Assembly: GCA_963681505.1 (NCBI GenBank)
Contig: OY811971.1
Location: forward strand, 22,275,962 to 22,339,961
Origin: Eunapius fragilis
Taxonomy: Eukaryota; Porifera; Demospongiae; Spongillida; Spongillidae
DNA: 64,000 bases
Direction of reading: 5' to 3'
The notes below the pieces were generated by a model. The model saw only the letters and a program-made list of their open reading frames with translations. It searched no databases and was not told the DNA's origin. This document shows, piece after piece, positions 1-64,000 of the stretch; position 1 is the stretch's first letter, and every line of letters starts with the position of its first letter. The translations under genes were made by a program, and so were the position numbers.

Positions 1-359
1 TACATGTACATGTAAAAATAAACTTATTGGGACATCGGTTGAGGCAAGTGTCAGGAGAAGCAAACTCTTGCCCAAAGGCTATCTGTTGCCATTCAGAGAG
101 GCAATTCAGCTTCAGTAATGGGGACAATGAATGGGGATGATGATGAGTTTTTTTGGGTATGATTTAGTTCAATCGTATACATGTATTATATGTAATCTTG
201 AAATTATAACAGATAATTATCTATCACTGATTTGCAAGTAAATTTGAAATAATGAAATTCATTGCCGGTCAAACGGATACATAGGCCGGGGTAGGGCAGG
301 TAGGGCAACACCCCAATCTCTCTGACCACAAAACCATACTCTTATTGGAATGCTTATAG
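1..359. other. Unassigned sequence
   Basis: No gene, transposon end or convincing exon is visible. It opens with the 14-bp palindrome TACATGTACATGTA, a motif that recurs in this window. Confidence 0.5.
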
Positions 360-1010
360 CAGCTCATTTTATGAATTCATCTTACGAATGGGCGAGCGCA
401 GTGGATAGTTTGCTTCGATGTATTATTTCAGGCTCTAAAGTACCTGCATGCATGCGCGTACTGCGGGCGTGAATGAGTTATCAAAGATAACGTATATTTC
501 TTATGTCTATAACATTAATGCACGAACAATCGAACGATACGCAATATGCAACATAAGTCTCTTGTCACTGGCTGGGGATGTCATGAAGCTCAGTGTCCCG
601 TTCGTCCTATCGTCGTCGAGCAATCCATACATTGCATCACTTTAGCTGCTGGAGAATTATAGGCAGGTCATGTGTATCGCCTTCAATGGATCTCAGCTCA
701 CCTTTCACTGCCGTTTGCACTTTTGGCGTACGTACGTGCATCCCCTGCACAATGCACGAGCGGGATGAGTCGCTCGTGCTTTCTTCAATTGACGCCTGCA
801 TCGGACGTGTCGAAAGTACCAGTTCGTCACGAGCGCCAAGGGATGTGTTACGATCAGTCGCTTCGATTGGTTGTGCTGAATGCAGCAGAGAGAAGTCATG
901 TAAGGTAAGCTTATAGCCTGCAATGCGCTCATACACCTTCCATATTTTCTTGTCCGGCAATTAATTAAATAGAAGATTACTAGGTATAAATGCAGAAGTC
1001 TCGTACCCAG
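360..1010 (+). repeat. Dispersed repeat, left copy of a large inverted pair
   Basis: This block matches the reverse complement of about 25230-25775 with few differences. Both copies share a segment of alternating charged-looking codons around 740-860 that is also related, more distantly, to the R6 repeats at 6585, 15700 and 33860. Short open frames occur on both strands but neither looks like a known protein, so I treat it as non-coding repeat. Its partner sits 25 kb away in the opposite orientation, just before the start of the PBRM1-like gene. Confidence 0.7.
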
Positions 1011-1093
1011 ACCCATTATACGGTGGATTATATCATTTGGCGGTGATGTAATCCACCCGCAGCTGCATACAGTGGGTCTGGGTACGATAGTAA
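997..1093. mobile_element. Foldback MITE (family M5)
   Basis: The ends are inverted copies of GTCTCGTACCCAGACCC, and the interior carries a second inverted pair around GGTGGATTA / TAATCCACC. The same foldback design with the same ends is found at 62433-62554. It is too short to code for a protein. Confidence 0.7.
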
Positions 1094-1462
1094 GTCTGCG
1101 GGACCAATTATATTTTGTCCAGCAATTACTTTGTGGTTTTTAAAAATCCAGTCTGGTCAGAAATCATCGCGGCAGTGCACTGACGTTAATACAGGAAATG
1201 GCCCCTGCATGGCCTTCATGTGAACATTGCAAAATGCATAGGCGTAAGAAGGGGGAGGGGGGGGGAGGCCACTTTTATTACTGAGTATGAAAATTATATA
1301 AGTGCGGTTGATGTGTCACGAGCTTTATCAAATTATGGCGACAAAGTGAAAGCGAGTGTCAGACACTTATCCCTCTGTCTTTAATAATTTTTCGGGATGA
1401 CAGAAAGCTTTTCAAGCACTGCACATCATTTAGTTCATTAGTTGACAATTTATATATATGTA
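1094..1462. other. Unassigned sequence
   Basis: AT-rich and with no recognisable gene. A short G-rich run lies at about 1249-1267. Confidence 0.4.
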
Positions 1463-1720
1463 TATATTTCGGACAGTGTCCAGCAAAATCACCCTTGTGA
1501 TACTTCTTCAAAATTTCCAGGACTAGCAAAAGAAAAGTAACGCTTGCATTGAAATCCATGGCTAATTATAAATTCAGCATCTTATAACTTTATGATGGAT
1601 AGTCCAATTTTGGATGCGTAAGGACTATTTGACAGAAGCTGTTTGGAGTTCACGTAAAATAAAAAAAAATTGAAAACTAACCAGAAGGGTGATTTTGCTA
1701 GACACTGTCCCATATAATTA
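1463..1720. mobile_element. MITE (family M3), first copy
   Basis: About 260 bp with terminal inverted repeats built on GGGACAGTGTCCAGCAAAAT and AATCACCCTT. It is flanked by TA-rich sequence, compatible with TA target sites. The second copy, in the other orientation, is at 31880-32151 inside intron 7 of the PBRM1-like gene. No coding capacity. Confidence 0.7.
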
Positions 1721-4580
1721 TATAGTTACGGTTTGTAACCACATGCACCGCACAGGCATAGTAATATCCTGAATAAAAGACCGGAAAACAAAAATCTTAG
1801 CGAATCACATGTCATGTTATAATTTTCAGAGATTATGCAGTATATATTTTGTGTGCATTCATACTCTCCATATTTTTAATATCATAACAGGTTTCCCATC
1901 CAGCAAATCACAAATTAACATTAGAGTATTTGCTGAAATGCTCAAAGCAGTAACCACTCACACGTACTCTCTATTTAGAGGTAATAAAACTAGTAAAATT
2001 GTACTTCACTACTCCTATTACTACAGCTAACGCTGAAAGGTCTGAGACGAGTTAAAACCTATACTTGAGGTCAAGTATGATGCAGGAAATACTTAGCAAT
2101 GCAATGCTGCTTCATTGTCACAAAAATAAAACTGATTCATTGGACATGTCTGAAATAATTAAAGACTTTGTATCAGCAAATGATGCAAGGAATAATTATT
2201 TTGTGATGAAAAAAATCCCCATATTAATGTAGTTTGTACATTTTTTGGAATTATTTATTACAGCATTTGAAAACGTGCTCTTAAATGACCACGCCTACTT
2301 TAATGAAAATTAACTTCAGCCCCCCCCCCCCCCCCCCCTATTATTAAACACCTTCCTACGCCTCTGATTAATGTGAGCTTTTCTGCAATAATTAAAATTT
2401 CAAAAATTAAACTTAACTACACCAAGTAGACCGCCCCTGAATGCTTGCTGGCAGCAGGCCCAAACGGCCCCCAAACCCCTATCTCTGCACAGTGTTTGGT
2501 TAGTGCGAACATGTAATGTGCATTAAAAACATACACAATTTGTCCTCTTCCGCTATTGCTATTACTAACAATAATGGTGTCAGTGAGAAGGCCTGCTGGC
2601 TGCACCAATGCGAGTGTTGTATTTGGCTGGATTGTAGCCACATTGCTCCACCATACCAGGGATAGGAAGGTGGAGCGGAAGTTCTTAGATGCGAGTGGCG
2701 TCCCAACTTTGAAGTGGAAGAGGGGTGAGTGGAACACTGGCAGCATTATCTGTAGGCCTCCATTGCTAGAACTGGACACGCCAATCTGGTTTGCTTGATG
2801 AAGAAGTGCATGCCAGCTGAGTAGAGTGGAACATAGGGGTATTTAAGTAAATTTGTTGAGCCTAAGGTGGATATCCCTGGAGGTGTTGAACACTCCGGAT
2901 GGTCAGTCTCAGCATTGGGTTCCTGGTACTGCTCTTACCCAGTACAAAAATAGATACAGGAGTGTCCTCGAGTAATATGTTGCCTCATCTCCATAGAACA
3001 GACTTTTAACACAACTCTTGATATTGAACCCTAGAAAAGAAATACCAAGACTTTATGCATCAGACGTAAATGCCTCTACCACTAACCAAAGGTTTTGCAT
3101 CGGGCCCAAAGCACACTCCACCCCCCTCCCATCATGCAAAGTTTATGGCATCAGGCACAAAAGGCCCCAGCCACATACATGTACATGTAGTAGAACTTGG
3201 TACAAGTAGCTCAATACAAGTGATGTGCTGTAGCCAGCTAACATCAGATTAGGATAACCTCAGTTTACATAGCAACAATGCCCTATTGTTGTCACCTCTG
3301 AGCTGCACATAATGAATATTATTTAGGCACAACTGTACATGTACCTATGGGACAGCTCGTCTAGCAAAATCAGGCTTGCACAGTGGTTTAAAACCATAGG
3401 TGACCAGGACATTTTCAAATTGTTGTGAACCAATAAACCTAAATTGTTTGTATTGTTGCTTATAATGAGGTGGTGCTAAGTAAATCATGATATTAATTAT
3501 GGTTAATTAATTAAAATCTAATCAAAACAATCAAGTTTAACTATATACCCAACTGTAATGAACTGAAACATTTTAACACAACATTTTAATAATACTAAAC
3601 ATTTACTACCATATCATAGCAATTAATGTTAATAGTCATTTCAGAATAATTTATTAAAATCAACCCAATGAAATCAAAATATTTTGATCTTAATATGACT
3701 TAATCGTTCGGTAGATCGCTTATAAACGTACCGAAGGGATTCCTTCAGCTCATTGTACTCCCCTAGTATAAACATGTACACGTACAGACAACAAAAGACA
3801 AAAGTGCGCGCGCACGAAGCACTCTCGTTTCTAACAAAAACAGCATAGACGGCGCATCATTAAGAACACAAATGCTATCTATCAGACAGCACTAAGGCCC
3901 GAGAACAGCTTCGCTTGCATCGTAGCGTAGTGGCTTTAATAGTCCCCAGTCTCTTATTTGTGGCTATTTTTACCCGTTATTAACAAATTATCGTTATAGT
4001 ATTGATCTGTTACGAAGTGTTTTGTCGCGTCCGTTTAAGAATCGGCAGGATTCGGCGAGCATTATACTAAGGGCCAACGATAGATGAAAGTATTTAAACA
4101 CACAACACAGTATATAGCGCTCTAGCTTCGTTGAGCAATGAATCTAAAGTAGATTTGGGTAAAAATGGCGTCATTTTGGACCACAAATAAACAAATATCT
4201 TTAGCACAATTCATGAGAATGTCATAAATCAAGTATCATTGAAATGCTAATAAAAAGTTCTATCTAATCATTCCTTAACAATTGACTTTGTACTGTCGGA
4301 TACATAACTAGCTCATGTTTTTAGGCTAGGGTGGAAAATGGCATGATTAATGCTTTCCCTTCACACAGCTCTTTACACTTTGTGAATCCTTACAGATTTA
4401 TCTAATATTGTGATACTGTAGGGTATTACACAACAGTTTTTCCACTTGAAATGAAAAATCCTTTCCTACCAAATGTCCTGGTCCTAAACCACTGTGGCTT
4501 GTAAGGTTATAATTTTATTACTATAAAAATTGCACGTTACATTAATCAATACATCTTCGCTACGGTATTACCTTTTACTT
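1721..4580. other. Long stretch without a supported gene
   Basis: I see no exon with a recognisable product. The longest frame is 120 codons on the minus strand (2417-2779). It matches nothing I know and lacks a convincing splice or promoter context. A poly-C run sits at about 2322-2339. A TACATGTACATGTA palindrome is at 3176-3189. The part from about 3710 to 4090 is less AT-rich than its surroundings and could be a promoter or a non-coding RNA, but nothing specific supports that. Confidence 0.4.
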
Positions 4581-4599
4581 TCGTACACTTGTTCCCACA

Positions 4600-4930
4600 C
4601 CATTTCTGTACCGGTACATACTGATTGTGTGTGCATGTGTGTATGTATGTGTACACGTGTGCATATGTGTGCGTATGTGTGTATGTGTTGAAAAGTGCAA
4701 AGCAATAGAAAACTTTTCAATGCCCTTGATACTTCAAAGGCAACATAGCTTTGGAAGGTGGCAGTGAATATTATTGCTAACCTTATTACCAAACTGTTTC
4801 TCAGCTTTCTTCACAAGCACAGAACCATAGCTGTGTGTATGTATGTGTACACGTGTGCATGTGTGTGCATGTGTGGGTATGTATGTATGTGTGTGTGCAT
4901 GCGTGTGCATGTGTGTGCAAAGCAATTGAA
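4600..4930. repeat. Two blocks of imperfect (TG/TATG) microsatellite
   Basis: GTGTGTGCATG/GTATGTG-type repeats at about 4626-4690 and 4833-4920 are separated by a related 140-bp spacer, suggesting a local duplication. Short open frames here on either strand are microsatellite translations. Confidence 0.8.
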
Positions 4931-5110
4931 AACTATATTTAGCACACGAACAACATACTATATCCTACATATAGAAATGTGCTAAATATAGGACTATTCC
5001 ATTTTCCCTTATTATTAGACCCTTGTTTCCTTCCTTTTTACACCACCATTGCCTTCAAATCCTATATGCCACCAACTTTCTCATAGAGAATGTTTTTTAT
5101 ATACTTGTTT
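4931..5110. mobile_element. Partial M1 foldback MITE
   Basis: This is essentially one arm of the M1 palindromic MITE that is complete at 16557-16839. It shares the TGCTAAATATAGGACTAT, CCTTGTTTCCTT and CCAACTTTCTCATAGAGAA landmarks in order. The opposite arm is mostly lost. Confidence 0.7.
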
Positions 5111-5204
5111 CATTGATTTTTATTCATACCCGATTATGGGCCGTATAGCATGTTAAGTAATCCATCTTGATATGAGAGGGAGGTTGTAAAGGTACGACAT
5201 ACCT

Positions 5205-5560
5205 TTGAGTGACCTTAACTCTTTCGCCGAGCGAGATGCACGTTCAGGACTATGGCAATATCGCTGTCTTTTTTCAGGATCTGCTCGATACCTTGCACGT
5301 CGAGAGGTCCGTTCCTTTTCAGGATCTGAGGGGGCTTTAAGGGGCGGCCGAAATAGAAGAGAGGTTATAAATTGTCGCCCCAGCGCGATCGAACCCACGA
5401 ACGCATTTTGTACCGGGCCAGACTGAAGCAGACAGCACCCTCCCCCCCCCCCCCCCCCCCCCCATCCCCCTTCCTACAGTCTACTAATCGCATCTAGATA
5501 CCTTGCGCGTCGAGAGGTCCGTTTCTTTTCAGGCTCTGCTCGATATTTTCGAGCGAATAA
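5205..5560. repeat. Short repeats around CGTCGAGAGGTCCGTT, with a poly-C run
   Basis: The phrase CGTCGAGAGGTCCGTT followed by TTTTCAGG occurs at about 5298 and 5509, next to repeated TCTGCTCGATA. A poly-C run lies at about 5443-5463. On the minus strand near 5390 a GGGTTCGATCGC stretch resembles a pol III box B, so a tRNA-derived SINE fragment is possible. I could not find a matching box A. Confidence 0.4.
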
Positions 5561-5789
5561 CAAGAACGATTATAGTACGCACGTGCACGTTGTTAAAAAT
5601 ACATAATCTCCACAGTTAATTACCACTACGTGTAGTGCCCAGACCGTACACATTTGATTACATGATGTATACTGCTAGTAGTACTTCGTATAAAGAGCGA
5701 AGTAGGACCTATCCGAGTCGTGTCAGTGCAGTAAGCTTAACTATACGTGATTTGCTAACACAACCACCGATATATGTCATGTAGCCTCG

Positions 5790-6115
5790 AGACGTTTTGA
5801 CCACAGAAGCGAGAATGCCAACGAATTCTGAAGCCATTGGTATGATTTTTATTTCTTAAAAGTGTTCCTATCCCGAGTTATGCGTGGTCAAGAACAAGAA
5901 CAAGAAGAACGAGAAATACGTGGGACTGGGTACGAGTTTCGAAAATTGTTTTGTTCTCTACAACCACGCGATTCTGTGACATCAAACAAACACGAAACTA
6001 CTTGTTGTTACCTTCTTGTACGACGACGATAACAAGGTAAGCCATCCGCTCGTCGGGAGTCTTGTTAGAAGCGGGTCGCGTTTTTTAATGACATTCATAA
6101 TCGGGGTCAAATCCT
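5790..6115 (+). repeat. Dispersed repeat R5
   Basis: It matches the reverse complement of 16180-16515: the CTCGTACCC phrase, the runs of AAGAA/TTCTT, the ACCACGCG stretch and the AAAAAACGCGACCCG end all correspond. The two copies are in opposite orientation. No protein is recognised. Confidence 0.6.
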
Positions 6116-6181
6116 ATATGAGAGTTACTAACGTAACTCTCGATACACTTGCGTGAAGCTGTATAGGTTTCATACACCGTG

Positions 6182-6990
6182 GGTGGGGCACAGCTGTGGC
6201 TTCTAGGTTACAGGAAACATAATGTTTTGAATTTGCAGGGGTAGTAAAAATGAAGAGAGCTGGAAGATTTTGTCATCTTTGATATTATTTCATGAAAGAT
6301 GCCAACTTGAGTACATCATAACGAAGAATATTAGCACACAAATATCTTACGTGCAAAACTATAGGGTGGGTGGAAACCCTTACTGGTTGTGTTTTAAAAT
6401 ATGAACAAAAATGTACAGGCCATTATATGTTGTACTGTATGTTAAAGTAAAATAATACTGTAATTTAACTGTTCCTTTTGTTGGCTATGAGCCAGCTTTC
6501 ACCTTCGGCCAAGTGTTGCATGAGTGATCCGTACATTGAACTGCAGCTGGCCTACATGTTATTATTAATGATTATAATTAAGCCTTGGCTAAAACAACTC
6601 ACCTGTTAGTTGCATACATGCGTATACGTCCATGCCTTGCGCAACACAAGAACGAGACACGTCACTGGTGCTTTCTTGGATTGACGTATGCTTCGGAGGT
6701 ATCCAATTGCAGTGAAGAAGTACCATTTCATCGCGAGCGCCAAGCGATGTGTTACGCTCCGTCGCCTCAATTGCTTGTACTGCAAAGAGCTCATGTTAAA
6801 GTTTATTATCTAATAGCCTGCAAAGCGCTCACCTTCCATTGTCGTGCGGTACGAACCGTGCGCAATGCTTGAATGATAGTAATCGCCGCAACGTTCCTGC
6901 ATATAGAGCCTAGCTGATATTGGAGAGGACCTGCACGCTACGCGTTCGCCCGCGTGTGTCAGGCAACCATACATGGTAACCTTAATTAAA
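6182..6990 (+). repeat. R6 repeat upstream of PBRM1 copy 1
   Basis: Shares a series of blocks with 13495-14770, 15560-16060 and 32153-34260: GGGCACAGCTRTGGCTTCTAG, then GATGCCAACTTGAGTACATC, then GAGCCAGCTTTCACC, then the region with GCCAAGCGATGTGTTACGC. R6-type sequence precedes PBRM1 exon 8 in this copy, in the 15-kb copy and in the parental gene, which suggests it is ancestral intron sequence carried along by duplication rather than independent insertions. Confidence 0.65.
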
Positions 6991-7017
6991 TTGTGTGTGA
7001 ATAATGTGGTACTAGGG

Positions 7018-8547
7018 TAAGGCTGCTGCTGCTGCTGTGTTGGTTACATACCTAGTACCACATTATTCATACACATTTTTTAGCTACATTGTTTTGATGA
7101 AGCAAGTACATTGTAACTTGGTATGATACAATTGTATGTGCCACTCATCTGTATGACCATTAGGTGATATACACCTGTACATATATGTGTGTGGTCATGT
7201 TTATATTCAAATAGAGTGACAAGTACATCAACCTCAAGGCCATACAAGATGACCTGATACTTATGGTCAAGAATGCACACCACTTTAATGAACCTAACTC
7301 TGAAATATACAAGGTAGGGAGGGGGCTATTGATCTTGTGAGCTCTTGTAATCCCCCATGTCTGATGTCATGTGACCTTGGCATGTTCCTACTTAGATGGC
7401 TAGCATCCTCAAGAAACACATCATTGCTAAGTGTTTGGAGTTGGAGAGGAAGTATCAGACAGTGGTCAAGACTATGTGAGTACTTTGTGGAGCAGGTGCA
7501 TGTTACTGCTAGTGCTGTATGGATAATTAGAGTACCCTATTGTACTGTGTGCATGTGTGCTTATGTGTAGGTGTGTATGTGCACATGTGTATTTGAAGGT
7601 ATGCGTGGTGTGTGTGACATTGCCCCCTGTGGTTCCACAGACCGGTGGTGGCCAAGGGATCTATGAAGAGAGTATCTCTCTCAGAGAGCAGTGGCAAGCC
7701 ATCCCCAGCGGTACCTGGTGAGGAGGTGGGGTCAAAGGTCAAGCACAAGGAAGATGATGAATATTCTGATGTAGAACTGGTGGGAAGGTAAGGGGTGTGG
7801 CTAATAAGAGGGAAGGTAAGGGGTGTAGCTAATATGAATAGTGGTAAGGGGTGTGGCTAGGATGCTGTCTTGACAGGTACATGTATGGTGTATGGATGTG
7901 AGGTACATGTAAGGGATATTATCTTTCCCTCAGTGATGGGAGCTCTGATGTTTACAACGACAGTATCAGTGATACAGCTGAGCAGGACAGACAGGAGGAG
8001 GGGATGGAGGAAGGGGAGGGAGAGAGGTTTTAGCAGCTGCAGTATGTTTTGCCTTTGGTGTGGTAGCAATGTTCCAAAAGCGAATGGATAGAATAGCTCT
8101 GGATACACCAGACGCTGAAGATGTTGCTTTTGTGTGGAGATAGTTAATATTTGAGAATCTGACCGGTATTCAAGTCCACAAATGCCATATTTTGTACTGT
8201 GGACACATTTTGTACTGTTGACACCATTATCATTGGTATAATCATTGGTGTATTGACTGGACAGGTGTACCATCTGGCCTGTCTTATGTGGTCATACATA
8301 GTTTAATTTGGTTCTTCCCTCATATTCCAGTACAAGAGACTACCCTCCATCAAGAAGCGTCTCATGGCCATCTATAGGGTCCTGGTCCAGTACAGGGACC
8401 CTACTGATGGGAGGGTCATCACTGAGCTGTTTGTGAAGCGGCCGTCACCAAAGATGTACCCTGAGTACTACACCATCATCAAGTGTCCTATTGACCTGAA
8501 GGAGATATACCTGAAGATCAGAGAACTCAAGGTATGGTACCTGTGTG

Positions 8548-8594
<47 letters not shown>

Positions 8595-8772
8595 ACGTGT
8601 GTTGTGTGACGTATGTTGTGTGTATGCTTCCAACGTGCATTTACATTAGATATTAAATTAAATGAAAAGGTTTTGTCAGCTGCAACGGGTATCTAGTTAA
8701 TTAAATTGTGTTATGAAAAGAAACGGTACTACCATACATGTGCGTGAATGAAACAGTTTTGTTGTCACTAAT
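7018..8772 (+). pseudogene. Truncated PBRM1-like copy 1 (exons 8-12)
   Basis: Exon equivalents are 7215-7313, 7396-7475, 7641-7787, 7934-8026 and 8331-8531. They encode the end of bromodomain 2, an acidic linker, and the first half of bromodomain 3 (ELFVKRPSPKMYPEYY is visible). Intron sequences also match the parental gene at 36100-38280. The exon-11 equivalent is cut short at 8026: about 270 bp, containing the rest of the exon, its donor and the next intron start, are missing. Homology to the parental intron stops at 8772, where a large insertion begins. There is no upstream start exon and nothing downstream of exon 12, so it cannot make a normal protein. Confidence 0.9.
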
Positions 8773-9269
8773 ACACATGTAACCCTTCCTTATTGTCGAC
8801 ATTTGTGTTCTGCTGGCACATATATTTTAAATGCCCACTGGTTTTCATTTCATCTGCACGGCTGGCACACACACACACCCATGAACCACACCCATGAACA
8901 TACACATGTCTCATGTCACGACTATTCACACTCTTTCCACCATAAGACACTACTCTTTTCCCCTTGCTGTAAACCCTGTAAATTGTTATGTTGTGTGCTA
9001 CATGGATTTTCTCATATGCTTTGTCAATTTGAACTTTTTTTTCTATGTCTTTCGATTACAGTGCTTTCACTGGCCTAATATACAACCTCTTTCTCAACTA
9101 TTTTTGTTATGTTTATATTCAGATTGATTCTCTTTATGTTTGGTTCTACATGTGCAAATATTCCATTACCTTCTATTTCTTTAGTGGTCATAATTGTATC
9201 AGCACAAAATGGTAGTATGTCTTGTCAGACTCATGCCCTCCACTGTATGCTCATATCCCATGGCCTCCT

Positions 9270-10003
9270 CTCAGGTATGTTAAGACTGGCTACACTATAT
9301 TTGGAATTTGAATTTTCTGCAAATTCAAACATTACAACATGCCGCTTTTCTGTTTGGGTACTTCTTGTAGCTATTCTCTTTATACCAAATCTTTGTTCCA
9401 TGATCCCGCAAATTAATTTAATTGATAGTTGTCATAGCAACCTTAGTAGTTTATTGTTGCGCGCTCCGAAATATGGGGGCGTTTCCTTACGTTTTCGCAA
9501 AACCCGGGTGATTGAATATCGTTGTTTGTGGACAAAAGCAGTTATATATTATTTATTTGATACTACTCTAACTAATGTGGGTGGGCACTACGAAATATAA
9601 CATCGTTTGCATAAGTTGCACAACGAAAATGATGAATTTTGTACTCAATTTTTCGCAGTTCTAATGTTTGTCTGCAAGCGCTCGAAGCGTTTCGAAATAG
9701 TGATTAAAAAGCCTAGTATAATGATTAAATGTGGGTATCCCAGAAGTAGAAGAACTGCAGAAACATGCGAAAAACTATTCTTTTATCGCCCGGGTTTTCA
9801 AATCTAACATTAAGACAATTATTTCACCGTGCGTAACTGTTGTCATGGAAACAACATTATATATTAATTACGCGCTATCAATCCAAAGTGTATTGGACAT
9901 TATTAATCTGTGGTAACGTCTGTGTATGAATATTTATGAATAAACGCTTCATTTGGCAGCCATTTAATAATTTTAGGTGTAGTCAGTCTTAACACACCTG
10001 AGC
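9270..10003. mobile_element. Nested MITE-like element with 23-26 bp terminal inverted repeats
   Basis: The left end reads AGGTATGTTAAGACTGGCTA and the right end is the complement of AGGTGTGTTAAGACTGACTA, continuing to CAC on each side. It interrupts the left inverted-repeat arm of the larger element. An open frame of 163 codons overlaps it (9109-9600) but crosses the element boundary and resembles nothing known. Confidence 0.55.
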
Positions 10004-10534
10004 TCTACATGGTCATGTCCAAAGGCCTCCATGTCACTGATATGGATTTGTTTTCACACATGTAACTGGACTGTGTGTTGCATGTATTGGACTGGTGTCA
10101 GTGGGGTAGGAAGCACGGGGGTCGTGGGGGCAAATGTCACAATACGTTTGTCAGAGGCCCCCATGAGGCTCCACTATACATGTCACTGTACCCAAATTCA
10201 GACTGTGCTTCATTGGGAGGGTTTTAAAGACTCCTCTATTTCAGCTGATAGTGGTCATGAAAGAGTTAGAATGATGGGGGGGGGCTCAAATCTTATGTCC
10301 CCATCAAGGTGCTCTTGTATATATAGCTGCATACTAGTGTTGAAGTTAGTCAGTGCTGTGTGTATACCCATGGGTAAATAGAAGCCATGTCAGTGAATGC
10401 TCTCTGTATAAACTACATGTATACAGTGGCCCAGTCTTTCCAAATCTTTGAGATAGGCTAGCCACTGCCACTTATGCAAGGCTTCCATCTGTCCACAAGT
10501 TGAAATAAAATCCTCCAAGGTACCAATGCTACAA

Positions 10535-10595
<61 letters not shown>
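10535..10595. repeat. (CA)n microsatellite
   Basis: Near-perfect CA dinucleotide tract with one CAAA interruption. Confidence 0.95.
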
Positions 10596-10597
<2 letters not shown>

Positions 10598-10989
10598 GGT
10601 GGTCTTGAAAAAGCTTAGCAAGCTGTATCCTGACCTCTACCAGTGGACACTATGCTAGCCCCTACACCCATGCAACTACAAGGCCACCAATGGATGCATG
10701 TTACCTGCTCCTCCACATCAGGGCTTCCATCTCCACCAGTAGACACCTCTTTCACACGGGATTTCACACCCACTTCACAGCAGGTGCCCCTTGCTCCTCC
10801 ACATCAGGGCACCCCCTCTTCCATAGATGTCACACTTCTACGTAGGGATCTCCTTCCCCCATTTTACCATTCCATCCAGGAGACACCCCCCCCACCTCCT
10901 CCACACAGTATATTCCTCCTAAACTGTGAAACACCACTAATGGTCTTACATGTATTTCAAAATACTCTAAATTTGTTATGTTCTACCTC

Positions 10990-11215
10990 ATGAAGAAAAA
11001 GAACTCATGGAACAAGTAAAAAAAAATCTTTGTGAGAAAATTGGTATATATGATTGTAAGGCAATAGTGGTGTAAAAAGGAAATATGTAATAGCCCTATA
11101 TTTAGAACATTATGTTGTTCAACTGTGCGCGTATTACATTTCCCCTTAGTAGACCCTTGTTTCCTTTCATTTTGCCTTCCAATCCTATTTGCCATCAACT
11201 TTCTCATAGAGATTG
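10990..11215. mobile_element. Decayed M1 foldback MITE
   Basis: Both arms are present but diverged: GAGAAAATTGGTATATATGA, GTGGTGTAAAAAGGAAA and a TATATTTAG turn on the left, and CCTTGTTTCC and CATCAACTTTCTCATAGAG on the right, as in the intact copy at 16557-16839. A (CA)n tract follows at about 11335-11390. Confidence 0.6.
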
Positions 11216-11353
11216 TCTGTACTACTTGTATGCAAGGCTTCCATCCTCTAGGTGAGCAGATCTAGAAGTAGCTTGTCAACACATCACAAAAATAAATTGC
11301 AAACAAAGATTCCAATGTTACGTAAACATACACATACACTCACATACACAAAT

Positions 11354-11387
<34 letters not shown>

Positions 11388-11754
11388 ACGGAAATTCCAA
11401 TGCTACTTATGATTAGTGGTTCTGGTGAGGATGGCTGTCATGTTTGCTACACATATGACCAAATGCAAAAGCCTATGGAACTCACAGGTCTGTAATATGT
11501 TTGGAAGCGGCACTGCCCCAGATCCAAAAAAATAAATATGACACCAACTGCTCTGATCCTCAGGTGGGTATGTGACCATATGTCTCAAATTAAATGGCAG
11601 AGTCCTAAACACAAAGGCATTAGCCTATCTATTTGCCATCATCTCATGTAAATCAACATTCCATGGGTGACTTCCATGGGTGGCTTTGCATCTGGTCATA
11701 GCAAACTGACAGTCATACCCACCAGAACACCACTAATTCTAAGTAGCACTGGTT

Positions 11755-11785
11755 TGTGTGTGTGTGTGTGTGTGTGTGCGTGTAC

Positions 11786-11843
<58 letters not shown>

Positions 11844-11845
11844 AT
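11755..11845. repeat. (TG)n microsatellite
   Basis: TG dinucleotide tract interrupted once by CGTGTACGTGTATATG. Confidence 0.95.
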
Positions 11846-12688
11846 AGCATTATACATGGGCCCCTTCTAGGAATCTGTGCTATTTATCTTTTGTGATATT
11901 ACATGTAGATCTACCACTCTGTAAACCTACTGTTGTATATAAGCCCGGCAGGAATATTATTCCTGCTTTATCCCTAAAGATAAAGATCAGGGCCCTGGAA
12001 ATTTAAGGAAGATAAGTTCTAAGTCTTTTTAAACCTCTCAATGGTACACACTCATAGCTTCAGCATTAATAGTGATTGGCATGGGATAGTTGTGAGTGTT
12101 GTGTCTGTACGAGTGTGTGAGTGTGTAAATGGATGCATGTAATGGAATATGGGACATGAGGCATGGTACGTCATGATGTGGTAGGTACTGTGAGACAGGA
12201 ACAAATAGTCCAGTACATACAACACATTAATCCAGTACATACAACCAATGGGGGGAGGGGTTGGGAGAGGTGCCTTCCTCTGAAAAATTTTTTGGGGCCT
12301 TTGCCCCATGGCCCCCATGCTCCCATACCACTGTGTATAAAACACACAATCCAGTTACACACGTGAAAAACACATCAGTCAGAATATAAATAATTGAGAA
12401 AGAGGGTTGGATAGTAAGCCAGTGAAAGCACTGTGACCAAAAAAAGTTCAAATAGACAAAGTTTAGGAGTGAATCCATGTAGCACATAACAATTTACAGG
12501 GTGTACAGCAAGGGGAAAGAATAGTGGAAAGAGTGTGTATAAGTGTGACGTGAGACGTGTGTACATGTATGTGTTGGTTCATGAGTGTGTGTGTGCCAGC
12601 CATGCAGATGAAATGAAAAACGGTGGGCGTTTAAAATATATGTGCCAGTAGAACGCAAATCCCGACAATAAGGAAGGGTTACATGTGT

Positions 12689-13084
12689 TCCAGCATAGCT
12701 GCGCTGCATGTGTCTTTAACTCGACCACGTCTCTCCCATAGCCTAGCTGATACACCGTGCACTATATCTCATGGCTCTGACGTACTGTTATAGGTTGTGA
12801 GCCTATAAATGGCCACACAATGAGTGGCACCCAAAGAGTATGACCGAATCGACAGGGACACATATTGTTGTGCGCGCGTATCGGTACTGGTAGTACGTAC
12901 CGTGTTTTGTATGGTGATGGTAGCTGAATCCCACGCATTTAAATCGCTTAATGAATCTTGTTCGTTATAGAAGAGAACCACTGACGTTTGTAAGAACGTA
13001 AATTAACGGTGGTACTTCAGTTGTACATGTAGTGGCATGGGCACGGGAGGTTATTGTATATTCATGAGCTCGGAGTAGCGGGAA
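12689..13084. other. Unassigned sequence
   Basis: It follows the right inverted repeat of the 3.9-kb insertion. It does not resume the PBRM1 intron sequence, so the insertion was accompanied by loss or rearrangement of the flank. Confidence 0.4.
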
Positions 13085-13310
13085 CCAGGTTGTAGTAGGT
13101 TAATGGCGCGAAATGAACGAGAAATGTGCAATTATTTTGCACAGCTGTATCTCCGTAACGGATCAAGTAAAAATTAACGAACAGGACAAATCGATAGGTA
13201 CAGGACCCCTCTGCGTATAAACCGAATTTGAAGTTAATTGAGATATCCTGCCGAAAGATATGGCCAGTTTGAACCCCAAGGGGTATCGGACGTTGTAACA
13301 CTGGCACGAA
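13085..13310 (-). repeat. Dispersed repeat R7
   Basis: Its reverse complement matches 61895-62110: GTTACAACGTCCGATACCCC, then CTTGGGGTTCAA, then the AACTTCAAATT stretch, then GTTCGTTAATT and a final CGCGCCATT. The two copies are in opposite orientation, 48 kb apart. No coding potential is evident. Confidence 0.6.
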
Positions 13311-13812
13311 GCTAATTCAAGAGCCCATAATCGATTTTACCAGAGGGAAATGATGTAGTATGAAGTGTTGAAAATAGGAAGTGAATACATGTAGCATTTA
13401 CGGTTCGGGAGATGTAGCGATTTCAAAGTGAATCATTTTTATAACTTTATATATCTAAACGTGATACGCCAGTTTCGCATGAACTGTTCCATATACTGTG
13501 GTGGAATGAACTGCAAACATTTACTCATACCTTTACAAGGGACATCACCATCTAAACAGGATTCCATTGTCTACTATAATCATGCTGAGTCCACAAGGTT
13601 TGCACCCAGTAACTAGGGGAAGGCAGATTGAATTGTGATTCATACTCTACCCACCTGATAACTTGATTAATGTCAACATCACCTTATTGCAAATTCCTCT
13701 ATCTGTCCTATGATACGTTTGGGAATCTCATCCCTGCGTTTAACCCATAATTCTGCCAAACGTTTAGACCACGAGGCCCCCCCAGGCTTAACACCACACA
13801 CATCATCCAACA

Positions 13813-14122
13813 CCCAGTTTTGTTGTGGGGGAGGGTCTGAAGACTTAACGTGTGCGCATCTGAACAAACACACACACACACATACACTCATACAGTCACA
13901 TAAACACACACACATACACACAATCACACAAATGGCAGTATAAAATTTAGTGGAGAAGTAGGCATTGTCATGCGTACTTCTCCACTAAATTTTATACTGC
14001 CATTTGTGTGATTGTGTGTATGTGTGTGTGTTTATGTGACTGTGTGAGTGTATGTGTGTGTGTGTGTTTGTTCAGATGCGCACACGTTAAGTCTTCAGAC
14101 CCTCCCCCACAACAAAACTGGG
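13813..14122. repeat. Near-perfect 310-bp palindrome
   Basis: Left arm 13813-13960 and right arm 13975-14122 are 148 bp each, in perfect register around a 14-base loop (13961-13974). By eye there is a single mismatch (TATGAG versus TGTGAG). Both arms run from the CCCAGTTTTGTTGTGGG edge through the TG/CA tract to GGCAGTATAAAATTTAGTGG. The paralogous locus at 32480-33160 has only the right-arm arrangement, so the left arm arose by inverted duplication, or is an assembly or amplification artefact. Confidence 0.9.
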
Positions 14123-14177
14123 CGGGAGTTTACAGAGGGTCTGACACCACATGATAATGTTTGTGCTCATAATTTGT

Positions 14178-14302
14178 GTGCAGTAGTACTTGCATGTACC
14201 CCTGGTTTGTGTGCAGTAGTACTTGCATGTACCCCTGGTTTGTGTGCAGTAGTACTTGCATGTACCCCTGGTTTGTGGGCAGTAGTACTTGCATGTACCC
14301 TG
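14178..14302 (+). repeat. 33-bp tandem repeat, about 4 units
   Basis: Units read GTTTGTGTGCAGTAGTACTT followed by GCATGTACCCCTG. The paralogous array is at 33216-33336. Translated frames across it are repetitive and not convincing as protein. Confidence 0.9.
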
Positions 14303-14894
14303 TAAATTCATTGCTGTGGTTCATGTTCCGGGATTTTCCCCCAACTGCATAGCAACTGATGGAGCACAGCTATGGCTTCTAGGGGTAACAGCTTTTAAGG
14401 AAATGAAGGGTAGTAGGAACAAAAGGGGCTGGAAGATTTGATACCCTCTATGTACACCATTTGTTTGCAGTTTTATTTCATGAAAGATGCCAACTTGAGT
14501 ACATCATAACGAAGAATATTAGCACACAAATATCTTACGTGCAGAACTATAGGGTGGGTGGAAACCCTTACTGGTTGTGTTTTAAAACTCACCTTCCATT
14601 GTGGCGTGGTACGAGCCGTATGCAATGCTTGAATGATAGTAATCGCCGCAACGTTCCTGCATATGGAGCCTAACTGATATTGGCGAGGTAAAGACAACAG
14701 CCTGCATCAAAAATGACGCTACTATACGGGTTCGCCTCTTGTTTATATATGCAACCATACGTGGTAGTCTTTAAGGCGACCATACACTAGGCGACAATGT
14801 TGGCATGCAACTCAATGAATCCAATTATAACAACAGTGGAATCTTGCTTTTTGTAGTGTTTTTGGTCACTAAAAACAGGTCGGCTTTATGTGAC

Positions 14895-15250
14895 TGATTG
14901 TGACTAATTGTGCTTCAAATAATGTGCTGCTGCCTGTGTTGACTACATTGTAACTTGGTATGATGCATTGTATGTGCCACTCATCTGCATGACCATTAGG
15001 TGATATACACCTGTACATCTATGTGTGTGTTCATGTTTATATTCAAATAGAGTGACAAGTACGTCAACCTCAAGGCCATACAGGATGATCTGATACTTAT
15101 GGTCAAGAATGCACACCACTTTAATGAACCTAACTCTGAAATATACAAGGTAGGGAGGGGGCTCTTGTAATCCCCCATGTCTGATGTCATGTGACCTTGG
15201 CATGTTCCTACTTAGATGGCTAGCATCCTCAAGAAACACATCATTGCTAA
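14895..15250 (+). pseudogene. PBRM1-like fragment (exon 8 and start of exon 9)
   Basis: 15051-15149 equals exon 8 (end of bromodomain 2, with NAHHFNEPNSEIY) and 15216-15250 equals the first 35 bases of exon 9. Intron sequence before and between them matches the parent. Homology stops abruptly after CATTGCTAA, and unrelated sequence with a poly-C run (about 15427-15442) follows. It has no start, end or remaining exons. Confidence 0.9.
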
Positions 15251-15559
15251 CCACCTCAATAGACTAAATCAACTGCCTCACATGCCAGACAGACCCCTGC
15301 GCCCTCTTTTTAAAATCCACTGTATATTATTTCTCTTAAGTCAGATTTTTATTTTAAAAGCAGATTCGCAATTCTCTCTACAAACTTTGCAGTATTGGAC
15401 GATGGGGTCCCATACAGATTTCTTTCCCCCCCCCCCCCCCCCCTTGGTGCCAACTGATATCTTCAACATTAGCAGAATAGCACACGAATATCTTACGTGC
15501 AAAATTGTAGAGTGGGTGGAAAATGTACATGCCATTGCATGCTATGTTTTAAAAAATTA

Positions 15560-16060
15560 CAATGTTCGTTGTTGGCTACGAGCCAGCTTTCACCATCGGC
15601 CAAGTGTTGCATGAGTGATCCGTACATTGAACTGCAGCTGGTACTTCAGGGAGATGTCCTACAGTAGGTCAGTGTGTATGACATTATAATTAAGCCTTGG
15701 CTAAAACAACTCACTTGTTAGTTGCACACATGTGTATACGTCCCTGCCATGCGCAAAGCAAGAACGAGACACGTCACTGGTGCTTTCTTGTATCCAATAG
15801 CAGTGAAGAAGTACCATTTCATCGCAAGCGCCAAACGATGTGTTACGCTCCGTCGCTTCGATGGCTTGTACTGCAAAGCGCTCACCTTCCATTGTGGCGT
15901 GGTACGAGCCGTGCGCAATGCTTGAATGATAGTAATCGCCGCAGCGTTCCTGCATATGGAGCCTAGCTGATATTGGCGAGGCAAAGGCAACAGCCTGCAT
16001 CGAAAATGACGCGCTACACGTTCGCCTGCGTGTTTATATATTAAGGCATTGTGTACTAAT
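15560..16060 (+). repeat. Partial R6 repeat
   Basis: Matches the right half of R6 (GAGCCAGCTTTCACC through TTGAATGATAGTAATCGCCG). It lies after the 15-kb PBRM1 fragment rather than before an exon 8, so it marks a further duplicated or rearranged unit. Confidence 0.6.
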
Positions 16061-16081
16061 TGAGCCATACATGGAGTGATT

Positions 16082-16172
16082 ACATTGTAGATGCATCCGA
16101 CGTTAGATAGGCGTTAATAAACTTACATTGTAGATGCATCCGACGTTACTGCAAGATAGGTGTTAATAAACT
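16082..16172 (+). repeat. Tandem duplication of about 47 bp
   Basis: Two units beginning ACATTGTAGATGCATCCGAC and ending GTTAATAAACTT, with a small insertion in the second. Confidence 0.8.
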
Positions 16173-16179
16173 TCCATAT

Positions 16180-16515
16180 AAGATTTGACCACGACTATGA
16201 ATGTCATTAAAAAAACGCGACCCGTCTGTAACAACACTCCCGACGATCGGATCGTGTAGCTTGTTTTAGCAATCGATCTAGAAGTCAAAAATGAGTAGTT
16301 TCGTTTTTGTTTCATGTCGCTGAACCGCGTGGTTGTTGAGAACAAGAGTGTACTGCCCGTCCTCGTACCCAGTCTCGGAACAAGGGGCGGGTCGTCTTCT
16401 CATTATTCTTCTTATTCTTCTTCTTCTTCTCCTTCTTCTTGGCAACGCATAACTCAGGACAGGAACATTTCTAAGCGATGAAAATTTCACCAATAGCTTC
16501 AGAATCGGCTGGAGG
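16180..16515 (-). repeat. Dispersed repeat R5, inverted copy
   Basis: Reverse-complement match to 5790-6115. It includes a (TTC)n tract near 16400-16440. Confidence 0.6.
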
Positions 16516-16556
16516 ACTCGCTTTTATATAATACATGAAAAAAAAATTAAGAAAAC

Positions 16557-16839
16557 CAGTAAGTAAAAACATTCTCTACGAGAAAGTTGGTGGGATATAG
16601 GATTTGATTATGACATTGGTGGTATAAAAAGCAAGGAAACAAGGTCTTATCAGAAGGGAAAATGTCATAGTCCTATATTTAGCTCACAAACAACACATGC
16701 CCTAGAAATGTGCTAAATATAGGACTATGACATTTTCCCTTCTGATAAGACCTTGTTTCCTTGCTTTTTATACCACCAATGTCATAATCAAATCCTATAT
16801 CCCACCAACTTTCTCGTAGAGAATGTTTTTACTTACTTG
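16557..16839. mobile_element. Complete M1 foldback MITE
   Basis: A near-perfect palindrome of about 283 bp: two arms of roughly 130 bp meet at a short loop near 16686-16709. Landmarks in the left arm are AGTAAGTAAAAACATTCTCT and GGTATAAAAAGCAAGGAAAC, mirrored on the right. Relatives are at 4931-5110, 10990-11215 and 49030-50195. It abuts the left end of the piggyBac element. No protein is encoded. Confidence 0.85.
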
Positions 16840-17296
16840 TTGCCTAAAAAAACGTAAGGTATACCTTACAAAAACGTAAGGTATACCTTACGTTGGGCAA
16901 TAAGAGTTAACTCATAGTTTAACGTTTTGCAATGAGATTTCACAGGTATCTCAAGTTACATGTGTGACAATTTCATTGAATATATGACTGAAATAATGAA
17001 TAATGCAAACATGCCTTTGCTATAATTGAGATAATCCTTAATTTATCAACTTTTCTCATCGTTTTCAACACATATACCATCTTCAAATGCTTATAACTGT
17101 GCATTAAAAATATTAAATCATATGAAAATGTTCCATTTAACCATTGATAGATCATTCTTAATGGTTTTCAAAGATGATGTGGTTATGAATACTGTAGTTA
17201 AGTAACACAAATAAGTTCATCAAATCATGTGAGGGGTTGTGAGAATACGTGTATGTCATATGGCCTGTAGAACAATTGCTGCACTGAGTGCACTCC

Positions 17297-19916
17297 TCAA
17301 ATATTGTGCACAGTGACAGCATGCACATTTGCACAGTTCCGCCCAGACTTAGCACCACACACTGCAAATGGTTTGCAACCATTGGCATTGCTGCAAGTTG
17401 AACAGCAGTAATAGGCAGGTGGAGCAGGCTTTGGGTACACGCGACACCTAAGTGAGGAGCCATGCTTCTTATGATTCTCTGTTTTTGCTTTTTTATGTTG
17501 TACCTGACGCAGATACTCTGGTATAGGGACAAGATGATGGACAGTGGAGTCTTCCTCTTCCACAAAGCTGTCATTCCTGGCTGCCAATGGTCTCTTTCGT
17601 AATACACGAACATATTCATTCTCCTCCACAGGGGCTCCATAATATCTATTAGATAATAGAATGACAGCCAAATTCTCAATGAAATCTTGATGCTTTGGTT
17701 GAGTTGCATGTCTATTGAAGTAACAGTACGCTTTAAATGCATCTACAGTACTTCAATAAATCCTATTATGGTACACAGACATCTGAACCACCACTCATGT
17801 GTTCCAACTGTTCTTTCCAGAGCAAGGCCATCTTGTCTCAGATGGTTATGGATATCAATAGCACATGCAGCTTCAAAGTATGATTTAATCATCTGAGTCC
17901 GTGGAACTGACCGAGTAATGTTTTCACTCAAGCCAGTATCAGGATTGAGTCTCCAGCTCTTCTTCTGGTGGTCATCAACTGGGAGTGTATGATTCCAAGT
18001 ACTTAGGAGACACTTCTTAGGTACATCTGCAGTTCCTGGTTCATTCCAGGCATGCCCATATATTTTGTATTCCCTTCCTCCAATGGAAGTTGTTATTTCA
18101 ACAGACTTGGTTGCACCACGATGTTCTTCACAGTCCATGTCATAGTATTCAGATAACGTTTGGGAAAGCCGTGGTGAGAGACTACCTACAGTTTGGGAAA
18201 GCCGTGGTGAGAGACTACCTACATGGCCCTAGAGAGAGGGTAGTGGTGAGAGACTACCTACATGGCCCCTGGAGAGAGGGTAGTGGTGAGAGACTACCTA
18301 CATGGCCCTAGAGAGAGGGTAGTGGTGAGAGACTACCTACATGGCCCTAGAGAGAGGGTAGTGGTGAGAGACTACCTACATGGCCCCTGGAGAGAGGGTA
18401 GTGGTGAGAGACTACCTACATGGCCCTAGAGAGAGGGTAGTGGTGAGAGACTACCTACATGGCCCCTGGAGAGAGGGTAGTGGTGAGAGACTACCTACAT
18501 GGCCCTAGAGAGAGGGTAGTGGTGAGAGACTACATACATGGCCCCTGGAGAGATGGTCCTCGATGTTCAGTTTTTAGCAAGCCTGTGTAGCATGTGCCAT
18601 GTTCCAACATAGCACAGGCTGTTTCAACAGATGTAAATGCTGAACCCCCATACACAATATGGCCCTTACCATGCAGCATCTTTGTGAGCCTCAGAACAAG
18701 TGCAGTATGCTTGGAAAAGCGATCAGTGAAATCCTTGTTAGCCATGTCCTCCTTTGATTCCTGAATCTCAATATGCAACATAATTCCAGTGAATACATCA
18801 GCGAGGACCTTGTATTCCACTCCAACACCTTCTGGCTTCCTTATGATTTTGGTAAATTTTGGTATGCCTTCGGGAGTATTATCAAAAAAGGGATCCACTT
18901 CCCCATACTTTCATCAATGACATTTTCACTTCCAGGGACTAAATTGATTTCCCTGCACTCATTGAATGCATACACCACTGCCTTGACAAGATACCATGGA
19001 TCCTTTTGAGCATCCTTATTGGCACAGCCAGTTGAAGGTGTGCTTTCCAGTCTGGACAGAAAGCGATCACGTCCCAACCCAAATCGCTCTTTCACACGGA
19101 ATGGTGGAACTAGCCTACTTTCTTGTGTGTTCCAGAGATTTTTAATGTTACCTGGGTTGACTAAGGCAGTAGTTAATAGCACTCCAATACATTGCATGAA
19201 TTCATGTTTTGTGAAATTCCTGACACTGACTGGGAGGTTTGCATTTGTCAGATTTATCACATGGTTAAAGTAGTCATGGGGAAACATGATGATGAAGCAG
19301 TCTTCAACTGAATGTGGTTGATTGGACCATTTGATGCGCAAATCATTCATGCCCAGTCCTGCTGCAGCTCGCTGACAAACTGGAATTGCACCATCGAGCA
19401 CTCCCACTTCTGCCCGTGCGGCTCCAATGGGTTGGCATCTGGCGAGGTCTGTAAAACGTGTTGTTCTCCACTTAATGAGGATTCATCTGATTCATCCTCT
19501 ATCTGTAGCTCATCTACGTCCCTTTCTCTACCGAAGTCCTCGTTGTCCTGCTCGCTTAGAGCTGGCTGAGCGTCCTGAGTAGCAACATTGGGTAGAGGCA
19601 GGGGCGGAGTCACAAAACTCACAGGCTGCTGGTCTTTGAAAAACGCGGCTCCATGTTCTGATGTGAAATCTTTCTCCCCAATAGTCCACTGAATTCTGAA
19701 CTTTCTTATTGTAGGTTGTGCCACTACGGTACCTTTGATACGAGTCGTTTTCCACGCAGTACCGTACGCGAGCATTAGTTCATTCTTAAACGGTACTTTT
19801 GATCCCAGTTTCGCTACTATAGTGTGGATTGTAGGAAAGCCAGTAACAGATGATACGGCTTTGCGGGGCGGTTTGAGCCTACACCATTTGACGCCATGAA
19901 GTTTATTGTACAGCAC
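17297..19916 (-). pseudogene. piggyBac-like transposase, frameshifted and interrupted
   Basis: Transposase of the DDE_Tnp_1_7 (PGBD) type, which would cut and paste at TTAA. Reading from 19916 downwards: an N-terminal region with an acidic segment, then the core containing VIDESMGKW (first catalytic Asp), then a GSAFTS segment where piggyBac enzymes normally have DNxFTS, then AIDIHNHLRQ (late Asp), and a Cys-rich C-terminal tail (17310-17450; CCSTC, CKPFAVC). The frame changes near 19400, near 18890 and near 17745. A minisatellite (18160-18555) breaks the frame between the core and the C-terminal half. The apparent loss of the second Asp plus these breaks mean it is inactive. Family assignment is solid; exact original frame positions are approximate. 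Confidence 0.88.
18160..18555. repeat. 39/40-bp minisatellite inside the transposase
   Basis: About eight or nine long units alternate between a GGCCCTAGAGAGAGGGTAG form (39 bp) and a GGCCCCTGGAGAGAGGGTAG form (40 bp), each ending TGGTGAGAGACTACCTACA. Two shorter units with TTTGGGAAAGCCG start the array. The alternation of the two forms suggests expansion as a roughly 79-bp dimer. Confidence 0.95.
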
Positions 19917-22055
19917 TTATTTACACGTCATTCTAAACGTTGAATATCGTAAGGTATACCGTACGAACGTAAGGTATACCTTACATCCGGCAATTATTGG
20001 TTAAGTACATGTACTATGCTGTTTGATGTGTGCTGCTTGTTGGTTACTTACCTATATATGGTTGCTGTGTTGGTTGTACCACATTATTCACACCCATTTT
20101 TTGGTACAATTGTATGTGCCACTCATCTGTATGACCATTAGGTGATATACACCTGTACATATGTGTGTGGTCATGTTTATATTCCATTCACATTTAGAGT
20201 GACAAGTACATCAACCTCAAGGCCATACAGGATGACCTGATACTTATGGTCAAGAATGCACACCACTTTAACGAACCTAACTCTGAAATATACAAGGTAG
20301 GGAGGGGGCTATTGATCTTGTGAGCTCTTGTAATCCCCCATGTCTGATGTCATGTGACCTTGGCATGTTCCTACTTAGATGGCTAGCATCCTCAAGAAAC
20401 ACATCATTGCTAAGTGTTTGGAGTTGGAGAGGAAGTATCAGACAGTGGTCAAGACTCTGTGAGTACTTTGTGGAGCAGGTGCATGTTACTGCTAGTGCTG
20501 TACTGATAATTAGAGCACCCTATTGTTCTGTGTGCATGTGTGCTTATGTGTAGGTGTGTATGTGCACGTGTGTATTTGTGTGTAACAAAAGGTATGTGTG
20601 GTGTGTGTGACATTGCCCCCTGTGGTTCCACAGACCGGTGGTGGCCAAGGGATCTATGAAGAGAGTATCTCTCTCAGAGAGCAGTGGCAAGCCATCCCCA
20701 GCGGTACCTGGTGAGGAGGTGGGGTCGAAGGTCAAGCACAAGGAAGATGATGAATATTCTGATGTAGAACTGGCAGGAAGGTAAGGGGTGTGGCTAATAC
20801 GAGGGAAGGTAGGGGGTGTAGCTAATAGGAGTGAAGGAATGGGGTGTGGCTAGGATGCTTGTCTTGACAGATACATGTACATGTGTGAGGTAAGGGCTAT
20901 TATCTTTCCCTCAGTGATGGGAGCTCTGATGTCTACAACGACAGTATCAGTGATACAGCTGAGCAGGACAGACAGGAGGAGGGGATGGAGGAAGGGGAGG
21001 GAGAGAGTCAAGACGAGAAGGAAGATGAACTGTTGAGGAAGATGAAGAAGGAGCAATGTGCATCTGATGAGGACCCAATCCGCAGGGTGTTAAAGGTATT
21101 GTACATGTACTGTAGGCCATCTTTGATACAACTGTGGTTAGCTACCAGGTGGCTGTATGTTAGTTTGGCGTGGCCCCACCTCGGCGTCTGCATAAGGTCG
21201 GGTATCACTCCCATACTGTTTTTATTCTGGCGTATTATATCAATGAATTTGGGTGCATTATACAATCGACCATGAATAAACATGTAAATAAATGTGAACA
21301 GGTTTTAGCAGCTGCAGTATGTTTTGCCTTGGGTGTAGTAGCGATGTTCCAAAAGCGAATGGATTGAAGAGCTCTGGATACTCCAGACGCTGAAGATGTT
21401 ACTTTTGTGTGGAGATAATTAATATTTGAGAATCTGACCACTGGCAAGCGAGCATATATAGCTTTTTCCAAAACTGGTAGGCAGAACAGCAAAAACCCTC
21501 CATACATGCAACTCTTTCCTAGCTCTTTCCTAATTTGTACAATACTGTGCAAATTAGGTGGGTAGTTCCATTGCAGCTACAAGGTACCACTCCTATAAAC
21601 ACTTTTGGGCTTCTATTTTGAACCATTGACACCATTATCATTGGTATAATCATTGGTGTATTGTCTGGCTGCACTCATACAAACTACCTCTGCAGGATGC
21701 TGTTTTTTTAAAAATACTTCCACCACGAATCTTCACCCACACCATTTCCAGCAGTAAACAATAACGCAATACACTCAAGTGACCATCAATGTATTAGGTA
21801 TTAGGCACCCCCTCCTCCATAGTTTTATTTGCTCTTCCCTCATGTTCCAGTACAAGAGGCTACCCTCCATCAAGAAGCGTCTCATGGCCATCTATAGGGT
21901 CCTGGTCCAGTACAGGGACCCTACTGATGGGAGGGTCATCACTGAGCTGTTTGTGAAGCGGCCGTCACCCAAGATGTACCCTGAGTACTACACCATCATC
22001 AAGTGTCCTATTGACCTGAAGGAGATATACCTGAAGATCAGAGAACTCAAGGTGT

Positions 22056-22101
<46 letters not shown>

Positions 22102-23217
22102 TATATGTGTTATTTTACATGTATGTTGTGTGTATACTTCCAACGTGCATGTATATGAGATATTAAATAAAATGAAATGGTTTTGTCATCACTAATAATT
22201 GAATAATTTATCATTAGCATTTCGCATGATTTATTATTTAAGTAACACCCCTAAAGCATTTCCAACTGCAAGTATGACATTTCATGACCTAAAGATGTTC
22301 CTTGGTGTGTTCTTCTCCTTGGCAGTATGATAACTTGGAAGATCTGTTGGCAGATGTAAACCAGATGGTCACTAACGCCTGCCTGTTCAATGAAGAAGGG
22401 TCGCAAGTCTATACAGTACATTATGGGGAGGTGAAGGGGAGGCTATCCTACACAGGGGTGGGGTGCATGCACAACGATTTACTGTTTTCTGTTAACTGAG
22501 TGGATGCACCTGTTATTGTTTTCCCTTGTTACCTATTTTGTGCCCCCTCCTCCTCCCTCCTCCACCTCCTCCTCCTCCTCCTCCCCAGGATGCCATTACT
22601 CTGGGAAGGCTGGCTCAGGAGGCCTACAGGTGCTTACAGGAGGGATGGCCGGAGACCAGGGGCAGAGATAAGGGACTGGAAAGACTGCAGGCCATCTCTG
22701 ATGTCATCCAGGTAGCCCCGCCCACTCCTTCAAACCTCCAACAACTACGTATGGGAGCATTGCTGAAAGCCGTGAAGTCATGTGTGGTGAGTGCATGTGG
22801 GAGGAAGTGTAAGGGAGGGAGGGGGAGGAGGGATATGCAGGCAGGAATAGTCAGACATGCAGTATTTACTGAAGACACAGAGCATTTAATTAATGCACTG
22901 CACCATTTCTTCTAGGGATCAAATGGACGACAGCTGTGGGTGTCCTTTAAGGAGCTGCCATATGTGGTGTGGGGGTGTGGTCATTCCCCCCCCCCCCCCC
23001 CTCTACAGATGGGTCCTGATTACATCACTGTTGTTAAGAAGAACATTGACGTGCAAATCATATCCAGCAAACTGTAGTCTGGACAGGAGGGTGTGGTCAT
23101 AACGGGGTGTGGCCTTGACTGATGCAGTACTCCAATGTGGAGCTTCTGTACGATGACATCACTGCAATGTGCACCAACATAGGCAAAGTGTCTGCTCCAG
23201 AGAGCGATCTCTACAAG

Positions 23218-23390
23218 GTATGTGATGAGGGTCAAGGTATGTGATGATGGTCAAGGTGTGTGATGAGGGTCAAGGTATGTGATGAGGGTCAAGGTATGTG
23301 GTGGTGGTCAAGGTATGTGATGAGGGTCAAGGTATGTGGTGAGGGTCAAGGTACATGTATGTAGTGAGAGTCAACGTATGTGATGGTTAT
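23218..23390 (+). repeat. 19-bp tandem repeat in pseudogene intron 17
   Basis: About nine units of GTATGTGATGAGGGTCAAG with variants. The same array in the parental gene (39537-39625) has about five units, so copy number changed after the duplication. Confidence 0.9.
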
Positions 23391-23986
23391 GTACACATAT
23401 CTTGATACTTTACATGTACATGTAAAATTTTATCTCCTGAAAAATGTCATAGAAGCTCAATTTCACATACATGTATGTAAAACACATACAAGGCATATTG
23501 ACAATATCTACGCACACACACACACACTCAAAAAAGGGCCTTTGTTTAACGTATGTGAAACTGAGCTTCTCATGTAATATTTTATTAAACATTCTGATGT
23601 GGTGGCCATATTAAATGGCTTCCACCTCTTTCAGGATGCCATGGTGTTGTATGAAGCAGCCATGCAGAAGTATCTCCAGCTAACAGGTTTGTTTGTTGGT
23701 GCAGCAGTGGTCAGTTTATGACATGCACATCCATGTCTGTACAAACTCTTATACATACACATCCATGTCCATACAAACCATACACATGCACACACCATGT
23801 ACGTGTGCGTTGTAATGCACCACTGCATACAGCCCCAGAGAGATACCTACGTACTACCCAATGCAATCTATAACGTGCAGCAGATCCTCAGGGATATCCT
23901 GATGAAGACCCTCGACTACAAGGTGAAGTATATCACCTAGTGTGCTTTAATTAGACAGGTGTTATTAATAGCTACATGGTTAAAAT

Positions 23987-24205
23987 GGGGTCGAGGCATC
24001 GAAAAGGGACCTAGCGCATAATCCACACGTGCAGTAAAAATGTACGCGTAATTGAAAATTCAGGACCCTGTGACTCCATGATGGACAGGCTAATTTCCAG
24101 TGCGTAAGAAAGAAGTTGTAGAGGACATAGGTGTCTCTTTGAAAATGAAATAATTTGAAAACTTGAAAAAATATGCGCTAGGTCCCTTTTCATGCCTCGA
24201 TCCCG
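23987..24205. mobile_element. MITE (family M2) in copy A
   Basis: Inverted ends GCATCGAAAAGGGACCTAGC and its complement GCTAGGTCCCTTTTCATGCC. The same insertion is in the parental intron at 40240-40470, so it predates the duplication. A third copy, itself interrupted, is at 59690-60037, and a single end is at about 61719-61760. Confidence 0.8.
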
Positions 24206-25229
24206 TATATTGCCTGGAGTGCTGCAATTAGGGTGGGTGCATTGCAGATGTTATTAATAGTTATTACTGCAGGACCCGTCATCGGGCAAGAAGCCTTTGG
24301 ACTCCCTGTTGGGTGTTACAGTGACCCAGGAGGCAGCAAGAGAAACGACAGAGTTAGTGGTGGCCATGTTAATGAGAAGGATGTATATTTAATTCTGTCA
24401 CGTACCCCTCCCCTTTCATCACTAACCCCTCCCCTCACGTACTCCATTATTGTAACCATCAACTCACCCCACACATCCATACCCTCTCCCATCACCACAC
24501 CTCCTCCTCCCATCAACACCTCTCCTCTCCTCCCATCACCACACCTCCTCCCCATCACCTCCTCCCATCACTATCACCACCTCCCCTCTCCTCCTATCAC
24601 CTCCCTCCTCTCCTCCCCATCACCTCGCCTCCTCCTCCTCCTCCCATCAACACCTCTCCTCTCCTCCCATCACCTCCCCTCCTCCCCATCACCTCACCTC
24701 CCCATCCCACAGGTCTCCTCCCAGAAGGAGGACCTTTGGACTGGCCAAGATGAGGATGTGGGCGGGGGAGGGCAAGTACAGGAGGTTGGACCAGCTGCAG
24801 GCTGACCTCCTTGCAGTGTTCAGGCAGGCCAGGGAGGAAGGAGGGAAGGACTCGCAGGTCAGTCTGAGAGGGAGGTGGAGTTTGACTTCCCTCAGGAGGG
24901 TGTGTCTTTATTGACTCCACCCCCTTATTTGTTTGATCCCTTTCAGATGCACATAGATGCAGTAACCCTTCAGAAGGTATTAGAGATGAGTTATGTGAGG
25001 ATGGGAAGCGTCTTTGGAGCCCAGCTCTGGAGCAGCTCACCTTGAGGTGAGTGGGTGTGGCTTGTTGGTATGGAAGCAGGTCATGTGACTTGTGGTAATG
25101 GAGGGAGGAAACCCACACATTTAGCTATGCTTAACTGAGTTCACCCTTTTGTACGGAGGTCGGGGAGGAAGTTTGGGGAGAAGGTATTCAGATATTCTGT
25201 TTTTGTGTTACGTCATACAATAATAGTTC

Positions 25230-25775
25230 ATACACACGGGTCTGTATTAAATCATGCCACAAAGTCATTGCCGGACAAAAAGAATATGGAAGGTGTATGA
25301 GCGCATTGCAGGCTACTAGCTTACCTTACATGACTTCTCTCTGCTGCATTCAGTACAACCAATTGAAGCGACTGATCGTAACACATCCCTTGGCGCTCGT
25401 GACGAACTGGTACTTTCGACACGTCCGATGCAGGCGTCAATTGAAGAAAGCACGAGCGACTCATCCCGCTCGTGCATTGTGCAGGGGATGCACGTACGTA
25501 CGTCAGAAGTGCAAACGGCAGTGAAAGGTGAGCTGAGATCCATTGAAGGCGATACACATCGCCTGTCTATATTTCTCCAGCAGCTAAAGTGATGCAATGT
25601 ATGGATTGCTCGACGACGATCGGACGAACGGGACACTGAGCTTCATATGACAAGAGACTTATATTGTGTATCGTTCGTATATTAATGTGCAGACATAAGT
25701 ACGTTATCTTTGATAACTCATTCACGCCCGCGGTACACGCATGCAGGTACTTGGATTAGATGAATTCATGAAAGC
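25230..25775 (-). repeat. Dispersed repeat, right copy of the large inverted pair
   Basis: Reverse-complement match to 360-1010. It starts right where the PBRM1 copy A homology ends and stops about 0.5 kb before the PBRM1 start codon, so it may contribute to the promoter region. Confidence 0.7.
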
Positions 25776-26297
25776 GCTGGAGCTACTTTAAGCAAATGAA
25801 TTTCAATATAACAGAGTGTTGAGCCCGGACAAGTACCTGGTACCTAAAGTGACTAGTGCCTGAAGACATTCAGTGCTGGGATGTGCATGAATGTTTGCAA
25901 ATGTTGGGTATTATTTATGGTCACATTTCATATGTAGTGATTGTGTAAAGAGCTAAATGTGAACATGTGGAGTGAGGTGTGTGTGATGCACACACATGTC
26001 CCATACACACCCATGTCTCATGCACACACATACATGTCCCATGCACATCACCTGCAGACCCCATTTATACCGCCCCCGGGGACATATTTCCAAAACTTCC
26101 CTGGACAGCCACTGTTTACGAACACTCCCCCGTGGACACCATTCTGTAGGGGTGTACGGCTAAATATTGGAATAGCCCATTGAGCAATCATGCACTTATT
26201 TCACCGACGTTGCGGAAGTGAAAATTCGTGAGGTCGTGCATAGTGCATTCCTGGGCACGAGATAATTGGCGGGATAATTATTATTTGTGTTCGCCAG
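25776..26297 (+). promoter_or_regulatory. Presumed promoter and 5' leader of the PBRM1-like gene
   Basis: No open gene. It lies between a repeat and the ATG at 26298 and must hold the leader. A CTAAATATTGG stretch at about 26160 is the only vaguely TATA-like sequence, and CpG-containing words become more frequent from about 26180. The assignment rests on position, not on a defined motif. Confidence 0.4.
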
Positions 26298-28557
26298 ATG
26301 CTCTCAAGAAAGCGCAGGAGAAGTGATTCGAGCGATGGTAGCGACCACGTAGTATCTGCTGACAAGAAGCAGAGGGCAGAAATATGGAAACTGCCAGAAT
26401 ATGTGCACTGCAAGGTATGGTGCTCTCCAATTAGCAGGCTAATAGGAACGTCCTTTGTATATTAAACCTGCCAGACCGAGATATGCCATAAGTTGTACGA
26501 CTTTTTGCGGAAGTACAAGGATGAAGACAACCGCATTATTTGCGAGTTTCTAATCCGGGCGCCAAACCGACGGAGTTTTCCAGACTACTACGAGCGTGTG
26601 GCTACTCCGATAGACCTGCTTAAAATACAAGTAAGCCACTACTCCGTCCTCCCTCCACGAAGTTTAACTCCCGCTCCGTGTTATCTCGCAGCAAAAGCTC
26701 CGCACGGACGAATACCAGAGCGTGGGCGCGTTTGTCGCGGACGTGCAGCTGCTTTTTGACAATGCGAAGAGCTACTACACGGTACTGGGTAGCGAGAGTG
26801 GGCGGAGTTAAGATCCATACAATTAAGAGGGTCCGGAGTGTTACTATGGAGACCCTTGGTGATAGGGGCCAAAAAAAATAGCACAACACAATGTCACAAT
26901 GTGGGACATGTATATTGTACAAAATGTTTGTGTATACGCCACATGTAGCGTGTGTGTGTGTTTTCATGTGTGTTTATGTTTAACGTTGTGTGTATGTGTG
27001 TGTGAGTGTACTTACATGTAGGTATGTATGTTTATGTTTGTTTACCCCCCCCCCCCCCCTCCCCCTCTATCTCCATGTGGTGTAGCTGGACTCAGTGGAG
27101 TATGGTTATGCCCTCACTTTGGAGACAGTATTCAACTCTCAACAGGACCAGGTAATAAAGAACTACAGAGTTGATGAAGAAGACTGTAAGTCCCATTCTT
27201 TTAGCCCTTGTCATGTAAAGTGTACTTACATATTTACCATTGACTGCCTGTCACTTGTCTGTGGGAGGATAGTTGCCATGGCAGCAGCAGATATGGGGTC
27301 TCCCAATCCTCTGATGCTCAGGATACCCAAAGACCACATTCAGGCCACCCCGGAGGGAGGAGGAGGAGGAGGAGGAGGAGGAGGAGGAGGAGGAGGAGGA
27401 GGAGGAGGAGGAGGGGGAACCCCACGTTTGCCGGTTAGGGTATGTTGTCTGTTGTTATCTTTTGCATGGCTTCAGCAGTGTGCATGGTTATGCTAATGCA
27501 TTTCCTAATGTAACATGAGATAATATTGTTCTATTAGTGGTTGCAAAGTTTTGACAGTCCTGCTTCCATGTTAGCACATTTAACAGCTTATGTTTGACTT
27601 ACACCCCCCCCCCTCCACCTTCCTCCCATTGCAATGTTTTTACCCAACACTTGATTGTATTATTTTTTGTTTTATTACGTAATCGTGATCACCTTTAGAG
27701 CACTTCTGAGGATGGGAGCAGTAACCAGGGTGGTCCACAGAAGCCAGGCCAGGCCACGCCCTCTGGTGTGAAGGTGACGAGGTCCAAGGCATGGCTGGAG
27801 GAGTACGGCCAGTCTGATGACCCAATGAAGATACTGTTCAGTTCTGTCTACTCCTACCATGATCCCACGGGTGTGTTTGTGGCTGAACCTTTCCTTGAAC
27901 TGCCTCCCAAGAAGGTGAGTAGTAAAGGCATTAGGGCTCCAGGGGAACATGAGGTGGTACCAGGGCTGGGGCTATGTTAGTGAATGTAATTAATTATTAA
28001 TAATTAATCATTCATGTGATCATTAATTCTGATGAAAATGGATTGGCAATGAGTGGCTATTGCATTTGCAACAGATCGGATGAAGTGTTTGTAATGAGTA
28101 AAATTTGAAGCTCACATGTGAAAAAAGCACATGCATTGATAATTAATATATTAATATGATGTGCTGCTACTCGAATGGATGTATCAATTACATCTGCAAC
28201 AGATTGGATGCAGTGTTTCTGAATGTAGGACATGCTGGTCTTGTTAAGAATTTATTACTTTACCACAATCACCATTGGTGATAATAATAACTGATTTTGA
28301 ATTGCACGAAGTTGCTATACTATGCCACATTTATTTACCACTAACTCACGTTTCATGCATAAGCAGCTATTATCATCATAGCTGCCTAAAAATCAATCGT
28401 AATTACCATCATATAATCGAATTGATCATTGATGATAATAACCTTTAATAATTAGACTGGAGCCGCTATCACATTGCCTTATTTTTAGAGCTTCCCGGAA
28501 TACTATGAGATCATTCCTGAACCAATGGATCTGGCCATGATCAAGAGGAATATTGAG
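26298..28557 (+). CDS. PBRM1: PBRM1 exons 1-7: N-terminus, bromodomain 1, start of bromodomain 2
   Basis: Exons: 26298-26414, 26475-26630, 26692-26781, 27086-27185, 27273-27439, 27699-27914, 28489-28557. Bromodomain 1 shows RAPNRRSFPDYYERV, then PIDLLKIQ, then LLFDNAKSYY. The position that is the acetyl-lysine-binding Asn in typical bromodomains is Tyr here, as I recall for vertebrate PBRM1 bromodomain 1. Exon 5 has the least certain borders and encodes a long Gly run from a GGA microsatellite. Exons 6-7 give SVYSYHDPTG...FPEYYEIIPEPMDL of bromodomain 2. These exons are absent from the upstream pseudogene copies, so this is the only 5' end of the gene in the window. Confidence 0.9.
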
Positions 28558-31500
28558 GTGGGTATTGTGTGGTTTCTCATTACAGAAACGGTAGAAGATA
28601 TTTTCCCTTGTGTGTGATTAAGGATGCCGAAAGAATTATGTGTGTTCCGTGTGACGTTGTCATGTGAATGTCAGTGTTGTGCAATAGAACTAGCAGTTAT
28701 CCGCTGTACCAAACATTACTGTGAGGGTGATTTGCCTAGCCATGTTGATGGGTTGCTCCAGAAATCCATATCAATCTCCTTAGCTTTTGGTTCTGACAGT
28801 GTACCTCAACAGATGAAGTATCTGATGTTGATATAATAGTGCCTATCTGTATGCCTGTATGTCATATTGTAAATGCTAAATGCTCCTCAATATGACATAC
28901 ATGTACTGATAGGCACTATTCTATCTACATAAGATACTTTAGGCAAGTCCTTTGGGAGCTTAGGTACCGTAGACTGTTTGCACCAAAAGCTAAATAGAGA
29001 GATAAAGACAATAGAGGAGAGTCTACCTTCACAAAATCAATCTGTAGCTTTTAAATGTGTTTCACAGTAAGTAAACAACTATGTAAAACATGTTAGCTTT
29101 GTGCCACTTCAATTTCAATCACATCCATATCTTTGTGGCACAATTCTAAAGACGTTTCTGCGCTAGCAAAGGCAAACTGGATCAATCCGCATTGTGGTCA
29201 ATGACTTTAGTCAGTGTGTACAGTGATCCCCTTCCACTGATTAAATAAAATTGACAAAAACCTTGTCCTTGTGCGCAACTCCTCTATCCAAGCATCCACT
29301 CGCAGAGGGGATGAAATGTTGCGTGGAACATGACCGACAGAGTCGCCTTTACAACTCGCTATACTAGTTGAGATCCGACATATAAACATACTCTCCTCCC
29401 ACGGTGAGAACCTGAACACACTCCACACATGCCATCACTGCAACAGAGCAATGCAAGGCAACATCACATGACATGCACTATTTAATCCACGAGTATAAGT
29501 AAAACAGAAAAATAATAACTATAATTATGCAGATGATCAGTCGCCTATATATATACATACATGTATATAGTACACCTGCATGCATATTATCACCATTGCA
29601 TAATAACTATAATTATGCAGATGATCAGTCGCCTATATATATACATACATGTATATAGTACACCTGCATGCATATTATCACCATTGCATAATAACTATAA
29701 TTATGCAGATGATCAGTCGCCTATATATATACATACATGTATATAGTACACCTGCATGCATATTATCACCATCGCGTGATATATCATCAGCATACACCAC
29801 ACATGACCGCAGTTCCACTATGTACGACCTGCATGCACTGACGAGTTATATATACCCTGTCTGCAGCATGCCTGCTGAATGTCTTCTACTGACGATGAAC
29901 TTGACCTTGAGACGTCGATCCCCTCATGGAGCCTCATTGTCGCGCTGATAACCACCAACGGCGCTCCCACGACCGCTATACTTAAGCGGAAACTGACGGC
30001 AATCTACAGTATTAACCGATGTTCACCTTGGCAATGAGCACAAACATGACGGAAATGACAGCCGTTGTAAAAACACCTGCCTTCATTCCAAGTAAAACAC
30101 ACTTGTTGCTGCCGCAGCCTGTTAAACTCCTTCAAACGACCCGCAAACCATCCTGCTTCACCGACACTGGGTGGTCATCTGACCCGAGAGAACACTCATC
30201 CTCTCTATGGTCCGACTCCGAGTTCTATTCCCCTGCTGCGCCAGGTACGTCACCGCATACAAAGTTGAGATCAGTTGAGACCAGTCTACTGTGTTAGACG
30301 TGGCGGCCTGCTGCCTGAACATAGTATCGTACGCTAGCCAGCCCTTCCCACCAAGCCTCCTAGCCTCTCTAATGATCAGCGTCTGATACGCGAGTAACTG
30401 ACGCACTTTCTCCGGATACCGACTCGCCACAACGCTAATATAAGTTCCAAAGCACAGGATCCAACTTAATAAGTCGGGAACCGCGCGCCTCTGCCCTCCC
30501 TGCGACTGAGTTGACGTACCAACACTACCAGCGTAACAATGTTCCGCCTCCAAATTGTCCTTCAAAAACTTGGACATGTCCCCAAACTCGCCCTGGAATA
30601 TCTTTTTAACTAGCCTTGTAGGGATAGTAGGCAGCCCATCACTCAAATCAAATGGCTGTTCTGTTTCCTCTTCTCCTGATTCAAGTCGTTCACCCACCCT
30701 AGCAGACTGACCCACGCCAACGGAGAGACCTGTGCTGCTCCCGGACCTATCGCTCCCGTCACCTCCAATGACCGAGAGCCGTAGAGAATCTATAGTCCTT
30801 TTATCAGGCATTCGGCCAAGCTGACCCGGGCTTTGCTCTGGGTAAACTATATACATCAATATATAAACCCCTGCAAGTCAACAATATATAATCATGCAGT
30901 TTATATGTTATCAATTCCAGCAACTGCATGTAGTCATGGCAACCACAGTAGACATGGCTATCAACGCAACACCCATAGCAACGCACCTAACAGAGCCGAT
31001 TCCACTTACTATGATACGCGACACTGAAATATATGCCCATGCGTCAACAATAATGACTCCACTGTACACTGTACCTGACGCTCTTAACAGAGCCGACTCC
31101 ACTTAATACATGACATTAACAACTCGACTGTAACGACTGTAACAACTGACTCAAGCACACAACGCCCAAAAACGACGCTCTTAACGTGGCGATACTACAC
31201 GACACTGAAAAACGCCCATCAATATTATTGAACAACTCAATTGTACACGACCGACTCAACGTACAATACAACACCCGTAACGACGCTCTTAACTGAGCCG
31301 ACTTCATTCGCTAATATTCTCAGTGTACTGTACCTTGATATCCATTATATTATATTTCTCTCTCTTATATTTCTCTAGTATATAACTATCATATTTTAAC
31401 TAAGTTTCGACCACTTAAAACCCTTATAGCAACTCCCATACTTTGCCAGAGACTAATATAACCATACAAATACACTGTGTCGCCTACCGCTCACCACCAT

Positions 31501-31819
31501 TCTGGTTGCCATGGTTGGACTCACGTTGACTTGCCAACGCTGATGACACCACCAATATTCCTTTTACTGACTCCTTGATAATCTGCCTCAGGCTTTCTGA
31601 CGCTAATAACTGTTTAACTCCCTCCTCCATAGTTTACTCGCTTCTCCCTAAAAAATAATACTCGCTTCTCTCTGATTCGCTTCAGCCGTCCCAGCTACTT
31701 GACTGCCGCACTTGCGTGATTACGTAAGTCCTACGCAACACGCCACCACACATGTGTAGTACCCAGATAGCTGTTAACTCGGTCTAAACGCGTTTAAACC
31801 GTATATACACACACACACA

Positions 31820-31867
<48 letters not shown>

Positions 31868-34800
31868 TACTCCACCGTTATATATGGGACGATGTCCAGC
31901 AGAATCACCCTTCTGGCTAGTTTTTCAAGTTTTCAAATTTTTTGATTTTCCTTGGACACCCATGAGTTTCTGTCAAATGGTCCTTACGCATCCTAAATCG
32001 GACTATCCATCACAAAGTTATTAAGCACTGAATTTATAATTAGCCATTCATTTCAATGCGAGCGTTACTTTTCTTTTGCTTGTTCTGATAATTTTGAAAA
32101 AGTACCATAAGGGTGATTTAGCTGGACACTGTCCCATATATATATATATATACTGTGGTGGAATGAACTGCAAACATTTACTCATACCTTTACAAGGGAC
32201 ATCCTCCCACCATCTAAACAGGATTCCATTGTCTACTATAATCATGCTGAGTCCACAAGGTTTGCACCCAGTAACTAGCAGTTTTGGGGAAGGCAGATTG
32301 AAAATTGTGATTCATACTCTACCCACCTGATAACTTGATTAATGTCAACATCACCTTATTGCAAATTCCTCTATCTGTCCTATGATATGTTTGGGAATCT
32401 CATCCCTGCGTTTAACCCATAATTCTGCCAAACGTTTTAGACCACGAGGCCCCCCCAGGCTTAACACCACACGCATCATCCAACACTTCCACCTGGCCTG
32501 GACAGGCCCATGTGTAGAAGGCCAGATCGATGTTGCACTGTGAAGTGATATTCTGACAAAGACTTCAGGCTACCTAACAACCTTTAGGATCTCTAAAATG
32601 TGTCAGCCAATATGTAGTGAGGAAGCTGTTACCTAGGAGCCATAAAGTTCATGCATTGTCATCCTTAGAATGGTTCTTCTCCACTACATTGTCTACTGCC
32701 ATTGTGTGATTGTGTGTATGTGTGTGTGTTTATGTGACTGTATGAGTGTATGTGTGTGTGTGTGTTTATGTGACTGTATGAGTGTATGTGTGTGTGTTTA
32801 TGTGACTGTATGAGTGTATGTGTGTGTGTTTATGTGACCATATGAGTGTATGTGTGTGTGTTTATGTGACTGTATGAGTGTGTGTGTGTGTGTGTTTATG
32901 TGACTGTATGAGTGTATGTGTGTGTGTGTGTTTATGTGACTGTATGAGTGTATGTGTGTGTGTGTGTGTGTTTATGTGACTGTATGAGTGTATGTGTGTG
33001 TGTGTGTTTATGTGACTGTATGAGTGTATGTGTGTGTGTGTGTGTGTGTTTATGTGACTGTATGAGTGTATGTTTGTGTGTGTTTGTTCAGTGTATGTTT
33101 GTGTGTGTTTGTTCAGATGCGCACACATTAAGTCTTCAGACCCTACCCCACAACATGACTGGGCGGGAGTTTACAGAGGGTCTGACACCACATGATAATG
33201 TTTGTGCTCATAATTTGTGGGCAGTAGTACTTGTACTTGTACCCCTGGTTTGTGGGCATTAGTACTTGCATGTACCCCTGGTTTGTGGGCAGTAGTACTT
33301 GCATGTACCCCTGGTTTGTGGGTAGTAGTACTTGCTACCTGTAAATTCATTGCTGTGGTTCATGAATATAGTTTCATTCCAGGATTTTCCCCCAACTGCA
33401 TACAATGTAGCAACTGATGGGGCACAGCTATGGCTTCTAGGGGTAACAGCTTTTAAGGAAATGAATTTGCAGGGAGTAGAAATGAAGAGGGCTGAAAGAT
33501 TTCGTCATCTTTGATACCCTCTATGTACAGCATTTGTTTGCAGTATTATTTCATGAAAGATGCCAACTTGAGTACATCATAACGAAGAATATTATCACAC
33601 AAATATCTTACGTGCAAAACTATAGAGTGGGTGGAAACCCTTACTGGTTGTGTTTTAAAATATGAACAAAAATAAATGTACAGGGAATTATATGTTGTAC
33701 TGTGTGTTAAAGTAAATAATTACACTGTTCCTTTTGTTGGCTACGAGCCAGCTTTCACCGTCGGCCATGTGTTGCATGAGTGATCCGTACATTGAACTGC
33801 AGCTGGTACTTCAGGTAGATGTCCTACATGTTATTATTAATGATTATAATTAAGCCTTGGCTAAAACAACTCACCTGTTAGTTGCATACATGCGTATACC
33901 TCCATGCCATGAGCAACGCAAGAACGAGACACGTTACTGGTGCTTTCTTGTATTGACGTATGCTTCGGACGTATCCAATTGCAGTGAAGAAGTACCATTT
34001 CATCGCGAGCGCCAAGCGATGTGTTACGCTCCGTCGCTTCAATGGCTTGTACTGCATGAGCTCATGTTAAAGTTTATTATCTAATAGCCAGCAAAGCGCT
34101 CACCTTCCATTGTGGCGTGGTACGAGCCGTGCGCAATGCTTGAATGATAGTAATCGCCGCAACGTTCGTGCATTGGAGCCTAGCTGATATTGGCCAGGGC
34201 CTGCATTAGAAATGACGCTACGCGCGTTCTTTAATTAAATACGTGGTAGCCTTAATTAAATTATGTGGTACCATACACTAAGCAACGTTGTTGCGTTCAA
34301 CAGAATGAATTTCTTGTAAAATATCAGTAAACTAATGTTTTACTGAAAACATAATTGGATTCATTGAGTTGCACGCTACATTGTTGCCTAGTGTATTATC
34401 GCCTTAAAGGGTAAAGGTGGCCATACACGAGGTAACATGTTGCATGCAACAATACCATGCAGAACCAGGCAACATTTTGCGCGCGCATCACAAGGTTGCC
34501 ATTGGCAATTTAGTGGTATTCATTATGGCAGAAGCTGATATCGTGCTTTTGGCTTTGGTTGATGCATCAACATGATGGTTGACTACAAGTTTCTATATGT
34601 TGACATTGGCTGCAATGGTAGGGTATCGGATGGAGGTGTTTTCAAGAACAGTAGTTTATATGCTGCTCTTGAAAACTACACCCTGCATCTGCCCAATCGT
34701 AAAGCACTACCTGGACAGAGTCAGCCTATGCCTTACACAATAGTAGCTGATGATGCATTTCCTCTTAAGGATTATCTCCTAAAGCCCTACAGCCTGTCAG

Positions 34801-35545
34801 GACTAACAATACAGAATCATGTATTCAACTACCGATTAAGTCGAGCTCGCAGAATAGTGGAAAATGCATTTGGCATTCTTGCTAACAGATTCCAAATATT
34901 TATGGCACCAATTGCCTTAAAACCTGAAAAAGTTGTAGCTATTACATTAGCCTGTTGCAGCCTGCACAATTTTCTTCGAACTCGAATTGGTGCTTGTTGT
35001 GCCTACACTCCTTCTTCAATTCTCGACAGTGAAGATTCTGAAACACATTCAGTATTACCTGGTAACTGGCGACAAGGTCCAGCACCTCGAGGACTACTAC
35101 CACTTGTGCCACAAGGCAGCAAACCGCTACTCAGATTCTGCTAAAGACATAAGAGATCACTTCAGAGATTTCTATTTTTCTAATGAGGGATCTGTACCTT
35201 AGCAATGGGACATGATTTGATCTCAGTGTATCTATACTGCATGTAGGTGACCATGACTGATATACAGAGTACGTATGATTATATCATTAGCCTGACCCAC
35301 TGGGTTGCTTTTATATAATACTTTACTTACCACTGATAAGTTGGATATGCACTTCTTGGCGATGATGAAGTCATCCAAAAACTTCAGCTGCTCCAAATGG
35401 GGCCACTTCGAAACATACACCTCATCTGTTCCTGTCCCTGTTTTCACTTTAGAGGATTTTTGCTTTTCCCTGGTGTACTGAGCCCTGATGCTCTTGGTTT
35501 TAGCTTTCACTTCACATTCTATCAGCAGTTATGTTAAAAAATAAA

Positions 35546-35578
<33 letters not shown>

Positions 35579-38500
35579 AGTACATGAAGAATCTATGTAA
35601 ATAAACTATATTCGTGTTACTGTACTTATTATTTGGTGCAGTGCTAGCAAATGTTATTCATAAAGTGGTTAGCTGCTATGAATTAATTTATCTGTTGCAG
35701 CTGTCAACTTGGCCATTGCTTTGTTTCTTTGGTCGCGACTTCAATGTTGTGTTGTAAACGCACGGCCATTGTTTGTACAATTCAGTAAGGCGAGTTATCT
35801 CATCCGTTGTCCAAACAACATTACTAAAGCATCTTATTTGGCAATTACGTATTTGCAATGAATACACTTAGGATGTCGGTATTTGCAATGAATACACTTA
35901 GGATGTTGGTACTTTGATGTTAGCGGCAACAATGTTGCTTCGAATAGACTAATCCCAGGAACCGTGTTGCGTGTTGGGCGCAACACACAACATAGGGCCA
36001 TACACTAGGCAACATTTCGGCGCGCAATGTGTTACGTGCCGAAATGTTGCCTAGTGTAGGGCCACCTTAAGGCTGCTGCTGCTGTGTTGGTTGTACCACA
36101 TTATTCACACACATTTTTTAGCTACATTGTTTTGATGAAGCAAGTACATTGTAACTTGGTATGATACAATTGTATGTGCCACTCATCTGCATGACCATTA
36201 CAGTAGGTGATATACACCTGTACATGTATGTGTGTGGTCATGTTTATATTCCATTCACATTTAGAGTGACAAGTACGTCAACCTCAAGGCCATACAGGAT
36301 GACCTGATACTTATGGTCAAGAATGCACACCACTTTAATGAACCTAACTCTGAAATATACAAGGTAGGGAGGGGGCTCTTGTAATCCCCCATGTCTGATG
36401 TCATGTGACCTTGGCATGTTCCTACGTAGATGGCTAGCATCCTCAAGAAACACATCATTGCTAAGTGTTTGGAGTTGGAGAGGAAGTATCAGACAGTGGT
36501 CAAGACTCTGTGAGTACTTTGTGGAGCACATGCATGTTACTGTTAGTGCTGTACTGATAATTAGAGCACCCTATTGTACTGTGTGCATGTGTGCTTATGT
36601 GTAGGTGTGTATGTGCACGTGTGTATTTGTGTGTAACAAAAGGTATGGGTGGTGTGTGTGACATTGCCCCCTGTGTATCCACAGACCGGTGGTGGCCAAG
36701 GGATCTATGAAGAGAGTATCTCTCTCAGAGAGCAGTGGCAAGCCATCCCCAGCGGTACCTGGTGAGGAGGTGGGGTCAAAGGTCAAGCACAAGGAAGATG
36801 ATGAATATTCTGATGTAGAACTGGCGGGAAGGTAAGGGGTTTGGCTAATAGGAGGGAAGGTAAGGGGTGTGGCTAATATGAATAGTGGTAAGGGGTGTGG
36901 CTAGGATGCTGTCTTGACAGGTACATGTGTGAGGTAAGGGATATTATCTTTCCCTCAGTGATGGGAGCTCTGATGTCTACAACGACAGTATCAGTGATGC
37001 AGCTGAGCAGGACAGACAGGAGGAGGGGATGCAGGAAGGGGAGGGAGAGAGTCAAGACGAGAAGGAAGATGAACTGTTGAGGAAGATGAAGAAGGAGCAA
37101 TGTGCATCTGATGAGGACCCAATCCGCAGGGTGTTAAAGGTACTGTACATGTACTGTAGGCCATCTTTGATACAACTGTGGTGAGCTACCAGGTGGCTGT
37201 ATGTTAGTTGGGCGTAGTCCCACCTTGGCGTCTGCATAAGGTCGGGTATCACTCCCATACTGTTTTTATTCAGGTGTATTAGATCAATGAGTTTGGGGGC
37301 ATTATACAATCGATAACCATGAATAAACATGTAAATAAATGTGAACAGGTTTTAGCTTGCTAGCAGCTGCAGTATGTTTTGCCTTGGGTGTGGTAGTGAT
37401 GTTCCAAAAGCGAATGATAGAAGAGCTCTGGATACTCCAGACGCTGAAGATGTTACTGTTGTGTGGAGTTATTTAATATTTGAGAATCCGACTGGTATTG
37501 AATTTCACAATATAGATGCAAATGCCACTGGCAAGCAAGCATATATGTAGCAGAGGCTTTTTCCAAAACTGGTAGGCAGAACAGCAAAAACGTTACTCCA
37601 TACATTCCTAGCTGTCAATTCAATTAATTATAATTAATTGAATTGAACTAATAAATTTGCACATAAATGTGCTAGTAGCTTCTGCATAAGGTACCACTCC
37701 TACATGTATAAGCATTTTCGGGACTTCTGTTTTACTGTTGACACCATTATCATTGATGTAATCATTGGTGTATTGTCTGGTCTCATCCTGTGCTCTTATG
37801 TGGTCATACATAGTTTTATTTGTTCTTCCCTCATGTGCAGTACAAGAGGCTACCCTCCATCAAGAAGCGTCTCATGGCCATCTATAGGGTCCTGGTCCAG
37901 TACAGGGACCCTGCTGATGGGAGGGTCATCACTGAGCTGTTTGTGAAGCGGCCGTCACCAAAGATGTACCCTGAGTACTACACCATCATCAAGTGTCCTA
38001 TTGATCTGAAGGAGATATACCTGAAGATCAGAGAACTCAAGGTGTGGTACCTGTGTGTGTGTGTGCACGTGTGTTGTGTGCATGTGTGTTTGTATGTGTT
38101 ATTTTTGTGTACACTTATGTTGTGTGTATGCTTCCAACGTGCATGTACATTAGATATTAAATAAAATGAAAAGGTTTTGTCAGCTGCAACGGGCATCTAG
38201 TTAATTAAATTGTGTTATGAAATGAAAAAACGGATACAACCATACATGTGTGTGAATGAAATGGTTTTGTCGTCACTATTAATTGGATAATTTGTCTTTA
38301 CAATTTCCAACTACAATTCTGTCATTTCATGACCTAGCGATGTTCCTTGATGTGTTCTTCTCCTTGGCAGTATGATAACTTGGAAGATCTGTTGGCAGAC
38401 GTAAACCAGATGGTCACTAACGCCTGCCTGTTCAATGAAGAAGGGTCGCAAGTCTATACAGTACGTTATGGGGAGGTGAAGGGGAGGCTATCCTACACAG

Positions 38501-41500
38501 GGGTGGGGTGCATGCACAATTATTTACTGTTTTCTGTTAACTGAGTGGATGCACTGTTATTGTTTTCCCATGCGACCTGTTTTGTGCCGTCCTCCACCTC
38601 CTCCTCCTCCCTCCTCCACCTCCTCCTCCCTCCTCCACCTCCTCCTCCCCAGGATGCCATTACTCTGGGAAGGCTGGCTCAGGAGGCCTACAGGTGCTTA
38701 CAGGAGGGATGGCCGGAGACCAGGGGCAGAGATAAGGGACTGGAAAGACTGCAGGCCATCTCTGATGTCGTCCAGGTAGCCCCGCCCACTCCTTCAAACC
38801 TCCAACAACTACGTATGGGAGCATTGCTGGAAGCCGTGAAGTCATGTGTGGTGAGTGCATGTGGGAGGAAGTGTAAGGGAGGGGGAGGAGGGATGTGCAG
38901 GAAGGAGTACAGCATTTAATTAATGCAAATGGCTCATAATCGGATCTATAAGTATTCAATGAATCTTTAATGGATCGTCTATCGACTATCTTTTTTAAAC
39001 TTGAGAAGGTATGTTTCTTTACCTTGTGACATTCAAGACTTCAATTCAAGCCTACAATTCCGCCCCCTTTTTTGGTCAACGTAGGTGTGATTCACGCGTG
39101 CAAGGATAGGGCGCGCTAAAATTGCTAAAGTCTATGGTGCACGTGATTCGTTTCCAATCCCTCTATATATTATCTTTGAATTAATGCACTGCACCATTTC
39201 TTCTAGGGATCAAATGGACGACAGCTGTGGGTGTCCTTTAAGGAGCTGCCATGTGCTGGGGTAAGTGTGCACATATGGTGTGGGGGTGTGGTCATTCCTC
39301 CTCCTCCCCTCTCCAACAGATGGGTCCAGATTACATCACTGTTGTTAAGAAGAACATTGACGTGCAGACCATATCCAGCAAACTGCAGTCTGGACAGGTG
39401 GGTGTGGTCATAATGGGGTGTGGCCTTGAATGACGTATCCATGCAGTACTCCAATGTGGAGCTTCTGTACGATGACATCACAGCAATGTGCACCAACATA
39501 GGCAAAGTGTCTGCTCCAGAGAGCGATCTCTACAAGGTATGTGATGAGGGTCAAGGTATGTGATGAGGGTCAAGGTATGTGATGAGGGTCAAGGTATGTG
39601 ATGAGTGTCAAGGTATGTGATGGTTATGTACGCATATCTCAGTAACTTTGGAGTACTGTACAAAATTTTATCTCCTGAAAAATGTCATAGAAGCTCAATT
39701 TCACATACATGTATGTAAAAACACATACAAGGCACATTGACAATATCTACATGTATATACACACACACACACATACACACACACACACTCAAAAAAGGGC
39801 CTGTGTTTAATGTATGTGAAACTGAGCGAGCTTCTCAGGAAATATTTTTGATGTGATGGCTATAAATGGCTTCCACCCCTTTCAGGATGCCATGGTGTTG
39901 TATGAAGCAGCCATGCAGAAGTATCTCCAGCTAACAGGTTAGTTTGTTGGTGCACAGTGGTCAGTTAATGGCATACACATCCATGTCTGTACAAACACTT
40001 ACACACACACACATGTACAAACTTTTACACATGTACTGTATGTGTGTGTTGTAATGCACCACTGCATACAGCCCCAGAGAGAGATACCTACGTACTACCC
40101 AATGCAATCTATAGCGTGCAGCAGATCCTCAGAGATATCCTGATGAAGACCCTCGACTACAAGGTGAGGTACATCGCCTAGTGGGCTCTAATTAGACAGG
40201 TGTTATTAATAGTTACATAGTTAAAATAATGCATGTATGGTGTAAAGGCAGCGAAAAGGGACCTAGTGCATATGATAAAAATCTCATCAAAGTCCACACT
40301 TGCTGTACGCATAATTAAAAATTCAGGCCACTGTTACTCCACGATGGACAGGCTAATTTCCTGTGCATAAGATAGAAGTTGTAGAGGACATAGGTGTCTC
40401 TTTGAGAATGAAATAGTTTGAAAACTTGAAAAAATATGCGTTAGGTCCCTTTTCGTTGCCTAGATCCCATATATTGCCTGGAGTGCTGCAATTAGGGTGG
40501 GTGCATTGCAGATGTTATTAATAGTTATTACTGCAGGACCCATCATCAGGCAAGAAGCCTTTGGACTCCCTGTTGGGTGTTACAGTGACCCAGGAGGCAG
40601 CAAGAGAAAAGACAGAGTTAGTGGTGGCCATATTAATGGGAAGGATGCATATTTAATTCTGTCACGTACCCCTCCCCTTTCATCACTAACCCCTCCCCTC
40701 ACGTACTCCATTATTGTAACCATCAACTCACCCCACACCTCCATACCCTCTCCCTCCTCCCATCAACACCTCTCCTCCCCATCACCTCCCCTCCTCCCCA
40801 TCACCTCACCTCCCCATCCCACAGGTCTCCTCCCAGAAGGAGGACTTTTGGACTGGCCAAGATGAGGATGTGGGCGGGGGAGGGCAAGTACCGGAGGTTG
40901 GACCAGCTGCAGGCTGACCTCCTTGCAGTGTTCAGGCAGGCCAGGGAGGAAGGAGGGAAGGACTCGCAGGTCAGTCTGAGAGAGAGGTGGAGTTTGGCTT
41001 CCCTCAGGAGGGCGTGTCTTTATTGACTCCACCCCCTTTTTGTTTGATCCCTTTCAGATGCACATAGATGCAGTGACCCTTCAGAAGGTGTTCATTAACA
41101 TTAGAGATGAGTTATGTGAGGATGGGAAGCGTCTTTGGAGCCCAGCTCTGGAGCAGCTCACCTTGAGGTGAGTGGGTGTGGCTTGTTGGGTATGGAAACA
41201 GATCATGTGACTTGTGGTAATTGAGGGAGGAACCCACACATTTAGCTATGCTTAACTGAGTTAACCCTTATGTAGGAAGGTCTGGGGAGGAAGTTTGGGG
41301 AGAAGGTATTTAGATATTCTGTTTTTTGCGTTCCCCTAGCCATTTGGATGCTGAAGTGCCAATGTTGTCCAATTTTTCTGAAGAGAGGGAGTCCACTCCA
41401 GCAGAGAGCAGCGCTTCAGAGTCTGCTGGTGATAAGGTGATCATTGAGAGTTATGAATCCTAACCCCCCAGCCCACTTCATGTACATACCGGTATTAACC

Positions 41501-41765
41501 ATGCATGTGGCTCAGTTGTATTCCAATGTTGGTAGTTGCAGTGTTGTTGATTTCAGAATTATATTTAAAATGCCGGTCCAGTGATTGCACTGACGTGAAC
41601 GTTGTTGTCATGGCAACACCTTTACAGGTGGTGCTTCCAGATGAGACCAGCCGTGAGTACGTCCAGGAGACCACCCATGAAGGAAAGGTGTACAGGACTG
41701 GAGATATCGTGTACATCGGTCCTAGGTTTGGAGTTTGGTGTACAGTACTTGTTATGGCAGCCACT

Positions 41766-41815
<50 letters not shown>

Positions 41816-42505
41816 ACACACATGCTTGTGCGCTGTCATCAAGGGCGGGTCCAACATGAATAATAAATGAGAGGGAGGGGCGGAAGAGTTGCCATGTCGA
41901 CCTAGGGGTATGGTGAGAGATGTAGCATGTGCATATGCAGATAGAAGGAAAGCGCTGATTTTTTTTTTTTATTCGAAACACCAATATAGTGCATATGGAT
42001 AATTATATTCATAATTGTTATTGAAGGGGGGGGGGGGGGGGGGGGCCTTGCTGGATCTGCCCTTGCTTTCTAATTCTAATTTGGAAGCAGACCTGTGTAA
42101 TAAGATTTTATGCTCGCCTCCATTTTTCAGAAAATCGGGTTCCAAATCTCACATAGCCTTGATAGAGGGAATTTGGAAAGATGGATCAGGCACATTTGTA
42201 AGTATCTTATCCCCATATGACCGTCACATGATTTTGGGTCCTCTCCTCCAGTGGTTGGATGGCTGCTGGTTTTATCGTCCAGAAGAAACCTTTCATCTTT
42301 CTTCTAGGAAGTTCTATGAGAAGGTCAGCAGTATGGAGGGGAAAGGGACAGGTGTCCTTACTAGTCCCCATTCCTACAGGAGGTGTTCAAGAGTGATTTC
42401 CACAGCATAGCCAGGTTCTCAGAGGTCCAGGGAACATGTTATGTCATGTTCATTAAGGACTATGTCAGGTTCTTTCCAGAGGTACATGTGTATGTGTATG
42501 CGTTG

Positions 42506-42549
<44 letters not shown>

Positions 42550-42667
42550 CTGTGCGTGTGTGCGTGCATTTGCTAGATGAGTGTGTGTTCCTGTCCTTCC
42601 AGTGATTGTTAATGTTCCTGGATCTGACTACAGAGCAGATGTTTCATTGTGTGTGTTCATGCCCACT

Positions 42668-42698
<31 letters not shown>

Positions 42699-45600
42699 TA
42701 TCTTCACATATGCTACTGTAGGGCCAAAAATTTTCGGATGGACAAAATTTTCGGATGGCAGATATTTGCATATTCAAACTGCACTAAAAAATATCAGAAT
42801 CCCAGCATTCGAAAATAGTTTCGCGTCCAATCTAATTCGATTTCTACCGCTTTTGTGACAGCTATACATTATATCGTACATATACATCCTAAAATATCTT
42901 ATAGCTTATTACGGTACTAAACAACCATTACGTAAAAATTGTATACGGTACTTCTGAAATGCAAATATTTGCTATGCGAAATTTTTTGGCCCTACAGTAG
43001 CACATGTGAAGATAGCACGTGTGTGTGTGTGTGCATGCACATGCACACACACACACACGTGCTATCTTCACATGTGCTATGACCTGACCATATCTTAACA
43101 TGTGCTATGACCTGACCATATCTTCACATGTGCAGGGCTTTGGTGAGGATGATGTCTATGTGTGTGAGTCCAGGTACATGCACCGATGCAAGGGATTCAA
43201 GAAGATAAAGGTAACGGCACCACCTCTTTGTATACACAATTTGGGCATAGGTCTGGGTACCAGATGAGTTGACCATATATGCAATGTAATCTGTTCCTCT
43301 TATCCTCAAAGGTGTGGAACATTCTGCCCGGTCCCCAGCCCAAACTGCTGCTACGATCGTCCCAGCTGACATTGAACAGGGTGCCTTCTGTGTTTGCCAA
43401 GATGAAGTCTGGTGGGAATGAGGGTGATGATGGGGAGGAGGTGGGGGAGGACAGCACGCTGAAGGACTCCCTGGGGATGTCCTTCTACTACAACTTCCAC
43501 AGTGTTCCCGTCTCTGTTACTAACCCGGAACATCAGTGTACCTACTACGAACAGTTTTGTATTGATGATAATACCTTCAGGACAGGTGGGTGGTTTCTAT
43601 GGTAACCAGTGTGCTGTTATATGAAGTGGGCGTTTCTCTTGAAAAAAGGTGATTTTGTCTATGTGAGGTCAGACCAGCAGTTTCCCTACATAGCTAGGAT
43701 AGACAGAATGTGGACTGATGCCAAGTAAGTGATTTAACATTACATAACCTGTGTACACACATGTATATGCGTACATATATACATACGTACATGCATGCAT
43801 GCATACATGTACTTACATGCATGCATGGATGCGTACATTCATACATACATACATGCATACATGCATACATACATACATTCATACATACATGTACATACAT
43901 ACATGCATACATACATACATACATACATACATACATACATACATACATACATACATACATACATACATACATCCACACACACATACATAAATACTTGAAA
44001 CTGTATATAGTACACTTGTTGCCCTTGGTAACCTCTCCCATTGCTTCAATTATAGTGACGACCCCTGGTTCAGGGGACCCTGGTTTGTGCGCCCCCAGGA
44101 GGTGACCCACCTCCCAACCAGAATGTTCCTTCACAAGGAGCTGTTCATGAGCAACATCCAGGACACTAACCCAATGAGGAGCATCATTGGGAAGTGTGCC
44201 GTGCTCTTTGTCTCTGACTACTGCAAATGTGAGAACAAATGCTTTCAATATTCATGTGCATCCTATCACATCCTTCATATCATTTAAATTTATGTGGGGG
44301 GGGTGGGGGGGGGGGGGGGGGGGTAAAAGTCATATTATTCAGTCATCGTTTTCACCAATCATGGTGGTAGTTAAAATCGATGAATAAAAAGAAAGCTTTG
44401 GCTACCTCTATTACTCCCATGGTTGTCATTTTCTTGTCTGTTTTGCCATTCCTCCTCTCCAGTGCGCCCAACTGAAGTGCCCGAAGATGATGTGTTTGTG
44501 TGTGAGTGTCGCTATAATGAGGTGGACAAAGACATCAGGCGGCTCAAAGGATTACGTGTAAGTCCTGGCGATTCATTGCTCATCCCTCTGTCACACTGTC
44601 CCTACAACCCACCAACCATATAGCATTACCTGCTGTCAAAGTCAATAGTACAGGACGAGACCCTGTTCTTTGATAAAGAAATACAGATTATGAGGGTCCC
44701 TTCTCCCAAGTACTTCCCTAAGATATCCCTCATCAAAGAGGCCTCGTCTTCCAAACCGCTCCCACCACCTCTGGCAGACCACACCCAAGTGACCGCCTCC
44801 CCTACCCCCACCCCCACGGTGGGGAGTGCCATGAACAACCTGCCCTGCCTCCAAGGGGGGAACATCTTGAACCTAAATCCAGCCCTCCTCCAAAGCCTGC
44901 TCTCTGCTGTGCACATGTCTTCAACCTCCAAACAGCCAATAGTGATACCTCTGCCACAGCAGCAGCAGCAGCAGCAGCAACAGCCTGTGGCCACCACACC
45001 TGCTCCTGCTCTATCTACTACTCCACAGCCCTCCACCTCCTCCTCCTCCGTAAGTCACCACACCACCATCTGTGGGCAGCCGTTTTTGTTGTGATCGCTG
45101 AGGTAGCCATCTTTTGTTGATTTATTGCGTTCTGAACCGTAGAAACTCGGGGCGTTCCCTTTTGCCTGTCGCTGGGAGAATTGCAAGGAGGTGTTCAGAG
45201 ATGCAGTGGACCTGGCCAACCATCTCCTGGTGGTGAGGTCACAGGACGTTGATGGGCACCTTGTTAAAGAAGGTACATGTATGGGACTATGGGGCTAGAG
45301 AGAGTATTTAGTAGGAGATTTTAATCATGTGTGTCCAATTATTGGGTTGTAAATTTCCGCTATTGCTAGTTTAGTTCCTTTCTTTATTTGGCAGGGGGTG
45401 GGGCTTTTCATTATAATTTTGTATAACTTTGGTCTTATTTATTGGTATGCAAATATTTGTTTTTGAAAAATGTACATTGTAGTAATATTTGATTTATGGT
45501 TGACAATTGTCATACCACTGAGGTTATATTGTCCTCTCCCTGCATCAGCTGATGGTAGCTACTACTGCCAGTGGTCTCAGTGTCCAAGGAACCCGTCCCT

Positions 45601-48183
45601 TGGAGGGCGATCTTTTGAGACGTTTGCAAAGATACTCCGCCACGTTCGTGAGGTCCACCTCATGAAGCTGTCAGGGAAACCGTGGGACCCCATGATGGCA
45701 GCGTGAGTTGTAGAAATTACAGGGCCTATGTGCACGTCCTATTGGTGATCACTGGATTCCGCTGGGAGGGAACCAGCAACTATTTCATCCTGTAGTTGTA
45801 GATATAAAGTCAATATGACATACCCTCTTATCCTTTTGGGTGGTACCAGTTTACACTGCGACACATAATCACGTGGTTTATTTGTCTACATGTATATAGA
45901 AATCAATTGTGCATATTGGGTTCTGCATTTCATTATTGCAATGTAAACTGGACACAAGGATAGCAGATTATGTAACATCGACTTAGCATTTACAACCACA
46001 GAATGAATGTAGTTGCTGGTTCCCTCGCTGGATCATATGGCATAAAGGCATGTCCTGTGGAGTGTAAAAAGACACAGTATAGGGTTCTTTGTTACTGAGA
46101 GTGGATGCGCACATCTACGTGTAATCACCAGCCTGTTATTTTTGATTGAGAGAAAGCTAAAGAGGGTTTGGGTGACTACATGTACATGTACAAGTGATAC
46201 ACTATGATTTATTATACATGTACAACTGGTGTGACCTCTTTCCCACCCCGTTCAGGCTTCAAGGAAGGGCAGGGTCACCGACCCCCTCTACACCCACCAC
46301 CCAACAACAAACGTCTCACATGGCAGGGATGTCTGCTTTATCCTCACTCCACACTCCCCTCTCCTCATTTTCTGCCACGCCTCTTCCTTCTGCCACTATT
46401 CCTGTAATGCCCCATTCTGCCATTGCCCAGCCTCTTGTTGTGGCTGGTCCAGTAACCACGGCAGCAAAACAGGTGCGTCACCCTCCTAGTCCTCCACCTT
46501 ACGTGTATTCATGTATTCCTTCTGTCTCACTGATCACATTTTGTTAGGAATTTCTGTCGCTCTAATTTAACACAGCAGCTTTATTGAGAAAATTCTGTCA
46601 CCTTAATGAAATCATAGATAGAAGAATACCTGGATATGAAACGCGGAGATAATTAGAAATCATCCGCGTTTCGGCACATGACACATTTGGGTGTAATAAA
46701 TTTATATTCTAGGGCCGAAAGTATCAAAACCTTGGATACAACTTTAATCACTATACATGTATGTCCGTTCCCTTCAACTGATCATAGTAACTGCGTAGAT
46801 GTGTCTAAGTGCTATCTAGCTTGCCTTTTCCATGCACAAGCGGTACCGAAACATATATCGGTCCGCGGACGGTTAAATGAATATAACCCACAAAACTAGA
46901 AGACATTTGCACATAACGCGTAACTTTGGTCTACCTTTGACTGTACACGTTCCACACATAAACTCATTCTTAACATTTAAAAGTAAAAATTTGACTTTGC
47001 TGCTGCGTGTGTCTAACTCACACACTATGTACCGAAACAAGATAGGTCCGCTACGTGTTCACCAAGCAGTTGTACCCACACGCTAAAGCCCCTTAAAACA
47101 GATATAGGTTCGTTGCACAGAGGGAATAATGCAATGTTTTGCTTATAGAAATGAATGGTTGGAAGCGTTTCTAAGATGAGATATATGTTCCGAAGAGGCT
47201 GAAATGACAGATATGGTACCTACGTAGAGTATGCTTAGTGAATTGCATGAACAATAGTCACTAACCTGGAAAGACAAGTGGGAGTACAAAGAATGCCGAA
47301 GATAACGATTTTTGTGTTGAATAGCAGTGAAAGTTGGGAAAAAAGCGTACGCTACAAAAGGGTTAATCGAAACACAGTTCACTTCAAAGGGTCCGCCGCC
47401 TACAATTACAATTCATTGGATCACGTGACGCGTTTCGAATCCAGGTATTCTTCTATCTATGATGAAATTTATAGTTGCCTTTATAAAATATGGCATAATT
47501 TTGCATACAAGATAACGTGAGCATCACATGGTACATTTTAAAAAGATGTTTTATTATAAGTACTGGACAGTATCCATGTTCAGGTATGAGTTAAAACAAC
47601 CACAATGCCATCTTGTTTCACCATATATCACATCTCCCTGCCCCTTCATGCAGCCGCAGCTTAAAATATTTCTATATGTATTGTGGTTATGAAAAATTTC
47701 CTATGCTATTGTACTGAATGAATGCCATACAATTGAAAGTCTTTTGTCGTGACCACCTTCCAACACAGATACCTACACATCCTGATGGAAGTAGAAGGTT
47801 GTCTCATTCTGAAATATACAAAAGGTGACATAGATGTATTTATGTTATGCCGATTGGCTTTAGAATGTATGGTAGTGGTGGTTATTAACTGAGTGCATAG
47901 TATTCCATTCTGTGTGACCAACTGCTAAGTTTAATATGCGATTTCATGCAGGTATATTAAGAACCTGTTGGCCAACTCTCAGTACCTTGGCTCTGTGGAG
48001 CCATCTTTGGCTGTGCAGGAACAGGGACACTTTAACTCCTCTGTGCCCATCAGAGCCCACCAGTGGTTATCTCCTGACGTGATACAGGAGAATGGTGGTA
48101 ACCTTGCCAACGCCCTCTGGACCCTAAGGGATCACATGTTGAGGGACAGTTTGAAGCTGGCTCAAGTCATTGATGAGTTTTGA
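26298..48183 (+). CDS. PBRM1: Polybromo-1 (PBRM1/BAF180) orthologue, 38 exons
   Basis: Chromatin-targeting subunit of the PBAF (SWI/SNF) nucleosome remodeller; a nuclear protein that reads acetylated histones. Thirty-eight exons join with all phases compatible and no internal stop, giving about 1651 residues, close to the length of vertebrate PBRM1. Domain order by residue: bromodomain 1 (40-154), bromodomain 2 (about 250-350), bromodomain 3 (475-590), a diverged bromodomain-like unit (about 625-740), a second diverged unit resembling the sixth bromodomain (about 730-870), BAH1 (904-1041), BAH2 (1133-1247), a low-complexity linker with a Gln run (1248-1389), two C2H2-like fingers (1390-1484) and a conserved C-terminal tail (1557-1651). 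So five bromodomain units are recognisable rather than six, and I found no HMG box. The start is the ATG opening a basic KRRRSDSSD-containing N-terminus. Exon lists are in the four block entries. Confidence 0.95.
27355..27416 (+). repeat. (GGA)n tract coding for poly-glycine
   Basis: About 20 GGA triplets within exon 5. The frame set by exon 4 and by the donor at 27439 reads it as Gly. The two other frames would read Glu or Arg. The Glu frame is closed by an upstream stop and the Arg frame does not fit the exon phases. Confidence 0.85.
28558..29512 (+). other. Intron 7, first part
   Basis: No exon recognised. A hairpin pairs ATAGTGCCTATC near 28836 with GATAGGCACTAT near 28910, and TATGTCATATTG with AATATGACATA inside it. 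Weaker inverted similarity extends outwards to about 28780-29000, as in a decayed foldback MITE. Confidence 0.45.
29513..29773 (+). repeat. 88-bp tandem repeat, about 3 units
   Basis: Near-identical units start at 29513, 29601 and 29689 with TAATAACTATAATTATGCAG, run through GATGATCAGTCGCC and end near CATATTATCACCATTGC. It lies inside intron 7. Translations across it are repetitive artefacts. Confidence 0.95.
30158..30859 (-). mobile_element. DIRS-like retroelement gag-type ORF fragment
   Basis: A 233-codon minus-strand frame with SDGLPTIPTRLVKKI near the middle, then SWILCFGTYISVVASRYPE, LLAYQTLIIREARR and GWLAYDTMFRQQAA. This series is characteristic of the gag-like protein that precedes reverse transcriptase in DIRS-type and related invertebrate retroelements; that attribution is from memory of the family, not from a search. 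It lies antisense in intron 7 of the PBRM1-like gene. No RT or tyrosine recombinase is visible nearby, so it is a fragment. The frame itself is open, suggesting fairly recent insertion. Confidence 0.6.
30950..31310. repeat. Diverged tandem repeats with CGCTCTTAAC...GAGCCGA
   Basis: About three imperfect units of roughly 100-130 bp share CGACGCTCTTAAC, GAGCCGAYTCCACTT-like and ACACGACACTGAAA-like blocks. They adjoin the gag-type fragment and may be part of the same retroelement's terminal region. Confidence 0.55.
31808..31864. repeat. (CA)n microsatellite
   Basis: CA dinucleotide tract with one TCACA interruption. Confidence 0.95.
31880..32151. mobile_element. MITE (family M3), second copy
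   Basis: Same terminal repeats as 1463-1720 (TATATGGGAC, TGTCCAGC, AATCACCCTT) in the opposite orientation. It is flanked by a TA repeat at the right end and lies immediately before R6 in intron 7. Confidence 0.75.
32153..34260 (+). repeat. R6 repeat in parental intron 7
   Basis: The longest R6 copy. It includes a TG-rich array at 32702-33075 made of units like TTTATGTGACTGTATGAGTG plus TGTGTG of variable length, a 33-bp tandem array at 33216-33336 (GCAGTAGTACTTGCATGTAC), and the GCCAAGCGATGTGTTACGC block at about 34005-34030. A short ATG-GT frame (MSDPYIELQLVLQ, about 33776) is preserved in two other copies but is too short to call an exon. Confidence 0.7.
34262..34410. mobile_element. Harbinger-type MITE
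   Basis: Ends CCATACACTAAGCAAC and GTTGCCTAGTGTATTATCGCC are inverted versions of each other and of the adjacent Harbinger element's terminal repeats. A half copy lies at about 14773-14830. It sits directly against the autonomous-type element that follows. Confidence 0.65.
34525..35202 (+). pseudogene. Harbinger transposase (HARBI1-like, DDE_Tnp_4), truncated
   Basis: A short N-terminal piece (ATG at 34525, MAEADIVLLALV) runs into a stop and is followed by the C-terminal half of the nuclease. The second part, 34572-35144, has DGGVFKNSSLY, VADDAFPL (catalytic Asp region) and NYRLSRARRIVENAFGIL (late Glu helix), all family hallmarks. The middle of the protein, with the first part of the catalytic core, is deleted. 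The frame shifts near 35050, after which the tail continues in another frame to 35202 (YHLCHKAANRYSD). It is not functional. Confidence 0.85.
35331..35815 (-). pseudogene. Harbinger MADF/Myb-like DNA-binding protein, broken
   Basis: Minus strand, opposite to the transposase. The N-terminal MADF-like part lies at about 35690-35815 (TDEITRLTELYKQWPCVYN, then a frameshift into NKAMAKLTAATDKL). A later exon at 35331-35513 has TGTDEVYVSKWPHLEQLKFL before a donor at 35330, the conserved block of these proteins. A poly-G tract of about 30 bases (35548-35577) lies between them. In this superfamily the protein helps the transposase enter the nucleus and bind the ends. Confidence 0.65.
35548..35577 (+). 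repeat. Poly-G tract
   Basis: About 30 consecutive G. The length is likely unstable or approximate, and it is a strong candidate for G-quadruplex formation. Confidence 0.9.
36265..41167 (+). CDS. PBRM1: PBRM1 exons 8-22: rest of bromodomain 2 through the last bromodomain-like unit
   Basis: Exons: 36265-36363, 36430-36509, 36685-36831, 36959-37139, 37841-38041, 38371-38460, 38653-38850, 39207-39260, 39320-39397, 39447-39536, 39886-39937, 40072-40163, 40537-40616, 40825-40969, 41058-41167. Bromodomain 2 ends with NAHHFNEPNSEIY (binding Asn present). An acidic Ser-rich linker (exons 10-11) follows. Bromodomain 3 (exons 12-14) has PSPKMYPEYYTIIKCPIDL and NACLFNEEGSQVY (Asn present). The next unit (exons 14-18) has MGPDYITVVKKNID and NIGKVSAPESDLY, with Ser at the Asn position, so acetyl-lysine binding is doubtful. 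Exons 19-22 match the degenerate last bromodomain (FINIRDELCEDGKRLWSPAL). Exons 18 and 20 use GTTAGT donors. This block is what was duplicated upstream. Confidence 0.95.
38928..39180. mobile_element. 253-bp insertion in intron 14, younger than the duplication
   Basis: Flanked on both sides by TTAATGCA (38920-38927 and 39181-39188), an 8-bp target duplication as made by hAT-type elements. Pseudogene copy A has the uninterrupted site (about 22888-22898). No clear terminal inverted repeat or coding content. Confidence 0.75.
40240..40470. mobile_element. MITE (family M2) in parental intron 19
   Basis: Orthologous to the insertion at 23987-24205 in copy A: AGCGAAAAGGGACCTAG at the left and TAGGTCCCTTTTCG at the right. 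Confidence 0.8.
41340..44557 (+). CDS. PBRM1: PBRM1 exons 23-32: linker and two BAH domains
   Basis: Exons: 41340-41436, 41628-41725, 42131-42197, 42252-42323, 42380-42481, 43136-43210, 43312-43585, 43649-43724, 44056-44228, 44463-44557. BAH1 shows RTGDIVYIGP, LIEGIWKDGSGT, WLDGCWFYRPEETFHLSSR and DDVYVCESRY. BAH2 shows GDFVYVRSDQQFPYIARI, PWFVRPQEVTHLPTRMF, GKCAVLFVSDYCK and DDVFVCECRYNEVDKDI. BAH domains mediate protein and nucleosome contacts. The exon 29 linker is acidic. Introns here hold (CA)n (41768-41822), poly-G (about 42026-42046), (TG)n (42508-42550), a MITE and a long ACAT array. All splice phases agree. Confidence 0.95.
42713..43000. mobile_element. MITE in PBRM1 intron 27
   Basis: Terminal inverted repeats CTACTGTAGGGCCAAAAA and TTTTTTGGCCCTACAGTAG. 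The symmetry continues outside into CACGTGCTATCTTCACAT at 42694 and its complement at about 43003-43020, with (CA/TG)n beyond, so the real element may span roughly 42665-43050. A further direct copy of the flank phrase follows at 43058-43080. Confidence 0.75.
43760..43990. repeat. (ACAT)n microsatellite in intron 30
   Basis: Long ACAT/ATGC tetranucleotide array, most regular at 43897-43970. It is open on both strands and gives repetitive translations that are not genes. Confidence 0.95.
44290..44326 (+). repeat. G-rich tract in intron 31
   Basis: Runs of G interrupted by single T. A G-quadruplex candidate on the coding strand. Confidence 0.85.
44624..48183 (+). CDS. PBRM1: PBRM1 exons 33-38: linker, C2H2 pair, C-terminal tail
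   Basis: Exons: 44624-45049, 45143-45272, 45549-45702, 46256-46472, 47769-47824, 47952-48183 (TGA). Exon 33 starts with HYLLSKSIVQDETLFFDKE, matching the segment after BAH2 in PBRM1, and ends in a Pro/Thr/Ser region with nine Gln. Exon 34 has CRWENC with a later His; exon 35 has CQWSQC and HVREVH, so one or two C2H2-type fingers. No HMG box is visible where vertebrate PBRM1 has one. Exon 36 is Ser/Pro/Thr-rich. Exons 37-38 carry SHSEIYKRYIKNL, QWLSP and ALWTLRDHMLRDSLKLAQ, corresponding to the conserved C-terminal tail of PBRM1. I saw no clear AATAAA soon after the stop. Confidence 0.9.
45759..46031. mobile_element. MITE in PBRM1 intron 35
   Basis: Inverted ends CCGCTGGGAGGGAACCAGCA (left) and GTAGTTGCTGGTTCCCTCG (right), extending with mismatches over about 45 bp. 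A second inverted pair near CCAGTTTACA / TGTAAACTGG lies inside. Confidence 0.75.
46600..47480. mobile_element. Non-autonomous element in PBRM1 intron 36
   Basis: Inverted ends ATAGATAGAAGAATACCTGG and its complement, about 46613 and 47435-47463, followed inwards by GAAACGCG. The interior repeats the phrase GTACCGAAACA...TCGGTCCGC at about 46842 and 47028. No transposase is recognisable. Confidence 0.65.
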
Positions 48184-49029
48184 CTAACTACACCAAAGTT
48201 GATTAATGTACTCATTTAGTTGGTGTTCATCATTGGATGGTATAATTATCATGTGGGCCGCATAATGTACACTGTTCCGAATAGTTAGAGCTTGAATATG
48301 TACTACCATCATTGAAGGATTACCAATTTGGAGAGAGGAATTTAGCACAATTGCATGATTATCAGGAAATAAGATATGTTAAAAATGAATGCCGGTAATG
48401 CCCAACACAGGTGATTGCCATCTAATAGTATTCTGGATTTTTTAATGGTACAAAATGTTTCAAGCTTTTGGTGACTCATTGATTCAAAAGTCATACTGGC
48501 AGGGAAGATGGTGGGGTGAAGTGTTTGGAGAAAATCGGCGCAGTTAGAGGTGACCACTGATTTACCAAAGGTTTCTATTCGAAGAGATTTAATTGACCTT
48601 GTAGTAGAAAAAAACAATTTGTCTTAGCCGACGCAGCCTTCTCCATTGGAATGTGCAATAGTTGTTCTAGCACTTATGATGCAACGGATAAAGTGGTGAA
48701 GAAAGTGCTGATGGTCAAAGGCTCATGAAAAGAATGCAGGATAGATTTCGAGGACTTATACATGGATATGCGATCGAGATGTGGTACACGTCTAGTCAGG
48801 GTAAGTTGTTTTCCAACTTTATATGTTTAATGCTCTGAGGGGACGTTAGATGCTGCTAATGTATGGATTCATTGAAAGAACGTAAGACTTTGACAGTTTG
48901 CTGTTACAAAATGATGTACTTGCATAGACATTTACTTATAGTCAGCAAGCACATTTATGATGGCAGTTGAGGCGATACAGAAAGAGGACGCATTCCAAAT
49001 CGAGTCTCAGTCCACGTGCGCAGCTTTAA
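48184..49029 (+). other. PBRM1 3' flank, unassigned
   Basis: It must contain the 3' untranslated region, but I found no consensus poly(A) signal that I would trust. No exon of another gene is evident. Confidence 0.4.
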
Positions 49030-50195
49030 ATACTTCAAAGGCTTAAAAAGGAGGGGAACAAGGTTTTGAGAAAAGGAAAATGAGACAAAATCCTATATTT
49101 AGCACATGTAAGTGTAACAAAACCAAAAGTAGTGCTAAATATTATTTGTCTCATTTTCCTTTTCTCAAAACCTTGTTCAGGGGCGGATACAGGAATTCTA
49201 CAAGGGGGTGTAGGACATGAATAATCAATGGGGAGGGGGATGTGCCTCCTCCCGCGCGGGTGTAGGACATGAATAATCAATGGGGAGGGGGATGTGCCTC
49301 CTCCCGCGCGAAGCGCGGAAGCTTTTGGAGGTCCCGCACTTGGCGACACAGACTACCTATCAATATTGAAGCCTTAAACTGGGGGGAAAGTAAATGGCGG
49401 CGAATAATCGTAAGGGGGTTCGGCGTGGGTCTCAGTGCAACTCATAAACTGCGTATCCTAAATTTATTCTATTGGAGTGGAATATTCAATTGAAATTGAT
49501 GAATATGTGCACATATATCGGCAAGCACACAGGAAAATGTCACGTTTCAATCTTGAATTGTTTTTTGTATCAGTAAATGTAGTAAATGTGCATTTAAATG
49601 TGAAATGCCTCTCTCGACAGTTTCTATATTGCTGAGCGTATAGTTTATAATTAGCAACTTAGAATTGAATACCGGGTAGCCCTTATTGGCATAACGAGAT
49701 ACGCGATCGAAGTCATGACGGGTGGCGGTGCGTGATTCCTGTACGCGTAAATCCGTAAATCTTTTAGCACATCAGTTTATAATTACCTTCTGCTTTCTTG
49801 GAAAAGTAACTCAAGATACTTGCCGAATCAATGAGGTGATCAGTGAACTGCCATCTGGATGATACGCTATATATCACGTGGGGTTCGTTAAAAGTATTGA
49901 TACATAATTCTTCATCATCTGTTCTGAGGCGCGCCTCCCCCCCCCCCCCCCCCCCCCCCGCCCTTTGCCTTCCGAATCAGCCTCTGTCGTAGCTGACCGC
50001 TTTGTCGCCAAGTGGTTAATCTTAGTGTGGTGAAAATATGGTTGAACCCGGTTGATTTGCGTGCTTTAATTCACGTTAATTTATTCATGATCGGCTGGAA
50101 GGGGATGCCCGCCCCCTGTATCCGCCTCTGCTTGTTCCCCTCCTTTTTACACCACCCGCTTTGCCTCCAATTCCTATATCCCACCATCCTAGCCT
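49030..50195. mobile_element. M1-type foldback MITE split by a later insertion
   Basis: The arms 49041-49105 (GAGGGGAACAAGGTTTTGAG, TCCTATATTTAGCACATG) and 49125-49177 are inverted copies. The outer part of the right arm resumes at 50131 (CTTGTTCCCCTCCTTTTTAC, CCTATATCCCACC) after a 953-bp insertion. Related to 16557-16839. Confidence 0.8.
49178..50130. mobile_element. hAT-like non-autonomous element nested in the MITE
   Basis: Ends CAGGGGCGGATACAGG and the complement of CAGAGGCGGATACAGG, a hAT-like terminal repeat. The flanks repeat CTTGTT (49172-49177 and 50131-50136). Inside are a tandem duplication of about 51 bp (49209-49309, GTGTAGGACATGAATAATCA) and a poly-C run (about 49937-49960). 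No transposase. Confidence 0.8.
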
Positions 50196-50574
50196 GATAT
50201 GGGTTGTACGACAAGCTACATGATATCTATACACTGAGTGATACACAGTGCATTATACCTGTATAACAAACTTTATACAGTACTTATATATAGTGGGGTG
50301 GGGGTTTTGAGGGCCATGAGGGGCATCGGACCGGACTGTTCAACTACCAGAGTACAATCCCACCCATCCCCTTCCCTTGTGATAATCGTGAAAAAGTCAT
50401 AGAGATCATATCAATCGCGAATTAATCCTAATAGCTGTATTGTAGACCTAGTGCACAGTGAATCTAGGTTCACTCTGGACTAGAAAGCAACTAGTTGGTC
50501 TATAACTTCATTATTTAACTCGTATCTAACACTGTGTACATGTACATGTAAAAATAATCCTTTCTCAGCTGCAT
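50137..50574. other. Unassigned sequence before the Rab-like gene
   Basis: No exon seen. It contains the tail of the M1 arm and a TACATGTACATGTA palindrome at 50537-50550. Confidence 0.4.
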
Positions 50575-50660
50575 TGACGTCACGCTTCATTGTTTGTTAC
50601 GTAATAACGTCACTGTTTAAAAAAACAATCACGTGACATAACCACACCTGTCAATAAACA
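50575..50660 (+). promoter_or_regulatory. Candidate promoter of the Rab-like gene (CRE and E-box)
   Basis: TGACGTCA (50575-50582) matches the CREB/ATF site, and CACGTG (50630-50635) is an E-box; both lie within 90 bp of the ATG. The block around the CRE (GCATTGACGTCACGC, then CATTGTTT and GTTAC) resembles the left end of the MITE at 59720, so it may derive from a transposon. Factor binding is inferred from motifs only. Confidence 0.45.
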
Positions 50661-53600
50661 ATGGTATCTGCTATGCTGTATGACCACAAGTTCAAACTCA
50701 TACTGGTTGGTGACAGTTGCGTGGGCAAGACGTCGTTGATACATCGCTACACCAATTCTAAGCCTGAGGCTAGTTGTAAGTGAAATACCGTGACATAATG
50801 GGCGGGTACCGCCAAGACGCTTTGGCGACAACTATTTGGCGGAAAAAGTGCCCGCCAACTGTGTCGCCATCAATTTAATATTTAATATTTAATTTTCTCC
50901 GCCAATTAGTTATATTATCCACGTTTTTTTTGGATCGCGGAGGGGGCCGGGGAAGGGGCATTCTGTACGTAATTTCAAGTAGCCCCCATGCCGCCCCGCC
51001 ACCGGGTATATGATAATTCCCAATTATAAATCGCCTTAAGTTTAAGTATCGTGAGACTTCCACCAATTGCAAATCGCCAGTTAGTATGTACGAAAGTGAA
51101 ATACCATACATGAAGATACAACGTCCTGTGCTTGGGGCGGGCAGCTGTAAGGTTATGCGGATCGTTGTAATTCTCCTCGGCATCCAGGGTGCGTGAGGTG
51201 CAATATATATCTTCAGAACACTGCTTGCTCCTACATACATACACAAGCCTCAAGCAGAGGCCGTTGGCCTCATGTAAACTCATGTTCTCGAATCAATGGG
51301 TTTGTTTATCACAACATTATAGGGCTACCAGACTGCTGCATGTATGCACTAGAGAGGGGGGAGGCTAATACCTGTGGACGCCATGCAGTGTGGTTCAGAG
51401 GCGGAAGTACGAAGGGGGCGTGGCAGTTAAAGAGGGGTTTTTTTTGAAATGATTTATTCATAATTACATGTATCAATGCAGATTGCCTAACTTCCTGCTA
51501 TGATTAATATTATCGAATGGCTACATCCGTTGCTGTGGTTTTAAGACAGTACTGAGCTTCAGCTGCCTTATGGTTCCACAATGTGCTGGCCTCTAAACAG
51601 GTTGAGAAATGTGGCATATAATGAAGCACTCCGTATATATATATATATATATGTTATAATTACGTCACGGTAGTGCGTCCTACGTACGATATATCACTTA
51701 GGCCAAAAAACGTCCTGGTTTAGACTCTAAGCCAATCAGCACAACACGAGGAGTACTTTTTCTCCATTCATGTATTGTGCTAGTGGCTTGAGCCATGATC
51801 ATATATAGCGTCATTTGCTGCAACAGTTAGAGCACAGTTTATAATAGCAGGGGTATTTTGTTTCTGGAAGGAGTTGAGCACTTTCCAACGTCGTTCAATT
51901 GAAACGCTGCAAACTTACATGCTGCTACACTGCATAATAACTTATAGCTAGATGCATTTGTTTAGATATTGCATCACGTGCACTAACAGGTTATTCCACA
52001 TTACTTTTATATAGCACTTGCCTGGAGGTGTAGATCCAAATCTACACACTTGTACAATTTGAAGTGCCAGCTAGCACTTCTATTTCTTATGTTTCAGCTC
52101 AGTAGTTGTGCATGTAGGGGAGACCGGGTTACAAGTCACAAGTTTTGGTTATCACATCATTTATATATCTTGAATTGGTAACGGTTGACAGTAGCAATTT
52201 CACATATACAGATTAAATTTAGGTATTATAGTTTAATGTCTACCAATGTATCACGGGTGTTTCGGAGTGGACATTTACGGATATTTAGACGTCCAATTGC
52301 ACATTTACGTAAAAATGATTTTGCTTAGCTCATTCACGCACTAACATATTCAAGGCCGGTTCTGCTATGACCCAGTATCACTAACGCCTCTCTATTGATA
52401 ATTCCATGCATAGTTATAGTCTAAGCACAAACCCAAATCAACTGCTCACGCTTCTAGTAATCACGTGCTCCTTAATTGGTTACACGAGTGCATCTTTTGG
52501 CGGACTATTTGTGAGGCTCTCGAACTTCCACGGCAGGTGAGTTGTGAGATAAAAAACAGAATCTAGGAGCATTGTAAAACAATCCAAGATGGGTCACGTC
52601 TCGAGATGCGACGTCTAAGGCATATAAAATCGCCGTTGAAATGTATGAATAATTATCAACATCTTGGTTTTTATAGATGCTTCGGGATGGAGTTCCATTG
52701 CAGTCAGCTTACAAAACATTGCAGGGTGTGCGGTGGGAGATTGGTGGTGGCAAAGAAGCATTTAAAACTCCCAATCTTACAAAAAAAGAGCTTAAACTAG
52801 CATTTGGTATTGAGGTGATCTTTGATCATGTCGAGATCCACCCACCAACGTTCTGCAAACCTTGTAAGCTAAGTATGGAGAGGGTGCTAAACGCTTTGAG
52901 GCAGAAAAAGCTAGTACCATTCAGATGGTCGTGCCCTACAAGTGGAAAGTCCATATGTGTGAAGTGAGTGAAGAGCAAATTATAACTGAATTTAACAGCA
53001 TGATCACATTAAGGTTTGCCAGCATGTTGAGGTGCTGGTGAAAGGTGGTATGCAGAAAAAATGTGACAAACCATATAGCTATGCAAACATCACGTAAATC
53101 ACTACAGTCATTAGTTGCACATATTGGCATTGCACCAACAATTTCAATTAACTATCTAAAGTGTCCACTCTGCCTTTGTATTCGCACAGATGAGTAGAGC
53201 TACCATGCCATAGTCTTGTCTGTGCAGGATGTATCATAAAATGCCTGACATTGTCAGCAAACAACACATGTCCCTGTTATTATGACAACTCACCTTTAAC
53301 TGCTTCCAGCATAAATGCAGCTCCTGACGTCTTCTTGTCCCTCCTAAGTGATGTACTGCATGCTTCAATGCAACTCATGCACGTAAAACAGGCATTTCAG
53401 CAGGAACGTACCTCTCACATGTTTGCAACACTTTATCTCCTCCATGTGAAATGGATACTGAGGTACAAGTCGGCATCTGTAATTCAAAGAATGCTGTCTG
53501 AAAGCCCAGAGCCAAATGTTTTGCAGATTCCAACTAGAGTAAATCCAATCCAATAGTTTGAAGTCTCAGGAACTGTCAGAAAAAACCACAATTGAAGTAC

Positions 53601-56600
53601 AGCAGCAGTAAGCTGTAAACTATCATCAAAAAAGGCTTTAAATTACATGATGGTCCGTTTGTGAAAAGTCTTGATGTAGCATTTCAGTGGAGCCCCAGCA
53701 ATACTTTGGGGGCAACCACATTCCCAAGTCTTGAAGGTCAGACAATTGTACATGTACTTTACTAAGATCAAACTACCGTATTTCCATTACAAGCCGCGGC
53801 TTCTATTCAGGACACAATTGTACCTGCATTAAAAAAATTACCGGACTTTGACTTCCTACAGTTGTGTAGTAGTGTTTGCGCACCTTTTTTCTCTACTCGT
53901 GTTCCGATTAGCTCTTGACACGGATCTGTTCATCCAACTGTAGCAAGTCAAAGTAGCAGTGAAATTTTTAAATGCGGGTACAATTGTGCCCTGAATAGAA
54001 GCCGCGGCTAGGAAATACGGTAATGGTTATCATTATATAGCCTACTAACCTTGTGCCTGTCTATAAAAAATGGGGCCCAGCCATATCCTGTTCTCCTCAT
54101 GTATGCTCAGCAGGTTGCAGACAAATTTGAAGGGGCATTTGCTAGACTTGGAGCATGCAACTCCATCTGTGACCAATGTTTTGTAACAGATGAGAAATGT
54201 TGAGAGTTAGGAAATAGCGACATGGCGTCACAGTGGATGAGTATTAATTATGCGATATTTTTCACATGAAGCTATAGTTTCCTTTATGAACCAATTTTCC
54301 CAATGAAAATCTCTCACCCGAAATGCATCTATTAGAGGAGCACACAGTTGAGTGGGTGAGAAGATACAACTTTGGATTTGGCATGCTGGGTGAGCAAGGT
54401 GCTGAATCGATTCACCCACCGTTTCAAGGCACTTAACACCACCTACAGTTCAATCAGAAACAAATTAGAGAAAAGAGGCTACGGTGCATCTTCAAAGAGC
54501 ACTTCATAAGTACTGCTCCTGACTCAATCCATGCTCGGCCACCCACAAAGAGAGCAAAACGTATGCCAAAACACACTGCTGCTTCATAGTATATTCACGT
54601 ACACGAAGCACAACACGCGCGTTCCCTATTCCGCTTGACAATATTTGCACGTTACTTTTTAAACATAAAATTCGCGTCTCACAAAAAAGTAACATAAAAC
54701 GAAAGCTCTAAACTACCTTTGTAAAAGTCGTTTTTCAACTGGAAGTTCGCACGTCCCGGACTAACTAGTTTTGAAAACCTACCTCCGCGTAAGTAGGCCG
54801 CTTTTGTACGGCACTTCTCCAGACCGAAACCATTTTTGATGCCCAAACATACCTCGTTCAGTAGAGCACAGGTTCATCTTCAACATTACTTCGTCTAAAG
54901 GGTCATCACGTGTTCTATTCAGTAACTGTACAACGAATTCCAACGATTACAAATCTTTAAAACCGTTGCTAGGTGAGGTAATTGCCATTTCAAAATTTTG
55001 GGGCGTAGGACTTTTTGTCCCTCAATTCAATGGATCGTAACACCCGTGGTATAAGTAAGAATGCTGCTCTCACCAATCGGATGTAGTATTTGATGAATTT
55101 GTGATTTTTGTTGTGTGGTCAAAATTTTTTGGCTTTGCAATATAGGTAATATCTTAATCAGTGTTGAGTATATAAAGTAATGCAAAGTAATGTACACCGA
55201 CCAAGCTTCTCACTAAGCAATATCTATGTTCCATATGTCACTAACGATAAGTAGTTATGCATCTCAGGTATCATTGGGATAGTTGGCACAAGGTGGCTTT
55301 GGGTAAGTCGGCACACCAAATATCGATATGATTGAATGTGCTTACCTCATGCAAACCTATAGTATAGAAAGGCATCAAGAGGTTTGTTCCCGAAGACAAC
55401 AGTTACATTCAAGGGCTGTAGCCTCGTGAAAATGTGTTGTATTAATTATACCTAACTCTGTTGCAATATTTGCTGGAACACATTAATGTTGAATGGATTT
55501 CAATAATATATATAGCCTTAGGAATCAAATGCTATACTTCTAACCCTGATTGTCACAAATGCGCTGCAACACTTTGCGTGCATACTTTTTAAAAGAAAAA
55601 CTGAAATAGCTTTTATGTATCCAGATGATTGCAGATGATTTCAGACTTTTGAAAAACTTTATTTAAACGTTTGCTAAATAAGGGCGCTATGGAATATCCA
55701 AGTTGTGACAATGTAGTCCCTACTCATTTGTGTTTTAAGTCTTGCTATTAAAACCGGCGCGTGGTAAGCAATTCAACTGCAGTACTGGGTACTTCGCAGT
55801 AAAAGGAAGCTAAGTTTTCCATTTGCATATACTTGTAAGATAGGATTTGAATTTACACTAGTATCAAATTTTAATTATTGTTTAATTTTAATGCAGCTCC
55901 CGATGTTCATTGTCGGATGATACAGTTGAAGGAGAAGAGAATTAATCTTCAAATATGGTGCATCAATTAAATCATTATACTGTTCTTGTGGAAGTAAGGT
56001 TTCCTTCTCCATATATAGGGACACCCCTGGCGTGGAGAGATTTAACGATATCGCACTAGCAATGCCTAGTCAACTTCAGGTTCATGTATGTGACTGTGTA
56101 ATTTTCACACATATAAATTTGACTGTAGTGTAATCCGTTTTCTAGGGGCTTATAATTGTGTACGATAAATCAAGTCAACGATCATTTGAAAACGTTACTC
56201 GCACATGGCTTCAATGTTGTAACCAGGTACTTTGAGAAATTGAAGTAATTGCTGCATGCATACTATGCGCCCTTAGGTTGGTGGAAAGTGTGATTCATCG
56301 GTAACATTATTGGTTGGGGTTGACAAGAATCGCGAAATTGTTGTAAGCACAGAGAGAGGACAGCAGTTGGCCTCAAGTCTTGGAATTCTCTTCAGAGAAA
56401 CCAAACTCTGCAATATGGAAACTATTGAAGAGGTATGTAGTTATATGTCTTTTGTTTTCTCAACATGATGCAGCAATTAAAACAAGATACAACAATTTCT
56501 ATACAGGTATTTGAATGTGTGACCAGAGCTATGATATTGAAGGTACTTTATTTCTACTGTGCTTATTATGAAGCTTGTCAGTATGCATCATACTATGTGA

Positions 56601-58736
56601 TACCTTTATGGTATTTCTCCATACGACAAGCTTTGGTTGCCATAGATTTTTTCCCTCTGCCTTAAATGGTAAATCCTACTGCTTTATTGGTATTATATAA
56701 GCTGGTATGACCAGGAACGTCATATTTCACTCCAATCTCCAGAAAAAGTATGACTAACATTTGGATTGGTTAAATGAAGCAAAGGCGTGTCTGCCAATGC
56801 AATTTTTTTGTATCAATCGTTATCATTGGCTTTAACATGTATCATGTCATGAGACAGTGTCTATGCAGAAAAATCGATCATATGGAGCTATCTTTGCAAC
56901 TGTAATGCTTTCCTTCCAAATCCAATGTTCCCACACCATGCACTCAACAGATTCTGGTGCTCTAAGGTTCTTCATAGCTGTTTAAGTTCAAAATTCACTA
57001 ACCAATCTCATTTAAATTCCACGTATCTCCAGGTACGAGTGTTAATTTTAAGAGCGTCAAATTCGGTAGTTCGCCCCCTCTACAGGATTGTCTCCTTTTT
57101 ACCTGATGCTTTGTCATGATGTAAAGCTCCCAGTAGGCATCGTATATGGTTCTGCACCTGAGAAATCTTTGCCACAACAAGGATATGCAAGGTAATTAAA
57201 GTACACCCTTCCGAAGGCATTTGATGTTGCTAGAAGAAACCTGGGAACTACCACAGAAAGGATGAAGGAATCTTAGGACCAAAAGATCCATGGAAAATCT
57301 TATGATTTCAGGTGAATTGTTGTAACCCTGTTGTTTCCATGGGATTCGGAATATTCAGAAAGCTCCATTGTCCCTGGTCAGGACCTTACAAGGTGGTGAA
57401 AAGGTTGCCTACAGCAGTGTACCGTATTCAAGATCAACGAGTGAATGGATCCAGACGGAGACGTATGCTAGTGATGCATTTTAGTCGTGTTAAACCTTTC
57501 CCTATGGGTATTTCGTTTTGATGACGCGGAGTCCATTGGAGTAAATCAGAGCCTAATGTAACTCAGGAACACTCCAGAGGTCCGGGGCTTCCAAGAGCGA
57601 CCCTGCAGCTTTTTGATGTGGATGAGGATGAGGATGAGCGGGGGTAACCGGCAGTCCACCATGATACGGAACAGCAGCTGATAGAGGTACTACCTACACA
57701 AGCTGGACCAACCCATGCTGAACAGCCAGCCATATCTGCTGTTGCTACTGAGCAGCAGACAAACCAGCACAAGCGGATATGTTGCTACGGGCAAAAAGCG
57801 GCTAGCTGCTTTTTATTGTCATGATTAAACAGATGATGTATTTTTCACCATAATTCTAAATAAATATGAAGTACAAGGAAAACATATGCAAATACATAAA
57901 GTATTGCATAATTCACATCCTACTGCATGATAGGGTCCATCAGCATGTCAGTAACTTGCAACGATTTAGCTATACGTATTGTTAAAAAAATCAATTATTT
58001 TATAAAATTTGAACATCAACATAGCAATCTCACTTCAAAAGCCACATTGAAGTTAAAATATTGAGCTGCAGTAACTACCTACATAGTTTAATTGAAACAA
58101 TTGAACAAAAAATTGTAAAATATGAGAGCTGTGATAAATTGTTGTTTGCAAGTACCCTGCAAGAATTCAAAACATGTTCACATGGTGGAATATGAGCTGT
58201 GACTGAGCGAATGTTCCACGGCAACATTGATATGCTGGCTTGCATGTCTCATTTTTGGGCCAACATATCTGCCAAATGATACAGTCTCTTTGCCAATGCT
58301 GTCAGAGGCTGGTGTAAATTTTTTTATATATATATAACTATTTATTCATAACACCTTGCATGAAACAACAAGATCCAGCCCAAACAATGAAAGGATACTA
58401 GAATTTGAACTTGTTACCTTTTAGGTCCTTCAACCATTTTTTACTTATATACCAGCAATAATCAATGTAGTTCATAATCCATGCAACTGCAAATTAAGTA
58501 ATGAAAACATAATGGTCACAAGCTTATGCTCCAATATGATTTTAAAAATATACAAAAAACAAACAAAAAATTGCACAGTTGAGAGGAAGTAATGGAGCCA
58601 GAATAGGCAGGAACAGTTTTACCATGACAGTAATTGAGAAGTGTTCATTTTCTTACAGTATCAGCCAGCAGCTGGTGAGGAAGAACAACGGGCAGCAGTA
58701 AATTATGGAATACGAACTGGTTGTGCTGTAATGTGA
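50661..58736 (+). CDS. Rab-like small GTPase with eroded nucleotide-binding motifs, 7 exons
   Basis: Exons 50661-50775, 55897-55957, 56019-56079, 56146-56226, 56277-56432, 56507-56542, 58659-58736 join with agreeing phases to 195 residues. The P-loop is canonical (GDSCVGKTS), followed by LIHRYTNSK as in Rabs. The switch I/beta-2 segment is about five residues shorter than in Rab7 and lacks the TIG motif. The DTAGQE motif reads DTPGVE (catalytic Gln replaced by Val), NKxD is replaced around LLVGVDKN, and ETSAK reads ETKLC. The protein ends CAVM, a CaaX prenylation box. The family normally controls vesicle traffic. Here nucleotide specificity and hydrolysis look impaired, so it may be a pseudo-GTPase or a locked form. 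Intron 1 is 5.1 kb and full of repeats. A missed exon in the switch I region is possible. Confidence 0.8.
50776..52605 (+). other. Intron 1 of the Rab-like gene, first part
   Basis: No exon recognised. It holds a (TA)n tract at about 51636-51652, a hAT-like end fragment near 51399 (CAGAGGCGGAAGTACG), and at about 52118 the phrase GGGGAGACCGGG that resembles a common MITE terminus. Confidence 0.4.
52606..54589 (+). pseudogene. Relic of a RAG1-N-terminal-like transposon protein (zinc module plus RING)
   Basis: Three parts in order. At 52687-52966, KHCRVCGG, then after a frameshift in an A-run LAFGIEV and VEIHPPTFCKPC: the CxxC...IHPxxFCxxC pattern of the RAG1 N-terminal zinc-binding region. 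At 53159-53556, a RING: CPLCLC, then after a frameshift LPCHSLVCAGCIIKC and CPC, followed by a PDVFLSLLSDVL helix as after the RAG1 RING, and RMLSESPEPNVLQIPTR. At 54315-54589, HLLEEHTVEWVRRYN and LGEQGAESIH, then in other frames SSIRNKLEK and IFKEHFISTAPDSI, ending at a stop. The last part resembles the C-terminus of a widespread invertebrate transposon-associated protein that, as I recall, starts with the same RAG1-like module. The core between them is gone and a MITE sits there. At least four frameshifts make it non-coding today. Confidence 0.65.
53774..54022. mobile_element. Tc1/mariner-like MITE
   Basis: TA target duplications flank inverted ends CCGTATTTCC and AAGCCGCGGCTTCTATTCAG, followed by GGRCACAATTGTACC; the symmetry covers about 46 bp. 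It is inserted in the RAG1-like relic. Confidence 0.85.
54590..55896 (+). other. Intron 1 of the Rab-like gene, last part
   Basis: No exon found before the acceptor at 55896. Around 55262-55310 a TTGGCACAAGGTGGCTTTGG / GTCGGCACACC stretch resembles a MITE. I looked here for a missing switch I exon and saw none with usable splice sites and a TIG-type motif. Confidence 0.4.
57200..57830 (+). mobile_element. Ty3/gypsy polyprotein tail (integrase C-terminus), decayed
   Basis: The clearest frame, 57312-57521, has LHCPWSGPYKVVKRLPTAVY and ends with a VMHFSRVKPF segment, the hallmark C-terminal module of Ty3/gypsy integrases. Upstream (about 57210-57300) AFDVARRNLG-type sequence in other frames is the preceding integrase region. 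Downstream to about 57830 an acidic, Gln-rich polyprotein end can be followed in broken frames. No long terminal repeats were found. It lies in the last intron of the Rab-like gene, same strand. Confidence 0.75.
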
Positions 58737-58928
58737 AGACCAAATTGAACACCACCAGAGGAAAGGCCTCATTCTTTGTTATTTTGTTTGTCATATTGTA
58801 CTTATATGAACATTGATGATTATCTCAGATACATCGGCATTGCAAGGAATGATTCAGAAGTAATAGCACACAAGAAAGGGAATTTCAATCTTCTGGAATA
58901 GGAAATGATTGCATGTGATTTATTTCTG

Positions 58929-58953
58929 GGGGTGGGGGGGGGGGGGGGGGGGA
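58929..58953 (+). repeat. G-rich tract
   Basis: About 24 bases of G interrupted by one T, shortly after the Rab-like stop codon (58736). Confidence 0.85.
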
Positions 58954-59689
58954 GAATTACTCGAGATAGTGTGTAGATATTTCAAGTAATGAAATTTAGA
59001 AACAAGAAATTGGGTAATTATAGTTGGGCACATAGTTTTTATATTTGTAAGTTGCTCTGGTGTGCCGGAATGTTGGCGCTCCAATCAGAATCGAGAGCTA
59101 GAGTGACGTCACGTTAATTAGATTTCAATAGCATTCCACACTACAGAGAGGAGCCTGGTACTTGATCGTGCGCGCGCGCTAAAGGTTATGATATATGGAC
59201 GTGCCGAAGGTAAAGCCAATTTAGTAGGAAAGGACTCATTACGGAGTATGTCTAAAATCTGTTCTGAATCGCTGTTCGACCCATCACGTTTATAACTCTG
59301 CGAGTAGCATTGTCGTAGTAGCCTATCCTCTCTGTAGCTTAAGCAAACACGGACACGCTGAACAAACCTAACGTTTTATCGTGATGACGTAACGTTACTA
59401 CGACGACTAAAAATCATCACACTCCAGAGTGACATTCCCGGAACAACTTCGTTCGACATGTTGGCCAGACCTGTATTATACTGTTAAGCGATAATGCTTA
59501 CGTACGTTTGGGTCTGGGTACGAGACAACGCCCGTTTAGTTGACTGTTCATCATTGGTTCATAAATAAGTTAGCTATTGCTCATTATTGATTATGATGCC
59601 TAATAACACACAGTAGGTGCCTATTGATAATAATAATTTTTTGGACCACGGAACTTGATGTACAAGGTTAAAAAATTGGAGATGGAATT
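58954..59689. other. Unassigned intergenic sequence
   Basis: No gene seen. A TGACGTCA site lies at about 59104, a GCGCGCGCGC run at about 59170, and an M5-type end (GGTCTGGGTACGAGAC) at about 59510. Confidence 0.4.
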
Positions 59690-60037
59690 ATCGTGGCAGC
59701 GAAAAGGGACCAAGCGCATATAGAGGAGTTGCATTGACGTCACGCGCGCCTTGCATTGTTTAGTTACATCATATGTATGCTGCTATTAATGTATACGGCA
59801 CGCTATAAATATGTACCACGTGAGCCGCCTTCTATCGTTCCCGTCCGGTTATTGTTTATCTCGTACCCACGCAGCGCATATTTATAGTAACATACTTAGT
59901 GATGTAAGACGCGCGCGACGTCACATGCAACTCCTCTATTGACGCGTGCAATTCACATGTACGAGAAATTACAAATTCAGCCACGTGTATGAACAGACTA
60001 AGCGTAAGAAAGAAGTTGAAGAGGACATATAGATGTC
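59690..60037. mobile_element. MITE (family M2), interrupted copy
   Basis: Left end GCAGCGAAAAGGGACCAAGC, and after the nested element the M2 interior resumes at 59940 (GCGTGCA..., then GCGTAAGAAAGAAGTTG and GAGGACATA). The right end is lost where another repeat begins at 60038. Confidence 0.7.
59720..59939. mobile_element. MITE (family M4) nested in M2
   Basis: 220 bp with inverted ends ATAGAGGAGTTGCATTGACG and ATAGAGGAGTTGCATGTGAC (complement strand), continuing into CGTCRCGCGCG. The CRE-like TGACGTCA is part of its terminus. Confidence 0.8.
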
Positions 60038-60135
60038 CAGGGCTGCCGCGATATATCGCGATATACGCGATATTTTATATATATCGCGATATGCGATATA
60101 TCGCGATGTTTTTTTGGCGTTTCGCGATATTTTTG
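60038..60135. repeat. CGCGATAT palindromic cluster
   Basis: Many overlapping copies of CGCGATAT/ATATCGCG within 100 bp starting at CAGGGCTGCCGCGATATATC, which looks like the end of a hAT-like repeat. Able to form several alternative hairpins. Confidence 0.7.
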
Positions 60136-60502
60136 GGGGTTTTTCATGATAAAAAATATGCGCGGAAATAGACGAAAAAGCACCGTGATTGGCGGAAATT
60201 AGAGTAACTTTAATATAAAAATAGGCCTGGGGACGAGGATAACACGAGCCGTGCACAATGCTCGCGCGCAATATAGCAATCACTGTGCATGTGTTTCTGC
60301 ATTGGAGTCTTCCTGATTTTAATTGGTCTTCCGGATGTTGGTAGGACAAGACTCCTGACAGTGTGATTTCAGTGGAGCAGTTGGCAGCAGACGCTAACAT
60401 TCCCATGCGGGTTTGAGGATTTATTATTTACATTAAGAATGAATCAATTAAGGCGACCATACAGTAACCAGTGATAAGGTGCAGAAAGACAGCATGGCTG
60501 AC

Positions 60503-60607
60503 GCCTTCAAACCTCCAACAGCTACGAATGGGATCATTGCAGCTGAAGCATGTGCATGTTGTGCGCACATGTGGGAGGAAGTGTAAACGAGAGGGAGGGG
60601 GAGGAGG
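60503..60607 (+). pseudogene. Stray PBRM1 exon-14/intron-14 fragment
   Basis: CCTTCAAACCTCCAACAGCT, then GGGATCATTGC, then CATGTGGGAGGAAGTGTAA and GAGGGAGGGGGAGGAGG follow the end of exon 14 and start of intron 14 (38790-38895) in order, with substitutions and small indels. It lies 12 kb beyond the gene end. Because intron sequence is included it came from DNA, not from an mRNA copy. Confidence 0.7.
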
Positions 60608-60787
60608 TATAGTACTACTAAATAAATACACAGACTCATAAATGTAGTCAGATTATTAAGGAGGTGTAAGAGAGGTGGAGGAGGTGGTATATAAATGCAA
60701 TGCGTAGGGTCAAGCACTTAGTTTTGTTCACGTGACCGACAGGGCTACGTATATTTTTAACTTGCCTGCATACGTGTAGCCGTTGAT

Positions 60788-61043
60788 ATGGAGTGCAGCG
60801 AGGAAGCTATATTCACAATAAGTGGATACGACTTTGATTGGAGGCGTGTTGGCCGAAGACTTATTGGTGATCAGAAGACCAGGGACATTGATAGAGAAGG
60901 TGGCAGTGAAGGAGATAAGAGAGAGAATATGTTATTCGAATGGAAAAAGATCAAGGCACGTGATGCTACGTACGGAGCATTAGTGGAGGTGTTGAGGAGC
61001 CTGAAGAACAATGCTACCGCTGATCGTGTTGAAATGTTGGAGA
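60788..61043 (+). CDS. Death-domain protein, first coding exon
   Basis: ATG at 60788 opens an 85-codon exon with a donor GTAAGT at 61044 (phase 1). The sequence shows the Death-fold pattern: DWRRVGRRLIG, an Asp/Glu-rich turn, NMLFEWKKIKARDATYGAL with the conserved Trp and the A-T pair before the last helices, and LVEVLRSLKNNATADRVEML. Death domains make homotypic contacts in apoptosis and innate signalling. The next exons are not identifiable in the remaining 3 kb, so only the N-terminal part is annotated. It could be the start of a longer receptor, adaptor or kinase. An E-box-like CACGTG lies about 60 bp upstream. Confidence 0.75.
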
Positions 61044-61146
61044 GTAAGTCTAAGGCAATTCCAGGTACCATTAATGTATCCAACCAAAACCGCCCTTGTG
61101 CATACATATCGGATAAAAATAAATACGTAAACCTCCGTCCTGATTG

Positions 61147-61894
61147 AATAGAAATGCTGGTTTTTCACAGCAAAAAATAAATAAATAAATAAATAAAATT
61201 TTGATTTCACCAGTGATCCGTTTTTTCATATCTGTACCAGAATGATAACAGATACGAAAGAACAGATCACATGTGGAATCAAAATATGATTTGCGTCTTT
61301 TTTTGCTGTGTTTATTTGAATTCACGAAACGCATGTGTGTATGAATGATTCTGCGTAGCTGTTACTAATAATAATCATCATCATGTTGGAGTTCAGTAAC
61401 AGAGTTCAGAGGTCGCCATATTGACACCCCATAATGGCACGTGCGAGACTATATATGGTTGTATCTGACGTATCGGTAGGATGGTGGGATAATATGAATG
61501 TCATTAAAACATATACTTAGCGTCTAGCGAGATAGCCGAGTCGAATAACTTATCTTTTGTAGCAAATGAACGACATCACAAACACAAAGAAGAACATTTT
61601 AATGCATATACTTCCTATAATTAAAAAGACTTTGCTCTTTTAAGGACAAAACATTAAATGCTCGTACTCAGTCCATATTTTTTGTCATCATATTTGGGAC
61701 AGTTCAGCGTATAATGGGGTCGGGTATGCGAAAAGGGACCGAGCGCATATTATAAAATTTTGTTATAAAAATGCATCACGTTTAAATCGCTATAACCGCC
61801 TAACGGTTAACGCTCTCGACTTCCTATTTTCAACACTGCATACTGCCCCATTTCGCCATTGTAAAATAGATTTTGGGGTTATGCATTAGCTTTG
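61147..61894. other. Unassigned sequence with repeat ends
   Basis: An (AAAT)n stretch lies at about 61173-61197. An M2 end (CGAAAAGGGACCGAGCGCAT) lies at about 61730-61750. No exon that would continue the Death-domain gene stands out. Confidence 0.45.
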
Positions 61895-62110
61895 TACCAT
61901 TGTTGCAACGTCCGATACCCCCTTGGGGTTCAAGCTAAGCCCGCCATATTTTCCTGCAGGAAAGTTTAATTCACTTCAAATTTGGTGTGTACGTGGAGGG
62001 ATCCTAAATAAAAAAAAATAAAAAAAAATAAAAACATATTGATCTGTTGTGTTCGTTAATTCGTTACGTGCAAATTAAGTACATCTTTCCCGCTCGATTC
62101 GCGCCATTGT
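61895..62110 (+). repeat. Dispersed repeat R7, second copy
   Basis: Matches the reverse complement of 13085-13310. It contains an A-rich insertion (about 62009-62033). Confidence 0.6.
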
Positions 62111-62297
62111 ATGGATATGAATATTCCAGTTCGTTGATAACCAGCCACACTCATGTAACGTCACGTGAGCGTATTCGCATTAGTACACTACAACAATGCC
62201 ACGTGATTTAAGCTGTATTGCCGTAAACATGTATGAAATATTCAAGCTTGACAACCACAACAACGTCACGTGATCATCTTTACCTTATTAATAATGC

Positions 62298-62432
62298 ATG
62301 GGCGTACGCAGGGGGGTCGATGGGTTCGAACGACCCCCTCTCCCTCCCCAAAACGAGGTCAATTAACTAAATTCGACCCCCTCTTACAGAAGGACGCGTA
62401 CCCCAGATACGAAAAGCGGTGGGGGGGGGGGG
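62298..62432. repeat. Transposon end with GGGCGTACGCAGG and a poly-G run
   Basis: GGGCGTACGCAGGGGGGTCG with GGGTTCGAACGACCCCC resembles the terminus of a common animal MITE, but I see no matching second end. Poly-G at about 62419-62433. Confidence 0.4.
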
Positions 62433-62554
62433 GGTTGTCTCGCACCCAGACCCAAATTTTCACAGCTGCGGATGGATTACATCACCGCTACGTGAAAAGA
62501 CGCGGTGATGTAATCCACCTGTAACTGTGAAAACATGGGTCTGGGTACGAGACG
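62433..62554. mobile_element. Foldback MITE (family M5)
   Basis: GTCTCGCACCCAGACCC at the left pairs with GGGTCTGGGTACGAGAC at the right, and GGATTACATCACCGC pairs with GCGGTGATGTAATCC around a short loop. Same family as 997-1093. Confidence 0.8.
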
Positions 62555-62844
62555 GGGTGGGGTGGGGGGTGGGTGCTCTACCTAGAGGAAGAGAGAGGGG
62601 GAAGAACCTTATGTACCCTCCTCCGTACATTAAACTTACAACCGGCAACTCTAAACCCAATGCAGACAGCTGTGGAGTGTAAATACAGCAGGCAGTTGTC
62701 AGGTGGACCCCACCCCAGGCCATGTTATTGTAGTACCATATCTGCAAGAGGCTGCATGGTGACCTACAGGGTCAAAGCCAATGTTGGGACAAAGAGGGCA
62801 CAGGGAGCCTCTAGACGTGTCAAGACCTAACCACCATCTAAGAG

Positions 62845-63087
62845 CTACCTGGCATTCAGCAGAGTCCAGATGCTAATCCAGACCAGTAGAAGGGATTGCT
62901 GAATCCAAGAACCTGCATGAGAGGAGAGGATTCGAGCCTTATTTACTTGGGAGGAGGAAGATAGCAGAGATTGGAAAACATGATTATCCAGCTTCTTAGA
63001 CAGAGCTCTCTGCAGAGGAGGGCAGGCTAGAACTGCCTCAGCTGTGATTGTCTCTTGAGGGTGAACTTGTGCATTGAAGTGTGTCAC
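62845..63087 (-). mobile_element. Retroelement ORF fragment (C-terminal RT region type)
   Basis: An 80-codon minus-strand frame with NKARILSSHAGSWIQQSLL. The ARLLS..A..A.AWLQ pattern is common near the C-terminus of reverse-transcriptase ORFs in repetitive DNA of marine invertebrates. No catalytic RT motif is visible, so the assignment is tentative. Confidence 0.4.
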
Positions 63088-64000
63088 AGCCTGGAGCTAG
63101 GGTGTGTAACCTTTTTTATAAATCAAAATCGATTATTTCAACTATGAAAAAAAGTCCAATCGATTTTTTCAGGTTTATAACAAATTGCAGATCGGTTATT
63201 AGAAACATTAAATCGATTTTGCATGGCGATTAATGCACTATTAATTTGCTAACGATTATCTAGGTTTCTCCAGGTTTGTCCTTATTTTATAATTATGGCT
63301 CGATAAGTCACAGTTTATCAAGTCTAATTGAAGTGTAGTGTTATCAGTTGCTTATGCCAACTTTAATTCATTAAAACAACAAAGATTGTACCCACAGGGA
63401 CTGGGAACGATGTGCATGCCAATGTTACGCCAAACCCATGATTCAATGGCGGCGGATTGTCACCCAAGCATTTTATTTTCACCGAAAAACACATGGCTAT
63501 TTGTTCGCCCGCTTAGTACTAAGTATGGGGGAAAAGTAAGATTTTACTGAGATAAAAACGAAAATGAATAGTTTGTCCACCCCGCAGCTTGCGCTCTTTT
63601 CTGGTACAAAATGCCTTAAACACGTACATGTATCATACCTATCCGCCACAATTGGCAGTTATAATCCATTATTCGCCCTCAATATATGATTCAATAAGTA
63701 CTGAGCAGTACCAGCTAGAAACCTCATGTGGAACATGTACGATATTCTGAACGTCATGGCCGAACGTCCATCTGGAAAAGAGCCAGTCTACCGAAGTATT
63801 TGGACACCTGTCACCTGTGCAAAAGAGTACTTAGCGCGTTTGATTAATGCAGCGCGTTTGATTAATGCTGTAGTGTATTGGACTGCTAGAACTATAGTAT
63901 AGGTCTGGGAACTAGTAATGTGTCAGTGCGCTTGCGCATATGATTATAACAGCTGTTGTGTCCTCGTGACGGTGTGTTATAGCTGCTGTATTGCCATTAT
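63088..64000. other. Unassigned sequence to the window edge
   Basis: AT-rich with no exon I can support. An AATCGATT-rich patch lies at about 63125-63220, and GCGCGTTTGATTAATGC is repeated in tandem at about 63834-63867. Confidence 0.4.

Follow-up and report, generated by a model that had tools for sequence, protein, structure and literature searches.

Does a gene remnant that resembles only the front part of RAG1 descend from a transposon that never encoded more than this part, or from one that has lost the rest? RAG1 is the enzyme that assembles antibody genes. For its N-terminal third, the available parts of two papers give two accounts, one of which is fusion with an N-RAG element (PMC8355894) and the other descent from a Chapaev/Transib ancestor in which the Chapa domain, the RING and the core were already present (PMC4411706). 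The locus that raises the question lies in the window, by which we mean the whole 64,000-nt stretch of contig OY811971.1 of the sponge Eunapius fragilis that was analysed, and positions refer to it unless stated otherwise. The first-pass annotation had described, at 52606..54589 and in a Rab-like setting, a mobile-element relic with a RAG1 N-terminal-like protein.

The setting is borne out by a P-loop exon (GDSCVGKTS) near 50709 and by three exon pieces from about 56014 to about 56432, which when joined by hand match Pfam Ras (E 7.4e-13); the element sits between these exons of a Ras/Rab-like gene. That it is a mobile-element relic is supported by its ends, its 4-bp duplication and its repeated copies. 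The three blocks first described all exist, in that order, on the + strand, and the element is wider than the span first given (2797 bp, + strand), with homology to sister copies stopping at 52252 and 55048 and the duplication lying just outside:

52248..52251, no strand: left target site duplication GTAT, identical to 55049-55052.
52252..55048, + strand: whole non-autonomous Chapaev-type element, from its homology limits to sister copies, its ends and the duplication.
52252..52264, + strand: left terminal inverted repeat CACGGGTGTTTCG, an inverted pair with the right end and the same end as in the full-length relative L019.
55036..55048, - strand: right terminal inverted repeat CGTAACACCCGTG, an inverted pair with the left end.
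55049..55052, no strand: right target site duplication GTAT, identical to the left copy.

Its coding remnants were matched to a profile, A1, built from nine relatives with the window copy not among them; several members are truncated gene models, and P0001 lacks the zinc module and P0012 most of the RING. The remnants are, with A1 positions where the profile matches:

52567..52797, + strand: frame with the first CxxC pair (CRVC) of a Chapa-like zinc module, A1 positions 1-26, 4.2 bits, E 1.1.
52677..52964, + strand: IHPPTFCKPC part of the Chapa-like zinc module, in a different frame from CRVC, A1 positions 34-75, E 4.3e-8.
53042..53197, + strand: frame with the first CxxC of the RING (LKCPLCLCI), read directly and placed by L019 and L020.
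53194..53553, + strand: remainder of the RING, following helix and zinc region, A1 positions 174-283, E 4.9e-12.
53536..53545, + strand: core-deletion junction, where 1.65 kb present in L019 is absent, from comparison with L019 and reading of the junction.
53619..53762, + strand: remnant of the post-deletion region, A1 positions 734-754, E 0.0027.
54024..54200, + strand: remnant of the C-terminal transposase part, A1 positions 784-834, E 0.018.
54290..54433, + strand: HxxxxH ... GEQGAESIH, where the DDE core ends and its third acidic residue presumably lies, A1 positions 852-895, E 1.6e-16.
54392..54415, + strand: EQGAESIH motif, read from the sequence.
54437..54586, + strand: C-terminal tail piece, A1 positions 905-938, E 0.00091.

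The CRVC frame does not score above shuffled sequence and is placed by its order and by L019 and L020, and the LKCPLCLCI frame has no match of its own in the A1 scan of the window. The frame breaks noted earlier are real, and the blocks occupy different frames. The missing core is equally real, and nothing in the element corresponds to A1 positions 284-733, which make up most of the catalytic core. In the 9-row A1 alignment the E, Q, A, E, S and H columns of the EQGAESIH motif are invariant; with the catalytic residues matched by spacing and overall fold, the EQGAES glutamate is presumed to be the third acidic residue.

The element belongs to a family that shares one core deletion. Of the 146 candidate places from a DNA search of the sponge's own genome (219 Mb, 24 contigs), 40 were scored, including the one in the window; the other scored places are mostly 82-88% identical to the window copy. 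Among 28 copies examined, again with the window's own (L001), an exact 4-bp target duplication flanks 20, the window copy included. The remaining eight comprise two with flanks that agree over 5 bp (L004, L006), two in which one end was not found (L008, L042) and four with differing flanks (L031, L035, L038, L046). In each of the 26 copies that have both ends, one and the same stretch of L019, the nearest full-length relative, is missing. In L019 element positions the deletion starts at 1363 (1362 in two copies) and ends at 3012 in 19 copies, at 3022 in five, and at 3031 and 3038 in one each; a single deletion of about 1.65 kb therefore preceded the spread of the family. Counting substitutions only, the copies differ from their common majority sequence by 1.0-3.3% and the window copy by 6.6%, which makes it an early or separate branch of the family.

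What the deleted stretch contained can be read from relatives in the same genome. Searches with the RING part and the EQGAESIH part gave at least 150 and at least 154 matches, respectively, each with 150 candidates scored. Among the RING matches, 49 are below 50% identity; we omitted two inside window-family copies and compared the remaining 47 with 100 of the EQGAESIH matches. For 30 of these 47, an EQGAESIH match lies no more than 6 kb downstream on the same strand, the distance being 2.15-2.40 kb in 25 cases. Eleven regions were examined, and this search of the assembly for intact copies yielded full-length elements with both a core and terminal repeats. The six elements with both ends read (L019, L021, L022, L025, L026 and L027) are 4.38-4.46 kb long, a range that leaves out L020, L023 and L024 (right ends not resolved), and each has a 4-bp duplication. 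The L027 gene, with introns picked by eye and relatives as a guide, has eleven exons and ten GT-AG introns and encodes 950 residues without a stop (transposase 2039-5529 within the element 1591-5981). Recent movement follows from L021 and L022, which share 99.8% identity over 4.45 kb. L026 and L027 differ by 26 synonymous, 32 non-synonymous and 2 stop changes, with different lengths in three L026 exons; constraint is not strongly indicated by this comparison, and L026 is a decayed copy.

In these relatives a RAG1-like catalytic core separates the RING from the EQGAESIH block. The blocks turn out to belong not to unrelated proteins but to one, a Chapaev-type transposase. The window copy is an internal-deletion derivative of it, and its reading as an N-RAG-type gene of its own kind is not supported. 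It resembles only the front of RAG1 because the loss of its catalytic middle preceded the spread of the family. Pfam finds DUF1280 in all nine A1 relatives, and a search of the own genome gives at least 131 DUF1280 matches (150 of 168 candidates scored). A DUF1280 match at G000:C12:711768-711968 lies within an unusually long open frame of 622 residues, perhaps a captured gene or a further Chapaev subgroup. The protein relatives come mostly from Ephydatia muelleri, a freshwater sponge, and one is from the sea urchin Lytechinus variegatus. Several predicted Ephydatia muelleri proteins (P0055-P0059, P0062, P0065, P0067) place Chapaev pieces beside other domains (PF00530, PF07714, PF00443 and PF00078, for example), and are either gene-model artefacts or host-transposase fusions.

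Chapaev DNA transposons were reportedly the subject of work by Kapitonov and Jurka in 2007. Their published hallmarks include a target duplication of 3 to 4 bp next to CAC/GTG ends (PMC4079192) and a transposase that corresponds to Pfam DUF1280 (PMC3985635), and in two subgroups a Chapa domain is followed by a RING, as in RAG1, such elements having been described by 2015 (PMC4411706, Kapitonov and Koonin 2015). Chapaev, Transib and RAG1 share one larger clade, according to PMC12730594. The window copy and its relatives have 5'-CAC ... GTG-3' terminal repeats; the duplication is 4 bp (GTAT in the window); and DUF1280 is present in the relatives and deleted in the window copy. A RING and, judged by its resemblance to the N-terminus of RAG1, a Chapa domain also precede the core. 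The locus is thus very probably a non-autonomous DNA transposon of the Chapaev superfamily, now decayed, whose core was deleted internally before the spread. It differs from the described elements in its sponge host, in the deletion and decay of the window copy and in the eleven exons of the full-length L027 gene. Chapaev with Chapa and RING is a known kind; in the limited set of open-licence literature searched, as far as its text was available, no sponge representative was seen.

Of the other readings, one that we regard as very unlikely is that of a self-standing transposon whose protein is the RAG1 N-terminal-like part only, kept for a function of its own, as the Aplysia N-RAG-TP is described to be. 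In its favour, many of the 150 scored matches keep the RING frame open for at least 150 residues. As the frame stays open in many copies, we examined selection on a 150-residue RING frame in 25 window-family copies, using unique events and the observed mutation spectrum. Singletons comprise 20 synonymous, 41 non-synonymous and 3 stop changes (17.3, 43.6 and 3.1 expected), and shared substitutions 12, 20 and 0 (8.6, 21.8 and 1.5 expected). A crude ratio of 0.43 had looked suggestive of selection, but the signal is gone in this treatment, and in the 25 copies the substitutions in the coreless frame fit neutrality, with no sign of selection. Moreover, all 26 copies with both ends retain the C-terminal core end behind one junction.

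A further element that bears on this reading is L051, of another subfamily, which is also coreless:

G000:C1:1623800-1627600, positions 462-2461: core-deleted Chapaev element L051.

This 2.0-kb element has both ends and a duplication (AACC), and its RING-zinc part runs in frame directly into HxxxxH...EQGAESIH. The open RING-EQGAESIH frame of 252 residues, preceded by an open Chapa-like frame of 110, would suit a self-standing gene. However, L051 is the only place whose match crosses its junction (40 of 54 candidates scored), and its open frame is therefore no proof of function; four places 96-99% like it have an extra 2.1-3.9 kb in the middle, with a DUF1280 match there in three. Separate core deletions occur in the window subfamily as well: L028, with both ends and a duplication (AGTT), lacks L019 positions 3264-5105, and L029, in which the left end was not seen, lacks 2880-4929. 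We also considered 33 proteins that have the N-terminal part only; these are mostly predicted frames and maybe single exons, and do not demonstrate free-standing N-RAG proteins.

A direct relative of RAG1, in the RAGL/ProtoRAG or Transib lineage, is highly improbable, although the core fold and the N-terminal modules are shared. The zinc blocks do match RAG1 in order, as first claimed: A1 finds RAG1 chains with E 4.4e-23 (chain residues 102-381), and at E <= 1 Pfam places RAG1_imp_bd in seven of nine A1 members (lowest E 3.9e-9; the protein of L027 itself is without this match) and zf-C3HC4_4 in five of nine. With a single relative as query, RING proteins such as LNX score as well as RAG1 (1.9e-4 vs 4.1e-4), so the RING alone is not RAG1-specific. 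RAG1, ProtoRAG and Transib have the RNase H core fold and the CxxC and HxxxxH pairs in common with these proteins, and core identity in the structure alignments is 12-17%. The model used (P0035, about 30% identical to the L027 protein) has low confidence over its first 400 residues and only residues 458-1053 were well tested in the structure search, so the likeness of the N-terminal modules rests on sequence, not on fold. Against membership, RAG/Transib elements have 5-bp target duplications in the available part of PMC8355894, whereas here 20 of 28 copies have exactly 4 bp (L004 and L006 agree over 5). A Pfam scan of the nine A1 members reports DUF1280 and no match to PF12940, the RAG1 core family; a PF12940 search of the own genome gave no match either, but its control was empty as well, and we claim no absence from it. 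L027 has no RAG2-like partner, as its transposase leaves no room for such a gene.

When all 2159 open stretches of at least 20 residues in the whole window are scored with A1, the three best are the GEQGAESIH frame (54290-54433, 56.5 bits, E 1.6e-16), the RING frame (53194-53553, 41.7 bits, E 4.9e-12) and the IHPPTFCKPC frame (52677-52964, 28.6 bits, E 4.3e-8). Five further pieces of the element score 14.3, 12.7, 10.0, 4.2 and 1.6 bits, and all eight follow the protein order; six unrelated stretches elsewhere in the window do not exceed 2.2 bits. Among 200 dinucleotide shuffles of the element the highest score is 5.4 bits, and the 4.2- and 1.6-bit pieces, taken alone, are therefore not above chance. 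A chance assemblage of RING and zinc-like words in unrelated sequence has a negligible probability, since, although none of the eight single broken window frames has a Pfam match above the curated cut-off, scores of 28 to 56 bits stand against 5.4 in shuffles, and the paralogues (40 scored genomic places, most at 82-88% identity) already refute it.

For the Chapaev element the very probable history is as follows. An ancestor coded for a transposase of about 950 residues in which a Chapa-like zinc module and a RING, as at the N-terminus of RAG1, came first, then a zinc finger, and then an RNase H (DDE) core like that of RAG1, which ended in GEQGAESIH. One internal deletion took out the bulk of this core, with both aspartates and the middle, and spared the ends, the coding part for Chapa and RING, and the C-terminal block; such core deletions may have arisen by interrupted repair during transposition. 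The shortened element was copied to many sites with 4-bp target duplications, most likely through cut-and-paste in trans by full-length relatives whose ends it shares, and the copy between the Ras/Rab-like exons has decayed.

The sponge elements also bear on the two accounts of the RAG1 N-terminus. As described in the accessible text (PMC8355894, PMC2996935), the N-RAG-TP of Aplysia californica is likewise a mobile element in which the recognisable protein part is RAG1-N-like. The sponge family differs in having a C-terminal core end and full-length relatives, N-RAG-TP being known to us by description and not by sequence. The full-length Chapa-RING-core elements, together with several core-deletion junctions that leave N-RAG-looking remnants, favour the Chapaev/Transib-ancestor account, and they show how the fusion account could rest on a deletion product. 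It is about an even question whether the Aplysia N-RAG-TP, which is cited as a distinct origin for the RAG1 N-terminus, is itself a core-deleted Chapaev element, in which case no separate N-RAG transposon is needed and RAG1 inherited front and core together. If so, the Chapa-RING front and the DDE core already formed one protein before the sponge lineage separated from other animals, and have stayed together since. The open-licence literature searched, a limited set available in part, contained no report of core deletions repeatedly yielding an N-RAG-looking element, none linking Aplysia RAG1-related transposon work to Chapaev, and none of a RAG1-related transposon in Ephydatia.

The window element also contains a smaller insert:

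53772..54020, no strand: nested palindromic (MITE-like) insert with inverted arms at 53787-53839 and 53962-54014, absent from L019.

Sister copies align through this insert, and it too therefore seems older than the family spread. Its arms are 53 nt long and 89% complementary.
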